Shown: positions 1 to 64,000 of the stretch, piece after piece | Layout of the letters: each line of letters starts with the position of its first letter | Numbering within the stretch: position 1 is the first letter of the stretch | Assembly (NCBI RefSeq): GCF_004216555.1 | Contig: NZ_SGWQ01000002.1 | Coordinates: 62,001-126,000, forward strand | Reading direction: 5' to 3' | Length of the DNA stretch: 64,000 bases | Source of the DNA: Herbihabitans rhizosphaerae | GTDB lineage: Bacteria > Actinomycetota > Actinomycetes > Mycobacteriales > Pseudonocardiaceae | Program-made: the position numbers and the translations under genes | Notes under the pieces: model-generated | The model's database searches: none | What the model was told of the DNA's origin: nothing | Seen by the model: the letters and a program-made list of their open reading frames with translations, nothing else

Positions 1-722
1 CAGTCGCCGGCATTGGACTCCTCGACCGGCCTACCCCGCTCGTCCACGGCGGCGACCGCGAGCACCCCGTCGTAGGCCGCCGGGTACCACGTCTGGCCCG
101 GCTGCGTCCGGCCCTCGTTGCCCGCGGCGGCCACCACGACGACACCTCGGGCCACCGCGTCGGCGACGGCCGCGCGGATCGCCGGATCGTCCACCGGCGT
201 CGCGAAGGACAGGTTCAGCACCCGCGCGCCGTGGTCCACCGCGTCTCGGATGCCGCGGGCCAGGAGGTCGCGTCGGAGGTTCTCCACCGGAGACGCGAAC
301 CGGACGGGGTAGATCGCCGACTGCGGTGCGATTCCGTACACCCGAGGATCGGTGCCGCGACGCGCGGCGATCAAGCCGGCGACCATCGTGCCGTGCGGCG
401 CGCAGTCCAGCGGCTGTCCGGCCGACAGGGTGCCCGACTCGTCGATCTGGGTACCCGGACCGGCGAGCGCGCCGGTGAGCTTCGGGTGCTGCCAGTCCAC
501 GCCCGAGTCCACGACGCCGACGGTCACCCCGGCGCCGGTGGCCAACTCGTGCGCGCGTTCCAGACCGAGCCGGGCGATCAGCGGATCCTGACCGGCCGGT
601 GGCTGTGGCTCGCCTTGCGCGACGGGCGCGGAGCATCCCGGCTGCTGTGCCTGCGCGACGGCGGCGGGGCACACCAGCATGGTGATCGCGGCGGCGAGCC
701 CGGCGGCGGCCCGCCTGGTCAT
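1..722 (-). CDS. mycP: Mycosin-type S8 serine protease (MycP), partial
   Basis: Membrane-anchored subtilisin-like protease of a type VII secretion system, which acts outside the membrane and stabilises the secretion complex in known ESX systems. The start ATG at 722 overlaps the eccD stop (ATGA). Residues 1 to about 25 form a signal peptide. The catalytic Asp is seen in GVVDSGVDWQHP (about Asp72) and the catalytic His in CAPHGTMVAG (about His110); the AAAGNEG motif (oxyanion Asn) follows. The gene runs off the left edge after about 240 codons, so the catalytic Ser and the C-terminal membrane anchor lie outside the window. Two Cys (about residues 30 and 107) flank the first part of the protease domain, as in mycosins. 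Co-transcribed with eccD. Confidence 0.93.
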   Translation of the reverse strand, partial: MTRRAAAGLAAAITMLVCPAAVAQAQQPGCSAPVAQGEPQPPAGQDPLIARLGLERAHELATGAGVTVGVVDSGVDWQHPKLTGALAGPGTQIDESGTLSAGQPLDCAPHGTMVAGLIAARRGTDPRVYGIAPQSAIYPVRFASPVENLRRDLLARGIRDAVDHGARVLNLSFATPVDDPAIRAAVADAVARGVVVVAAAGNEGRTQPGQTWYPAAYDGVLAVAAVDERGRPVEESNAGD

Positions 723-2272
723 GCGCCCAACTCCAGCAGCGCCGAGTAGACCTCCCACACCGCGAGCGCCAGCGGTGCCACCGACAGCAGCAGCACCAGC
801 TCGGCGAGGTCCAGCGAGCGGGCCGCCCTCGGGCTCGGCGGGCGCTTGCCGTGCACGACACCGGCGAGCCCGCCACACAGCGCGATCGCCAGCAGCGTCG
901 GCAACGCGATGCCCAGCAGCGCGCCGTCGTCGCCCGCGTTCTCCATGAGGTAGCCGATGATGACGCCGACGAGTGCCAGCGCCGCCGTGCACACCGCCGT
1001 GATCACCTGCGCGCGCTCGCGGAAAAGCCTGGCGCGCAAGGCAACCAGCACGGCCAGCACGGCGGCGAGCACGCGCGCCCAGGTGCCGTCGAACGCCAGT
1101 ACCGCGATCCCGGCGGCCACGACGGCGTGCACCCCGGCGGACAGACCGGTCAGCAACTGGCGCGCGATCGCCACCTGACGACTCGCGCGCTCCAACTCCA
1201 CCTGGCCCGGCACGTTCGCGATGTCCTCCGCGGACTTGGGCAACTGTGGCCTCGGCAGCCGGGCCAGCCGCAGCGCCAGCGTCGGCAACGCCGTCGAGCC
1301 GGCCAGTGCCAGGGGCGCGATCAGGGCGGCCACCCATGCCGCGGAACCGTCCGACAACACGGCCACCACACCGGCGAGCAGGCCGAGGATCCCGATCATG
1401 GCGATCGCGGCGAACGTGGCGTCGCCCGCACCGACGAGCAGCGCGCCGAGCACCGCGACCACGAGTACGGCGGCCGAGGCGAGCAGCAGGTGCGGTGCGC
1501 CCCACGGATCGCCGAGCAGCCGGACGGCGCCGGCGGCGGCGAGTGGTGCGGCGAGCGCGGCGGTGACGGTCGCCGCCCCGGTCTCACCCGCCGCGCGGGC
1601 GAGACCGGTACCTCCGGCGACCAGCAGCGCGGCCGCTGCGAGGGTGAGCACACCGCCGAGCATCGCCCCGCTGATCGCCGCCGCGGTCGCCGCGCCGAGT
1701 ACCGCGAGTATCGCGAACGTCGCGCACGCCGCCCGGGTTTGCTTTGTGCCCCAAGGGTTTTCCACCGACTCGTGGCCGATTACCTCGACCACGTCGTCGT
1801 ACAGCGGCGGCGGGCGGCGCTCGGACGCCGGGCGCAGCACGAGCACCTCGCCCTCCCGCACGGCGTTGGCGTGCAGGCTGAGTGCAGCGTCAAGCGTCGC
1901 GCCGTCCAGTCGGGTCAGCAGCCAGCCGGTGCCACCGGCCGCACCCCGGTCCGGGATCGCGTACCGCAACATCGCGGGCAGCAGGTGCGCGAGCGGAATC
2001 GAGGACGGCACGGTCAGGTCGACCCTGGTGCGCGGTCCCGCGATGGTGACGCGGCACAGGCCGCCCGCCGCCCGGCTGCCGATGCCGGTCGGCGAGGCCG
2101 CGGGCGAGGGCTGGGGTCTTCCGCCGGGCGGCGGAGCGGCCGGCCGCCGCGCCGGGGGCGCGGGTACCGGTTGCGCTTGCTTGTGTTGTCCTTGCTGGGG
2201 TTTCGGCGGTGTGCCGGTAGCGCGTACTGTGGCGTTCGCGCCGCCGGTTGGTGGAGCCGGCGGCCTGGTCAT
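719..2272 (-). CDS. eccD: Type VII secretion integral membrane protein EccD
   Basis: Channel-forming membrane subunit of an ESX system. After a Pro/Gln-rich N-terminus (about 60 residues) comes a ubiquitin-like YukD domain (LCRVTIAGPRTRVDLTVPSS onward), then a long hydrophobic part with about eleven membrane segments. Length about 517 residues, usual for EccD. I place the start at ATG 2272, which has a GGGGGAA ribosome site just upstream; an in-frame ATG at 2326 would add 18 polar residues without a good site. The gene is divergent from eccC across a 124-bp intergenic region and overlaps mycP by 4 bases. EccB and EccE are not in the window; they may lie to the left. Confidence 0.93.
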   Translation of the reverse strand: MTRPPAPPTGGANATVRATGTPPKPQQGQHKQAQPVPAPPARRPAAPPPGGRPQPSPAASPTGIGSRAAGGLCRVTIAGPRTRVDLTVPSSIPLAHLLPAMLRYAIPDRGAAGGTGWLLTRLDGATLDAALSLHANAVREGEVLVLRPASERRPPPLYDDVVEVIGHESVENPWGTKQTRAACATFAILAVLGAATAAAISGAMLGGVLTLAAAALLVAGGTGLARAAGETGAATVTAALAAPLAAAGAVRLLGDPWGAPHLLLASAAVLVVAVLGALLVGAGDATFAAIAMIGILGLLAGVVAVLSDGSAAWVAALIAPLALAGSTALPTLALRLARLPRPQLPKSAEDIANVPGQVELERASRQVAIARQLLTGLSAGVHAVVAAGIAVLAFDGTWARVLAAVLAVLVALRARLFRERAQVITAVCTAALALVGVIIGYLMENAGDDGALLGIALPTLLAIALCGGLAGVVHGKRPPSPRAARSLDLAELVLLLSVAPLALAVWEVYSALLELGA

Positions 2273-2330
2273 TCGATGTTCCCCCTTGGTTTTCGTGGTT
2301 CGCGATTCGTCAGTCGCACCCGCCATGGTG

Positions 2331-2350
2331 GCGAGCCGACCTTGAACAAT
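2331..2350 (-). promoter_or_regulatory. Shared upstream element, copy 1 (before eccD)
   Basis: Read on the minus strand this is ATTGTTCAAGGTCGGCTCGC, about 59 bases before the eccD start and within the eccD/eccC divergent region. Nearly the same sequence occurs at 11547-11566 and a shorter match at 6362-6380, each in front of a type VII-locus gene. It could be a promoter element or regulator site. Confidence 0.45.
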
Positions 2351-2396
2351 CCCTGGTACGGCCGCTCACCGAGAATCGCGACAGGGGAGCGACCTG

Positions 2397-5300
2397 GTGA
2401 CCGAGACGCTGTTCCGCCGACCGCCGCGGCTGCCCGTGCCGTCCGTCCCGGACGGTGAGGTGGCGCTGCGCCCACCGCCCGAACTGCCCCGCCCGGACTC
2501 CGGCGGCGGCTGGCTGACCGCCCTGCCCGCGCTGTCCGGCCTCGGCTCGGTGGCGTACCTGTTCGCCGGACCGCCGAGTCCGATCACCTACGTGGCCGGC
2601 TCGTTCTTCCTGTTCTCCTCGCTGGCGATCGTGGTCTGTTCGCTGCTGCGGAGCCGGTCGAGCCAGAAGGGCGACACGGCCACCACCCGCCGCGACTACC
2701 TGCGCTACCTCGTGTCGGTCCGCGCGCAGGTGCGCAAGACGGCGGACGCGCAGCGCGAACACCTGGAGTGGACCGCGCCCGAGCCCGGCGTGCTGTGGTC
2801 GCTGGTGGACGACGCGCGGCTGTGGGAGCGGCGGTCATCCGACGAGGACTTCGGCGTGGTCCGGCTCGGCACCGGCCCCCGATACCTGGCCACGCCGCTC
2901 GTGCCGGCCGAGTCCGGGGCCGTCGAGGACCTCGATCCCCTTGCGGCACAAGCACTCAAGCGGTTCGTCACGACTCACACGGCCGTGCCCGACCTGCCCG
3001 TGCAGGCCTCGTTGCGGCGGTTCGCCGGCCTCTCGATCACGGGCGATCGGGCCGCGGCGCGCGCACTGGCCCGTGCGGTGATCGCGCACGCCGTCACGTT
3101 CCACTCGCCGAAGGATCTCCGAGTCGCGGTGTGCGCCGACGTGGACGGCGCCGACTGGAGCTGGGTCAAGTGGCTGCCGCACGCCCGGCACCCCGCGCAC
3201 ACCGACCACGCCGGCCCGGCGCGGCAGACGCACCGCGCGCTGGCCGTGCTGGAGGAGATGCTCGGCGACGAGCTGACCAGGCGGTCGCGGTTCAACCGGC
3301 ACGGCGAGCCGGATCCGGATCTGCCGCACGTGCTGGTCGTGCTGGACGGCGCGGCGGTGACCGGCGAGGAACTGGTGCTCGCCGAGGACGGTCTGCAGGC
3401 CGTCACCGTGCTCGATCTGGACGGGGTGGCCGACGAACTGGTGCGCGCACACGGGCTGGCCCTGCGGGTGGACTCCGACCGCACGCTCACCGTGCGCACC
3501 GCCGGCCGCGACGATCACCTCGGCACCGCCGACACGCTCGCGCCGGCCAGCGCGGCGGCACTCGCCCAGCAGCTCGCCGGGTACCGCCTGGACGCCGACA
3601 CGACCGGCGACGGCGATCTTTCCGCGGCCAGCAAGACGCTGCCGCAGCTGCTCGGCATCACCGATCCGGCGGCGATCGACCTTGCCACGTCGTGGAAACC
3701 GCGTCCGGTCCGCGATCGGCTCCGTGTTCCGATCGGTATCGCGGCCGACGGCACGGTGCTCGAACTCGACGTGAAGGAATCGGCGCAGGACGGCATGGGC
3801 CCGCACGGGTTGCTGGTCGGCGCGACCGGGTCCGGCAAGTCGGAGCTGCTGCGCACGCTGGTGCTCGGCATGGCGGCCACGCATTCGCCGGAGCAGCTGA
3901 ACATGGTGCTCGTCGACTTCAAGGGCGGCGCCACGTTCGCCGACCTCGGGCGGCTGCCGCACGTCGCCGCCACGATCACCAACCTGGAGGACGACCTGGC
4001 GCTGGTCGACCGGATGCGCGAAGCGCTGGCCGGGGAGATGAACCGGCGGCAGGAGATCCTGCGCGACGCCGGGAACGTGGTCTCGATCCGGGACTACGAG
4101 CAGCGGCGACAGGCGGGCGCTCCACTGCCGCCGATGCCGAGCCTGCTGATCGTGGTGGACGAGTTTTCCGAGCTGTTGAGCCAAAAACCGGACTTCGTGG
4201 ACCTGTTCGTCCAAATTGGACGGTTGGGTCGCTCGCTCGGACTGCACCTGCTGCTGGCGTCGCAGCGGCTGGACGAGGGGCGGCTGCGCGGGCTGGAGGC
4301 GCACCTGTCCTACCGGATCGGGTTGCGCACGTTCTCCGCCGAGGAGAGCCGGGTCGCGATCGGCGTGCCGGACGCTGTCGATCTGCCGTCCGCGCCCGGT
4401 CACGGCTATCTGGCGACCGAGGCGCGCACGCGCAAGCGATTCCGCGCGGGGTACGTCTCCGGCGCGTACTCGGCACCCGGCCGGCGCGGGCCGGTTGGGC
4501 CGGACGCCGTGCCCGAGGTGCGCCCGTTCCCGGCCTCGCGGCTGCCGGTTCCCGCGCGACTGCGCGCGCCCGCACCGGGACCGGCGGACCCGAAGAACGA
4601 GGTCACCCTGCTGACGGTGATGGTCGGCCAGATGGCGGGCAAGGGCACGCCGGCGCACCGGGTGTGGCTGCCGCCGCTGGAGGCGCCCGAGCCGCTGGAC
4701 GCGCTGCTGCCCGGGGTCGCGGTGCGGCCCGATCGCGGGTTCTGCGCCTCGCCGGACGCGCCCGAGTTGGCCGTGCCGATCGGGATCGTGGACCGCCCGT
4801 ACCACCAGCGCCGCGATCCGCTGGTGATCGATCTCGCCGGCGCCGGCGGGCACGTGGCGATCGTCGGCGGGCCGCAGTCCGGCAAGTCGACCACGCTGCG
4901 CACCCTGATCACCGGGCTGTCACTGCGGCACACGCCCGACGAGGTGCAGTTCTACGCGATGGACTTCTCCGGCGCGTTGTTCTCCCTCGTCGGCCTGCCG
5001 CACCTGGGTGCGGTCGCCGGACGGCAGGACGAGGAGGTGCTGCACCGGATCGTCGCGGAGGTCACCGCGGTCGTGGAGCACCGGGAGACGCGGTTCCGCG
5101 AACTCGGTGTGGACGGGATGGCGGCGTACCGGAAGTTGCGCGCGAATGGTGCGGTGCCCAGCGACACTCATGGGGACCCGTTCGGCGACGTGTTCCTCGT
5201 GGTGGACGGCTGGGCGGTGCTCCGGCAGGACCACGAGGACCTCGAGGAGCGGATCCTGAACCTGGTCAGCCGGGCGTTGACCTACGGCGTGCACGTCGTG

Positions 5301-6326
5301 GTCACCGCGAACCGCTGGCTCGATCTGCGGCTCGGGCTGCGCGACCTGATGGGCACGAAGATCGAGTTGAAGCTGGGCGACCCGCTCGACTCGGAGATCG
5401 ACCGCAGGACGCAGGAAGCCGTGCCCGTCGATCGGCCGGGCCGGGGCGTCAGCCGGGACCGGGCGCACTTCCTCGGCGCGGTGCCGAGGGTGGACGGCGT
5501 ACGCGGCGCGGACGATCTCGGCGCGGGCGTCGCCGACCTGATCGGCAAGATCGACGGCAACTGGCCCGGCGCGCCCGCACCGCCGGTCCGGCTGCTGCCC
5601 GCGTTGCTGGAGTACGACGAGCTGCCCACCGACGGCGGTCTCGCGATCGGTCTGGAGGGCCAGCGCCTCGGGCCGGTCGTGCTGGACCGGCGCACCGATC
5701 CCGGGCTCGTGCTGATCGGCGACGCCGAGTCGGGCAAGACCTCGACACTGCGCGCGATCGCCCGGCAGGTGGTCGATCGGGCGCGGCCGCGCGAGGACAA
5801 GATCGTGCTGATCGACTACCGGTTCACCATGCTCGGCGAGTTCGACGGCGACTGCGTGCTCGGGTACGCCAACAACCAGCAGCAGGTCGTGGACGTGGTG
5901 GCCGGGCTGGTCGAGGGCTTCACCAAGCGGCTGCCGGGGCCGGACGTGACGCCCGAGGAACTGCGCACCCGAAGCTGGTGGACCGGGCCGGACGTGCACA
6001 TCGTGGTGGACGACTACGACCTGGTCGCCACCTCGGCGGGCAACCCGCTGCTGCCACTGCTGGAGTTCGTGCCGCAGGCGCGCAGCCTCGGGTTGCACCT
6101 GTACGTGTCCCGCGCCGCCGGTGGGGCGGGGCGGGCGGTGCTGGATCCGGTGCTGGGCCGGCTGCGCGAGTTGGCGTTCCCGACCGTGGTGCTCAGCGCG
6201 CCGGTCGACGAGGGACCGCTGTTCGGCGTGCGGCCGATCCGTCAGCGGCCGGGCCGGGGAACGCTGGTGCACCGCACGATCGGCACGGTCCCGGTCCAGC
6301 TCGCCAGGCTGGATACGGCGCGCTGA
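2397..6326 (+). CDS. eccC: Type VII secretion ATPase EccC (fused EccCa/EccCb)
   Basis: Motor ATPase that recognises substrates and drives export. It has 1,309 residues, the length of a single-chain EccC. Two membrane segments lie near residues 40-85, followed by three FtsK/SpoIIIE-like ATPase domains with Walker A motifs GATGSGKSE (about 473), GGPQSGKST (about 824) and GDAESGKTS (about 1108). The first domain has a Walker B-like LLIVVDEFSELL; the second has FLVVDGWAVL and the third HIVVDDYDLV, which are less canonical, as is common for EccC domains 2 and 3. GTG start at 2397 with an AGGGGAG ribosome site. Faces eccD/mycP divergently and is followed by ESX substrate genes. Confidence 0.96.
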   Translation: MTETLFRRPPRLPVPSVPDGEVALRPPPELPRPDSGGGWLTALPALSGLGSVAYLFAGPPSPITYVAGSFFLFSSLAIVVCSLLRSRSSQKGDTATTRRDYLRYLVSVRAQVRKTADAQREHLEWTAPEPGVLWSLVDDARLWERRSSDEDFGVVRLGTGPRYLATPLVPAESGAVEDLDPLAAQALKRFVTTHTAVPDLPVQASLRRFAGLSITGDRAAARALARAVIAHAVTFHSPKDLRVAVCADVDGADWSWVKWLPHARHPAHTDHAGPARQTHRALAVLEEMLGDELTRRSRFNRHGEPDPDLPHVLVVLDGAAVTGEELVLAEDGLQAVTVLDLDGVADELVRAHGLALRVDSDRTLTVRTAGRDDHLGTADTLAPASAAALAQQLAGYRLDADTTGDGDLSAASKTLPQLLGITDPAAIDLATSWKPRPVRDRLRVPIGIAADGTVLELDVKESAQDGMGPHGLLVGATGSGKSELLRTLVLGMAATHSPEQLNMVLVDFKGGATFADLGRLPHVAATITNLEDDLALVDRMREALAGEMNRRQEILRDAGNVVSIRDYEQRRQAGAPLPPMPSLLIVVDEFSELLSQKPDFVDLFVQIGRLGRSLGLHLLLASQRLDEGRLRGLEAHLSYRIGLRTFSAEESRVAIGVPDAVDLPSAPGHGYLATEARTRKRFRAGYVSGAYSAPGRRGPVGPDAVPEVRPFPASRLPVPARLRAPAPGPADPKNEVTLLTVMVGQMAGKGTPAHRVWLPPLEAPEPLDALLPGVAVRPDRGFCASPDAPELAVPIGIVDRPYHQRRDPLVIDLAGAGGHVAIVGGPQSGKSTTLRTLITGLSLRHTPDEVQFYAMDFSGALFSLVGLPHLGAVAGRQDEEVLHRIVAEVTAVVEHRETRFRELGVDGMAAYRKLRANGAVPSDTHGDPFGDVFLVVDGWAVLRQDHEDLEERILNLVSRALTYGVHVVVTANRWLDLRLGLRDLMGTKIELKLGDPLDSEIDRRTQEAVPVDRPGRGVSRDRAHFLGAVPRVDGVRGADDLGAGVADLIGKIDGNWPGAPAPPVRLLPALLEYDELPTDGGLAIGLEGQRLGPVVLDRRTDPGLVLIGDAESGKTSTLRAIARQVVDRARPREDKIVLIDYRFTMLGEFDGDCVLGYANNQQQVVDVVAGLVEGFTKRLPGPDVTPEELRTRSWWTGPDVHIVVDDYDLVATSAGNPLLPLLEFVPQARSLGLHLYVSRAAGGAGRAVLDPVLGRLRELAFPTVVLSAPVDEGPLFGVRPIRQRPGRGTLVHRTIGTVPVQLARLDTAR

Positions 6327-6361
6327 ATATTACGGAATTCGGCAGAGTGCGCGAAGCAAGG

Positions 6362-6380
6362 TTTCTTCAAGGTATTCGTC
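6362..6380 (+). promoter_or_regulatory. Shared upstream element, copy 2
   Basis: TTTCTTCAAGGTATTCGTC, 66 bases before the first small substrate gene. The core TTCTTCAAGGT is identical to the copy at 11547 and matches the eccD copy in ten of eleven positions. It lies in the 120-bp gap after eccC and suggests that the substrate genes have their own promoter. Confidence 0.4.
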
Positions 6381-6446
6381 CTGCGGAGATGCCAATCTTG
6401 GCGATGTGCGGCACCGCGCTGTCCAAACAATTCGAAGGGACTCGAA

Positions 6447-6782
6447 ATGCCTGATGGTCCGAAAATCGACCTGACCGCCGTGCAGGCGGCGGAGCGGGTC
6501 GTCGACGACGCCGTTCAGCAAATGGAGGGCGTGACCAAGCAGATTCTCGCGCAGGCGGGATTGAGCCAGGCCGCCATGAAAGCGCCCGCCGGACAGATCA
6601 CGGCCAGCACGTTCGACGACATCGGTGGCGGCGGGCGCGCGCTCGCCGAGACGCTCGGCCAGCTGCGTACGGACCTCGGTCTGCTGCGCCAGGCCGCTCT
6701 CGCCGGGTCCGACCGGGCCTCGTCGGCGGCGTCCCGGGGTGCGGCCGGTGGCGGGCACCCGGTCGCCGGCGGAATGCAGTAA
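6447..6782 (+). CDS. Small ESX-type helical protein (111 aa)
   Basis: Predicted helical, Ala/Gln-rich protein of 111 residues. It has no WxG motif and no signal peptide. Its small size, its place directly after eccC and its run of similar neighbours suggest a WXG100-superfamily-like secreted protein or partner chain. The ribosome site GAAGGG lies well placed before the ATG. The last 25 residues are Ser/Gly/Ala-rich and probably disordered. The family is inferred from context, not from a diagnostic motif. Confidence 0.65.
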   Translation: MPDGPKIDLTAVQAAERVVDDAVQQMEGVTKQILAQAGLSQAAMKAPAGQITASTFDDIGGGGRALAETLGQLRTDLGLLRQAALAGSDRASSAASRGAAGGGHPVAGGMQ

Positions 6783-6809
6783 CCGATCATCTGACAAGGG
6801 GAGGAAGAA

Positions 6810-7109
6810 ATGACCGATTACCTGGAATTCAAGACCGGGGAGATTCAGCAGATCGCCTCGGCCACTCGTGGTCACCAGGCCCAATGGGATCAAATCTGGA
6901 ATACCGTGCGCACCCGGCTCGGCGGTGTCGTCTCGGCCGCACTCGACGCGCAGACCGGTTCCTCTCTCGAGGAGCGCACCGTCGAGTACAACCAGAAGAC
7001 CCAGCAGTACAACCAGCAACTGCTCGCGCAGCAGAACGCGGTGCGCAATGTCGGTGACATCGCCACCGAGACCAATCACCAGATGACCAGGACGATCTCG
7101 GGCCGATGA
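6810..7109 (+). CDS. WXG100-like ESX protein (99 aa)
   Basis: A 99-residue helical protein with two amphipathic helices separated near residues 37-48 by LGGVVSAALDAQTG, where ESAT-6-like proteins carry WxG. Trp residues occur in helix 1 (QWDQIW). The second helix is rich in Gln (QKTQQYNQQLLAQQ). Size and helix-turn-helix plan fit the WXG100 superfamily, although the WxG turn itself is absent. Good ribosome site (AGGGGAGG) before the ATG. The stop overlaps the next start (ATGA), so the two are probably translated together and could form the usual ESX heterodimer. Confidence 0.72.
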   Translation: MTDYLEFKTGEIQQIASATRGHQAQWDQIWNTVRTRLGGVVSAALDAQTGSSLEERTVEYNQKTQQYNQQLLAQQNAVRNVGDIATETNHQMTRTISGR

Positions 7110-7420
7110 CTGGCGATGTCGTCTTCGACGAGGGAAAGCTGCGCGCGTTCGCCGCGGAGCTGCGAAGCACGCACAACTCCGAGCAGCTCAAGGCACAGCT
7201 GATCGACGGGCTTGTCGGGCCGGACGTGTTCGGTCCGATCGAGGGCGGGGCGCGGGCCGCGAACGGTTTGCGGCAGACGCTCACCGCGCTGCTCGCCGAC
7301 CTCGAGCGAATCGGGGTGGACACCGCGGAACTGGCCAGCAACGCCATCGCCGCGGCGGACCAGGCGACATCGGCGGCACGGCGGACGGAGGCGGCCGCGC
7401 GCGGCGGTCGCGATCGATAG
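7106..7420 (+). CDS. Small ESX-associated helical protein (104 aa)
   Basis: A 104-residue, mostly helical protein with no Trp and no signal peptide. It starts in the stop of the preceding WXG100-like gene (4-base overlap). The middle turn contains GLVGPDVFGPIEGG, and the C-terminal helix is Ala-rich and ends in a basic tail. Pairing by overlap with the 99-residue protein suggests a partner chain in a type VII substrate dimer. I do not recognise a named family. Confidence 0.68.
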   Translation: MTGDVVFDEGKLRAFAAELRSTHNSEQLKAQLIDGLVGPDVFGPIEGGARAANGLRQTLTALLADLERIGVDTAELASNAIAAADQATSAARRTEAAARGGRDR

Positions 7421-7441
7421 TCGACAGAGGGGGAGAAGACC

Positions 7442-8701
7442 ATGTCCGGCGCGGACTTCGACGCGCTCTACGCGAAGATCAACGCGATTGTGCCAGGCGG
7501 GCTGAACACCGCGGCCGCGGCGTGGCGCGGGTTCGCCAAGGCGTGCCAGATCTCCGCGGCCAAGGCGGGCCGGGCGGCGGGCAACGTCGGCGGTCACTCG
7601 ACGGCGCCGTACCAGGCGGCGGCCGACCGGGCCAACCCGATCGCCGGCCGGGTCAGCGGGCTAGCCGCGCAGGCGACCGCGATGGCGGGCCGGCTCGCCA
7701 CCGCGAGCGAGGTGGCCGCGCGGGCGCAATACGAGGCGTACCAACAGAAAGCGCAAGTCGATCAGGCGATCCGGCAGGCCGGCGCGGCCGCGGACTATCA
7801 CGGTGACACCAACGTGCAGCCCAACGGCGCCGCCACCGCGAGCACGAACGCCGGGACCCGGCTCGCCATCGAGAACGCCAAGGCCGCAGCCGCCGCGAAG
7901 CTGCGCGCGGAGGCGGCGAAGGTCACCGCGGCGTACAACGCCTTCGGCACGTCGGCCCCGAGTGAATCCGGCGGCGGTGGAGCGGGCGGCGGTGGAGCGG
8001 GCGGCGGCGGTGCGGCTGGTGGCGGTGCGGCTGGTGGTGGTGCTTCGGCTTCCGGTGGGCCGGCGCCCGCGTCGTCGGCCGTCGCCGGACCGGAGGCGGG
8101 CGACTTCGCCGGTTGGGTGCGCGACCCGCGCACCGGGCACCTGGTCGATCCGGCGAGCGGCCAGGCGTTCGACCCGGGGTCCGGCCGTTACATCGATCCG
8201 TTGACCGGCAAGCCTTTCGGCGAGGTCGCCCAGTACGCGTCTCGGTTGGAGGGCCTGTCCGCCGGCGCGCCGGCGACCAGCGCCGGCGGGATCGCGCCGC
8301 TGGCCACCGCCGGCACGGGTTCGGCGCCGGTGTACGGCGGCGTGATCCCACCCAGTTTGAGCCCGACCAACCCGGCCGCCGCGCAACTCCAACAACGGGC
8401 GGCGCAACAACTCGCCGCCAACGCGGCGGCGGCGCGCCAGTACGCCGCCGCCTCCGGACACCCGTACCCGCCGCCTGCCGGGGGTGGGTACGCCGGTGCC
8501 GCGCCGTCCGGCACCCGAAGCAGGGGTCGGTCGCCCCAGAACTCCGCACCCCCCTCGATCTGGGGCGGCCACCCCTCCTCCACCCGCTCCACGCGCGAGC
8601 GGAAGCAGACAGAGGAGTCGGCATCGCATTGGGCCACGGACAACGAGATGTGGTCCAGCGGCCAGCAGATCCGCGACGACCTTCTCGACGACAAGGGCTG
8701 A
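7442..8701 (+). CDS. PPE-like type VII substrate with Gly-rich linker and DP-repeat tail
   Basis: A 419-residue protein. The N-terminal 165 residues are a long Ala-rich helical bundle like a PPE/WXG protein (AWRGFAKACQI near 26-36). A Gly/Ala-rich linker follows (about 176-200), then a segment with repeated DP motifs (VDPASGQAFDPGSGRYIDP and LTGKPF). The C-terminus is Pro/Ser-rich and then charged. No signal peptide. Ribosome site GAGGGGGAG before the ATG. Its stop overlaps the next gene (TGATG). The most likely role is a secreted or scaffold substrate of this ESX system; function is unknown. Confidence 0.72.
   Translation: MSGADFDALYAKINAIVPGGLNTAAAAWRGFAKACQISAAKAGRAAGNVGGHSTAPYQAAADRANPIAGRVSGLAAQATAMAGRLATASEVAARAQYEAYQQKAQVDQAIRQAGAAADYHGDTNVQPNGAATASTNAGTRLAIENAKAAAAAKLRAEAAKVTAAYNAFGTSAPSESGGGGAGGGGAGGGGAAGGGAAGGGASASGGPAPASSAVAGPEAGDFAGWVRDPRTGHLVDPASGQAFDPGSGRYIDPLTGKPFGEVAQYASRLEGLSAGAPATSAGGIAPLATAGTGSAPVYGGVIPPSLSPTNPAAAQLQQRAAQQLAANAAAARQYAAASGHPYPPPAGGGYAGAAPSGTRSRGRSPQNSAPPSIWGGHPSSTRSTRERKQTEESASHWATDNEMWSSGQQIRDDLLDDKG
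7969..8046 (+). repeat. Gly-rich coding repeat (GGGGA units)
   Basis: An in-frame low-complexity run built from GGCGGCGGTGGAGCG-like units, encoding successive GGGGA and GGGAA blocks. It is a flexible linker between the helical and DP-repeat parts of the host protein and a likely site of length variation. Confidence 0.85.
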
Positions 8702-8706
8702 TGACC

Positions 8707-9048
8707 ATGAGCGACATGAAGTACAACACCGACCAACTGCGCGACAGCGCGAGGAGCGATCGCCAGGCGAGCGACGCCGCGGACGCGGCGGGGCGTGGGC
8801 TCGGCGGCGCCAGCATCGGCGCGGGAATCTTCGGTGACATCGACGGCGGCGGTGGCCTCGCGGGTGCCCTCGGGAGCGCCCAGTCCGACCATGTCCGCGC
8901 CGCGCGAGCGGCGGCGACCAAGGCGGACAATCAGGCCGGCGGGACGGATCAGACCGCCGCCGCCGGTGACCACCTGACCGCCGCCACCACGCGGATCGCC
9001 AACCAGGGCACGGTCAACCGGGTCGCCGACGGAATGGGTGGGAGCTGA
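8707..9048 (+). CDS. Small ESX-associated protein (113 aa)
   Basis: About 113 residues, mainly helical with a central Gly-rich turn (GGASIGAGIFGDIDGGGG). It resembles the small helical proteins encoded beside PPE-like genes in actinobacterial ESX loci. The start at 8707 is preferred because an AAGGG ribosome site lies 9 bases upstream; an in-frame ATG at 8701, overlapping the preceding stop, is too close to that site. No WxG motif and no signal peptide. It ends 2 bases before the hydrolase gene, so the two are probably one translational unit. Confidence 0.68.
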   Translation: MSDMKYNTDQLRDSARSDRQASDAADAAGRGLGGASIGAGIFGDIDGGGGLAGALGSAQSDHVRAARAAATKADNQAGGTDQTAAAGDHLTAATTRIANQGTVNRVADGMGGS

Positions 9049-9050
9049 CC

Positions 9051-10940
9051 GTGCCGATCACCCAAGCCGATCTGGCGGCACGTGCCCAGATCAACCCGTG
9101 GAAACTGCTGGAGGGATTCACCGCGGGCGATCCCGCCGAGATCAGCAACCTGGCTTCGCAGTTCGCCAAGGCGGGCGGAGACACGAAAGCGTCCGTCACC
9201 TACAGCCAGCAAGCCGGAAAACAGGCCCACGACGGCTATTCGGTCGCCGGGAGTCCGGTACCGACGAGCCATGTCACGCAGATCAAGAATCAGGTCGGCA
9301 GCGGCGACAAGCTGACCAAGATCGCCGGCAGCCTGGACGCCATCGCCGACGACCTCTACGCGCGCACCGCGGCGTCCAAGAACTCGGTACACACGCTCAA
9401 CGCGCAGATCGCGACATGGAGTGCCGCATACGACCGGAACGAGCTGCTTCAACGCGATCCGGACCAACCGAATGTCGCACAGCTCAAAGCGGCGAACCGA
9501 AAAATCCTGGCCGACGCCGTCGCGGCCACGCAGACCGTCGGAAAAGCGGTCGACACCTCGCGAAAGGCGTACGAACAGGCCTTGGCCGGCCATCGGCGGA
9601 CCCTGTCGAGTCTCGGCTATACACCGCCACCCGAGCTGAACGAAGGAACTCCGGCCGGGCCGCTTCCCGCGGTCCCGGGGGCGGGATCCACACCGCAGAG
9701 CAATCGAGCCTGGTGGAACAGCCTGACCGCGCAGCAGCGTCAGGATCTGATCCAGCAGAACCCGCGGGCGATCGGCAATCTCAACGGATTGCCCGCGTCG
9801 GCGCGGGACGCCGCGAACAGAATCGCGGTCAAGCAGGACCTCAGCAGTGCTGACAAACGGGTACGCGACAACGCGAATGCCGCACTCCGAGGTCTCTACA
9901 ACGCGTCTCAGAAAAAGGATCCGCGAACCGGTGAACCGCCCATCGTGCAGCTTTACGCCTACGATGCCCGCGCCTTCGGTGAAGGGGGACGGGCGGCCAT
10001 CGCCGTCGGCGATATCGACAAGGCGGACAACGTCGTCTTCAACGTTCCGGGGATCAAGAGCGACGGCCTCAGTGCGCCGGATTTGGCCGGACGTGCGGGA
10101 GATGTCTACATCGCTAGCCGGAACAGCGATCCGTCGCAATCGACCGCGGTAATCGCCTGGATCGGATACGACGCTCCCGGTGAGGGGATTCCCTCCTCCG
10201 AGGCGAACGCGCAGCAGGGCGCGCAGCGACTGACCGCCGATCTCAACGGCCTTCGTGCGAGCCGAGGCAGCGACCAGCCGCACGTCACCGTCGTCGGGCA
10301 CAGCTACGGAAGTACCGTCGTGGCGCGCGCCGGGCACGATTACCACGCCTACGGACCGAATGACGACATCGTTCTCCTGGGAAGCATCGGCCCGGGTAAC
10401 GGGATCACCAAAGCCTCGGACCTCAACGTGTCACCGGATCAGGTCCATGTCGGCACGGCTCGCAATGACATCACCATCAACGCGGGTGGCGGACACGGCG
10501 CGGACCCGACCAGCAAGGAATTCGGCGCGAAGAGAATCGCCGCCGAGACCGACACCCCGGATATCGATCTGCCCTACGTTCCGGCAGGCGACTACGGTTT
10601 CGGCTTCGGCGGCGCACACGGCAGCTACTTCGATCCGAACAGCGAAAGCCTGTACAACGTTGGGCAGATCGCCACCGGCCACGGGGATTCGGTCATTCGG
10701 GACTCCGGATCGGACCATCCCACGGCTCGCCCGAACACCCATCGCGACGCGTCGCCGCATCTCGGGTCGCACGACACCGCTCCGCATGTTTCGCAATCGA
10801 CGGGTACGGCCACCACCTCGGCGGCACCGGCACCGCAGGCACCCGTTCCGGCGCCGACGAACACGATCACCGCCGTGCCGCCGGCCGGTCCGATTCAGGT
10901 GATTCCGCAGCGCGAGCGGGTGACCCGCGGAATGGAATGA
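9051..10940 (+). CDS. ESX-linked alpha/beta hydrolase (DUF1023 type)
   Basis: A 629-residue predicted serine hydrolase. The N-terminal 190 residues form a helical module like the WXG/ESX leader of secreted enzymes and contain a YDRNE stretch (Tyr127-Glu131) that fits the YxxxD/E export signal. Next comes the WWNSLTAQQRQDLIQQNPRA segment that usually precedes DUF1023 domains, then an alpha/beta-hydrolase domain with nucleophile elbow GHSYGS (Ser about 418). The C-terminal 80 residues are Pro/Ala-rich and disordered. GTG start 2 bases after the previous gene. Most likely an exported esterase or lipase, the probable enzymatic effector of this locus; the substrate is unknown. Confidence 0.82.
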   Translation: MPITQADLAARAQINPWKLLEGFTAGDPAEISNLASQFAKAGGDTKASVTYSQQAGKQAHDGYSVAGSPVPTSHVTQIKNQVGSGDKLTKIAGSLDAIADDLYARTAASKNSVHTLNAQIATWSAAYDRNELLQRDPDQPNVAQLKAANRKILADAVAATQTVGKAVDTSRKAYEQALAGHRRTLSSLGYTPPPELNEGTPAGPLPAVPGAGSTPQSNRAWWNSLTAQQRQDLIQQNPRAIGNLNGLPASARDAANRIAVKQDLSSADKRVRDNANAALRGLYNASQKKDPRTGEPPIVQLYAYDARAFGEGGRAAIAVGDIDKADNVVFNVPGIKSDGLSAPDLAGRAGDVYIASRNSDPSQSTAVIAWIGYDAPGEGIPSSEANAQQGAQRLTADLNGLRASRGSDQPHVTVVGHSYGSTVVARAGHDYHAYGPNDDIVLLGSIGPGNGITKASDLNVSPDQVHVGTARNDITINAGGGHGADPTSKEFGAKRIAAETDTPDIDLPYVPAGDYGFGFGGAHGSYFDPNSESLYNVGQIATGHGDSVIRDSGSDHPTARPNTHRDASPHLGSHDTAPHVSQSTGTATTSAAPAPQAPVPAPTNTITAVPPAGPIQVIPQRERVTRGME

Positions 10941-10944
10941 GCGG

Positions 10945-11487
10945 TCACCGAAGGATGTCGCAGAACGCGGGCAGTGCTCGCGTGATGTCGAAGCTGCCGT
11001 CGAGCAGGCGGCGCACCGGGTGCGGTCCGGCGGCGAAGAGGATCTTTCCGGTCTGGCCGTCGATGACGATCGGGCCGCGATCGACCAGGTGCTCGGTTCC
11101 CCGGCGCACGGTGACCGAGGTGCCGTTGATGTAAATGCGTTGGCGCAGACCGGTTTCCGGGTCGAACGTCGATGTCTGTACGAAGTCGACCGGACTGTCG
11201 GGCAGGGTGAGCCCGGTGACCGTGTTGCGCACGGTGTTGTCCTCGGTGATGTGTTGCACCAGCTTCACCCGGCGACCTTTGTCGTCGAAGAACGTCCAGT
11301 TGACCGAGTGCAGATCGATACTCCACTCGACGCCGTAGTTCCCGCACGCCACCGGATTGGTCAGCACCTGCTGGCGGTCGGTTTCCGTTCGGGTCGGTGG
11401 CACCCACGCGACGGCCGGGGTCGCCAGACCCGCCAGCACCGTCGTCGCGATGACGGTCACCACGATTCCTCGCCACGCCATTCTCAT
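10945..11487 (-). CDS. Secreted protein of unknown function
   Basis: About 180 residues with a clear Sec signal peptide (MRMAWRGIVVTVIATTVLAG, cleavage near AVA). The mature part is beta-rich with two Cys (CGNYG and FCDIL) that may form a disulfide. I place the start at ATG 11487 because it gives a normal signal peptide; an upstream GTG at 11520 would add eleven residues, and neither has an ideal ribosome site. It converges with the hydrolase gene, with only 4 bases between the stops. No family recognised. Confidence 0.72.
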   Translation of the reverse strand: MRMAWRGIVVTVIATTVLAGLATPAVAWVPPTRTETDRQQVLTNPVACGNYGVEWSIDLHSVNWTFFDDKGRRVKLVQHITEDNTVRNTVTGLTLPDSPVDFVQTSTFDPETGLRQRIYINGTSVTVRRGTEHLVDRGPIVIDGQTGKILFAAGPHPVRRLLDGSFDITRALPAFCDILR

Positions 11488-11546
11488 GTCGTCAGCAAAC
11501 TCGGGCAGTCCTTTCCGCACAAGGCCGGCGACACCGATGGCGGGAA

Positions 11547-11566
11547 TTCTTCAAGGTCGGATCGCT
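11547..11566 (+). promoter_or_regulatory. Shared upstream element, copy 3
   Basis: TTCTTCAAGGTCGGATCGCT, 42 bases before the secreted-protein start at 11609. It matches the copy before eccD in 17 of 20 positions. Its position suits a promoter or activator site. Confidence 0.45.
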
Positions 11567-11608
11567 AGCGTCGGTGGCGATCTTGGAATCGGCGGCGGAG
11601 GAGGCGGC

Positions 11609-12601
11609 GTGCGGCGGTGGAGGCGGGTTCTGGTCGCGGCGACGGTGGCCGTCGGAGTGGTGGCAGCCGTCGGGGCCGCGAGTGCGGCACCTGGTGAACA
11701 GAACCGCTGGGTGGAGCTGGCCGACTGGACGCAGGGCGAGGCGGTCGGCTACGCGAACCAGCTCGACGGCTCCGGCCAGAACGTGCCGACGATGTACTAC
11801 GCCGCGCTGGCCTACCACGACGCGCTGCGCCACGGCTGGCAGGACAAGCGCACCCAGGAGTGGCTGGGCAAGGTGTACGGCGACCGGCTGGCCAGCGGCG
11901 GGTACGGCCTGGACGAGCGGATGGACGCCTACGGCGACGGGCGCTGGAACACCCCGGACACCACCTACGCGATCACCACGGCGTGGCACGTCGGGCGGGT
12001 GCTGCTGGCCGGCTACGACGCCGGCGCCGTGCCGCGCGAGGAGATCACCAGGATCGCCGATACGTTGATCGACTTCCCGGTGCTGCGCGGCGGCGAGTGC
12101 ATCGCCTACTCGTCCAGCGGCTACGACCAGGGCAAGCCGTGCGTGTGGAACGTGGTCGCCGCGGCCGCCTGGTTCCTGTGGCAGACCGACGTTCGCGGCC
12201 TCGCACCGCAGGGGGAGCGGGACAAGCTGCTCGCCAAGACCAGGACCTGGCGCGACAACGTGCGCAGTCAGTTCCGCACCGGCCTCGGCGGCTGGCCGTA
12301 CCAGGACGACACCAGCGGCCCGCAGGGCGCGTGGCACAACGCGGCCACCGTTTACACGATGGCGCAGGCCGACCCCTCGATCGCCACGGCGGCACTGGAC
12401 GGGCAGTTCCGCGCGTTCCCGGCCAACGGCTCCAACACCGATCTGATCGGCGCGTTCACGAACTACTGCGGCCACGCCGACGTCACCTACCGGGCCGCCT
12501 ACGACAGTGCGCACGCCAATCCGCCCACGATCAGGGAGAAGCTCGGCGTCCGGGCGTCGTACGTGTTCAGCACCCTGCTTGCCGGGTCGAGTTGCGGCTG
12601 A
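11609..12601 (+). CDS. Secreted protein, possibly an alpha-helical toroid-like enzyme
   Basis: 330 residues with a basic n-region and signal peptide (RRWRRVLVAATVAVGVVAAV, cleavage near ASA). The mature protein is Trp/Tyr-rich with repeated helical segments such as YYAALAYHDALRHGW and ATVYTMAQADPSIA, a pattern seen in (alpha/alpha)6 glycan-active or terpene-type folds. Four Cys (about 166, 179, 287 and 329) could form two disulfides. GTG at 11609 is chosen for the strong GGAGGAGG ribosome site. The last 35 bases overlap tail-to-tail with the regulator on the other strand. Function unknown. Confidence 0.75.
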   Translation: MRRWRRVLVAATVAVGVVAAVGAASAAPGEQNRWVELADWTQGEAVGYANQLDGSGQNVPTMYYAALAYHDALRHGWQDKRTQEWLGKVYGDRLASGGYGLDERMDAYGDGRWNTPDTTYAITTAWHVGRVLLAGYDAGAVPREEITRIADTLIDFPVLRGGECIAYSSSGYDQGKPCVWNVVAAAAWFLWQTDVRGLAPQGERDKLLAKTRTWRDNVRSQFRTGLGGWPYQDDTSGPQGAWHNAATVYTMAQADPSIATAALDGQFRAFPANGSNTDLIGAFTNYCGHADVTYRAAYDSAHANPPTIREKLGVRASYVFSTLLAGSSCG

Positions 12602-15600
12602 CCGTGGCCAGCACCGCGAGCGCCCGCTGTTCGCCGGGCCGGTGGCCGGTGTCGCGGCACAGCGACAGCGATTCGTTCGCCGCCGCGTCGGCGTCCGCGA
12701 GCCGGCCCGCGGCGAGGTGCGACCGCGCGGCGGCACACAGCGCGCGTGCCTCGAACACCCGGTATCCGTGCTCGCGGGCCACCGCGAGCGCTGTGTCCAC
12801 ATCGGACAGATCGGCCGTGTGTTCGGCGAACCGGGTCAGCACCTCGACCTGTGAGCGCGGCACGCCACATTCGCGGCCGGCGCGCACGGCCTGCCGATGC
12901 CGAGCGAGTGCGGCATCGGTTCTGCCATACAGGTTTTCGACGCAGGCCAGCGCGCTGAGCGCCTCCGCCTTGGTCGCGACACCGGCCAGCCGGGTGGCCA
13001 GCGCGAGGCTCGCCCGCGCGTGCCGTTCGGCCTCGTCGGCGTCGCCGAGTTCGAGGTACGCCGATGCCAGGTTCACGTGCGCGTCGGCCCGCAGCGACCG
13101 GTCACCGAGCGCCTCGCCGAGTGCGAGCGCGGCCGTGTGCTTGTCGATCGCGGCGGCGACATCGCCGAGCTGGGCGAGCGCCAGACCGGCGTCGGACAGC
13201 GCGTTCGCCTCACGGAACCGGGAGCGCGCGGCCGGCAGCAGCCGCAGCTCCTCGGACAGGTGGGCGAGCGCGCGCCTGAGGTGGCCGAGGTTTCCGCAGA
13301 CCCAGCCGAGGTTGCCGTGCGCCGCACCTTCGATCGCCGGGTCGCCGATCTTCGCCGCGAGATCGATCGCTCTGATCAGGCACGCCATTCCCTCCTCGGG
13401 CCGGCCGAGGTTCGGATACAGCCTGCCGAGCTGGGTGAGCGCCGCGGCCGACCCGGGACGCCAGCCGGCGCGTTCCGCCTCGGCCGCCGCCGTCTCGAGC
13501 GCCCGCAACGCCTCGTGATCGCCGCCGCGCAGGCGAAGGAAGTAGCCGTGCGCCAACTCGGCCGTGGCGCGTGCCGCGTGATCGCCGTGCTGTCGCGCCG
13601 CGGCCACGCCCGCCTCCGTGACCCGCCGCCAGTCCGGGTCGAACGCGCGCACCTGGAAGTAGCCGCGCAGCAGTCCGGAGAGCTGCCACGCCAGCTCGGG
13701 CTGACCCTGTTCCTGCGCGGACGCGGCCAGTGCCACCAGGTTCGGGCGCTCGGCGTCCAGCCATGCGAGTGCGGTCTGCTCGTCGGCGAAGTCCTTGTGC
13801 GCCAAGGCAATCGTCGGCATGGCGAGGCTCGGCGCGGCCAGCCGGACGGCCCGCGCGGTCGTCGCCGCATAGTGCTTGCCCAGCCGGCACGCTGCCGCCA
13901 ATCGGGTGAGGCCGTCCTCGTCCGCCTCGGCCCGGTCGCGCGCGAACTGCCGCAGCAGCTCGTGCAGGCGGTAGGTGGGGTGGGTGGGGACGTCGAGCAG
14001 GTGCGCCGAGGCGAGGCCGTCCAGCAGGCGGTGCGCCTCGGACGGCGTGACCTCGGCGAGAGCCGCCGCCGCGTCCGGTCTGATGTCCGGCCCGGGGTGG
14101 CAGGCCAGCAGCCGGAACAGCCGCCGCTGCCCGGGTTCGAGCCGCTGATACGACAACTCGAACGCGCCGCGCACTCCCGCCAGGGCCGTGCGTGCCCTCA
14201 GGTCACGCACGTACTCGTCGACCGCGCGGGCCGGATCACCCGCCAGGTTCGCGGCCGCGATGCGCAACGCGAGCGGGAGGCCACCGCACAACGCGGCCAG
14301 CTCGGCGAGATCGTCCCGCTGTCGAGCCCGATCGTCGTCCAGCGCGGCGGCCAGGAGCCCGACCGCGTCGCGCTCGCGGAGGCTCCGCAGCCGGATTCGC
14401 CGCGCACCCTCGTCGATCATGAGGTGTTCAAGGCGACGCCGCGACGTGACGACCGTGGCGCACCCGCCCGCCCCCGGCAGCAGCGGGCGGACCTGGGCGG
14501 CGCCGGCCGCGTCGTCCAGAACGATCAGCACTTTCCTGGTGGCCAACACCGATCGGTACAGCGCGGCCGCGGCGGCCTCGTCCCGGGGGATCTGCTCGCG
14601 GGCCACTCCGAACGCGCGCAGGAATCCGGACAGCACGTCCAGCGCGCACGCCGGTTCGCCGCCGGAGTGCGCACCCAGGTCGGCGTACAACTGCCCGTCC
14701 GGGAAATCCGCCGCGTGCCGACGCGCCCAGGTGACCGCGAGGGTGGTCTTCCCGACGCCCGGCTGCCCGGCGATCACCACGAGCGCGTCCCGGACGGTGA
14801 GTTCGTCCAACTCGGCCAGCTCCGCGTCGCGGCCGATCAGGTCGACCGGCGCCGGCGGCAACTGCGCGGGCGACCTGCGCGTTCGAACGGCCGCCACCAC
14901 GGTGTCGCGGGCGGCGGTGAGCAGCTCGCTCGGCTCCGCGCCCAGCTCGTCGTCAAGCCGCCGCACGATCGCCTCGTAGTGATCGACGGCCTCCTCGACC
15001 CGCCCGGCCGCGCCGAGTGCCCCGATGTACTGCGCCGCCAACGCCTCGGCGAGCGGATGGTCGGCAGTCGGCTGCCGAAGCCGCCGGATCACGTCGTCGG
15101 CCGTGCCGGCGTCGGCGAGCCGCAGCCGGGCCCACTCGGTCAGCACGCCGAGACGTTGGCGACGCAAACTGTCCCGGACCCGGTCGACCCAGTCGCCGGA
15201 CAGGTCCGCCAGCGGCTCGCCGCGCCACAGGTCGAGTGCCTGCGCCAAGAGCGTGGCCCTCGGCGTGCCGGACAGCCGCCGGGCCCGCGTGACGATCGCC
15301 GCCGCGTTCAGCACGTCGACGCGCGACGGCGACACGTCCACGCGGTAGCCGCCGGACTGCCGGGTCAGCGTCACTCCGGCTGCGCCGAGATCACGGCGGA
15401 GCCCCGCGAGGTAGGCGTACAGCGTGCTGCGGCTGTGCTGTGCTGCCGGCCGGCCCCAGATGTGGTCGGCCAGCGTGTCGGGCGACACCGGCTGCCCGGC
15501 GGCGAGCAGCAACGACGCGAGAACGCACCGCTGCTTCGGTCTGCCGATCGGGCGAGGCACGCCGTTCACCAGCATCTCGACCGGCCCGAGCAGCCGGAAT

Positions 15601-15617
15601 TCCGGGTCAGTGGACAT
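12567..15617 (-). CDS. AfsR/SARP-type regulator with NB-ARC and TPR domains
   Basis: 1,016 residues. The N-terminal OmpR-like winged helix (about 5-95) and bacterial transcriptional activator domain (about 100-250) are typical of SARPs. An NB-ARC/STAND ATPase follows with Walker A AGQPGVGKTTL (about 282) and Walker B VLIVLDDA, then an arm region (CGGLPLALRIAAANL) and a helical TPR array from about 640 to the end. SARPs of this size act as ATP-gated activators of secondary metabolism or secretion genes. It overlaps the upstream paralogue by 11 bases. The target is unknown; candidates are the type VII locus and the siderophore genes. Confidence 0.9.
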   Translation of the reverse strand: MSTDPEFRLLGPVEMLVNGVPRPIGRPKQRCVLASLLLAAGQPVSPDTLADHIWGRPAAQHSRSTLYAYLAGLRRDLGAAGVTLTRQSGGYRVDVSPSRVDVLNAAAIVTRARRLSGTPRATLLAQALDLWRGEPLADLSGDWVDRVRDSLRRQRLGVLTEWARLRLADAGTADDVIRRLRQPTADHPLAEALAAQYIGALGAAGRVEEAVDHYEAIVRRLDDELGAEPSELLTAARDTVVAAVRTRRSPAQLPPAPVDLIGRDAELAELDELTVRDALVVIAGQPGVGKTTLAVTWARRHAADFPDGQLYADLGAHSGGEPACALDVLSGFLRAFGVAREQIPRDEAAAAALYRSVLATRKVLIVLDDAAGAAQVRPLLPGAGGCATVVTSRRRLEHLMIDEGARRIRLRSLRERDAVGLLAAALDDDRARQRDDLAELAALCGGLPLALRIAAANLAGDPARAVDEYVRDLRARTALAGVRGAFELSYQRLEPGQRRLFRLLACHPGPDIRPDAAAALAEVTPSEAHRLLDGLASAHLLDVPTHPTYRLHELLRQFARDRAEADEDGLTRLAAACRLGKHYAATTARAVRLAAPSLAMPTIALAHKDFADEQTALAWLDAERPNLVALAASAQEQGQPELAWQLSGLLRGYFQVRAFDPDWRRVTEAGVAAARQHGDHAARATAELAHGYFLRLRGGDHEALRALETAAAEAERAGWRPGSAAALTQLGRLYPNLGRPEEGMACLIRAIDLAAKIGDPAIEGAAHGNLGWVCGNLGHLRRALAHLSEELRLLPAARSRFREANALSDAGLALAQLGDVAAAIDKHTAALALGEALGDRSLRADAHVNLASAYLELGDADEAERHARASLALATRLAGVATKAEALSALACVENLYGRTDAALARHRQAVRAGRECGVPRSQVEVLTRFAEHTADLSDVDTALAVAREHGYRVFEARALCAAARSHLAAGRLADADAAANESLSLCRDTGHRPGEQRALAVLATVSRNSTRQAGC

Positions 15618-16989
15618 CGGCCGCGCCCCGGACGTAGTCGGCGAGCGTGCGTCCCGGCTGATCGTGCAGCGTGCTGGCGGCGATCCGCAGGGGGAGTGGG
15701 AACCGGCCGCATCGTTCGGCCAGGTCCTCGGCGGCGGCCGGGTCCACTCGGTGTTCGCCGAGACGGTCGACCAGGACGGCGACCGCTTCGTCCAGCCGCA
15801 GCGGTTCGACGGCGAGCTGGCGGGTGCCCGGAGCGGACAGCGGGCGGCGGCTGGTGATCACGGCGAGGCTGCCCGAATCGTCGGGCGGCAGCAGCGGGAG
15901 TACTTGGTCGACGGCGGACGCGTTGTCGATCAGCACGAGCAGGCGGCGGCCGGTGACCGCGGCGCGGAAGGTGCCCGCGACGTCCGCGCCGGCCGGTTCG
16001 CCGAGCGCGCGCAGAAACGCCGACAGCACGTCGAGTGGCGGACGGTCCCGCAGATCGGCGTACAACTGGCCGTCCGGGAACCGGGCCGCCGTCCGGTGCG
16101 CCCAGGTCGCGGCGAGTGCGGTCTTGCCGATCCCGGCCGGACCGTGGAGCACCACCGCGGCGAGCCGCTGCGACAGCACGGTGTCCAACTCGGCGAGGTG
16201 ATCGGTTCGTCCGACGAATCCACAGGGCGGCGCGGGGAGCTGGGCCGGCGGGGCGGCCGGGAGCGGGACGGCGGTGCTGGCCGGGCGGGCTCGCAGCAAC
16301 TGCCCGTGCAGCTCGCGCAGCTTTGGCCCGAGCCGTTCGCCCAGGTCGTCGCGCAGGCGGGCCCTGGCGCGCTCGTAGTGCTCGAGCGCTTCGGCGACCC
16401 GGCCCTCGGCCCGCAGCGCGCGCAGGCACGCGGCGATGAGCGGCTCGGCGTGCGGGTGATCGTCGAGCGCGGACTCGACGCGCTCGACCACCTCCGCCGC
16501 CTGTCCGGCGTCCACGGCCGCGTCCGCCCACGTGGTCAGCAGCCGCACCCGTTTGCGGTGCGAACAATCGCGGACGACGGTCACCCAGTCACCGGAAAGC
16601 CCGTCCAGCGGCGTGCCGCGCCACTCCCGCAACGCCGCGTCCATCCGCGCCAGCGGCACCGGGCCGGCCTGCTCGGCCACCCGGGTGAAGCGGCACAGGT
16701 CGACCTGGTCGGGCGATGCCGTGATCACGTAGCCACGGTTGGACCGGCGCACCTCGACGCCGGTGCCACGCAGCAGGCGGCGGATCCGGGCGAGGTAGCT
16801 GTACAACGTGTTGCGTGGTTCGGCGGGCGGCGACTGCCCCCACACCCGATCGATCAGCATGTCGGTGGGCACCGGCCGCCCTGTCTGGGACAACAGGGCG
16901 GCCAGCACGCACCGCTGTTTTGACGGCCCGAGCTCCACGATCCGGCCCCCGTCGTGAAGCTCGACCGGGCCGAGCAATCGGAATTCCAC
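15607..16989 (-). CDS. SARP regulator with NB-ARC domain cut short (no TPR)
   Basis: 460 residues, colinear with the first 460 residues of the downstream 1,016-residue regulator: winged helix, BTAD, then NB-ARC with Walker A HGPAGIGKTAL (about 286) and LLVLIDNA as Walker B. It ends just after the FPLPLRIAAST helix, where the paralogue continues for another 550 residues of arm and TPR repeats. The stop lies 11 bases inside the next gene, so translation is probably coupled. Either a compact SARP or a duplicate that lost its sensor half. Confidence 0.85.
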   Translation of the reverse strand: MEFRLLGPVELHDGGRIVELGPSKQRCVLAALLSQTGRPVPTDMLIDRVWGQSPPAEPRNTLYSYLARIRRLLRGTGVEVRRSNRGYVITASPDQVDLCRFTRVAEQAGPVPLARMDAALREWRGTPLDGLSGDWVTVVRDCSHRKRVRLLTTWADAAVDAGQAAEVVERVESALDDHPHAEPLIAACLRALRAEGRVAEALEHYERARARLRDDLGERLGPKLRELHGQLLRARPASTAVPLPAAPPAQLPAPPCGFVGRTDHLAELDTVLSQRLAAVVLHGPAGIGKTALAATWAHRTAARFPDGQLYADLRDRPPLDVLSAFLRALGEPAGADVAGTFRAAVTGRRLLVLIDNASAVDQVLPLLPPDDSGSLAVITSRRPLSAPGTRQLAVEPLRLDEAVAVLVDRLGEHRVDPAAAEDLAERCGRFPLPLRIAASTLHDQPGRTLADYVRGAADVH

Positions 16990-17236
16990 CGTTCCCCCTC
17001 ACGGTCACGCCGACGCGCACATCTCCTTGACACCCCCGGGACGACGTACGGGCCACATCGATTTCCGGCCGGCGTCCTCAGTGAAGAAGACGCCGAGTCA
17101 CGCCGGCCGGATGCACGCGACGGCCCCGCGTAAGGCGCCTGTAAGCAACAGGCCCCTCACTCAGGTCTTTCGGACGGTCGCTCTATGAGGTGACGCGTGA
17201 AGGTGGTTCAGTCAGTAACGAATCGATAACACCGGT
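16990..17236. other. Intergenic region upstream of the SARP pair
   Basis: This 247-bp stretch has no convincing gene. It must contain the promoter of the SARP pair, which starts at 16989 and reads leftward. A small hairpin (GCCTGT / ACAGGC, 17137-17153) is the only structure I see. Confidence 0.5.
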
Positions 17237-17347
17237 TCACAGGGTGAGCCGGGGCCAGGATTCCGTGTCCCGCAACAACTGCCGGTCGTGCGTGGCGATC
17301 ACGACGGCGGCCGGGGTGGACCCGAGCGCCGCGGTCAGCTCGTTCAT
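17237..17347 (-). pseudogene. Relic of an ABC-F ATPase C-terminus
   Basis: A 36-codon open stretch ending in TGA encodes LTAALGSTPAAVVIATHDRQ followed by LLRDTESWPRLTL. This is the end of an ABC-F ATPase (the switch His in ATHD, then the WPRLTL-like tail of antibiotic-resistance or ribosome-protection proteins). Nothing of the Walker A, LSGGQ or Walker B parts is present. It sits immediately after the DUF3224 stop and in the same frame, so the rest was probably replaced or deleted. Confidence 0.6.
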
Positions 17348-17362
17348 CCGAATTCGGCGAGA

Positions 17363-17770
17363 TCACTGCTCGGCCGGAAGCTCGTACTCGAATTCGTAGG
17401 TCTGCTGTCCGCCGTCCATTCCCAGCACCAGCTTTCCGCTGATCCCCACCAGTTCCTCGGTGCCACTGTCGGGCACGACCGCCACGTCGACACGCCCGTC
17501 GCCGCGGTTGATCGTCGCGTAGTACTGGAGCACGAAGCTGCCGCGTCGGCCCGCGAGCGTTCCGGTGACCCGCTCGAACGCCACGTATCCGCCGGACGCC
17601 TCGGCCTGCGTGGAGGTGGCCCTGAGCAGTTCGGCCATGCCGGCGCCGTCCAGGTCGCCCTCGAACCGTTTGACCACGGTCACCCGCGCCAACTCGGCGC
17701 CCGCCACGTCGTCGTAGGGCGGCTGCCGGTCGACGGTCGAGGTGATGCGGCCGCGTGCCTGGTGATTCAT
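17363..17770 (-). CDS. DUF3224 domain protein
   Basis: 135 residues, a cytosolic beta-barrel-like protein of the DUF3224 family. The hallmarks are an N-terminal conserved part leading to VVKRFEGDLDGAG, GGYVAFERVTGTLAGRRGSF in the middle, and GISGKLVLGMDGGQQTYEFE near the end. The start ATG at 17770 has an AAGGAG ribosome site 9 bases upstream; a GTG at 17785 lacks one. The biological role of the family is unknown. A 38-bp imperfect palindrome lies 160 bases upstream. Confidence 0.83.
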   Translation of the reverse strand: MNHQARGRITSTVDRQPPYDDVAGAELARVTVVKRFEGDLDGAGMAELLRATSTQAEASGGYVAFERVTGTLAGRRGSFVLQYYATINRGDGRVDVAVVPDSGTEELVGISGKLVLGMDGGQQTYEFEYELPAEQ

Positions 17771-17930
17771 CGAGTTCTCCTTCACTGAGGTGCTGTGTCG
17801 GAACCGTGAAATGCGCGAGTCCCGCGCTGTGCACCGCCGAGTGCCGCGCTGTGCACCCCGCGCCGGTGGATGAGCGCGGAACTCACCGTGTCCGAGCGCG
17901 GGACTCGCGGGCGCCGCGACCGTCCTCCGA

Positions 17931-17968
17931 CAGGGTTTAAGTCGGCTATTAAGTCGACTATAACCCTG
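17931..17968. promoter_or_regulatory. Imperfect 38-bp palindrome with tandem 12-mers
   Basis: Outer arms CAGGGTT and AACCCTG enclose TTAAGTCGGCTA and TTAAGTCGACTA, two tandem copies differing at one base. The whole also folds as an inverted repeat (AGTCG/CGACT inside the outer arms). It lies after the MarR stop and before the DUF3224 gene, both on the minus strand, so it may be an operator/promoter of DUF3224 or a terminator of marR. It is AT-richer than its surroundings. Confidence 0.4.
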
Positions 17969-18020
17969 GCACAGACTTCACCCCGCGAGGGGTGATCAAG
18001 GTGCTGTGGCTAGCGCCCGC

Positions 18021-18473
18021 TCACCAGGCGTCGTCGTCGAAACGCTCGGGCAGGGAGGCCGCCACGAGCAGCGCCTCGTCCAGGGCCTCTCGTTGTGCGC
18101 CGGTGAGCGACGCGGTGAGTTCGTCGTCCAGGCCGCCGACGATCACGCGCACCTTGTCCAGGAGTTTCTTGCCTTCGGGCGTCACCTCGAGGCGAGCGGG
18201 ATGGCCCTGCCCGGCGAGGGTGCGGTGCACGGCGCCCATGGTCTCCAGCCCTCGGACGGTGGCGAGCATGCTCGGCGCGGTCACCCCGGAACGGCGCGCC
18301 AGTTCGCTGTAGGACATGTCCGGCCGGCGGTTGAGGTGCCCGAGGGCGCCGAGGTGGCGCATCGTCAGCCCGAGTTCGGCCAACTCGCCCTCGAGGCGCT
18401 TCTGCAGCACGCGCCCGGCGCGGATCGCCTGCATCACCGTCGACGCCGACAGTTGGACCTCTTTCTTCGCCAT
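18021..18473 (-). CDS. MarR-family transcriptional regulator
   Basis: 150 residues. The winged helix is seen in MSYSELARRSGVTAPSMLAT (recognition helix) followed by the wing (HPARLEVTPEGKKLLDKV). The N- and C-terminal helices fit the MarR dimerisation domain. Two related palindromes (18505-18515 and 18570-18580) upstream of its start are candidate autoregulatory sites. Ligand and targets are not evident; the nearest genes are DUF3224 and the protease region. Confidence 0.88.
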   Translation of the reverse strand: MAKKEVQLSASTVMQAIRAGRVLQKRLEGELAELGLTMRHLGALGHLNRRPDMSYSELARRSGVTAPSMLATVRGLETMGAVHRTLAGQGHPARLEVTPEGKKLLDKVRVIVGGLDDELTASLTGAQREALDEALLVAASLPERFDDDAW

Positions 18474-18504
18474 GCGCGCCTCTCCTTGTGAACGGGCACT
18501 TAGC

Positions 18505-18580
18505 CTAACGTTTAGCCTGACGCATGGTCGGACAACATGGCGAGGCGTTCTGTGAAATGAACAGTTAATCGAACGTTCAG
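18505..18580. promoter_or_regulatory. Two candidate MarR operators
   Basis: CTAACGTTTAG (18505-18515) and CGAACGTTCAG (18570-18580) share 9 of 11 bases, and both are palindromic around ACGT. The first lies 32 bases before the marR start and is flanked by direct repeats of TTAGCCT (18500-18506 and 18512-18518). The spacing between the palindromes is 65 bases. Confidence 0.4.
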
Positions 18581-18622
18581 ACGGCCATTGACGGGGTCTG
18601 TCGCCAGAGTTAGCGTGATCGC

Positions 18623-18638
18623 GTTCATTTTAACGAAC
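18623..18638. promoter_or_regulatory. GTTC-N8-GAAC inverted repeat
   Basis: GTTCATTTTAACGAAC, an AT-rich inverted repeat upstream of the small fragment at 18754. A very similar 16-mer (13 of 16 identical) lies before the Xaa-Pro aminopeptidase gene at 61356. It resembles an operator of a GntR- or similar-type repressor; the regulator is unknown. Confidence 0.3.
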
Positions 18639-18753
18639 AGTGACGCCTCGGTGTTCTCGCCGCCCTGCTCATTCGGCGCACCGGGGCCGTCGCTGACGCA
18701 GCCCTGCCCGAAATTCACTGCGTCTCGGCGAAAGCCGATCGGAAAGGCCCGTC

Positions 18754-18927
18754 ATGAGATCCAGAATCCTGCTGCGGTGGTCCAACGTGGACGCGGGCGG
18801 CGCGTACACCGCGCGCACGGCGAACCTGTCGCAGTGGGCGGGCAAGACGGTGGCGCTGAGGTTCGTCAGTCGCGAGGACAGCACTTTGCAGACCGATTTC
18901 CTGATCGACACCGTGTCGATCGGCTGA
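18754..18927 (+). pseudogene. C-terminal fragment of a secreted protease-type domain
   Basis: A 57-codon reading frame with a GGAAAGG ribosome site and ATG encodes a beta-sandwich tail (YTARTANLSQWAGKTVALRF, then VSREDSTLQTDFLIDTVSIG). This pattern is seen at the C-terminus of secreted actinobacterial proteases (P-domain/jelly-roll add-ons). No signal peptide, pro-region or catalytic domain is present, so it is most likely a remnant. A strong terminator follows 7 bases after the stop. Confidence 0.55.
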
Positions 18928-18933
18928 GCTGTC

Positions 18934-18973
18934 GCGCTGAGGGAGCGGGCCGATGGACCCGCTCCCTCAGCGC
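18934..18973. terminator. Bidirectional terminator hairpin
   Basis: A perfect 16-bp stem (GCGCTGAGGGAGCGGG and its complement) with an 8-base loop lies between the fragment at 18754 and the convergent protease gene. There is no U-tract on either side, as is usual in actinobacteria. Confidence 0.85.
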
Positions 18974-18986
18974 ACATGCCGGTTGA

Positions 18987-19730
18987 TCAGATGCCGGCGA
19001 CCTGCTTGATCCACGACCGGTACGAGGCGGTTGTGCTGTAGCCGCCCCACTGGTCGTTGGCCGGCTTGTGCCCGATGGCGCACACCCCGGCGTGCACCCA
19101 CTCGCCGGTGGCGGCGCTCTTCACCAGTGCCGGACCGCCCGAGTCCCCGCCGGCCACGCCGCCGTCCGCGTCGGTGCAGGTGACGTGCACGGCCTGCTCG
19201 TCGCAGTTGTACGCGGTGCCGCTGGCCATTTTGAGCCGGCGTGGCAGGGGACCGGTCCAGTCGGCCTTTTCCGAGCCCCAGCCGTAGATCTCGACGGCCT
19301 GGCCGTCCCGCATGTCGGCGTCATTGGCGAGTGGCAGAGTTTCGGTTTGGACCGCCCGCTCCAATTCGAGCAGGGCGATGTCGTGGTCCGGCCAGTTGAA
19401 CTGCGGGTGTTGTACGACCCGCTTGACATTGACGACCGTGCCGCCCTCCGACCGGTCGAGTGATCCGACGCGGACGGAATAGCCGGAACCTTCGACGCAG
19501 TGCGCCGCGGTGAGCACCCATGTCGGCGCGACGACCGACGAAGTGCAGGTGAAGCCGCCGCCGCCGTGCAGCGCGGCGATCCAGGGCTTCTGATCGGTGA
19601 CGGTCTTGCCGCCCACGATGAACGGCTGCACCGCGGGTTCGTCCGCCGCCGCCTGACCGGTGAACGCCAATCCGGCCACGAGGCCGGCGGTGATCATCGT
19701 GACGGCCGCGCGTAGCAGGGATTTACGCAT
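18987..19730 (-). CDS. Secreted trypsin-like serine protease (S1)
   Basis: 247 residues with a signal peptide (to about residue 29) and a short pro-segment before IVGGKTV, the normal activation site. The catalytic triad is visible: His in LTAAHC, Asp in HDIALLEL and Ser in GGDSGGPAL. Three Cys pairs are plausible. The residue six before the catalytic Ser is Gly, not the Asp of true trypsins, so a small or neutral P1 preference is more likely than Arg/Lys. Exported by Sec. It ends in a strong bidirectional terminator and is probably monocistronic. Confidence 0.92.
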   Translation of the reverse strand: MRKSLLRAAVTMITAGLVAGLAFTGQAAADEPAVQPFIVGGKTVTDQKPWIAALHGGGGFTCTSSVVAPTWVLTAAHCVEGSGYSVRVGSLDRSEGGTVVNVKRVVQHPQFNWPDHDIALLELERAVQTETLPLANDADMRDGQAVEIYGWGSEKADWTGPLPRRLKMASGTAYNCDEQAVHVTCTDADGGVAGGDSGGPALVKSAATGEWVHAGVCAIGHKPANDQWGGYSTTASYRSWIKQVAGI

Positions 19731-19917
19731 GGCTGTTCCCTCATTCTATTCGGGAAATCGATAACGCCTCGTTGTAGCAGCGCTCCACGGCGACAAACAA
19801 TGACGGATTCGATCCGTACCGCTACCTAATTCACTACGCGTGATACGCAGCGGAAGGCATTACCAGTGAATATCGAAGAGGAAATTCAGACTTTCGGCTC
19901 TACCGCGATTCCGGCGG
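19731..19917. other. Intergenic region upstream of the protease
   Basis: 187 bp, noticeably AT-richer than the surrounding genes, and containing the promoter of the protease gene. I see no further gene or repeat. Confidence 0.4.
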
Positions 19918-20529
19918 TCAGCGTCGGGGGTCGAGCAGGGCGATCGACGCCCGCATCGCGATCTCGGTGATGTCGCTGACCCGGCCGCCGTCCTCGACCG
20001 TGGTCGCGATCAGCTCACGGAGACCGCCGATCAGCAGCAGGATCAGTTGCCTCGGTACCGGCCCGACACCGGCCGAGCGCCACTCGTCGGTGTCGCACAG
20101 GGTCTCGATCATGGTGACGAACGCGGCCATTGAGTCGCGCTGCAACTGACGTGCGGCGACACCGAGTGACGGCACGTCCCTGATCCAGCTCACCGTGATC
20201 GCCGGCTCGGACTCGGACGCGACGATCCAGGCCTCGACCGCCTGGCGCACCTGGTTCTCCCACGGCGCCGCCGGGTCGACCGACGCGACGATCTCGCGGA
20301 TCATCTCCGCGTTCTTCTCCGCGAGCAGCGCGACGAAGCAGCGCTCCTTGTCCTCGAAGTGTTCGTAGAAGGTCCGGCGTGAGGTGCGCGCGCGGCCGAC
20401 GATGTCGGCGACCGTGGTGCTGCGGTACCCGTTGTCCACGATCGCCGAGGCGAGGCCGTCGAGCAGGCGCTGGCGGAACGTGCCGGCGTCCTCCGGCGTG
20501 CTCGCCGTTCGCTGCCCCGCGGTCGTCAT
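19918..20529 (-). CDS. TetR-family repressor
   Basis: 203 residues. The N-terminal helix-turn-helix is AIVDNGYRSTTVADIVGRAR followed by TSRRTFYEHFEDKERCF, the typical TetR pattern. The C-terminal ligand domain is all-helical. The start at 20529 is set by homology to the usual TetR lead-in; an upstream in-frame start at 20616 would run across the operators. Divergent from the P450 operon and separated from it by two perfect or near-perfect palindromes, so it very probably represses both itself and the P450 genes until a substrate binds. Confidence 0.9.
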   Translation of the reverse strand: MTTAGQRTASTPEDAGTFRQRLLDGLASAIVDNGYRSTTVADIVGRARTSRRTFYEHFEDKERCFVALLAEKNAEMIREIVASVDPAAPWENQVRQAVEAWIVASESEPAITVSWIRDVPSLGVAARQLQRDSMAAFVTMIETLCDTDEWRSAGVGPVPRQLILLLIGGLRELIATTVEDGGRVSDITEIAMRASIALLDPRR

Positions 20530-20575
20530 CGTGTCCACGCTATACCTCGCTGTCGTCCACCCCTTGCCCAGTGAT

Positions 20576-20615
20576 GGTACGCGGGCGTACCGTCCGTTGG
20601 TACGTCGATGTACCA
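20576..20615. promoter_or_regulatory. Twin TetR operators between tetR and P450
   Basis: GGTACGCGGGCGTACC (20576-20591) and TGGTACGTCGATGTACCA (20598-20615) are two inverted repeats sharing the half-site GGTACG/CGTACC. Their centres are 23 bp apart, about two helical turns, so two dimers could bind one face of the DNA. Confidence 0.7.
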
Positions 20616-20637
20616 CTATTTCGGGAGGGTGCGATCA

Positions 20638-21981
20638 ATGACGACGCCAATACTTCCGCCTGGCCCGAAGGTGCCGCGCGCCCTGCAGGGCGCGTACGCG
20701 CTGACCCACCCGTTCCGCGGAGTGGACAAGATGCGCGAGAAGTACGGCGGCGCGTTTACCGTCGACATCCCGGTGTTCGGCAAGGCGGTGGTGATCAGCG
20801 ATCCCGCCGAGATCAAGCAGCTGTTTCAGACCAAGCCCGAGGTTGCCGAGAACATCGAGCCCAACCTGGGCCGGGTGCTCGGCGAGGGCTCGTTCTTCGC
20901 TCTCACCGGCGACGCGCACCGCAAGCAGCGCAAGCTCCTCGTCCCGCCGTTCCACGGCCGCAGGCTCACCGCCTACGAGCGGATCGTGGAGGAGGAGACC
21001 GTGCGCGAATTCGCGAGCTGGCCGCTCGGGTCGGAGTTCGCGACGCTCCCGTCGATGATGCGGATCACCCTCAACATCATTCTGCGCGCCGTTTTCGGTG
21101 CGGAGGGCGCCGAATTCGACCGGCTGCGTGATCTGTTGCCGCGACTGGTCAATCGCGGTTCCAAGCTCGCCGCGCTGCCGTTGCCGGACGTCGGCGGGAA
21201 ATGGGGACCGTGGGGCCGGTTCCGCACGCTGCGACGCGAATACGACGCCGTGATCGAGCGGCTGATCACCACCGCCGAGCGGGACCCGCGCCTGGACGAC
21301 CGCGACGACGTGCTCGCCCTGATGCTGCAGAGCCGCTACGACGACGGCTCCCGGATGAGCCACCGGGACATCGCCGACCAACTGCTCACCCTGCTCGCCG
21401 CCGGGCACGAGACCACGGCCACCACCCTGGCGTGGGCCGTCGAGCGCCTGCGCCGCCACCCGGCCGTCCTGCGCGATCTGGTCGCCGAGGTCGACGCCGG
21501 CGGCAAGGAGCTGCGCGAGGCGACGATCGTGGAGGTGCAGCGGATCCGGCCGGTGATCGACTTCGTGGGCCGCTCGGTGCGCGCGGAGACCATGGAGCTG
21601 GGCCGGTGGCGGGTGCCCCGCGGCCACTCGGTGCTCGTCAGCATCAGCCTCATCCACGACGACGACGCGATCTTCCCGAACGCGCGGGCGTTCGACCCTT
21701 CACGCTTCCTCGACGCGAAACCCGATCTGTACCAATGGATCCCGTTCGGCGGAGGCAACCGCCGCTGCATCGGTGCGGCGTTCGCGAACATGGAGATGAC
21801 CATCGTGCTGCGCACCCTGCTCCGCGACTACACACTTGTCCCGACCAGCGAGCGGGACGAGCGCTGGCACTCCCGGGGTGTGGCCAACGCGCCGGCCAAG
21901 GGTGGGCTCGCGGTGGTCCACCGCAGGGCGATCAGAACCGGGGCGCAGGCACCCGCGGCCACCGAAGGAGCACTGTCGTGA
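20638..21981 (+). CDS. Cytochrome P450
   Basis: 447 residues, soluble. The I-helix oxygen motif AGHETTA, the K-helix ExxR (EVQR) and the heme-binding FGGGNRRCIG (axial Cys) are all intact. The N-terminus PPGPKVPRALQGAYALTHPF resembles the proline-rich lead of CYP110/CYP102-like and mycobacterial-type P450s. ATG 20638 with GGGAGGG upstream. First gene of a tightly overlapped operon with a hydrolase, SDR and Baeyer-Villiger monooxygenase, so it probably performs an early hydroxylation of a hydrophobic substrate. The electron partner is not encoded nearby. Confidence 0.94.
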   Translation: MTTPILPPGPKVPRALQGAYALTHPFRGVDKMREKYGGAFTVDIPVFGKAVVISDPAEIKQLFQTKPEVAENIEPNLGRVLGEGSFFALTGDAHRKQRKLLVPPFHGRRLTAYERIVEEETVREFASWPLGSEFATLPSMMRITLNIILRAVFGAEGAEFDRLRDLLPRLVNRGSKLAALPLPDVGGKWGPWGRFRTLRREYDAVIERLITTAERDPRLDDRDDVLALMLQSRYDDGSRMSHRDIADQLLTLLAAGHETTATTLAWAVERLRRHPAVLRDLVAEVDAGGKELREATIVEVQRIRPVIDFVGRSVRAETMELGRWRVPRGHSVLVSISLIHDDDAIFPNARAFDPSRFLDAKPDLYQWIPFGGGNRRCIGAAFANMEMTIVLRTLLRDYTLVPTSERDERWHSRGVANAPAKGGLAVVHRRAIRTGAQAPAATEGALS

Positions 21982-22877
21982 CCGAGCGGATCGTGGACAC
22001 CGGCCGGGGGATTTCCCTTGCCTACGAGGAGATCGGCGACTCGGGCGGTGTTCCGCTGATCGTCGTCGCCGGGCTGGGACAGCAGTTGCATAGTTGGCCG
22101 GCCGAGTTCTGCGAGCGGCTCGCCGAGCGCGGCTACCGGGTGATCCGGTTCGACAACCGCGACGTCGGCGCCTCGACGCACGCGCGGTTCCGCCCGCCGC
22201 GCCCGCTGGACCTCCTGCGCCAGCGCTGGCACCCGGACCAGTACGACCTCACCGACATGGCCACCGACACGGTCGGCCTGCTCGATGCGCTCGACATCGA
22301 CGGCGCGCACCTGGTCGGCGTGTCGATGGGCGGCATGATCGCGCAGACCGTCGCGGCCACCGTTCCCCGGCGCGTGCGCACACTCACCTCGATCATGTCC
22401 ACCACCGGGTCCCGCCGGATCGGGCGTCCCGCGCTGTCCACCATGCGGCTGATGACCGCCCCTCCGCCGAAGACCAGGGAAGACGCGGTCGACCGCGCCG
22501 TGACGATGTTCCGGCACATCGGATCGCACGGTTTCCCGTTCGACGAGGCCGGTGTGCGCGAGCGTGCCGGGCTCGCCTGGGATCGCGATCCGTCGTCGGC
22601 CGGAATCGGGCGCCAGCTCGGGGCGATCTTCAGTTCCGGCAACCGAACCAGGACACTCGCCGCGATCACCGCCCCGACGCTGGTGATCCACGGCGACCGG
22701 GACCGCATGGTGCACCCGACGGGCGGTGCGGCCACCGCGCGGGCGATCCCCGGTGCCAGGCTGGAGACGGTCACCGGCCTGGGTCACGACCTCCCGGAAG
22801 GCGCGTGGCCCAGGCTGATCGACCTGATCGCCACCCACGCCGAAACCACGAGGAGTACCGATGTCCCGACGACCTAG
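21978..22877 (+). CDS. Alpha/beta hydrolase
   Basis: 299 residues. Nucleophile elbow GVSMGGM (Ser), acid in VIHGDRDRM (Asp), and His in TGLGHDLP near the C-terminus, in the right order. GTG start overlapping the P450 stop (GTGA), with AAGGAG upstream. It may hydrolyse the ester or lactone made by the monooxygenase two genes downstream. Similar hydrolase/SDR/monooxygenase sets occur in the mycobacterial mymA region. Confidence 0.9.
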   Translation: MTERIVDTGRGISLAYEEIGDSGGVPLIVVAGLGQQLHSWPAEFCERLAERGYRVIRFDNRDVGASTHARFRPPRPLDLLRQRWHPDQYDLTDMATDTVGLLDALDIDGAHLVGVSMGGMIAQTVAATVPRRVRTLTSIMSTTGSRRIGRPALSTMRLMTAPPPKTREDAVDRAVTMFRHIGSHGFPFDEAGVRERAGLAWDRDPSSAGIGRQLGAIFSSGNRTRTLAAITAPTLVIHGDRDRMVHPTGGAATARAIPGARLETVTGLGHDLPEGAWPRLIDLIATHAETTRSTDVPTT

Positions 22878-23709
22878 GCTCAGCGGCAACCCGGTCATGA
22901 TCACCGGCGCGGCGTCGGGCATCGGGCGCGCGCTGGCCACCCGGCTGTCCGCGACCGGCTCCCCGGTGGCCATCGCCGACGTGGACAAGGCGGGGCTGAA
23001 ACAGACCGAGGCCGCGCTGTCCGGGCGGGTGCTCACCAGGGTGCTCGACGTCAGCGACGCCGAGGACGTGCACCGCTTCGCCGACGAGGTGCGCGACTGG
23101 CTGCCCGCGCCGCTCGCCGGGGTGTTCAACAACGCGGGCGTCGCGCTGTCCTCCAGCGTGCTGGACGCGCTGCCCGAGGACGACCAGTGGCTGCACGACA
23201 TCAACTTCCACGGCGTGGTCAACGGGACGCGGGCCTTCCTGCCGATCCTCGTCGAGCAGGACACCGGCGTCATCGTGAACACCTCCAGCGTGTTCGGGCT
23301 GCTCGGCATTCCGCACCAGAGTGCCTACTGCGCGGCGAAGTTCGCGGTGCGCGGCTTCACCGACTCGCTGCGCCAGGAGTTGCGCGGCACCGGGGTCAGC
23401 GCGGTGAATCTGCACCCCGGCGGCATCACCACGAACATCGCCCGCAACGCGCGGATGCGCAAGGACCCCGAGGGCCTCGGGCGCACCAAGGAGCAGATGG
23501 CCGCCCAGTTCGAGGCCATGACGATGACCTCGCCGGACAAGGCCGCCGAGATCATCCACAAGGGCGTCGAACGTGGGAAGGCCCGCGTGCTCGTCGGCCC
23601 GGACGCCTACTTGTTCGACGCGCTCGCGCGGATCGCGCCGACGCACTACTTCACCGTGATCGCGCGCCTGCAGGCGAGGTTGCGCGCCAAGCAGAAGGAG
23701 GACGGGTGA
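22861..23709 (+). CDS. Short-chain dehydrogenase/reductase
   Basis: 282 residues, classical SDR. TGAASGIG cofactor motif near 15-22, NNAGVAL at the middle of the fold, catalytic Ser in VNTSSVFG and Tyr/Lys in YCAAK. The NADP/NAD preference is not clear from the loop (ADVDKAG suggests NAD). It overlaps the hydrolase gene by 17 bases. It likely oxidises the P450-made alcohol to a ketone that the downstream monooxygenase uses. Confidence 0.92.
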   Translation: MSRRPRLSGNPVMITGAASGIGRALATRLSATGSPVAIADVDKAGLKQTEAALSGRVLTRVLDVSDAEDVHRFADEVRDWLPAPLAGVFNNAGVALSSSVLDALPEDDQWLHDINFHGVVNGTRAFLPILVEQDTGVIVNTSSVFGLLGIPHQSAYCAAKFAVRGFTDSLRQELRGTGVSAVNLHPGGITTNIARNARMRKDPEGLGRTKEQMAAQFEAMTMTSPDKAAEIIHKGVERGKARVLVGPDAYLFDALARIAPTHYFTVIARLQARLRAKQKEDG

Positions 23710-25163
23710 CCGAGCACCTCGACGTCCTGATCGTCGGCGCCGGGCTGTCCGGCATCGGCGCGGCCCGGCACCTCCAGTCTGAGTTCCCCAAGCGGAGCTA
23801 CGCGATCCTGGAGGCGCGCGACGCGATCGGCGGGACGTGGGACCTGTTCCGCTATCCGGGCGTGCGGTCAGATTCGGACATGCACACCCTCGGCTACCGG
23901 TCCCGCCCGTGGACCAGTGCCAAGTCGATCGCGGACGGGCTGGCGATCCTCGAGTACGTGCGGGACACCGCGACCGAGGCCGGCGTGGACAAGCACATTC
24001 GGTTCGGGCACAAGGTGATCCGCGCCGAGTGGTCCACCGGGGACGCGCGCTGGACGGTGCACGCCGAGCACGACGGCGAGCCCGTGCGGCTGACCGCGAG
24101 CCTGCTGTACTTGTGCAGCGGCTATTACCACTACGACGGCGGATACCAGCCCGAGTTCGCCGGGATCGAGCGCTTCGGCGGCCAGGTCGTGCACCCGCAG
24201 AAATGGCCTGCGGACCTCGACTACACCGGCAAGAAGGTCGTGGTGATCGGCAGCGGCGCGACGGCGGTGACGCTGGTGCCGGCGATGACCGACCGCGCGG
24301 CGCACGTGACCATGTTGCAGCGCTCGCCGAGCTACATCATGGCGCTGCCGTCGGAGGACGCGATCGCCAACCGGCTGCGGCGGCTGATCGGCGCGCGCGG
24401 CGCGTACTTCCTGACCCGGTGGAAGAACGTGCTCGTGTCGACGCTGCTCTACCAGCTCAGCCGGCGTCGGCCGGAGATGATCAAGGGCATGATCCGCAAG
24501 GTCACCGCGAAGCAGCTGCCGCCCGACTACGACCTCGACACCCATTTCGCGCCGCGCTACCAGCCGTGGGACCAGCGGCTGTGCCTGGTGCCGGACGGCG
24601 ACCTGTTCCGCGTGATCCGCGAGGGCCGGGCGTCGATCGCCACCGACCGGATCGCCGAGTTCACCGAGTCCGGGCTGCGCCTTGAATCGGGTGACACGCT
24701 CGACGCCGACGTCGTGGTCACCGCGACCGGGCTGCGCCTGCTGGCCTTCGGCGGGATCGAGCTGACCGTGGACGGGCACGAGATCAAGCTGCCGGAAACG
24801 TTGGCGTACAAGGGAATGATGCTTTCCGGTGTGCCGAACTTCGCGTTCACCATCGGCTACACCAACGCGTCGTGGACGCTCAAGGCCGATCTGGTGAGCG
24901 AGTACGTGGTGCGGCTGCTGAAGCACATGGACGCCGAGCGCCTCGACCAGTTCGTGCCGGTCAACGACGACCCCGCGATCACCGAACAGCCGCTGCTGGA
25001 CTTCCAGGCCGGATACGTGCAGCGCTCGATCCACGAGTTCCCGAAGGCGGGCTCGCGGCGGCCGTGGCAGCTCGGTATGAGCTACGCGCACGACGTGGTG
25101 GGCCTGCGGTACGGGCGGGTCGACGACGGCACCATGCGCTTCTCGCGCGCCGGAGCACGCTGA
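23706..25163 (+). CDS. Flavin monooxygenase, Baeyer-Villiger type
   Basis: 485 residues. FAD motif GAGLSGIGAA at the N-terminus, an NADPH motif IGSGATAVT in the middle, and the Baeyer-Villiger fingerprint FxGxxxHxxxWP, here FGGQVVHPQKWP. GTG start overlaps the SDR stop (GTGA). It converts ketones to esters or lactones in this family; the mycobacterial homologue type is EthA/MymA. With the P450, SDR and hydrolase it forms a plausible alcohol-ketone-ester-cleavage route. Confidence 0.93.
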   Translation: MTEHLDVLIVGAGLSGIGAARHLQSEFPKRSYAILEARDAIGGTWDLFRYPGVRSDSDMHTLGYRSRPWTSAKSIADGLAILEYVRDTATEAGVDKHIRFGHKVIRAEWSTGDARWTVHAEHDGEPVRLTASLLYLCSGYYHYDGGYQPEFAGIERFGGQVVHPQKWPADLDYTGKKVVVIGSGATAVTLVPAMTDRAAHVTMLQRSPSYIMALPSEDAIANRLRRLIGARGAYFLTRWKNVLVSTLLYQLSRRRPEMIKGMIRKVTAKQLPPDYDLDTHFAPRYQPWDQRLCLVPDGDLFRVIREGRASIATDRIAEFTESGLRLESGDTLDADVVVTATGLRLLAFGGIELTVDGHEIKLPETLAYKGMMLSGVPNFAFTIGYTNASWTLKADLVSEYVVRLLKHMDAERLDQFVPVNDDPAITEQPLLDFQAGYVQRSIHEFPKAGSRRPWQLGMSYAHDVVGLRYGRVDDGTMRFSRAGAR

Positions 25164-25172
25164 CCGCCACAT

Positions 25173-25207
25173 CGATCACCCTGGCGGCACTTGTGTCAGG
25201 GTGATCG
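25173..25207 (+). promoter_or_regulatory. Hairpin covering the antiporter ribosome site
   Basis: CGATCACCCTG and CAGGGTGATCG form a perfect 11-bp stem around a 13-base loop. The 3' arm contains the only ribosome-site-like sequence (AGGGTG) for the ATG at 25209, one base after the hairpin. It may hide the site and control translation, and it could also end the P450 operon transcript. Confidence 0.55.
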
Positions 25208-25208
25208 T

Positions 25209-26300
25209 ATGAGTGTTCGCTGGTCAGCCTGGACCACCGTCCTGCCGGTACTCGGCGTGCTGGTGCTCGCGGCGACGTGGAAGGTCGACCTGCCGACCGT
25301 GCTGGTCGCGCTGGTGGCCGCCGTGCTGATCGGGACCGTGCTGGCCGCGGTGCACCACGCGGAGGTGGTAGCGCACCGGGTCGGCGAGCCGTTCGGATCA
25401 CTCGTGCTCGCGGTGGCGGTCACCGTGATCGAGGTCGCGCTGATCGTCACGGTGATGGCCTCGGGCGGGCCGGAATCCGCCTCACTGGCCCGGGACACCG
25501 TGTTCGCCGCGGTGATGATCACCACGAACGGCATCGTCGGGATCTCGCTGCTGGTCGGCGCCCGGCGCTACGGCGTGACGCTGTTCAACGCCGAGGGCAG
25601 TGGCGCGGCGCTGGCCACCGTCACCACGCTCGCCACCCTGAGCCTGGTGCTGCCGACGTTCACCACGAGCCAGCCCGGCCCGGAGTTCTCCCCGTCCCAG
25701 TTGACCTTCGCGGCACTGGCGTCGCTGGTGCTCTACGGCGCGTTCGTGATCAACCAGACCGTGCGGCACCGCGACTTCTTCCTACCGGTGGACGACGGCG
25801 GGGAGGACGGGGACGACGAGAACGCGCACGCCGAGCCGCCGAGCGGGCGCGCCGCGAAGATCAGCCTCGGCCTGCTGATGCTGTCGCTGGTCGCGGTCGT
25901 CGGCCTGGCCAAGGTGGAGTCGCCGGCCATCGAGTCGGCGGTCGACGCTGCCGGGTTCCCGCCGTCGTTCGTCGGCGTGGTGATCGCGCTGCTGGTGCTG
26001 ATGCCGGAGAGCATCGCAGCCGTCCGCGCGGCTCGTCGCAAGCGGCTCCAGATCAGCCTGAACCTCGGTTACGGATCGGCGATCGCGAGCATCGGCCTCA
26101 CGATTCCGGCGATCGCGCTGGCGTCGATCTGGTTGGACGGGCCGCTGATCCTCGGCCTCGGCCCGACTCACATGGTGCTGCTGGCCCTCACGGTCGTGGT
26201 GAGCATGCTGACCGTGGTGCCCGGCCGGGCGACGCGACTGCAGGGCAGCGTGCACCTCGTGCTGATGGCGGCGTTCCTGTTCCTCGCGATCAACCCGTGA
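25209..26300 (+). CDS. chaA: Ca2+/H+ antiporter (ChaA type)
   Basis: 363 residues with about ten to eleven membrane segments in two repeats. Each repeat has the acidic signature of the cation/Ca2+ exchanger family: VAVTVIEVALIVTVM in the first half and LLVLMPESIAAVRAAR in the second. An acidic loop (DDGGEDGDDE, about 195-204) separates them, as in ChaA. Membrane exporter of Ca2+ (or Na+/K+) against protons. ATG 25209 is preferred over an upstream GTG/ATG because it gives a normal N-terminal segment. Its ribosome site is inside a hairpin. Confidence 0.85.
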   Translation: MSVRWSAWTTVLPVLGVLVLAATWKVDLPTVLVALVAAVLIGTVLAAVHHAEVVAHRVGEPFGSLVLAVAVTVIEVALIVTVMASGGPESASLARDTVFAAVMITTNGIVGISLLVGARRYGVTLFNAEGSGAALATVTTLATLSLVLPTFTTSQPGPEFSPSQLTFAALASLVLYGAFVINQTVRHRDFFLPVDDGGEDGDDENAHAEPPSGRAAKISLGLLMLSLVAVVGLAKVESPAIESAVDAAGFPPSFVGVVIALLVLMPESIAAVRAARRKRLQISLNLGYGSAIASIGLTIPAIALASIWLDGPLILGLGPTHMVLLALTVVVSMLTVVPGRATRLQGSVHLVLMAAFLFLAINP

Positions 26301-26339
26301 ATCCGTCCACATGAGACTTGCGAGATCGGGGAATCCACT

Positions 26340-27152
26340 GTGGGACACCGTGTTCTGATCACCGGAGCGGCCGGAATCGTCGGCACGATGATGCGGCCGC
26401 GGTTGCGCGGAGCCGACCGGGTGCTGCGGTTGCTGGACGTCGCCCCGCTGCGGGCCGACGACGGCGAGGAGGTGATCACCGGATCGGTCACCGACCCCGA
26501 GGTGATGGCGCGCGCCTGCGACGGCGTGGACGCGGTGATCCACCTCGGCGGGCTGAGCCGGGAGAACACCTGGGCGGACACCGTCGAGATCAACATCAAC
26601 GGCACGCACACCGTGCTCGAAGCCGCCCGTGCCGCCGGCATCGGGCGGGTCGTGCTCGCCTCCAGCAATCACGCCGTGGGATTCCGGCGCGTCGACGAGG
26701 CCGGCGAGCACGGCATACCCGCCGGCGCCAGCCCTCGGCCGGATACCTACTACGGCGTCAGCAAGGTCGCCATCGAGGCGCTCGGCAGCCTGTACCACTC
26801 CCGGTTCGGCATGGACGTGATCGTCATCCGGATCGGCTCGTGCTTCGAGACCCCTCGGCCGCTCGGCCGGCGCGGGTTGATCACCTGGCTGTCCCCGGAC
26901 GACGCGGCGCGTCTGTTCGAAGCGTGCCTCGCGCACCCGTCGCCCGGCTATCGGATCGTCTGGGGCGTGTCGGACAACACCCGACGGATCTACTCGCTCG
27001 CCGAGGCGCGCGCGTTGGGCTACGAGCCCCGCGACAACGCCGAGGTCTACGCCGAGGAGTTGGAGCGCCTGCCCGCGCCCACCGCCGTCGAGGCGGAGCA
27101 CGTCGGCGGCGGCTTCTGTACCGCACCGCTTGGGCAGCACAACGCTCTGTGA
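26340..27152 (+). CDS. NAD-dependent epimerase/dehydratase, uronate-dehydrogenase-like
   Basis: 270 residues, extended SDR fold. TGAAGIVG near residue 8-15, catalytic SSNHAVG region and YYGVSK (Tyr-xxx-Lys). The short length and the NHAVGFRR motif are typical of uronate dehydrogenases, which oxidise glucuronate or galacturonate to the lactone. GTG start at 26340, 39 bases after the antiporter. No sugar-acid genes are adjacent, so the substrate is inferred from family resemblance only. Confidence 0.78.
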   Translation: MGHRVLITGAAGIVGTMMRPRLRGADRVLRLLDVAPLRADDGEEVITGSVTDPEVMARACDGVDAVIHLGGLSRENTWADTVEININGTHTVLEAARAAGIGRVVLASSNHAVGFRRVDEAGEHGIPAGASPRPDTYYGVSKVAIEALGSLYHSRFGMDVIVIRIGSCFETPRPLGRRGLITWLSPDDAARLFEACLAHPSPGYRIVWGVSDNTRRIYSLAEARALGYEPRDNAEVYAEELERLPAPTAVEAEHVGGGFCTAPLGQHNAL

Positions 27153-27323
27153 TGGTCAACTCTCTTCCTCACCCCGTCGATGGCCTGCCTGACCTGGGCG
27201 TTTGCGCATCCGGGCGGTTGGGTACCGCTCAGTGGGGGTAGCCACGAAGGGGTGACTCGTGCTCGTATGGATGGCGCGGAACCCGCTTCGAAGGGCCTTC
27301 GGGAAGCCATACGGAGGGTGTGG

Positions 27324-28922
27324 ATGCGCAGCGAGACGCTGGAGGATCTGGTCGTCGGAGACATTCTCCGAGAACGTGCGAGAACGCACCGTGCCGAGGT
27401 GTTTCTCAAGTTTCACGAGGGCGAACTCGGCTACGGCGAGGTCGACCAGATGGCCGACCGGGTGGCCACCGGTCTCGCCGCGCAGGGGATCGGCACCGGC
27501 CAGCACGTCGCCGTGATGTTGCCGAACTGCGCCGATTTCCTGTTCACGATCTTCGCGCTGTCCCGCCTCGGCGCGGTCGCCGTGCCGGTGAACACCGCGC
27601 ACCAGGGCGAGCTGCTCCGGCACGTGCTGGCCAGCTCCGACTCCTCGACGCTGATCATCGACGCGGCCTACGCCGAGCGCGTCGTGCCGCTGACCGACCG
27701 CCTGCCCGGCCTCGGCAGGGTGATCGTGCGCGGTGGGGTGGACCGTCCACTGGGCAAGCCGACGCTGCCGTTCGCAGCACTGCTGGCCTACGGCGCCGAG
27801 CAGGTGCGCGGCGCCGTGGAGTTCTCCGACTTACAGGCGATCATGTACACCTCGGGCACCACGGGCCCGTCCAAGGGCGCGATGTGCTCCCACGCCCTCG
27901 CGCTGACCTGCGCGATCGACTCGCTGGACTACCTGGACCGCTGGGGCAAGACGATCTACTGCCCGCTGCCGCTGTTCCACGCCGCCGGATTGTGGGACGG
28001 CGTGTTCGCGGCGATGCTCGGCGGCGGCTCGATCGCGGTGGTCGAGCGGTTCCGCGCGTCGCGGTTCTGGGACGACGTGCGCGCGTTCGACGCCAAGGTG
28101 TGCATGAGCGTGTTCTCGATGATCCCGATCCTGCTCAACCGGCCGGCGACGCCGAGGGACAAGGACCATCCGCTGGAGACGTTCTACATGGGCAAGTCCG
28201 TCCTGGACGCCCCGCTGATGGAGCGGTTCGGCGTGCGCTCGGCGGAGACCTACACCAGCACCGAAGCCGGCATCGTCACCGGCAGCCCGTACGGCCAGTG
28301 GCGGCACGGGTCCTGCGGCACGCCGAACGACCGGCGGTTCGACGTCGCCGTGGTGGACGAGCACGACAACCTGCTCGGACCCGGCGAGCCCGGTGAGCTG
28401 GTGGTCCGCCCCAAGCAGCCGTACGTGATCACCACTGGCTACTACGGCGCGCCGGAGGCGACCGCGGAGGCGTTCCGCAACCTCTGGTACCACACCGGGG
28501 ATCGCGGATACCGGGACGAGGACGGCTACTACTTCTTCCTTGACCGGATGAAGGACGCGATTCGGCGCCGCGGCGAGAACATCTCCGCGTTCGACCTGGA
28601 GTGCGAGGTGAACCTGCACCCGGACGTGCTGGAGTGCGCGGCCACCGGCGTGCCGTCGGAGCTGGAGGACGAGGACGTCAAGCTGACGGTCGTGCTGCGG
28701 GAGGGGACCACGCTGGCGCCGGAGGAACTGGTCGCGTTCTGTGAGGAGCGGCTGCCGCGGTTCATGGTGCCGAGGTACGTCGAGTACGTGGACGCCTTAC
28801 CCCGGACACCGACGGACAAGGTCGCCAAGTACAAGTTGAAGGAGCAGGGCGACCACGGCCTCACCGAGACGACCTGGGACCGTGAGGCGGGCCAGAACCG
28901 CCAGACGGAAAGGACGGCGTGA
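27324..28922 (+). CDS. Acyl-CoA synthetase (AMP-forming, FadD type)
   Basis: 532 residues. AMP-binding P-loop YTSGTTGPSKGA (about 173-184), the A5-like YTSTEAG, and the hinge-region YHTGDRGYRDEDGYYFFLDRM with a later catalytic Lys (TPTDKVAKYKL). It activates a carboxylic acid to its CoA thioester. ATG at 27324 with GGAGGG upstream. First gene of a five-gene beta-oxidation-like block. The acid is not identifiable from the sequence. Confidence 0.92.
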   Translation: MRSETLEDLVVGDILRERARTHRAEVFLKFHEGELGYGEVDQMADRVATGLAAQGIGTGQHVAVMLPNCADFLFTIFALSRLGAVAVPVNTAHQGELLRHVLASSDSSTLIIDAAYAERVVPLTDRLPGLGRVIVRGGVDRPLGKPTLPFAALLAYGAEQVRGAVEFSDLQAIMYTSGTTGPSKGAMCSHALALTCAIDSLDYLDRWGKTIYCPLPLFHAAGLWDGVFAAMLGGGSIAVVERFRASRFWDDVRAFDAKVCMSVFSMIPILLNRPATPRDKDHPLETFYMGKSVLDAPLMERFGVRSAETYTSTEAGIVTGSPYGQWRHGSCGTPNDRRFDVAVVDEHDNLLGPGEPGELVVRPKQPYVITTGYYGAPEATAEAFRNLWYHTGDRGYRDEDGYYFFLDRMKDAIRRRGENISAFDLECEVNLHPDVLECAATGVPSELEDEDVKLTVVLREGTTLAPEELVAFCEERLPRFMVPRYVEYVDALPRTPTDKVAKYKLKEQGDHGLTETTWDREAGQNRQTERTA

Positions 28923-28926
28923 CCGC

Positions 28927-30159
28927 GTGAACTGGGAGGACTCGCCAGAGGAGGCGGCGTTCCGGCGGGAGGTTCGGGCGTTCATCGGCGAACACTTTCC
29001 CGCCGACTACGTCCCCGACCACGACGACGAGCACTCGATGGAGCCGGAGGACGTCTGGGGCTACAACTGGCCCGTCGACCGGGTTTCCGACGATCCGGCT
29101 CGCCGCGACGGCGCGCGCAAGTGGGCGAAAGCGTTGGCGGACAAGGGATGGATCACTCCGCACTGGCCCACGGAGTACGGCGGCGCCGGCCTGTCGGCGC
29201 TGCTGGAGTTCGTGCTGCAGGAAGAGATGATGCGCGCGCGGGTGCCCACCGTGAACGGCATCGGCGCGTTCCTGCTCGGCCCGACGCTGCTGGCGCACGG
29301 CACCGACGAGCAGAAGGCCGAGCACCTGCCGAGGATCGCGCGCGGCGAGGCGACCTGGGCGCAGGGCTTCTCCGAACCCGGCGCCGGATCGGACCTCGCG
29401 AGCCTGCGCACCCGCGCGGTGCGCGACGGGGACGACTACGTGGTGACCGGCCAGAAGGTGTGGACCTCACTCGGCCAGTACGCCGACTGGTTGTTCGTGC
29501 TGGTGCGCACCGACCCGGAGGCGCCCAAGCACAAGGGCATCACGTTCCTGGTGCTGGACGCGAAGACCGAGGGCGTGACCGTCCGCCCGATCACCGACAT
29601 TCGCGGCTCGGCCCCGTTCGCGGAGATCTTCCTGGACGAGGTGCGGGTGCCGGTGGCCAACCGCGTCGGCGAGGAGAACAAGGGCTGGTACGTCGCGATG
29701 GACGCGCTGTCGTTCGAGCGCGCGGGCATCGGGGCGTGCGTGAAGATGGAGCAGGCGCTCGCCGACCTGGTGACCTACCTGCGTTCGGAGGAGGGCAAGC
29801 GCTTCGTCCGCGCCGACCGCGGCGCGCTTCGGCACGAGATCGCGCGCCGGTACACCGAGATCAGGGTGGCCTACAACCTCGCCAGGTACACGGTTTCCGT
29901 GCAGGCCGGCGGCGGCGTGCCCGGATACGAGGCGTCGGTGAACCAGATGTACGGCGCCGAACTGCTGCAACGGCTGGCGCGCACCGGCGCGTCCGCGTTC
30001 GGCCCGTTCTCCCAGCTGTGGCAACGCGACGGCGCGCCGCTGCACGCGACGTACGCGCATCTGCGGGCGGACGCGGTCGCGGCTACGTTCCTTGGTGGGA
30101 CGACGGAGATCCAGCGCAACGTGATCGCCACCCGTGGACTTGGCCTGCCCCGTAAGTAG
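28927..30159 (+). CDS. Acyl-CoA dehydrogenase (410 aa)
   Basis: Flavoenzyme of the acyl-CoA dehydrogenase family. The FAD/substrate signature GFSEPGAGSDLASL and the C-terminal FLGGTTEIQRNVIATRGLGL are present. The length and the N-terminal extension are like the FadE proteins used for ring or branched acids. GTG start 4 bases after the ligase stop, with AAAGGA upstream. A second, shorter dehydrogenase lies three genes on; paired FadE genes often make an alpha2-beta2 enzyme. Confidence 0.92.
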   Translation: MNWEDSPEEAAFRREVRAFIGEHFPADYVPDHDDEHSMEPEDVWGYNWPVDRVSDDPARRDGARKWAKALADKGWITPHWPTEYGGAGLSALLEFVLQEEMMRARVPTVNGIGAFLLGPTLLAHGTDEQKAEHLPRIARGEATWAQGFSEPGAGSDLASLRTRAVRDGDDYVVTGQKVWTSLGQYADWLFVLVRTDPEAPKHKGITFLVLDAKTEGVTVRPITDIRGSAPFAEIFLDEVRVPVANRVGEENKGWYVAMDALSFERAGIGACVKMEQALADLVTYLRSEEGKRFVRADRGALRHEIARRYTEIRVAYNLARYTVSVQAGGGVPGYEASVNQMYGAELLQRLARTGASAFGPFSQLWQRDGAPLHATYAHLRADAVAATFLGGTTEIQRNVIATRGLGLPRK

Positions 30160-30182
30160 CGGAAGAGAAAGAGAAGGAGCAC

Positions 30183-30929
30183 ATGTACGAGACCCTTGAC
30201 GTACAGATCAAAGACCGAGTCGCCTGGCTGACGCTCAACCGCCCGGACAAGCTGAACGCGCTGACTCCGGGCACCATGGAGGAGCTTCGCCGGGCGTTCA
30301 CCGAGATCGATGACGACGAGGACGTCTGCGTTGCCGTGCTCAGAGGCGCGGGGGAGAGGGCCTTCTGCGCCGGGATGGACCTGGACTGGTCCGAGGGGCT
30401 GACCAAGAAGGACCGGATCGAGCAGGGCCGGCTCGGCGAGAAGACGTTCGCGATGATGTCGCGGCTGTCCATTCCGGTCTTCGCCGCGGTGCACGGCTAC
30501 GCCGTGGGCGGCGGGCTGGAGCTGGCGCTGGGCGCGGACTTCATCGTGGCGCACGAGAACGCGAAGATGGGGCTGGTGGAGATCACCCTGTCCGCGAAGC
30601 CGCCGTACCAGCCGAAGTTCATGGACGGCAAGGAGGACCCGGACCAGCCCGAGTTCGGCGGGTCCGCGCCCGGCTGGGGCGGGGTGAAGCGGCTGCCGCA
30701 GCGGATCGGCAAGGCCCGCGCGATGGAGATGCTGTTCACCGGCGTGCGGCTGGACGCCGAGCGCGCGCTGAAACTGGGTCTGATCAACGACATCTACGCC
30801 GCCGACGAGTTCGACTCGCGGGTGGAGGAGCTGGCAACGCGGATCGCCGCGATGAACCGGTACAACCTGCGCCTGGTCAAGGAACTCGTGCAGAGCGGCT
30901 ATGACTGGATCGAACCCCACCCATCCTGA
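30183..30929 (+). CDS. Enoyl-CoA hydratase/isomerase family
   Basis: 248 residues of crotonase fold. Oxyanion-hole parts are AFCAGMDLDW and GYAVGGGLELALG; the two catalytic Glu positions are plausible in GLVEITL and AMEMLFTG. An insertion of about 20 residues (PPYQPKFMDGKEDPDQPEFG) interrupts the usual loop after the first Glu. AGAAGGAG ribosome site. Hydrates the enoyl-CoA made by the neighbouring dehydrogenases in this block. Confidence 0.92.
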   Translation: MYETLDVQIKDRVAWLTLNRPDKLNALTPGTMEELRRAFTEIDDDEDVCVAVLRGAGERAFCAGMDLDWSEGLTKKDRIEQGRLGEKTFAMMSRLSIPVFAAVHGYAVGGGLELALGADFIVAHENAKMGLVEITLSAKPPYQPKFMDGKEDPDQPEFGGSAPGWGGVKRLPQRIGKARAMEMLFTGVRLDAERALKLGLINDIYAADEFDSRVEELATRIAAMNRYNLRLVKELVQSGYDWIEPHPS

Positions 30930-30944
30930 GGAAGGAGTCACTCC

Positions 30945-31886
30945 ATGCGGATCTATCGGATCGACCACGTCGCACAGGTGACGCCCGACCTGGACGGCCA
31001 GGTTTCCTTGCTGCGCAACGTCTTCGGGTTCCGGCCGACGAGTCGCTGGGACAACCCGGAGCAGGGTGTCAAGGGCGTGCGGCTCGCCGTGCCCGGCAGT
31101 TGGGGTCAGGACTGGGTGGTGCTCGCCCCGTCCGGCGAGAACTCGCCGTTGCAGTCCACTTTGGACGAACAGAAGGGCAGGCCGGGGTTCCACCACGTCG
31201 GCGCCGAGGTGCCCGATCTGGACGCGGTGCGCGCCGAGCTGGACAAGCGCGGGCTGTCCTATGTGGACTCCGGGCACGGCTGGATCGAGACGTCGCTGAC
31301 CCCGCCGGAGCACGGGCCTGGGGTGCGCTTTCGGTTGCGCGGCATCGGAAGTCTGGCGCTCGCCGGTGACGAGAACGCGGTGCCGGTCAGCGATTCTGAT
31401 GTGTCCGAAGTGGACGGTCCGGCGGTCGGGATCGTCACCATGGATCACATCTGCCAGGCCTACCCGGACCGTGAGGCGCTCGCCCAGTGGTACGCGGACC
31501 TGGCCGGGTTCCTGCCGATCTGGAAGACGCCGATCGACGAGCTGCCCGACATGGCCGACCTGGTGCTGAACATTCCAGGGTCCTCGGTGTGCTGGGAGAT
31601 CATCATGCCGCGCGGTGAGGACTCGTTCATCGACCGGTTCCTGGCCAAGAACGGCACGGCGGTGCACCACATCACGTTCCAGGTCGCCGACTGGGACGCG
31701 GCGCGCGCTGCCCTTGCCCAGCACGGGATCGAGCCGTTCGACGACGAGGAGGGTGTCACCGACGGCGCGGCCTGGAAGCACACGTTCGTGCACCCGAAGC
31801 AGACCGGCGGTGTGCTGGTGCAGCTGTTCTGGGAGGAGAAGCCGGGCGTGTGGGTCCGGTCCGACAAGATCCCGGTGGACGCCTAG
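30945..31886 (+). CDS. VOC-superfamily protein (two domains)
   Basis: 313 residues with two tandem vicinal-oxygen-chelate (glyoxalase-like) domains: IDHVAQVTPDLDGQVSLLRN in the first and MDHICQAYPDREALAQWYAD in the second. Metal-binding candidates are His8 and later GFHHVGA, plus MDHI and HHITFQ in the second. This is the plan of methylmalonyl-CoA epimerase or ring-cleaving dioxygenase relatives. Here, between CoA-ester enzymes, an epimerase or lyase of a CoA intermediate is more likely than aromatic cleavage. Confidence 0.8.
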   Translation: MRIYRIDHVAQVTPDLDGQVSLLRNVFGFRPTSRWDNPEQGVKGVRLAVPGSWGQDWVVLAPSGENSPLQSTLDEQKGRPGFHHVGAEVPDLDAVRAELDKRGLSYVDSGHGWIETSLTPPEHGPGVRFRLRGIGSLALAGDENAVPVSDSDVSEVDGPAVGIVTMDHICQAYPDREALAQWYADLAGFLPIWKTPIDELPDMADLVLNIPGSSVCWEIIMPRGEDSFIDRFLAKNGTAVHHITFQVADWDAARAALAQHGIEPFDDEEGVTDGAAWKHTFVHPKQTGGVLVQLFWEEKPGVWVRSDKIPVDA

Positions 31887-32917
31887 TGGACCTCACACTC
31901 ACCGAGGACCAACAGCTGGTCCAATCCACGGCACGGGAGTTCCTCGCCGGGCGCGCCGGCGCGGACGGATCCGAGCTGTGGAAGGAGATCGTCGACCTCG
32001 GCTGGACCGGGCTGGCGCTGCCGGAGGACTCCGGCGGCGTCGGCTCGGACTTCCTGGACGTGTGCCTGCTCGCCGAGGAGTTGGGTCGCGCCGGGGTGGC
32101 CACGCCGTTCACGCCGACCGTCGCGGCCGCGCTGGCGATCGCTGAATTCGGTACCCCGCAACAGAAGCAGGACGTGCTGCCGGCGATCGTGGAAGGCCGG
32201 ACGATCGCCCTCGCGCGCGGGCACTGGGGTGCCGAGGGGTCCGACCTGACCGCGACACCGGCCGGCGACGGGTACACGGTGGACGGTCGTGCGCTGTTCG
32301 TTCCGTTCGCCGGCGAGGCTGCCGAGCTGCTGGTGATCGCCGGCACGGTGGTTGCTCTGGTCGACGTCAGCACGCCGGGGATCACCCGCGAGCGCCTCGA
32401 CGTGGTCGGCAACGAGCCAATGTACTCGGTCACGTTCGACGGTGTTTCCGTTGCGGCACAACGGGTTCTCGCCGACGGTGTGGACGCGGTGACGGCGTAC
32501 GCCACCGTGCTCACTTGCGCGGAGATGGTCGGCGGCGCGCAGGCCGTGCTGGACATGACGGTGGACTACGCCACGCAGCGCCGCCAGTTCGACAAGCCGA
32601 TCGGCACGTTCCAGGCGGTGCAGCACCACTGCGCGAACATGGCGATCGACGTGTTGGGCTCGCGGTTCGCCACCTACGAGGCGGCGTGGAAACTCGACAC
32701 CGGGCAAGATGCCGGCACCGAGATCAACACGGCGAAGGCATTCGTCAGCGACGCCTACGAGCGGGTGTGCGCGCTCGGCCACCAGGTGCACGGTGCCATC
32801 GGGTTCACCGCCGAGCACGAGCTGCACCGGTATCTTCGACATGCCACGGCCGCCGCGCTCAACCACGGCGACGCCGATTTCCATCTCGACCAGCTCGCCA
32901 CCCGGCTGGGTTTGTAG
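31886..32917 (+). CDS. Acyl-CoA dehydrogenase, short form (343 aa)
   Basis: 343 residues, with YATQRRQFDKPIGTFQAVQH and VHGAIGFTAEHELHRYLRHA, the C-terminal FadE signatures. GTG start overlaps the stop of the VOC gene by one base (TAGTG). The middle is degenerate where many FadE carry the GxxEPxxGSD flavin motif (here RGHWGAEGSDL). Likely the partner chain of the 410-residue dehydrogenase three genes upstream. Confidence 0.9.
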   Translation: MDLTLTEDQQLVQSTAREFLAGRAGADGSELWKEIVDLGWTGLALPEDSGGVGSDFLDVCLLAEELGRAGVATPFTPTVAAALAIAEFGTPQQKQDVLPAIVEGRTIALARGHWGAEGSDLTATPAGDGYTVDGRALFVPFAGEAAELLVIAGTVVALVDVSTPGITRERLDVVGNEPMYSVTFDGVSVAAQRVLADGVDAVTAYATVLTCAEMVGGAQAVLDMTVDYATQRRQFDKPIGTFQAVQHHCANMAIDVLGSRFATYEAAWKLDTGQDAGTEINTAKAFVSDAYERVCALGHQVHGAIGFTAEHELHRYLRHATAAALNHGDADFHLDQLATRLGL

Positions 32918-32924
32918 GAGCACG

Positions 32925-34004
32925 ATGCGGGAACCTTTTTCGCGGTTCGGCCTGTCGGCGGAACCGGGAAGTGATGAATTCTGGAATGCCGTGCACGGGC
33001 CGGTGCCGGTTCCCGATTCCGACGGCTGGTCGACGTTGTTTCTGTGGCGCGGATCACCGGCCACGCTGTGGTTCGAGTCCTGGTCGGACACGATAAAACT
33101 CCGGCAATGGGAAGATTCGGACTGCTGGTACGCGGAAGTGCCGATGCCCGCGCGATTGCGGGTGACCTACCAGTACCGGACCGACGACGGCCACGACGCC
33201 GACCCGTTGAACCCGGCCGCCGCCGGGATCGACCGTTCGATCTTCGCCACGCCCGACGCGCAGGAGCAGCCGCACTGGCCGGTGGTCGGGCCGGACGACG
33301 TGCTTCCCTTGCCACGGACCAGAATTCGCTGGATCAGCACCCTGTTTGGTGGTCGCCGCACCGTCCGCGTCCACCAGCCGGACGGCGCCGGTCCGCATCC
33401 GACCGTGCTCCTGCTGGACGGCGACGACTGGATGCACGTGCACCCGGCGATGACCGCGTTCGAATCGGCCGTGACCGCCGGAGAAATGCCGCCCGCGACG
33501 CTCGTTTTCCTGCCCACCCCGAACTCTCGCGAGGCAGAATTCGCGTGCAACCCGACATTGTGGAAAGCGATTCGCGACGAGCTGATGCCGCTTCTGTCGG
33601 AAAACGGCGTGGCGATCGATCGGGAAAAGCTGGTGGTCGCCGGCCAGAGTTACGGCGGGCTCAGCGCGTTCTATGCCGCACTGGAATTCCCGGACCTCGT
33701 TTCCCGCGTCGCCTGCCAGTCGGGTTCGTTCTGGTGGCGAGCGAATCGCCAGGACGACTCATTCGACGGCCCACTCGGCGGTGACATCGCCGAGCGCCTC
33801 ACGAAGGTGGACCTGTCCCGGCTGCGCGTCGCCTTCGATGTGGGGGAGCACGAGACCGAGATGCTGCCGCACTGCGAACTCGTCGAGAAGCTGACCGAAG
33901 AGGCGGGTGCCACCGTGCGCGTGTCCCGATCGACCTCGGCCCACGACCGCGCCGGCTGGCGGCACCCACTCGTCCGCGACGTCGCCTGGGCGCTGCGGGA
34001 CTGA
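32925..34004 (+). CDS. Siderophore esterase, Fes/CchJ-like
   Basis: 359 residues. An N-terminal beta domain (enterochelin-esterase N-domain type) precedes an esterase domain with nucleophile VVAGQSYGGLSA (Ser about 241). His near the end (SAHDRAGWRHPL) can complete the triad. The family hydrolyses or releases siderophore peptides. In the coelichelin cluster, as I recall, an equivalent esterase gene (cchJ) accompanies a thioesterase-less synthetase. ATG at 32925 with TAGGAG upstream. It sits at the end of the beta-oxidation block, about 3.9 kb from the 3' end of the NRPS. Confidence 0.85.
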   Translation: MREPFSRFGLSAEPGSDEFWNAVHGPVPVPDSDGWSTLFLWRGSPATLWFESWSDTIKLRQWEDSDCWYAEVPMPARLRVTYQYRTDDGHDADPLNPAAAGIDRSIFATPDAQEQPHWPVVGPDDVLPLPRTRIRWISTLFGGRRTVRVHQPDGAGPHPTVLLLDGDDWMHVHPAMTAFESAVTAGEMPPATLVFLPTPNSREAEFACNPTLWKAIRDELMPLLSENGVAIDREKLVVAGQSYGGLSAFYAALEFPDLVSRVACQSGSFWWRANRQDDSFDGPLGGDIAERLTKVDLSRLRVAFDVGEHETEMLPHCELVEKLTEEAGATVRVSRSTSAHDRAGWRHPLVRDVAWALRD

Positions 34005-34018
34005 CAGTTGGAGGCGGC

Positions 34019-34780
34019 ATGGAGAAGATCGACTACGACGCACGGCTGCACGCGGTTTACACCGCCGGCCGGCGGATGTCGCCCGACGCACTACGAACCT
34101 GGATGGAGGCGTTCGCCCGCCACCTGCCGCAGTCACGACCACTGGCCTGGCTCGACCTGGGCTCGGGTGCCGGCCGGCTGACCCCCTCGTTGGCGAATGC
34201 GTTCGGCGGCCCTGTGCACGGGGTCGAGCCGTCGGACAAGATGCGTGCTCGAGCCCTTGCCGAAGCCGGCCATCCCGACGTCACGTATTCGGCCGGGTCC
34301 GCCGAGCACATTCCGTTGCCGGATGCCTCGTGCGACGCGGCGTTGCTGTTCTTCGTCTGGCACCACGTAGCCGATCACGAGCGCGCCGCTCAGGAATTGC
34401 GCCGGGTCGTCAAGCCAGGCGGCACGCTGCTCGTGCAGGTCAACTTTTCCGACCGGATGCCGGACACCTGGTGGTTCCGGGTCGTGCCCGAATGGAAGAA
34501 GGTCGACACGGCGCAGTTCCGGTCCCAGGACGAGGTGATAGCCGACTTCGCCGGCGCCGGGTGGACGCTCGCCTCTCGTGACGAAGTCACCTGGCCTCGT
34601 TCGGCGAGCTTGGCCGAGGATCTCGAGCGGCTGAAGCTGCGTGCCGTCTCGCTCTTCGAGCACATGAGCGAGGAGGCCGTCGAAGAGGGCTTCGCCCGGA
34701 TCGAGGCGGCGCTGCCCTCACTCGACGACGGACCGCAATACGAGACCAACCACCTGCTCGTCTTCCAGAACGGTGCTTAA
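34019..34780 (+). CDS. SAM-dependent methyltransferase (class I)
   Basis: 253 residues. SAM motif I is WLDLGSGAGRLTP, motif II GVEPSDKM and a post-motif PDASCDAALLFFVWHHV. Ubiquinone/menaquinone-type methyltransferase fold; substrate unknown. It follows the esterase by 14 bases on the same strand, so it may be co-transcribed. The GC content drops just after it. Confidence 0.85.
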   Translation: MEKIDYDARLHAVYTAGRRMSPDALRTWMEAFARHLPQSRPLAWLDLGSGAGRLTPSLANAFGGPVHGVEPSDKMRARALAEAGHPDVTYSAGSAEHIPLPDASCDAALLFFVWHHVADHERAAQELRRVVKPGGTLLVQVNFSDRMPDTWWFRVVPEWKKVDTAQFRSQDEVIADFAGAGWTLASRDEVTWPRSASLAEDLERLKLRAVSLFEHMSEEAVEEGFARIEAALPSLDDGPQYETNHLLVFQNGA

Positions 34781-34799
34781 ATCGACCACTAAGCCACTG

Positions 34800-35153
34800 C
34801 TAACAACTGCCAGACCTCAGGATCCACAGATAGAATCTCCAGTCGCTGGGAAATTCACGCCTAACCGTTCCCCTGGGTGGCGCACACGCATTACTGTGCC
34901 AGGTGACCTCACCGGTATGGACATTCCGAACGTACAGCTCCAGGGGGATGTTTCTTCCGCAAGATCTGTTAAAAAGCGTTGCCCAGCCGATGCCGCTGTC
35001 CCAATTAGTGCAGCCAGGCCATGCATCAGAAGCATCTGCCAACCCGTTGACAGGACCGGTTGCGGTGTCCGCGCCTGCTGGAGAAACATTGAGTCCTACC
35101 AGCAGCGCTACACCCGCTAGTGTGGACGTAGCCACTCTCATCAAATTTCTCAT
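34800..35153 (-). CDS. Small secreted Cys-containing protein
   Basis: 117 residues with a standard Sec signal peptide (MRNLMRVATSTLAGVALLVG, cleavage near AGA). The mature part has four Cys (PGC, RSC, NAC and a C-terminal GSC), suggesting two disulfides, and is Trp-rich. The start at 35153 gives the shortest normal signal sequence; in-frame upstream codons to 35216 lack a ribosome site. Codon usage is visibly less GC-rich than its neighbours. Converges on the methyltransferase gene. Function unknown; a secreted inhibitor or toxin-like peptide is possible. Confidence 0.65.
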   Translation of the reverse strand: MRNLMRVATSTLAGVALLVGLNVSPAGADTATGPVNGLADASDAWPGCTNWDSGIGWATLFNRSCGRNIPLELYVRNVHTGEVTWHSNACAPPRGTVRREFPSDWRFYLWILRSGSC

Positions 35154-35453
35154 CGTAATACCATCGCTTCCGATTTCGGTCGCGGCCCTGGTGCGGCATC
35201 CACCCCCTGGCCGCAAAACGTCTTACCCCTGAACATGCTCACACAGCCCCCTTGCAAAAAGCTTGTGGCGCTGGTCCGGACCAAGCTTGGCCGCCAGTTG
35301 GCAGGGCACAGTTGGTCTGCACCTTCAATCCGGCAAGGGCCTCGGCGCTGACCGTGGCCGCCGTTCTGCCACACGGTCGATACCAACTGAACTCCAGGCA
35401 GGGCGGGCTGGTGATGATCACGATGGTGGTTCTGCCGGTGCGCAGCTTGTGGT
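35154..35453. other. Low-GC intergenic region with a gene relic
   Basis: 300 bp with no intact gene. The right part (35404-35448) is a recognisable fragment of the exporter gene found 900 bases further right. The left part is noticeably AT-richer than the rest of the window and holds the promoter of the small secreted protein. Confidence 0.5.
35404..35448 (-). pseudogene. Relic of an ABC exporter ATPase end
   Basis: Read on the minus strand this encodes KLRTGRTTIVIITSP, almost the [15 protein letters not shown] of the ABC half-transporter at 36210-37904. The DNA shares GATCACGATGGTGGT exactly (35416-35430 and 36342-36356). Beyond TSP the reading continues open to 35239 but has no further similarity. 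It is an incomplete duplicate, and it carries the same unusual H-loop (Ser/Thr instead of His). Confidence 0.7.
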
Positions 35454-36173
35454 TCAGGTAGTCAAGCGGGTCCGCAGGGCGGCGAGTTCAGTGTCGGACA
35501 GACCGTTCTCGAGGAGGAAGTCGGGCATCGTCAGCGATGCGATCGTCGAGGTCAGCGACGCCTCGATGGTGGTGTTGTGCTTCGCGACGATCTCGCTCAC
35601 CGCGGCGAGTTGGTCGCGGAAGCCGAGTTCGTCGTACCGTTGTTTCATCCGGTCGTAGGTCAGCAGATAGTCGGCGATGATCTCTTCCGACGTCGCTCCG
35701 GCCAGCGTAAGCAACACCAAGGCGAGTAGCCCGGTTCGGTCTTTGCCGCCGGCGCAGTGGAATACGACGCATCCCGGCGCGGCGGTGGCGATAGCCCGGA
35801 GGGCGATGACCACCGGCTCCGGGTGCTCGGCCAGCATCTCCGGGAAGTACAGCGGCGAGGCCAGGTTGTCGATCTTTTCCCAGTGCTCGTAGAACGGCGT
35901 GCCGATTGGATCCAGCGGTACCCGCACGGTCGTGATCCCCGCAGGTCTCGGCGCGCGGTCCTGCCCGCACTCGTCAGCGTGGCGCAGATCGATGACGGTG
36001 CGGACCCCGTACGCCCAGGCCGCCGCCCACCCAGCCTCGCTCAAGCGCGCTGGCGCCTCCATCCGGACCACCGCACCCAGTCGGACCCGCCCCAGCCCGC
36101 CCAGATCACGAACGTTGACGCATCCGTCCCATGCAAGCTCTCTGCCACCAGCCACATCCACCAGACGCGGCAC
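35454..36173 (-). CDS. Protein tyrosine phosphatase-like (Tyr/Ser type)
   Basis: 239 residues. The active-site loop is VVFHCAGGKDRTG, which contains the CX5R signature. The N-terminal NVRDLGGL motif and the C-terminal helices fit the bacterial LipA/PtpB-like family. GTG at 36173 with GGGAGCGGG upstream. It lies 36 bases after the ABC half-transporter on the same strand, so it may be the last gene of the siderophore transcript. Substrate unknown. Confidence 0.87.
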   Translation of the reverse strand: MPRLVDVAGGRELAWDGCVNVRDLGGLGRVRLGAVVRMEAPARLSEAGWAAAWAYGVRTVIDLRHADECGQDRAPRPAGITTVRVPLDPIGTPFYEHWEKIDNLASPLYFPEMLAEHPEPVVIALRAIATAAPGCVVFHCAGGKDRTGLLALVLLTLAGATSEEIIADYLLTYDRMKQRYDELGFRDQLAAVSEIVAKHNTTIEASLTSTIASLTMPDFLLENGLSDTELAALRTRLTT

Positions 36174-36209
36174 CCCGCTCCCGGGTTGGTTCGTGCGCCC
36201 AGTGGGCGC

Positions 36210-37896
36210 TCAGCGCGCGACGGCGAGGCGGTAGGCGTCGTCGGTGGTGAGCAGGTCGCGGTGCACGCCTTCGGTGGCGACCGCGCCGTCGTCGAGCACG
36301 ATCACGCGGTCGGCGACGTCCAGCAGTGCCGGGCTCGTGGTGATCACGATGGTGGTGCGGCCGGCTCGAAGCTTCGCCACGCGCTGGGCGATCAGTTGCT
36401 CGGTGACCGCGTCGACCGCTGTGGTCGGATCGTGCAGCACGAGGATGTCGGGCCCGGCGGCGAGGGCGCGGGCGAGGGCCAGCCGTTGGCGCTGGCCGCC
36501 GGAGAGGTTGGCACCGCGATCACGGACGCCGTAGTCGAGACCGTCGCGGTGCAGTGCCACGACGTCGGTCAGCATGGCGGCCTCGACCGCTTCGGGTACC
36601 AGCTTGCTCGTGCCGGACGGGTCGATGTTGGTGCGCAGCGTGCCGGCGAAGACCTCGCTGTGGCTGGGGTTGACCAGCAGTGTCGCGCGCACGCTGTCGA
36701 CGGACAGCTCGGCGATCGCCTGGCCGTTCACTCGGACCACACCGTCGTGGTCGGCCGGCGGCACCTCGACGGCGAGGATCGCGGCCAGTTCGGCGGCGGT
36801 GCGCTGGGAGTGGGCCGCGATCGCGACGAAGGCGCCGGCCGGGACGTCGAACGTCACCTCGCGCAGCGACCCGTGGCGCACGCCGTCCAACTCGAGGCGC
36901 CCGCCCGATGGTGACGGCTGATCTCCCGGCGTCATCACGGGTGGGGCGGCGAGCACCAGCGCCATTCGGTCGGCCGAGGCGCGCGCCATCATCACGTACT
37001 TGGGCATCTCGGAGAACAGCTTGAGCGGCTCCATGATGAACTGCGCCAGCCCGACCGCCATGACGAGTTGGCCGATTGTCATCTGATTGTCGAAGGTCAA
37101 CCAGCCGGCGATCAGTGTCACCGCGGCGGCCAACACGGAGTTGAGGGCGAGCGCGGTGCCGGCGTAGGTGCCGTTGGCCCGCGCGACCGTGATCGCCTGG
37201 CTCTTGGCCTGCGTGCTCATCTTCCGGTAGCCGACGAACGCCGCGTGGCTGCCGCCGAACCCGTGCAGCGGCCGCAGCCCGGCGATCAGGTCGGACACCT
37301 TCGCGCCGGCTCGGGCCACGCGCGCCTGCTGTTCCTTGGTGCTCGACCCGATCCGCCGCGACATCAGGCTCAGCACGGCGAGGATCGCGGCGGTCCCGAA
37401 GATCACCAGTAGGCCGAGCCAGATGCTGGCCATGGCCAGTGCGACCGCCGTGATCAACACCGCGACCAGTGAGCTGACCAGAAGTGGGACCACTTCGATG
37501 ATGTCGGCGGTCTGGTCGGCGTCTTCGGTGGCGATGGTCAGTACCTCGCCCGATTTGAGATCCACGTCCTGCGCGACGGGCTGCAGCCCGCACCCGGCCA
37601 CCCGCACCCGCCACCGGTGCGCCTCGGTCGTGTTGGCCTTCTGCAGGATGCGCATGCCGAACCGCCACGACATCGACACCGTCGTGATCACCGCGGCGAG
37701 CGCGAGAACGGACAGCCCGAGCGAGCCGAGGTTCCCGCCTCGGATCGCGAACTCGACGATGGCACCGAGCACGATGGGCACAGCCGTCTCGGCGGCCTGG
37801 TACATACCCATCAGCACCGTGCCGGCGGCCATCGCGCCTCGGTTACGGCGCAGCGCCAGCCGAAGAATCGCCGAACCTGTGCGGGCGTCGTTCTGA

Positions 37897-37904
<8 letters not shown>
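36210..37904 (-). CDS. ABC half-exporter with degenerate ATP site, signature intact
   Basis: 564 residues: six membrane segments, then an ATPase domain. The signature [15 protein letters not shown] is intact. Walker A is gone: where GxxGxGKST is expected there is AAHSQRTAA. The Walker B Asp is His and the catalytic Glu is Asp ([11 protein letters not shown]). The H-loop His is Thr (VITTSP). It cannot bind ATP normally by itself. The partner at 48787-50574 has the opposite defects. ATG 37904 overlaps the NRPS stop by 8 bases, so it is translated with the NRPS. Most likely exports the siderophore. Confidence 0.93.
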
Positions 37905-48738
<10,834 letters not shown>

Positions 48739-48755
48739 TTCACGACTCCCAAATC

Positions 48756-48774
48756 CCAGGTAAGCCTTACCTAA
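48756..48774 (-). promoter_or_regulatory. Iron box upstream of the NRPS
   Basis: Minus-strand TTAGGTAAGGCTTACCTGG, 15 of 19 positions equal to the IdeR/DmdR consensus TTAGGTTAGGCTAACCTAA. It lies 18 bases before the NRPS start and 13 bases beyond the end of the upstream ABC gene. Confidence 0.85.
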
Positions 48775-48786
48775 CCGCGATCGACA

Positions 48787-50570
<1,784 letters not shown>

Positions 50571-50574
<4 letters not shown>

Positions 50575-50780
50575 GCTCGCAGGCTGGCCGGCCGCATGTC
50601 GGTCCAGTTCGCCTCGATGTGGTCGAGGCACTCCTGGCGCGACGAGCCGCCGGTGTCACCGAAGGCGATCTCCCAGCCGGCCGGCACCTCCTTGAACGCC
50701 GGCCACAGGGAGTACTGCCGCTCCTCGTTGACCAGCGCGTAGAACCGGCCGTCCTGGTCGTCGAACGGGTTCTCCGACAT
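50571..50780 (-). CDS. MbtH-like protein
   Basis: 69 residues, the standard MbtH core: [20 protein letters not shown], then SLWPAF and [20 protein letters not shown] with the conserved Trp and Asn-Trp near the end. MbtH proteins bind and activate adenylation domains of their NRPS. AGGAG ribosome site before the ATG. It is in one transcript with the binding protein and the intact ABC half-exporter. Confidence 0.96.
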
Positions 50781-50790
50781 CGCGAAACTC

Positions 50791-51855
50791 CTATTTGGCT
50801 GCCTTGACGATCTCGTCGATCGCGTACGGGAGGGACAGGACGGTGCTCTGCGACATCGCCGCGCCCACGGCCGGCTCCTCGCTGTCGAGCACGTAGGACA
50901 CCCGGCCTTCGCGCACCGCCGGCAGGTTGGCGAACAGCGGGAAGTTCTTCAGCGCCTGCTGGTCGGCCTGGTCGCCGATGACGAAGATGCGGTCCACGTT
51001 GATCAGGTCGACGCGCTCGGGCGACAGCGTGGTGTAGAACTTGCCGGCGGCGATCTTGTCGATCTCCGTCACGCCCTTGAAACCGAGGTTGGTGAGGATC
51101 CGGCCGCGCACGTCGGTCGTGGTGAACGGCGCGATCGAGTTCTTGTACCAGGACACGGCGACCGCGGTCTTGCTGGCGAGCTCCGGGTGCGCCTGGCGGG
51201 CGGCGGCGAACTTGTCGTCGATCGCCTTGATCGCCTTCGCGCCCTCGTCCGGCTTGCCCAGCGCCTTCGCGATCTGCAGCGCGTTGTCCTGCCACGGCGC
51301 GCTGAACGGCTCCTTCTCGGCCTTGGTGCGGCCGACCGTCGGAGCGATCTTGGTCAGCCGGTCGTAGGCGGCCTGGTCGATGTCGGAGTACACGGCGACG
51401 ATCAGATCCGGACGCAGCGCGGCGATCTTCTCGTAGTTCGGCGCCGGGTCACCGTTGGTCATGATGACCTCGGGCTTGTTGGTGGCCCAGACGCCCTTCA
51501 CCCACGGCCACTGGGTGTTGATGTCGGGGCTCTGGCCGGGCGGGTTGCTGTACTGGTCGACCATGCCGACGGGCCTGATGCCGTAGCCGAGGATGGCCTG
51601 GTCGTCGGTGTAGCCGAGGGACACGACCCGCTTGGGCGCCTGCTTGATCTCGGTGGTCCCGAACGCGTGCTCGACGGTCGTGGGGAAGGTGCCGGCGGTG
51701 GCGCCGGCGATGCTGAGGTTCTCGGTGTCGGCGGGTGCGCCGCCGGAGCTCTCCGATCCACATCCCGCGAGCAAACCCGCCGTGGCGGCGATGGCGGTGA
51801 GCGCGATACCAGTGCGCTTCCAGGCCGTCGTGACTCTCGTTCGGGAGGACAGCAT
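50791..51855 (-). CDS. Iron-siderophore binding lipoprotein (FecB/FepB type)
   Basis: About 354 residues. Lipoprotein signal with lipobox LLAGCGS (Cys about 31 from ATG 51855). The mature part is a periplasmic-binding-like bilobal fold of the class III (siderophore) type, with [21 protein letters not shown] near the N-lobe. The start with GAGAGGTG upstream is preferred to one 11 codons earlier. Imports ferri-siderophore together with the two permeases and ATPase. Confidence 0.93.
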
Positions 51856-51892
51856 GCGACACCTCTCGTCGTGCGGATCCGAAACCACCCAT

Positions 51893-51911
51893 TTAGGGCA
51901 GGCAAACCATA
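51893..51911 (-). promoter_or_regulatory. Second, weaker iron box upstream of the binding protein
   Basis: TTAGGGCAGGCAAACCATA (plus strand) agrees with 14 of 19 consensus positions. It lies 38 bases before the binding-protein start and 10 bases inside a stronger box, so the promoter may have two binding sites. Confidence 0.45.
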
Positions 51912-51921
51912 CAGACGCTAT

Positions 51922-51940
51922 TAAGGTAAGGCTAGCCTTT
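51922..51940 (-). promoter_or_regulatory. Iron box upstream of the binding-protein unit
   Basis: TAAGGTAAGGCTAGCCTTT (plus strand) matches 14 of 19 positions of the IdeR/DmdR consensus and is symmetric. It overlaps the last codons of the ATPase gene and lies 66 bases before the start of the binding protein, the first gene of the unit binding protein-mbtH-ABC. Confidence 0.75.
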
Positions 51941-52762
51941 CAAGTCGGTGCGAAACGTCACGTGTGTGCGCCCGATGGGCACGATGAGCGGCCGGTCGCT
52001 GACCGGGTCCTCGATCACCCGCGCGCGCAGTCCGAACGCCTCGTGCAGCAGCTCGTCGGTCACCACGTCGCGCGGATGTCCTTGGGCCACAATGGATCCG
52101 GCCTTCATGACGATCAGGTTGTCGCTGTAGCGCACGGCCAGGTTCAGGTCGTGCAACACCATCACCACGGTGCGGCCCGTCTCGTGTAAGTCGTCGATGA
52201 GATCGATCACGTCGATCGCGTGCGCCAGGTCCAGATAGGTCGTCGGCTCGTCGAGCAGCAGCAGGTCGGTGCCCTGCGCGAGCGTCATCGAGATCCACAC
52301 CCGCTGGCGTTGCCCGCCGGACAACGAGTCCACCGAACGGGTGGCCAGGTCGCCGACGCCGGTCATCGCCAAGGCTTTCTGGACCACCTCGGCGTCGTCG
52401 GAGGACCACTGCCGGATCCAGCTCTGGTGCGGGTGGCGGCCCCGGGCCACCAGGTCGGCGACGGTCAGCCCCTCCGGCGCGACCGGGGCCTGCGGCAGCA
52501 GCCCCAGCTTTTTGGCCACGTCCTTGGTCTTGAGCTTGGCGATGTCGCCGCCGTCCAGCACGACCGTGCCGCGCCTCGGCTTGAGTAGCCTGGACAGGGT
52601 CCGCAGCAGCGTGGACTTGCCGCAGCCGTTGGGGCCGATCACCGTGGTGATCACACCCGGCGGGATGCTGACGTCCAGCCCGTCGAGCACGACGGTGTCG
52701 CCGTACCCGACCGTGACGCCGCGCGTCCCCAGTCGGGTGATCTCGCCGTTCTGAACGGTCAT
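51932..52762 (-). CDS. Siderophore ABC transporter ATPase (FecE/FepC type)
   Basis: 276 residues. Walker A GPNGCGKSTLL, signature [11 protein letters not shown], Walker B LLLLDEPTTYLD and the switch His in MVLHDLNLAV are all intact. ATG overlaps the permease stop (ATGA) with GAGGAGGGA upstream. Couples ATP hydrolysis to uptake through the two FecCD permeases. Last gene of the permease unit. Confidence 0.95.
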   Translation of the reverse strand: MTVQNGEITRLGTRGVTVGYGDTVVLDGLDVSIPPGVITTVIGPNGCGKSTLLRTLSRLLKPRRGTVVLDGGDIAKLKTKDVAKKLGLLPQAPVAPEGLTVADLVARGRHPHQSWIRQWSSDDAEVVQKALAMTGVGDLATRSVDSLSGGQRQRVWISMTLAQGTDLLLLDEPTTYLDLAHAIDVIDLIDDLHETGRTVVMVLHDLNLAVRYSDNLIVMKAGSIVAQGHPRDVVTDELLHEAFGLRARVIEDPVSDRPLIVPIGRTHVTFRTDLKG

Positions 52763-53838
52763 GCGTCCCTCCTCAGGTTCGCCCGGACCAGCAGGTAGAC
52801 CAGGAACGGACCGCCGATCATCGCGGTGACGATCCCGACCGGCAGCGAGATCGGCAGGACGGTCCGCGCGACCAGATCGGCACCGAGCAGCAGCAGCGCC
52901 CCGAGTACACCGGCGGCCAGCAGCGGCGGCGTGGGGGAGCGCAGCAGCCGCATGGCGACCTGCGGTGCGATCAGCGCGACGAACGGGATCGGGCCGGCCG
53001 CGCTCACCGCGACGCCGGCCAGCAGCACCGCGCACAGCAGCAGGATCGCCCGGACCAGGGCCAGCCGGATCCCGAGGCCGGACGCGACGTCGTCGCCGAA
53101 GTGCATCGGCTTGAGGTGGAACGCGACCGCGAGCACGACGGTCACCAGCGCGACCGTGCACCACAGCGCGATCCAGACCTCGTGCCAGGACCGCTCCTCC
53201 AGCGAGCCGACCAGCCACACCTGCGCGCGGGCCACATCGCGGATGTCGGCGGTGACCAGCAGCCAGGTGGTGATCGCCTCCATCACGGCGCTGACCGAGA
53301 CGCCGATCAGGATCAGCCGGAACCCGTCGATGCCGCGCCGCCACGCCAGGAAGTACACCAGCAGGCCGGTGCCGAGACCGCCGATCAGGGCCGCCGCCGG
53401 CAGGCCGATCGTGTTGGTGATCGTGCTGGCCGCGCCGCCGGTCACGGTCACCAGGAACACCGCCACCGCGCTCGCGCCCCAGGTGATGCCGAGTACGTCC
53501 GGGCTGGCCAGCGGGTTGCGCGCGATCGACTGCGTCAGCGCGCCCGCGATGCCCAGCGCGAACCCGGTGATCAACCCGACCAGTGCGCGCGGCATCCGCA
53601 GGTCCATGATCACGAACGTGTCGAGCCGGTCGCCCTGGCCGAAGATCGTGCTGATCACCTGGGGGAGACCGATCTGGAAGTCGCCGAGCCCGATCGAGAG
53701 GCAGAACAGCAGGAACGTCGCGGCCAGCAGCAGCACGGAGACCAGCACGCCCCACGGCCGCCAGACCAGCGACAGCCGTCCCACCCGCAGGCCGGGCGGG
53801 ACGTCCGCCGTGGTGTCACGCTCCAGGTCGTCGATCAC
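52759..53838 (-). CDS. FecCD-type siderophore permease 2
   Basis: 359 residues with about ten membrane segments. The family motif GFALGIAGALTQSIARNPLASP, and an EAA-like GPIPFVALIAPQVAMRL loop that contacts the ATPase. GTG start overlaps the stop of permease 1 (GTGA), and its stop overlaps the ATPase start. The N-terminal 30 residues are charged and cytoplasmic. Confidence 0.94.
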   Translation of the reverse strand: MIDDLERDTTADVPPGLRVGRLSLVWRPWGVLVSVLLLAATFLLFCLSIGLGDFQIGLPQVISTIFGQGDRLDTFVIMDLRMPRALVGLITGFALGIAGALTQSIARNPLASPDVLGITWGASAVAVFLVTVTGGAASTITNTIGLPAAALIGGLGTGLLVYFLAWRRGIDGFRLILIGVSVSAVMEAITTWLLVTADIRDVARAQVWLVGSLEERSWHEVWIALWCTVALVTVVLAVAFHLKPMHFGDDVASGLGIRLALVRAILLLCAVLLAGVAVSAAGPIPFVALIAPQVAMRLLRSPTPPLLAAGVLGALLLLGADLVARTVLPISLPVGIVTAMIGGPFLVYLLVRANLRRDA

Positions 53839-54920
53839 GTCCGCTTGAACCTTCCGAGCCACACCAGCGCGGCGAAGAACGGCGCGCCGATCAGCGCCAC
53901 CACGATGCCCGCCTGCAGTTCGTCCGGCCGCGCCACGAGCCGGCCGATCACGTCGCAGACCAGCAGGATCACCGCGCCGAGCAGCCCGGCGTAGGGGACC
54001 AGCCAGCGAAAGTCCGGCCCGGTGCGGTACCGGGCGAGGTGCGCGACCATCAGGCCGAGGAACGTGATCGGGCCGCAGGCCGCGGTCGCGGCACCCGCCA
54101 GCAGCGTGATCGCGAGCATGCCGATGGTCCGGCTCAGCGCGATGTTCGCGCCGAGTGCGCGTGCCACGTCGTCGCCCAGGTTGAGCAGGTTGATCGAGGG
54201 CAGGTTGACCAGCGTCAGGATCAGACCGACGACGACGAACAGCGCGGCGATCCAGATGACGCCCCAGCCGACTCCGGCCACCGAGCCCGCGTTCCACTGC
54301 CGCAGCGCGTCCAGCGACGCCTTGTCGGCCAGCGCGACCGCGGTGGTCATCGCGGCCAGGAAGATCGCGATGCCCTGGCCGGCGAGTACGAGGGTGAGCG
54401 GGTTCCCGGCGCCCCGGCCGAGGCTGGACAGTCCGAACACGACCGTGCCGGCCGCCGCCGCGCCCAGGAACGCGAACCAGACGTACTGCACCGGGTTCTG
54501 GAAGCCGAACAGGAAGATCGCCAGCACCACGGCGAACGAGGCGCCGGCGTTGATGCCGAGCAGGCCGGTGTCGGCGATCGGGTTGCGGGTGTGCCCCTGG
54601 ATCAGCGCGCCGGCGACGCCGAGCGCGATGCCGGCGACGATCGCGAGGACCGTTCTCGGTACGCGCACGGTCTGCACGATCAGCGTGATCTCGTTGGCCG
54701 CCGGGTCGTTGCCCGTATCGGCGAACAGCCCGTGCCACACCTCGGCGAGGCTGAGCCCTCGAGCGCCGACGGCCAGCGACACGGCGGCGGCGACCAGGAT
54801 CGCCGCGGCCAGCACGACGATGCCGACCACTCGGCGGCGGCGCAGGCGGGTGACCTCGGCGGCCTCGGGTCCGGAGTGCACCGGGCCGGGCTGCTCTGTC
54901 ACCACACCCACGTCGGCCAC
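53835..54920 (-). CDS. FecCD-type siderophore permease 1
   Basis: 361 residues with about ten membrane segments. Motif GIALGVAGALIQGHTRNPIAD and the ATPase-contact loop GPITFLGLMVAHLARYRTG. It pairs with permease 2. First gene of this unit; the start is about 85 bases downstream of an iron box. Confidence 0.94.
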   Translation of the reverse strand: MADVGVVTEQPGPVHSGPEAAEVTRLRRRRVVGIVVLAAAILVAAAVSLAVGARGLSLAEVWHGLFADTGNDPAANEITLIVQTVRVPRTVLAIVAGIALGVAGALIQGHTRNPIADTGLLGINAGASFAVVLAIFLFGFQNPVQYVWFAFLGAAAAGTVVFGLSSLGRGAGNPLTLVLAGQGIAIFLAAMTTAVALADKASLDALRQWNAGSVAGVGWGVIWIAALFVVVGLILTLVNLPSINLLNLGDDVARALGANIALSRTIGMLAITLLAGAATAACGPITFLGLMVAHLARYRTGPDFRWLVPYAGLLGAVILLVCDVIGRLVARPDELQAGIVVALIGAPFFAALVWLGRFKRT

Positions 54921-55004
54921 GTCTTCCTCGATCGACTGACGAGCCCGCCGATCACGGCCAACTCCGCATCCCGCGGGACTCTACTCGACTGAACGCCCAT
55001 CCTG

Positions 55005-55023
55005 TAAGGCTAGGCTTACTTCG
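55005..55023 (-). promoter_or_regulatory. Iron box upstream of the permease unit
   Basis: TAAGGCTAGGCTTACTTCG (plus strand), 13 of 19 consensus positions; the symmetric core is GTAAG/CTTAC. It overlaps the last codons of the acetyltransferase gene and stands about 85 bases before permease 1. Confidence 0.6.
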
Positions 55024-55570
55024 CGCTGGCCAGGGTGCGGCGAGGTGCCGCGACCGCCGCGACGCCCGGCGCGCCGAGCCGCAGCAGCATCCGCGTGTTG
55101 CCCAGCGTGTTGGGCCGCACCGACGGCAGGTCCAGGAACTGCGCGACGCCCTGGTCCGCGGACAGCCGGATCTCCTCGTAGACCTCCTCGGCCACCGGTG
55201 TGCCGTCGATCGTCACGAAGCCGTGCCGCCCGAAGAACTCCGTCTCGAAGGTGAGCACGAAGATCCGCCGGACGCCGAGCCGCCGCGCGGTGTCGATCAG
55301 CTCGCGCACGATCGCGTGCCCGGTGCCCTCGCCGCGCACGCTCGGGTGCACCGCCACCGTGCGGATCTCGGCGAGGTCCTCCCACAGCACGTGCAGCGCG
55401 CCGCACCCGACGATCTCGCCGTCCAGCTCGGCGACCCGGAACTCCTGCACGTGCTCGTACAGCGTGACCAGGTCCTTGCCGAGCAACACCTTTCCGGCGA
55501 ACAGATCGACGAGCGCCTTGATCGGGCGGACGTCGCCCACCCGGGCCCGGCGGATCCGCGGGCGGCTCAC
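55016..55570 (-). CDS. argA: Amino-acid N-acetyltransferase, short ArgA type
   Basis: 184 residues with the GNAT fold. The acetyl-CoA loop is AVHPSVRGEGTGHAIVREL, and the beginning (IRRARVGDVRPIKALVDLFA) and KVLLGKDLVTLYEHVQEF resemble the small N-acetylglutamate synthases of actinobacteria (Rv2747 type). It makes N-acetylglutamate, the first step to ornithine. GTG start overlaps the formyltransferase stop (GTGA), so its translation is coupled to a siderophore enzyme, and it is in that iron-controlled unit. Confidence 0.82.
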   Translation of the reverse strand: MSRPRIRRARVGDVRPIKALVDLFAGKVLLGKDLVTLYEHVQEFRVAELDGEIVGCGALHVLWEDLAEIRTVAVHPSVRGEGTGHAIVRELIDTARRLGVRRIFVLTFETEFFGRHGFVTIDGTPVAEEVYEEIRLSADQGVAQFLDLPSVRPNTLGNTRMLLRLGAPGVAAVAAPRRTLASAK

Positions 55571-56514
55571 GGCCGGTTGGTGAGGTAGCCGCCCATGTTG
55601 GTGAAGTAGTCCTGCGCGGCGAACTCCTGGCCGTCCTCGGTGCGCACCCTGGTGACCAGCAGCGCGTGGTTGCGGCCGCGGCGAGCGTCCGCGCCGGCCA
55701 CGATCGCGACGCCGTCACCCTCCCGGTAGAAGATCCGGCCGGGGGTGCCGCCGTACCGGTTGGCGGACACGTCGGCGGTCACGATCTCCAGCCGCTTGCC
55801 CCGGTGGTAGGTGAACGCGCTGGGGTAGGGCGAGGACTGGGCCCGCACCAGGAGTTCGAGGTCCTCGGCCGGCCAGGTCCAGTCGATCCGGATGTCCTCC
55901 TCGGCGCGCTTGTGGAAGAAGCTGGCCTGGGAGCGGTCCTGCTTGGCCCAGTCGGTCCGGCCGGAGGCGATCTCGGCGAGCCCGTCGACGGTGATCGGGC
56001 CGAACAGTTCGAGCGTCTTGTGGAACAGGTCGGTCGTGGTGTCCTTGGGGCCGACCGGGACCGCGCGCTGCAGCACGACGTCACCCGCGTCGAGTTCGTC
56101 GTTCATGATGTGCGCTGTGACCCCGACCTCCTTCTCGCCGTTGACCAGCGCCCAGATCAGCGGGGAGAAGCCGGCGTACTTGGGCAGCAGCGAGTCGTGC
56201 ACGTTGAGGGTGCCGTGCTTGGGCAGGTCGAAGATCTGCGGCGGGATCCAGGTGCGCCAGTTGGTGGCCACGATGACGTCCGGATCGACCTCTTTCAGCC
56301 TGGTCAGCAGCTCCTCGTCGTCCGGGCGGTTGCGGATCAGCACCTCGACGCCGTGCTCTGTCGCGAGGTCGGCGACCGAGTCGCTCCAGATCTTCTCGTA
56401 GGCGTGGTCGCTCTTGGGGTGGGTGACGACGAGAGCGACCTCGTGCTCGGATTCCAACAGAGCCCGCAGGGTGCGGTGACCCCAGGTCTGGTAACCGAAC
56501 ATCACGACCCGCAT
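55567..56514 (-). CDS. cchA: N5-hydroxyornithine formyltransferase
   Basis: 315 residues, methionyl-tRNA-formyltransferase fold. The catalytic NVHDSLLPKYAGFSPLIWAL segment carries the Asn-His-Asp set, and a C-terminal domain follows. It transfers a formyl group from 10-formyl-tetrahydrofolate to N5-hydroxyornithine, the building block read by modules 1 and (probably) reused at the chain end. Translationally coupled to argA. An iron box lies 42 bases upstream. Confidence 0.93.
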   Translation of the reverse strand: MRVVMFGYQTWGHRTLRALLESEHEVALVVTHPKSDHAYEKIWSDSVADLATEHGVEVLIRNRPDDEELLTRLKEVDPDVIVATNWRTWIPPQIFDLPKHGTLNVHDSLLPKYAGFSPLIWALVNGEKEVGVTAHIMNDELDAGDVVLQRAVPVGPKDTTTDLFHKTLELFGPITVDGLAEIASGRTDWAKQDRSQASFFHKRAEEDIRIDWTWPAEDLELLVRAQSSPYPSAFTYHRGKRLEIVTADVSANRYGGTPGRIFYREGDGVAIVAGADARRGRNHALLVTRVRTEDGQEFAAQDYFTNMGGYLTNRP

Positions 56515-56555
56515 CGGGGTGTCCTCCTTGTGGACGATTGACAGTCATTGACGAG

Positions 56556-56574
56556 TCAAGCAAGCCTTACCTAA
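56556..56574 (-). promoter_or_regulatory. Iron box upstream of the formyltransferase unit
   Basis: Minus-strand TTAGGTAAGGCTTGCTTGA, 14 of 19 consensus positions, 42 bases before the formyltransferase start. It is one of two boxes in the divergent region between the formyltransferase and monooxygenase. Confidence 0.75.
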
Positions 56575-56650
56575 GTGTGCAAGCCGCCGGGTGGCCGGTG
56601 ATGTAGGCCATAAGGCTCGGCGGTTGACTGTCCAGGCCGGAAAGACGAAA

Positions 56651-56669
56651 TTAGGCAAGGCTGCCCTAA
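56651..56669 (+). promoter_or_regulatory. Iron box upstream of the monooxygenase
   Basis: TTAGGCAAGGCTGCCCTAA, 15 of 19 consensus positions with perfect outer arms (TTAGG/CCTAA). It stands 38 bases before the monooxygenase start. Confidence 0.82.
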
Positions 56670-56707
56670 AAGTTGACCCGGCAAGGACGCTGAGCGAGGG
56701 GACCGGA

Positions 56708-58057
56708 ATGACCGAGGTGTTCGACCGCGACGACGTACCCGTGTACGACATGGTGGGCGTCGGTTTCGGACCGTCGAACCTGGCCCTCGCGATCGCGCTG
56801 ACCGAGCGCAACGCGAGTGCGGAAAATACCGTGACCGCGCATTTCCTGGAGCGTCAGGCCGCATTCGGCTGGCACCGGGGAATGCTGATCGACGACGCGA
56901 CGATGCAGGTGTCCTTTCTCAAGGACCTGGTGACGTTGCGCGATCCGGCCAGCCGATTCAGCTTCCTGTGCTATTTGCAGGCGCACGGCCGGCTCGTCGA
57001 CTTCGTGAACCACAAGAGCCTGTTCCCGCTGCGCGTGGAGTTCCACGACTATCTGGAATGGGCCGCCGCGCAGGTGGACGATCTCGTGGCCTACGAGCAC
57101 GAGGTGGTCGGCGTCGAGCCGGTCCGCCGCGACGGCGTGGTGGAGATGTTCGACGTGCACGCGCGTGCCGCCGGCGCGACGGAGGTCTACCGTGCGCGGA
57201 ATCTGGTGATCGGCACCGGGCTGCGGCCGATGCTCCCGGAGGGCGTGCGGTCCTCGGATGTGGTGTGGCACAACAGTGATCTGCTCACCAACGCCGAGAA
57301 GCTGACCGGTACCGAGCCGTCCCGGTTCATCGTGGTGGGCGCCGGTCAGAGTGCCGCCGAGGCGGTCGCGTACCTGCACCGGACGTTCCCCACGGCCGAC
57401 GTGTGCGGGGTGTTCGCGCGGTACGGGTACAGCCCGGCCGACGACAGCCCGTTCGCGAACCGGATATTCGACCCGGGCGCGGTCGACGATTTCTACTCCT
57501 CGCCCGAGGAATTCAAGCAGCGCCTGGTCGGCTATCACGCCAACACGAACTATTCGGTGGTCGACGCCGATCTGATCGAGGAATTGTACCGGCGCGTCTA
57601 TCAGGAGAAGGTGCTCGGAATCGAGCGGCTGCGGCTGTACAACACCTCGCGGCTGGCCGATTTGGCCGAGGTCGACGGCGGTGTGCGCGGGGTAATCGAG
57701 TCGCTGGTCACCGGCGAGCGCCTCGACGTGACCGCCGACGCCGTCGTGTACGCCACCGGCTACTCCCCGGCCGACCCGCTGCCCGTGCTCGGCGACCTCG
57801 GTGAGCTGTGCCTGCGCGACGACGCGGACCGGCTGCGGGTGGACCGCGACTACCGGGTGCGGACCGCGCCGGAACTCGGCGCCGGCGTGTACCTGCAGGG
57901 CGGCACCGAGCACACGCACGGGATCACCTCGTCGCTGCTGTCCAACGTGGCGGTGCGCGCCGCGGAGATTCTCGACTCGATCACCGATTCGGTCGCGGAC
58001 TCGGCCGCAGAACGGCCGGTCACCATTCCCGCGATGGTCAGCGCGGCACGCGGCTAG
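56708..58057 (+). CDS. cchB: L-ornithine N5-monooxygenase
   Basis: 449 residues. FAD motif GVGFGPSNLALAIAL at the N-terminus and NADPH motif VVGAGQSAAEAVA in the middle, the plan of SidA/PvdA/CchB enzymes. The substrate region KDLVTLRDPAS and the C-terminal GTEHTHGITSSLLSNVAVR are also typical. It hydroxylates ornithine N5, committing it to siderophore. ATG 56708 with GAGGGGAC upstream. Divergent from the formyltransferase. Confidence 0.95.
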   Translation: MTEVFDRDDVPVYDMVGVGFGPSNLALAIALTERNASAENTVTAHFLERQAAFGWHRGMLIDDATMQVSFLKDLVTLRDPASRFSFLCYLQAHGRLVDFVNHKSLFPLRVEFHDYLEWAAAQVDDLVAYEHEVVGVEPVRRDGVVEMFDVHARAAGATEVYRARNLVIGTGLRPMLPEGVRSSDVVWHNSDLLTNAEKLTGTEPSRFIVVGAGQSAAEAVAYLHRTFPTADVCGVFARYGYSPADDSPFANRIFDPGAVDDFYSSPEEFKQRLVGYHANTNYSVVDADLIEELYRRVYQEKVLGIERLRLYNTSRLADLAEVDGGVRGVIESLVTGERLDVTADAVVYATGYSPADPLPVLGDLGELCLRDDADRLRVDRDYRVRTAPELGAGVYLQGGTEHTHGITSSLLSNVAVRAAEILDSITDSVADSAAERPVTIPAMVSAARG

Positions 58058-58066
58058 GTTCGGTCC

Positions 58067-59647
58067 ATGCTGGACCTGCGGATCGTCAACGCCAATGTGA
58101 TCACCATGGCCGAGGGCCGGCCGCGCGCTCGCGAGGTCGGCTTGTGGCGCGGGCGGATCGTCGGCGTGGACGAGGAGATCGCGGGGCTCCCGGCGCGCGA
58201 CACGGTCGACCTGCGCGGCGCCACCGTGCTGCCCGGGTTCGTCGACGCGCACGTGCACCTGGCATGGGCCGGGCTGCGTGCCGGCGGCGTCAGCATCGCG
58301 CCGTCGGAGCGCGTGGACGACGTGCTCGCCACGATCGGATCAGCCGTTACGGAACGGCCGTTCGGGGAGTGGGTCGACGTCCTCGGATACGACCAGCGAT
58401 CGCTCGGCCGGCACCTCACCGCCGCTGAGCTCGACACGGTGAGCGCCGGCCGGAAAGTGTTCGTGGTGCACGATTCCGGCCACGCGTGCGTGGTCAACAG
58501 CGACGTGCTGGCCATGCTGCCGGCGGGTACGACGCACCAGGACGGCGTGCTCACCGAGCGGGGCATGGCCGCCGTGCGCCGGCTGCGCCAGCCCTACGCG
58601 GTCGAGGAGCTGATCGACGCGATTGGATCGGCCGCACGGACGTGTGTGTCCGAAGGTGTCACCACGTGCGCCGAGGCGGGCATCGGCGGCGGGTTGATCA
58701 GCCACAGCCCGATCGAGCTGACCGTGTACCAGACCGCGCTGGAACGCGGCGTGCTCCCGGTTCGGGTGCAGCTGATGATCGCGGCGGACCAGTTGCGAGA
58801 CGCGGCGGCGCACCCGTCCGACGGTGTCCCGCGTGCGCTGGATTTGGGGCTGCGCACCGGTTTCGGCGGTGATCGGCTGACGATCGGCGCGCTGAAGGTG
58901 TTCACCGACGGCGGCATGATGCCGAGGACGGCCGCGCTCACCGAGCCGTACGTCGATCCGGCCGGCGCGCCGGACAACACGGGGGAGTTGTTCGCCGATC
59001 TTCGCGAGATCGAGCACGTCGTCGTGGACGCGCACCGGGCCGGCTGGCAGCTCGCCGTGCACGCGATCGGCGACCGTGCCGTGGACGTGGCACTGGACGC
59101 GCTCGACGCCGCGATCACCGCCCAGCCACGCCCGCATCGGCACCGGATCGAGCACGCCGGACTGGTGCGCCCGGATCAGCTACCGCGGTTCGCCGAGCTG
59201 GGCGTGACGGCCGTGGTTCAGCCGAACTTCCTGTGGTACCTCGGCGACGATTACGCCTCGATCATGGGACCGCGACGCGCGCCGTGGCTCTACCGGGGGC
59301 GGGGCTTCCTCGATCACGGCGTCCGGCTGGTCGGCAGTTCCGACCGCCCGGTCACAGTCGGCGCGCCGCTGCGGTCGATCCAGTTCATGGTCGAGCGGCG
59401 CACCGAGTCCGGCCTGTCGCTCGGCCCGGACGAGAGTGTCACCGTGGCGGACGCGTTGCGGGCGTTCACCATCGAGGGCGCGCACGCGTGTCATCTGGAG
59501 GACTCGCTCGGCAGCATCGAGTCCGGCAAGCACGCCGATTTCGTGGTGCTGAGCGCCGATCCGACCACGGTGGACGTGAGCGCGATCGGCGACCTCGACG
59601 TGCGCACCACCGTCGTCGCCGGCGAGATCGTCCACGGCGAGTGGTAG
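58067..59647 (+). CDS. Amidohydrolase, YtcJ-like
   Basis: 526 residues, metal-dependent amidohydrolase fold. Metal ligands are visible in VDAHVHLAW (HxH), the carbamylated-Lys candidate GALKVFTDGG, AVHAIGDRA, RIEHAG and SSDRPV. The family hydrolyses amides, N-formyl or cyclic substrates. ATG 58067 is 9 bases after the monooxygenase stop, so it is probably in the same iron-controlled transcript. A role in siderophore processing is possible but not shown. Confidence 0.87.
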   Translation: MLDLRIVNANVITMAEGRPRAREVGLWRGRIVGVDEEIAGLPARDTVDLRGATVLPGFVDAHVHLAWAGLRAGGVSIAPSERVDDVLATIGSAVTERPFGEWVDVLGYDQRSLGRHLTAAELDTVSAGRKVFVVHDSGHACVVNSDVLAMLPAGTTHQDGVLTERGMAAVRRLRQPYAVEELIDAIGSAARTCVSEGVTTCAEAGIGGGLISHSPIELTVYQTALERGVLPVRVQLMIAADQLRDAAAHPSDGVPRALDLGLRTGFGGDRLTIGALKVFTDGGMMPRTAALTEPYVDPAGAPDNTGELFADLREIEHVVVDAHRAGWQLAVHAIGDRAVDVALDALDAAITAQPRPHRHRIEHAGLVRPDQLPRFAELGVTAVVQPNFLWYLGDDYASIMGPRRAPWLYRGRGFLDHGVRLVGSSDRPVTVGAPLRSIQFMVERRTESGLSLGPDESVTVADALRAFTIEGAHACHLEDSLGSIESGKHADFVVLSADPTTVDVSAIGDLDVRTTVVAGEIVHGEW

Positions 59648-59658
59648 CGAACCCGGGG

Positions 59659-60390
59659 TTACAGCGTCAGGTGCGCCAGCCAATGGTCGAGCAGCGCCTG
59701 GTCACCCTCGACCGTGACCCGGTCGACGGACTGGCGACGGGTCAGCACGAGCAGCAGATCGCCGGCCGGCCCGCGCACGGTCACGTCTGCCGGGCCGTCA
59801 GACCGGCTCCAGCGCACGCCGTCCGGAGTGCGGGTGATCAGCCAGCTCGCGTCGGCGGCCAGCCGCAGCGTCTGGCCGGTTCCCTTCAGCACGGCCAGAT
59901 CCGGCCGCAGCGTCGGCGTGAGCGGATGGGACAGCAGCTCGAGCAGCTCGTCGATCCCGTCGGCGGCCAGGTCCGGCGCCACCGTGACGGGCGCACCGGC
60001 GGTGAGTGCCGCGTCCGCGTGGTGCACCGCGGTGTCGTGCAGCATCCTGCGCAGCCAGTACCTGGCCGGCTGCTCCCCGAAGAACGTCCACACGGGACGG
60101 TCGCCCGCGGCGAGCACGGTCTCCGCGAGCCCGTCTGCGCTGTCCCGCAGCCAGTCCGACCACGTGCTCGGCTCGCCGGGGTCCGCGTCGAACGGATCGG
60201 GCACCGCGCTCGGCCCGGACTCGATGATGCTCCGCGCCCAGCGTTGCGCCTGGCCGACGTGCCCGACCAGCACCCGCAGTGTCCACTTGGGACAGGTGGG
60301 TACCGGCGTATTCGGATCCGCGGTGGCCGCGGCATCGGCGAGGCCCGCCGTGTGCTCGCGCAGCCCCTCGGCGAGTCGTGTGATCTCCAT
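59659..60390 (-). CDS. Mycothiol-dependent maleylpyruvate-isomerase-family protein
   Basis: 243 residues. The DinB-like helical bundle with PTCPKWTLRVLVGHVGQAQR and LHDTAVHHADA (His ligands) followed by a C-terminal SCP2-like domain. Members bind a metal and often use mycothiol. Converges on the amidohydrolase. ATG 60390 gives the family's MEITRLAEGLREHT start. It is divergent from the merR gene and probably controlled by it. Confidence 0.8.
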   Translation of the reverse strand: MEITRLAEGLREHTAGLADAAATADPNTPVPTCPKWTLRVLVGHVGQAQRWARSIIESGPSAVPDPFDADPGEPSTWSDWLRDSADGLAETVLAAGDRPVWTFFGEQPARYWLRRMLHDTAVHHADAALTAGAPVTVAPDLAADGIDELLELLSHPLTPTLRPDLAVLKGTGQTLRLAADASWLITRTPDGVRWSRSDGPADVTVRGPAGDLLLVLTRRQSVDRVTVEGDQALLDHWLAHLTL

Positions 60391-60403
60391 GGCCTTAACG
60401 TAG

Positions 60404-60425
60404 AAGTTCCACTCGGCTGGAGGTT
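60404..60425. promoter_or_regulatory. MerR-type operator candidate
   Basis: AAGTTCCA and TGGAGGTT are imperfect inverted arms (6 of 8) with a 6-base spacer. The site lies between the divergent isomerase-family gene and merR. The right arm contains the merR ribosome site GGAGG. Confidence 0.45.
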
Positions 60426-60431
60426 CAACCG

Positions 60432-61331
60432 ATGGTGATCGGGAACACGTTCGGCATCGGCGACCTGGCACGGCACACGGGCGTCCCGGTCCGCACGATC
60501 CGCTTCTACTGCGACGAGGGCCTGCTGGAGCCGGTGCGCAGCGCGGGAGGGCACCGCCGGTTCGACGGTGCCGCGATGGACCGGCTGAACCTGATCCGGC
60601 GGCTGCGCCGGCTGGGGCTCGGGCTGCGCGCGATCACCGACGTGGTGGCCGAGCAGCTACCGCTCGCCGACGCCGTGGCGGCCGAGCGTGCCGCGTTGGA
60701 CGCCGATCTCGCGCGGCTGGCCTGGCGCCGCGCCGCGCTCCGCGCCGTCGAGGAGACACCGCCGGCCGACCGTGCCGCCCGGCTCGATCTGCTCGCCGCG
60801 GTCGGGGACGGCGACGCGGCGCACGACGCGCTGATCCGCTTCTGGCGTCCGATGACCGCCGGCCCGATCCCGTCCGACACGGTGCGGATGTTCCTCGACA
60901 TCAGCGCGCCGCGACCGCCCGAGCAGCCCAGTGCCGCGCAGGTGGTCGCCTACGCCGAACTCGTGGTGCTGGTCGCCGACAAGACTTTGGCCACCGATCT
61001 GCGGGCCAGCACGCTGGTCAACCGGGAGCGGATCGCCGACCTGGGTGCGCTGCACGCGGCGGTCGGGGCGGCGTGCGAGCTGGCGCTGCCGCTGGTGGCG
61101 GCCGGCGCGCCACCGGCGGGCGGGCCCGCGCTGGACCGGTTCGTCGCGGCGCACGCAGCCGCGCTGAAAACCGGTGACACACCGGAGTTTCGGCGGGAGT
61201 TGACCGTCCGCACCGCCGCCGATCGCGGGCCGCGGATGCGCCGCTACTGGCATCTTGTCGGTGAGGTCACCGGCGAGCAGGCGCCGATGGGTGTCACGCA
61301 CACCTGGTTGCTGGACGCCCTTTCGGGTTGA
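60432..61331 (+). CDS. MerR-family regulator
   Basis: 299 residues. N-terminal helix-turn-helix FGIGDLARHTGVPVRTIRFY with the following wing CDEGLLEPVRSAGGHRRF. A C-terminal helical domain of about 200 residues is larger than in short MerR proteins and is likely ligand-binding. Starts at ATG 60432 with GGAGG upstream. Divergent from the mycothiol-type enzyme gene. Confidence 0.9.
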   Translation: MVIGNTFGIGDLARHTGVPVRTIRFYCDEGLLEPVRSAGGHRRFDGAAMDRLNLIRRLRRLGLGLRAITDVVAEQLPLADAVAAERAALDADLARLAWRRAALRAVEETPPADRAARLDLLAAVGDGDAAHDALIRFWRPMTAGPIPSDTVRMFLDISAPRPPEQPSAAQVVAYAELVVLVADKTLATDLRASTLVNRERIADLGALHAAVGAACELALPLVAAGAPPAGGPALDRFVAAHAAALKTGDTPEFRRELTVRTAADRGPRMRRYWHLVGEVTGEQAPMGVTHTWLLDALSG

Positions 61332-61355
61332 CTGGCGGGTTGTCCAGACCATAGC

Positions 61356-61371
61356 GTTCACTTTATTGAAC
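61356..61371. promoter_or_regulatory. GTTC-N8-GAAC inverted repeat, second copy
   Basis: GTTCACTTTATTGAAC with 5-bp arms, 18 bases before the Xaa-Pro aminopeptidase start. It is 13 of 16 identical to the site at 18623-18638. Confidence 0.35.
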
Positions 61372-61389
61372 ACTGGAGGGAGATTCCGC

Positions 61390-62790
61390 ATGGCCCGCCC
61401 TGCTCGGCGCGATCCGTACAAGCTCACTGAGGCGCCAGGGTTTCGCGAATACATCAAGGGGAACTGGGGAGACGCCGACCGTGGGGTCCAGCTGACCGAC
61501 GGCGCCGCGTCCGCCGCGGCCGACCACCGGCGGCGGCTCGTGGAAGCCTTGCCCGGCAGGCGAATCGCGGTCGCCTCCGGGTGGGCGCCGGTGCGTTCCA
61601 ACGACACCGACTACGGCTTCCGGCCGGACAGCGACTTCTCCTGGCTCACCGGATCGAGCGCCGAGGGCGCGGTGCTGGTGTTGGGGCCGGACGGCGACGC
61701 CGAGTTGTTCATGCGCGAGCCCGCCGGTCCGGACGAGGTCGACTTCTTCGCCAGTGCGCGCGACGGCGAGCTGTGGGTCGGGCCGGTGCCCGGACTGCGT
61801 GAGTGGAGCGCCGCGCTCGGACTGACCTGCCGGCCGATCGAGGACCTGGCCTCGGCACTGCGCGGCCGCGACCCGGAGATCATCGCGACCTCCGGCGTGG
61901 ACCCGGTGCTGGACGCGCTGGCCGGCGGGCCGGACGTGGAGCTGCGCCAGACGCTCGGTGAGTTGCGGCGGATCAAGGACGACTGGGAGATCGGCCAACT
62001 GCGGTCCGCGGTCGACGCCACGATCCTCGGGTTCGCCGACGTGGCGGGCGAGCTGCCGGCCGCGATCAAGGGCGGCGGCGAGCGGTGGCTGGAGGGCACC
62101 TTCGACCGCAGGGCGCGCGCCGAGGGCAACGGCGTCGGGTACGCCTCGATCGTCGGGGCCGGCGAGCACGCGCCGGTGCTGCACTGGGTGCGCAACGACG
62201 GTCGGGTGCCCGAGGACGCGCTGCTGCTGCTCGACGCCGGGGTGGAGATGAACACCCTCTACACCGCCGACATCACCCGGACGATGCCCACGACGGGTGC
62301 CTACACCGAGGCGCAGCGGCAGGTCTACGACCTGGTGCTGACCGCCCACCGTGCGGCGCTGGACGCGGTCCGGCCAGGTGCGGAATACCGCGCGTTCCAC
62401 AAGGCGGCCATGCCCGTGCTGGCTCAGGGCCTGCACGATTGGGGCCTGTTGCCGGTCTCCGTGGACGAGGCGCTGGAGCTGCACAACCAGCACCACCGGC
62501 GCTACATCTGTTGCGGCGTAGGACATTTCGTCGGTCTCGACGTGCACGACTGCGCCCGCGCGTCGGCCGAGATGTACCACGAAGGGACGCTCGAGGCGGG
62601 CATGGTGCTGGCCGTGGAGCCGGGCCTGTACTTCCACCCGAACGACCTGACCGTGCCGCCGGAGTTGCGCGGGATCGGCATCCGGATCGAGGACAACGTG
62701 CTGGTCACCGGCGGAGGCAACGAGGTGCTGTCGACCGAGCTGCCGATCGAACCCGACGAACTGGAGCGCTGGGTCCAGTCGCGATTCTGA
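61390..62790 (+). CDS. pepP: Xaa-Pro aminopeptidase (PepP type)
   Basis: 466 residues, pita-bread metallopeptidase. An N-terminal domain (about 1-170), then the catalytic domain with LLLLDAGVEMNTLYTADITR (two metal Asp), GHFVGLDVHD (His) and VLAVEPGLY plus GIRIEDNVLV (two Glu). It releases N-terminal residues before Pro. ATG 61390 with GGAGGGAG upstream. Cytosolic (no signal peptide). Confidence 0.93.
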   Translation: MARPARRDPYKLTEAPGFREYIKGNWGDADRGVQLTDGAASAAADHRRRLVEALPGRRIAVASGWAPVRSNDTDYGFRPDSDFSWLTGSSAEGAVLVLGPDGDAELFMREPAGPDEVDFFASARDGELWVGPVPGLREWSAALGLTCRPIEDLASALRGRDPEIIATSGVDPVLDALAGGPDVELRQTLGELRRIKDDWEIGQLRSAVDATILGFADVAGELPAAIKGGGERWLEGTFDRRARAEGNGVGYASIVGAGEHAPVLHWVRNDGRVPEDALLLLDAGVEMNTLYTADITRTMPTTGAYTEAQRQVYDLVLTAHRAALDAVRPGAEYRAFHKAAMPVLAQGLHDWGLLPVSVDEALELHNQHHRRYICCGVGHFVGLDVHDCARASAEMYHEGTLEAGMVLAVEPGLYFHPNDLTVPPELRGIGIRIEDNVLVTGGGNEVLSTELPIEPDELERWVQSRF

Positions 62791-62834
62791 CGTGGATTCC
62801 GTTTAACAATTGACTCGGGATAATCGTGGCTTGA

Positions 62835-63062
62835 CCGCGGGAACCGGGCAATCTTATTGTCGATTCGAATTGTCCTAACCACCAGTCCTGTGACGGCGTG
62901 CTGCTCGCGCCGAATGTGGTGGCCACGGCCGGCCACTGCACCGTGCAGATGGAGCCGTGGAACGAGCGCACCGTGATCGTCGGCCGCACCGATCTGAGCA
63001 CCACTGACCTGCCAAGGACCGCAGACCGGAATGCGGACCCGTCCCGTACGCCGACGCGATGA
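62835..63062 (+). pseudogene. Relic of a secreted S1 serine protease
   Basis: One frame encodes SCDGVLLAPNVVATAGHCTV and then ERTVIVGRTDLSTTDL, the Cys-His region of a trypsin-fold protease (catalytic His in TAGHC). There is no start or signal peptide, a stop ends the frame at 63060, and no Asp or GDSGG part follows. It sits downstream of pepP and overlaps nothing on that strand. A remnant. Confidence 0.7.
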
Positions 63063-63107
63063 ACAAGATTCTTCAGGGCAACGGTGCCGAGACGAACTGG
63101 AAGCACC

Positions 63108-63617
63108 TCACTCGTCCGGCAGTTCGGAATTGAGCCGCACCTCGTCTCTGCCGTCGAACCGGTAGCCCACCCCGCGCACCGTGGTGATCAGCTCGCCGTA
63201 CGGGCCGAGCTTCTTGCGCAGGCGGCGAATGTGCACGTCCAGCGTCCGGCTCACGATCGGCGCGGTGATGCCCCACACCTCGGCCAGCACCGCCTCGCGC
63301 CGCTGCACCCGGTTCGGCCGCGCCGCGAGGAACCACAGCAGGTCGAACTCCAGGCGGGTCAGGCCGATCGGCACGCCCTCGCGGCGCACCGTGCGCGCCA
63401 CCGGATCGATGTACAGGTGTTCGCCCGGCCCCTCGAACGGCGCGGGCCGGGGCGACGGGATGGCCGCCGCTGCCCAGGGCGCGTCGCCGTGGGTGGACAC
63501 GATCACGCCGGGCATCTCGGCGACGTCGCCGAGCATCTCGTTGACGGCGGTGACCACCGTCGGGGTGTACGGAAGATCGATGTTCAGTCGGAGCACGAAT
63601 CGGGTCGCGGTCTGCAT
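63108..63617 (-). CDS. Winged-helix (OmpR-type) DNA-binding regulator
   Basis: 169 residues. The C-terminal 95 residues are a standard OmpR/PhoB winged helix (LTRLEFDLLWFLAARPNRVQ, then LDVHIRRLRKKL and TVRGVGYRFD). There is no phospho-acceptor receiver domain; the N-terminal 75 residues are a short domain with no recognised match. ATG 63617 with GAGGAAA upstream is preferred to a start 17 codons earlier. An orphan regulator. Confidence 0.82.
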   Translation of the reverse strand: MQTATRFVLRLNIDLPYTPTVVTAVNEMLGDVAEMPGVIVSTHGDAPWAAAAIPSPRPAPFEGPGEHLYIDPVARTVRREGVPIGLTRLEFDLLWFLAARPNRVQRREAVLAEVWGITAPIVSRTLDVHIRRLRKKLGPYGELITTVRGVGYRFDGRDEVRLNSELPDE

Positions 63618-63868
63618 GGTTTCCTCGCCTCGCTGGTGGACTGGTCCTGGTCGCGGTGGACCGGACACCCTTGGGCGCCCACGAGCGCGTAGTCCACGTG
63701 GCGTCGCCTGGTCAGTCCGTTTCGAGGCACGCGATCATCGGACCCGACCGGACACGGCGGCGTCAACGGCGTCCGCATGCTGGTTGCCACCCAAGAGGCC
63801 TCACACCGGGAGGGGTCCCGCCCGCCGGCGGCTAGCGTCGGCCTCGTGTCGATCGCTGGGAGGAATCG

Positions 63869-64000
63869 ATGAGGCGTCGAGTCGTGTTGGGGGTGCTGGT
63901 CGCGATCCTGGTGGCCGCCGGGGTGGTGGCCGGTGTCGTGGACGCCCGTCCGCCGGGGCGCAGCCGAAGGTCGAGCGGCTGACGCTGGCGTCCGGGGCGA
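63869..64000 (+). CDS. Start of a membrane or secreted protein, partial, possibly frameshifted
   Basis: ATG 63869 with GGGAGGAA upstream opens a signal-like sequence (MRRRVVLGVLVAILVAAGVV) and then reaches a TGA after 37 codons. In the next frame the sequence continues as AQPKVERLTLASGA, a plausible extracellular start, to the window end. So there is either a frameshift near 63945-63965 or a sequencing error. The family cannot be named from so little. Confidence 0.5.

Follow-up and report, generated by a model that had tools for sequence, protein, structure and literature searches.

A putative second short N-acetylglutamate synthase gene in a predicted coelichelin-type siderophore cluster of Herbihabitans rhizosphaerae

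The window analysed here is the whole 64,000-nucleotide stretch of Herbihabitans rhizosphaerae DNA, in which an argA-type gene lies among siderophore genes. N-acetylglutamate is the entry to ornithine, and the locus raises the question of whether this gene encodes a working synthase tied to siderophore production, an enzyme with another substrate, or simply a spare copy. An earlier note on this DNA, made from the sequence alone, had described an ArgA-type gene coupled to a siderophore formyltransferase gene by a GTGA stop-start overlap, and had suggested that the two are made together under iron control and provide extra precursor when iron is low.

The argA–formyltransferase pair and its predicted enzyme

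The pair was confirmed as described, with both open reading frames on the minus strand and with matches to the corresponding family models:

55016 to 55570, minus strand: second argA, a short single-domain N-acetylglutamate synthase (S-NAGS, or Rv2747 type), 184 aa, GTG start
55567 to 56514, minus strand: siderophore-type formyltransferase (cchA-like), 315 aa, Pfam domains PF00551 (Formyl_trans_N) and PF02911 (Formyl_trans_C)

The overlap was likewise confirmed: positions 55567–55570 read TCAC on the plus strand, that is, GTGA on the coding strand, where the TGA of the formyltransferase gene overlaps the GTG of argA. This GTG, at 55570, is the first start in the argA frame, which runs for 232 codons from stop to stop without interruption.

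The window ArgA matches the NCBIfam model NF005921 (amino-acid N-acetyltransferase) with 263.7 bits, compared with a curated cut-off of 180, and all other NCBIfam models score under their own cut-offs on it. Pfam finds GNAT-type domains only, without an amino-acid-kinase domain, which is the domain composition of an S-NAGS. The best PDB matches by phmmer are the ArgA chains 5yo2/6add and 5yge (E ~6e-63, residues 3–165), which we take to be structures of the Mycobacterium tuberculosis Rv2747 enzyme. The CoA motif (R/Q)xxGx(G/A), as defined in an excerpt of PMC4490483, can be read in the window ArgA as RGEGTG at residue 79. The window ArgA resembles Rv2747 (an S-NAGS; 5yo2, 5yge, 6add) in having a single acetyltransferase domain, the same family model and the acetyl-CoA motif, and differs from it in lying in a siderophore cluster and in carrying an arginine, R152, in place of a fixed lysine.

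Conservation was assessed in an alignment of 121 rows, comprising the window ArgA and 120 other copies, where columns with at least 95% conservation were regarded as strongly conserved. The window ArgA retains 72 of the 73 columns conserved at this level among the 120 other copies. The sole exception is R152, compared with lysine in 120 of 120 others. Among the positions inspected, F24, T83, L136 and R152 of the window ArgA are absent from all relatives examined, and position 45 is an arginine (tryptophan in 111 of the 120 copies, arginine in four others). Seven residues of the window ArgA are common to at most one other row, compared with six for the housekeeping copy of the same genome and a median of two. 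The retention of 72 of the 73 conserved positions makes it very probable that the enzyme is still active as an N-acetylglutamate synthase, making N-acetylglutamate or N-acetylglutamine. The residue pattern as a whole speaks for a functional enzyme of this type, with room for altered regulation or affinity.

Known siderophore N5-acyltransferases belong to other families, and this counts against a different scenario, which we consider quite unlikely, where the protein has been repurposed to acetylate the alpha-amine of ornithine, hydroxyornithine, formyl-hydroxyornithine or glutamine and so to yield an acetylated siderophore unit. The position of argA directly after the formyltransferase gene would suit such a role, as would the four family-unusual residues, one of which (R152) is in the C-terminal loop. 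The M. tuberculosis relative is moreover a poor enzyme on glutamate, with a very high Km according to an excerpt of PMC4490483, and the pocket may be loose. Against this, nearly all of the fixed residues are retained, and the number of rare residues is close to that of the genome's own housekeeping copy. In a predicted model of the window ArgA (mean pLDDT 73.6), residues 28–38 and 146–155, the latter including R152, have pLDDT below 50, and with the 146–155 loop at such low confidence R152 cannot be placed in the active site.

The siderophore cluster and its predicted iron boxes

The genes around the pair are as follows:

36210 to 37952, minus strand: second ABC exporter (PF00664 and PF00005)
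37897 to 48738, minus strand: three-module NRPS, coelichelin (CchH) type, from Pfam domains and motif-read specificity residues
48787 to 50631, minus strand: ABC exporter (PF00664 and PF00005)
50791 to 51888, minus strand: siderophore-binding protein (PF01497)
51932 to 52756, minus strand: FecE-type ATPase (PF00005)
52759 to 53811, minus strand: FecCD-type permease 2 (PF01032)
53835 to 54920, minus strand: FecCD-type ferric-siderophore permease 1 (PF01032)
56708 to 58057, plus strand: L-ornithine N5-monooxygenase (cchB-like; PF13434, E 3e-108)

The following components of a coelichelin-type gene set are present: formyltransferase, ornithine monooxygenase, FecCD and FecE proteins with a binding protein, exporter and NRPS. 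The NRPS contains three AMP-binding (adenylation), four condensation-type and three carrier stretches, and the specificity residues read by motif are DINYWGGIGK, DFWNIGMVHK and DMENLGLINK. We take these to be the codes of coelichelin synthetase, for ornithine-derived, Thr and ornithine-derived units, respectively. With the residue names assigned from general knowledge in this way, the NRPS would use ornithine-derived units in two of its three modules, and we file the cluster as coelichelin-type, as predicted from its genes. A text search of the literature for the two ornithine-type codes gave no match. The NRPS is bracketed by two exporters on the same strand, and the exporter frame at 36210–37952 overlaps the end of the NRPS by 56 bases, its start having probably been called too early.

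The cch cluster of Streptomyces coelicolor also includes uptake and export genes, as does the window cluster, and we know of no argA in it. The two clusters share an ornithine formyltransferase, an ornithine monooxygenase and a three-module NRPS. In an excerpt of PMC9854754, cch is described as using formylated and hydroxylated ornithine and an NRPS of three modules, the first two of which epimerise, and as being under iron control by DmdR1/DmdR2.

An amidohydrolase gene (PF07969; 58067–59647, plus strand) lies directly 3' of the ornithine monooxygenase gene in the window. A similar-looking gene follows the monooxygenase in locus L161 and stands beside the formyltransferase in locus L157. The amidohydrolase may be a conserved partner of this siderophore type.

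The whole 64-kb window was scanned with a 19-base sequence that we take to be the IdeR/DmdR consensus, requiring at least 13 matching bases. Boxes were found at six places:

48756 to 48774, minus strand: upstream of the NRPS, 15/19 consensus bases
51893 to 51940, no strand assigned: two boxes (51893–51911 and 51922–51940) upstream of the binding-protein gene, 14/19 each
55005 to 55023, plus strand: overlapping the argA stop codon, upstream of the FecCD genes, 13/19
56556 to 56574, minus strand: before the formyltransferase–argA pair, upstream of the formyltransferase start, 14/19
56651 to 56669, plus strand: before the ornithine monooxygenase, 15/19

All six predicted boxes are at gene starts of the siderophore cluster, between 48756 and 56669, and the remainder of the window has none. 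The random expectation, from 20 dinucleotide-matched draws, is a mean of 0.2 matches per whole window, and the background in 80 named argA loci is 16 boxes in 1,417,249 bases, or 0.72 per 64 kb. The formyltransferase promoter carries an iron box in all eight relatives that were fetched and read. Since a separate box, at 55005, overlaps the stop codon of argA ahead of the permease genes, the formyltransferase gene and argA seem to form a unit of two genes. The earlier suggestion of iron control thus gains a predicted box ahead of the pair, at 56556–56574, while co-transcription of the two genes and their response to iron are what this arrangement would lead one to expect.

Copies of argA in the genome and among relatives

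The genome (6.63 Mb in 25 contigs, 98.57% complete) contains two members of NF005921 over the cut-off, one at C8:102345-102839 (269.6 bits) and the window copy (264.1 bits in the same search). The C8 gene is intact and is surrounded by FtsK-like, RimO-like, PgsA-like, ClgR-like and PspA-like genes, as labelled from translated frames. These ftsK/rimO/pgsA/clgR/pspA surroundings presumably correspond to the neighbourhood of Rv2747, which we take to be a housekeeping gene in the ftsK–pgsA neighbourhood of M. tuberculosis, the same neighbourhood as seen here in relatives. The C8 copy occupies this housekeeping place; the window copy does not. We surveyed 80 named loci, retained from 559 with a gene for a relative. 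At least one of the housekeeping markers is beside argA in 77 of them, and a formyltransferase or ornithine monooxygenase is near argA in none of the 80, some of which are short. ArgJ is encoded at one place in the genome, within the arg operon on contig C18. There are four amino-acid-kinase places, one of them in the same operon, and a single argB. The earlier note had treated its reading as refuted if the window gene were the only argA and had called for a search for a separate housekeeping argA or argJ; the search returned the C8 gene, full-length and in the housekeeping place, together with the one argJ, which rules out the window copy as the only argA of the genome. A contig artefact is likewise ruled out, the window copy being flanked on either side by siderophore genes, well within a contig of 816 kb.

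The presence of two full-length family members would also allow the window copy to replace the housekeeping argA, either during iron stress or for arginine synthesis as a whole, with no special siderophore role. We regard this as very unlikely: the housekeeping gene is intact, sits in its conserved place and scores slightly higher than the window copy.

A dispersed second argA is rare: no other was confirmed among about 1,060 genomes searched. The family, class and order samples overlap (genome handles run to G1060); the first-look searches scored up to eight candidates per genome, and all candidates were scored when copy placement was checked in the multi-copy genomes. In the family sample 389 of 390 genomes have the enzyme, with two copies in the window's genome and 20 others; 18 of the 22 genomes of group g35 and both genomes of g37 are two-copy genomes. 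In all 20 other multi-copy family genomes the argA copies are in tandem, within about 200 bases of each other. The enzyme is found in 296 of 394 genomes of the class sample, where two copies occur only in the window's genome and in the fragmented genome G443, and in 287 of 397 genomes of the order sample, where the two-copy genomes are the window's and five of the tandem ones. The tandem pairs of Saccharopolyspora-type genomes are in the housekeeping place (L017, L019, L023, L026, L040; L095, L108). They resemble the present case in having a second ArgA copy in the same family of genomes, but unlike the window copy they are mutually adjacent in the housekeeping place, with no siderophore genes beside them. 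The two argA-like copies of G443 (C58:37-528 and C5:139-639) are both at contig ends and could reflect either contamination or a true second copy.

Two candidate plasmid-borne parallels were rejected: a Tsukamurella 'plasmid' match has housekeeping neighbours, and in an annotated Arthrobacter match the displayed stretch is free of siderophore genes. Another Arthrobacter record is unannotated.

Relatives of the formyltransferase (E<=1e-90) are common, being found in 265 of 390 family genomes, and argA is within 1.5 kb of the formyltransferase in none of the 29 best other loci. In loci L160 and L161 the formyltransferase and monooxygenase genes are divergent as in the window, with no argA, and the argA insertion looks particular to the window's lineage. 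The formyltransferases of L157 and L158 are 86% and 83% identical to that of the window, and iron boxes precede both; neither locus has a window-like ornithine monooxygenase within ~9 kb on either side of the formyltransferase gene.

The origin of the copy was addressed with a tree of 115 rows (six identical rows of the 121 were dropped). The genome's own housekeeping copy groups with Actinokineospora-type copies (98/88, starred). The window copy has a long branch and, with moderate support, falls next to one of the two Saccharopolyspora copy sets (96/77, not starred). In a topology test on 55 chosen rows, forcing the window copy together with the genome's own copy was not rejected (AU p = 0.10), nor was forcing it together with the Actinokineospora group (AU p = 0.15). 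As the AU test rejects neither union, transfer within the family and an old duplication are both possible origins.

Proposed role in ornithine synthesis

These results lead us to propose that the window argA is probably a second, functional S-NAGS that was recruited to a coelichelin-type cluster for iron-linked priming of ornithine synthesis. In iron shortage the box at 56556–56574 would be freed of the IdeR/DmdR repressor, and the formyltransferase and argA genes would then be transcribed and translated together. ArgA would acetylate glutamate (or glutamine) with acetyl-CoA, and the larger N-acetylglutamate pool would prime ornithine synthesis through the one ArgB-C-D-J pathway of the chromosome. 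The monooxygenase and formyltransferase would then convert the ornithine to hydroxamate building blocks. The iron-dependent expression, the catalytic activity and the effect on ornithine are steps that we infer from the genes. As described in an excerpt of PMC1382215, S. coelicolor has a monofunctional ornithine acetyltransferase, and Mycobacterium and Streptomyces seem to depend on the short NAGS.

The extent of the benefit depends on ArgJ. Since ArgJ regenerates N-acetylglutamate from acetylornithine and glutamate, an extra synthase would prime the pathway and would not supply it mole for mole, and it may change ornithine output little. The idea of extra precursor supply in the earlier note is in keeping with an ArgA in an ornithine-using cluster, but with a single ArgJ it holds for priming only and not for supply in proportion to synthase activity.

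The small theoretical effect on ornithine under ArgJ recycling would also fit a scenario that we consider unlikely, where a spare argA came to lie between the formyltransferase and permease genes and is transcribed with little benefit to siderophore production. The arrangement is a singleton in all genome samples, and relatives manage the formyltransferase without argA. On the other hand, the frame is intact, the 72 conserved positions have been kept despite many substitutions elsewhere in the protein, and the pair combines an exact GTGA coupling with an iron box ahead of it; from these features, selection seems to have kept a working enzyme. Recruitment for priming, our preferred reading, has its own counterpoints in the four residues seen in no relative and in the single occurrence of the arrangement: as it recurs in no other genome searched, independent recurrence lends the proposed functional link no support.

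The earlier note had also raised possible freedom from arginine feedback. Nothing in the sequence supports this suggestion, which amounts to a guess. The M. tuberculosis enzyme is reportedly inhibited by arginine even though it is of the short type, so that the absence of the amino-acid-kinase domain proves nothing about feedback. It is conceivable, if doubtful, that a recruited S-NAGS with an altered C-terminal loop (S150, R152) escapes arginine and that the cluster would in this way set its own ornithine flux at low iron. A tie between ornithine synthesis and siderophore output is on record for Aspergillus fumigatus, where loss of argEF lowers siderophores and the data point to arginine feedback on ornithine synthesis (excerpt of PMC3688985).

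A precedent for the logic of such a recruitment is given by the clavulanic acid cluster, which contains the ornithine acetyltransferase gene oat2 (excerpt of PMC6382702). Like the window argA, oat1 and oat2 of clavulanic acid clusters are arginine-pathway acetyl-transfer genes inside a specialised-metabolite cluster; unlike it, they are of the ArgJ type and not NAGS, and the product is of the beta-lactam type and not a siderophore. The parts of the window locus are all of known kinds, and it is their combination that is unusual: a hydroxamate siderophore cluster that contains an S-NAGS paralogue behind a predicted iron box. In the open-licence literature, as judged by title and the start of the abstract, we found no description of a NAGS in a siderophore cluster.

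If the proposed role is correct, a siderophore operon contains an iron-controlled duplicate of the first step of a central amino-acid pathway. The locus would then allow one to ask cleanly, in a natural setting, whether siderophore output is limited by precursor entry and whether feedback-free copies of primary enzymes evolve in clusters. The presence of two argA copies in one cell makes a direct comparison of their arginine sensitivity possible, and the window argA would be a gene at hand for engineering higher ornithine levels in producers of hydroxamates.
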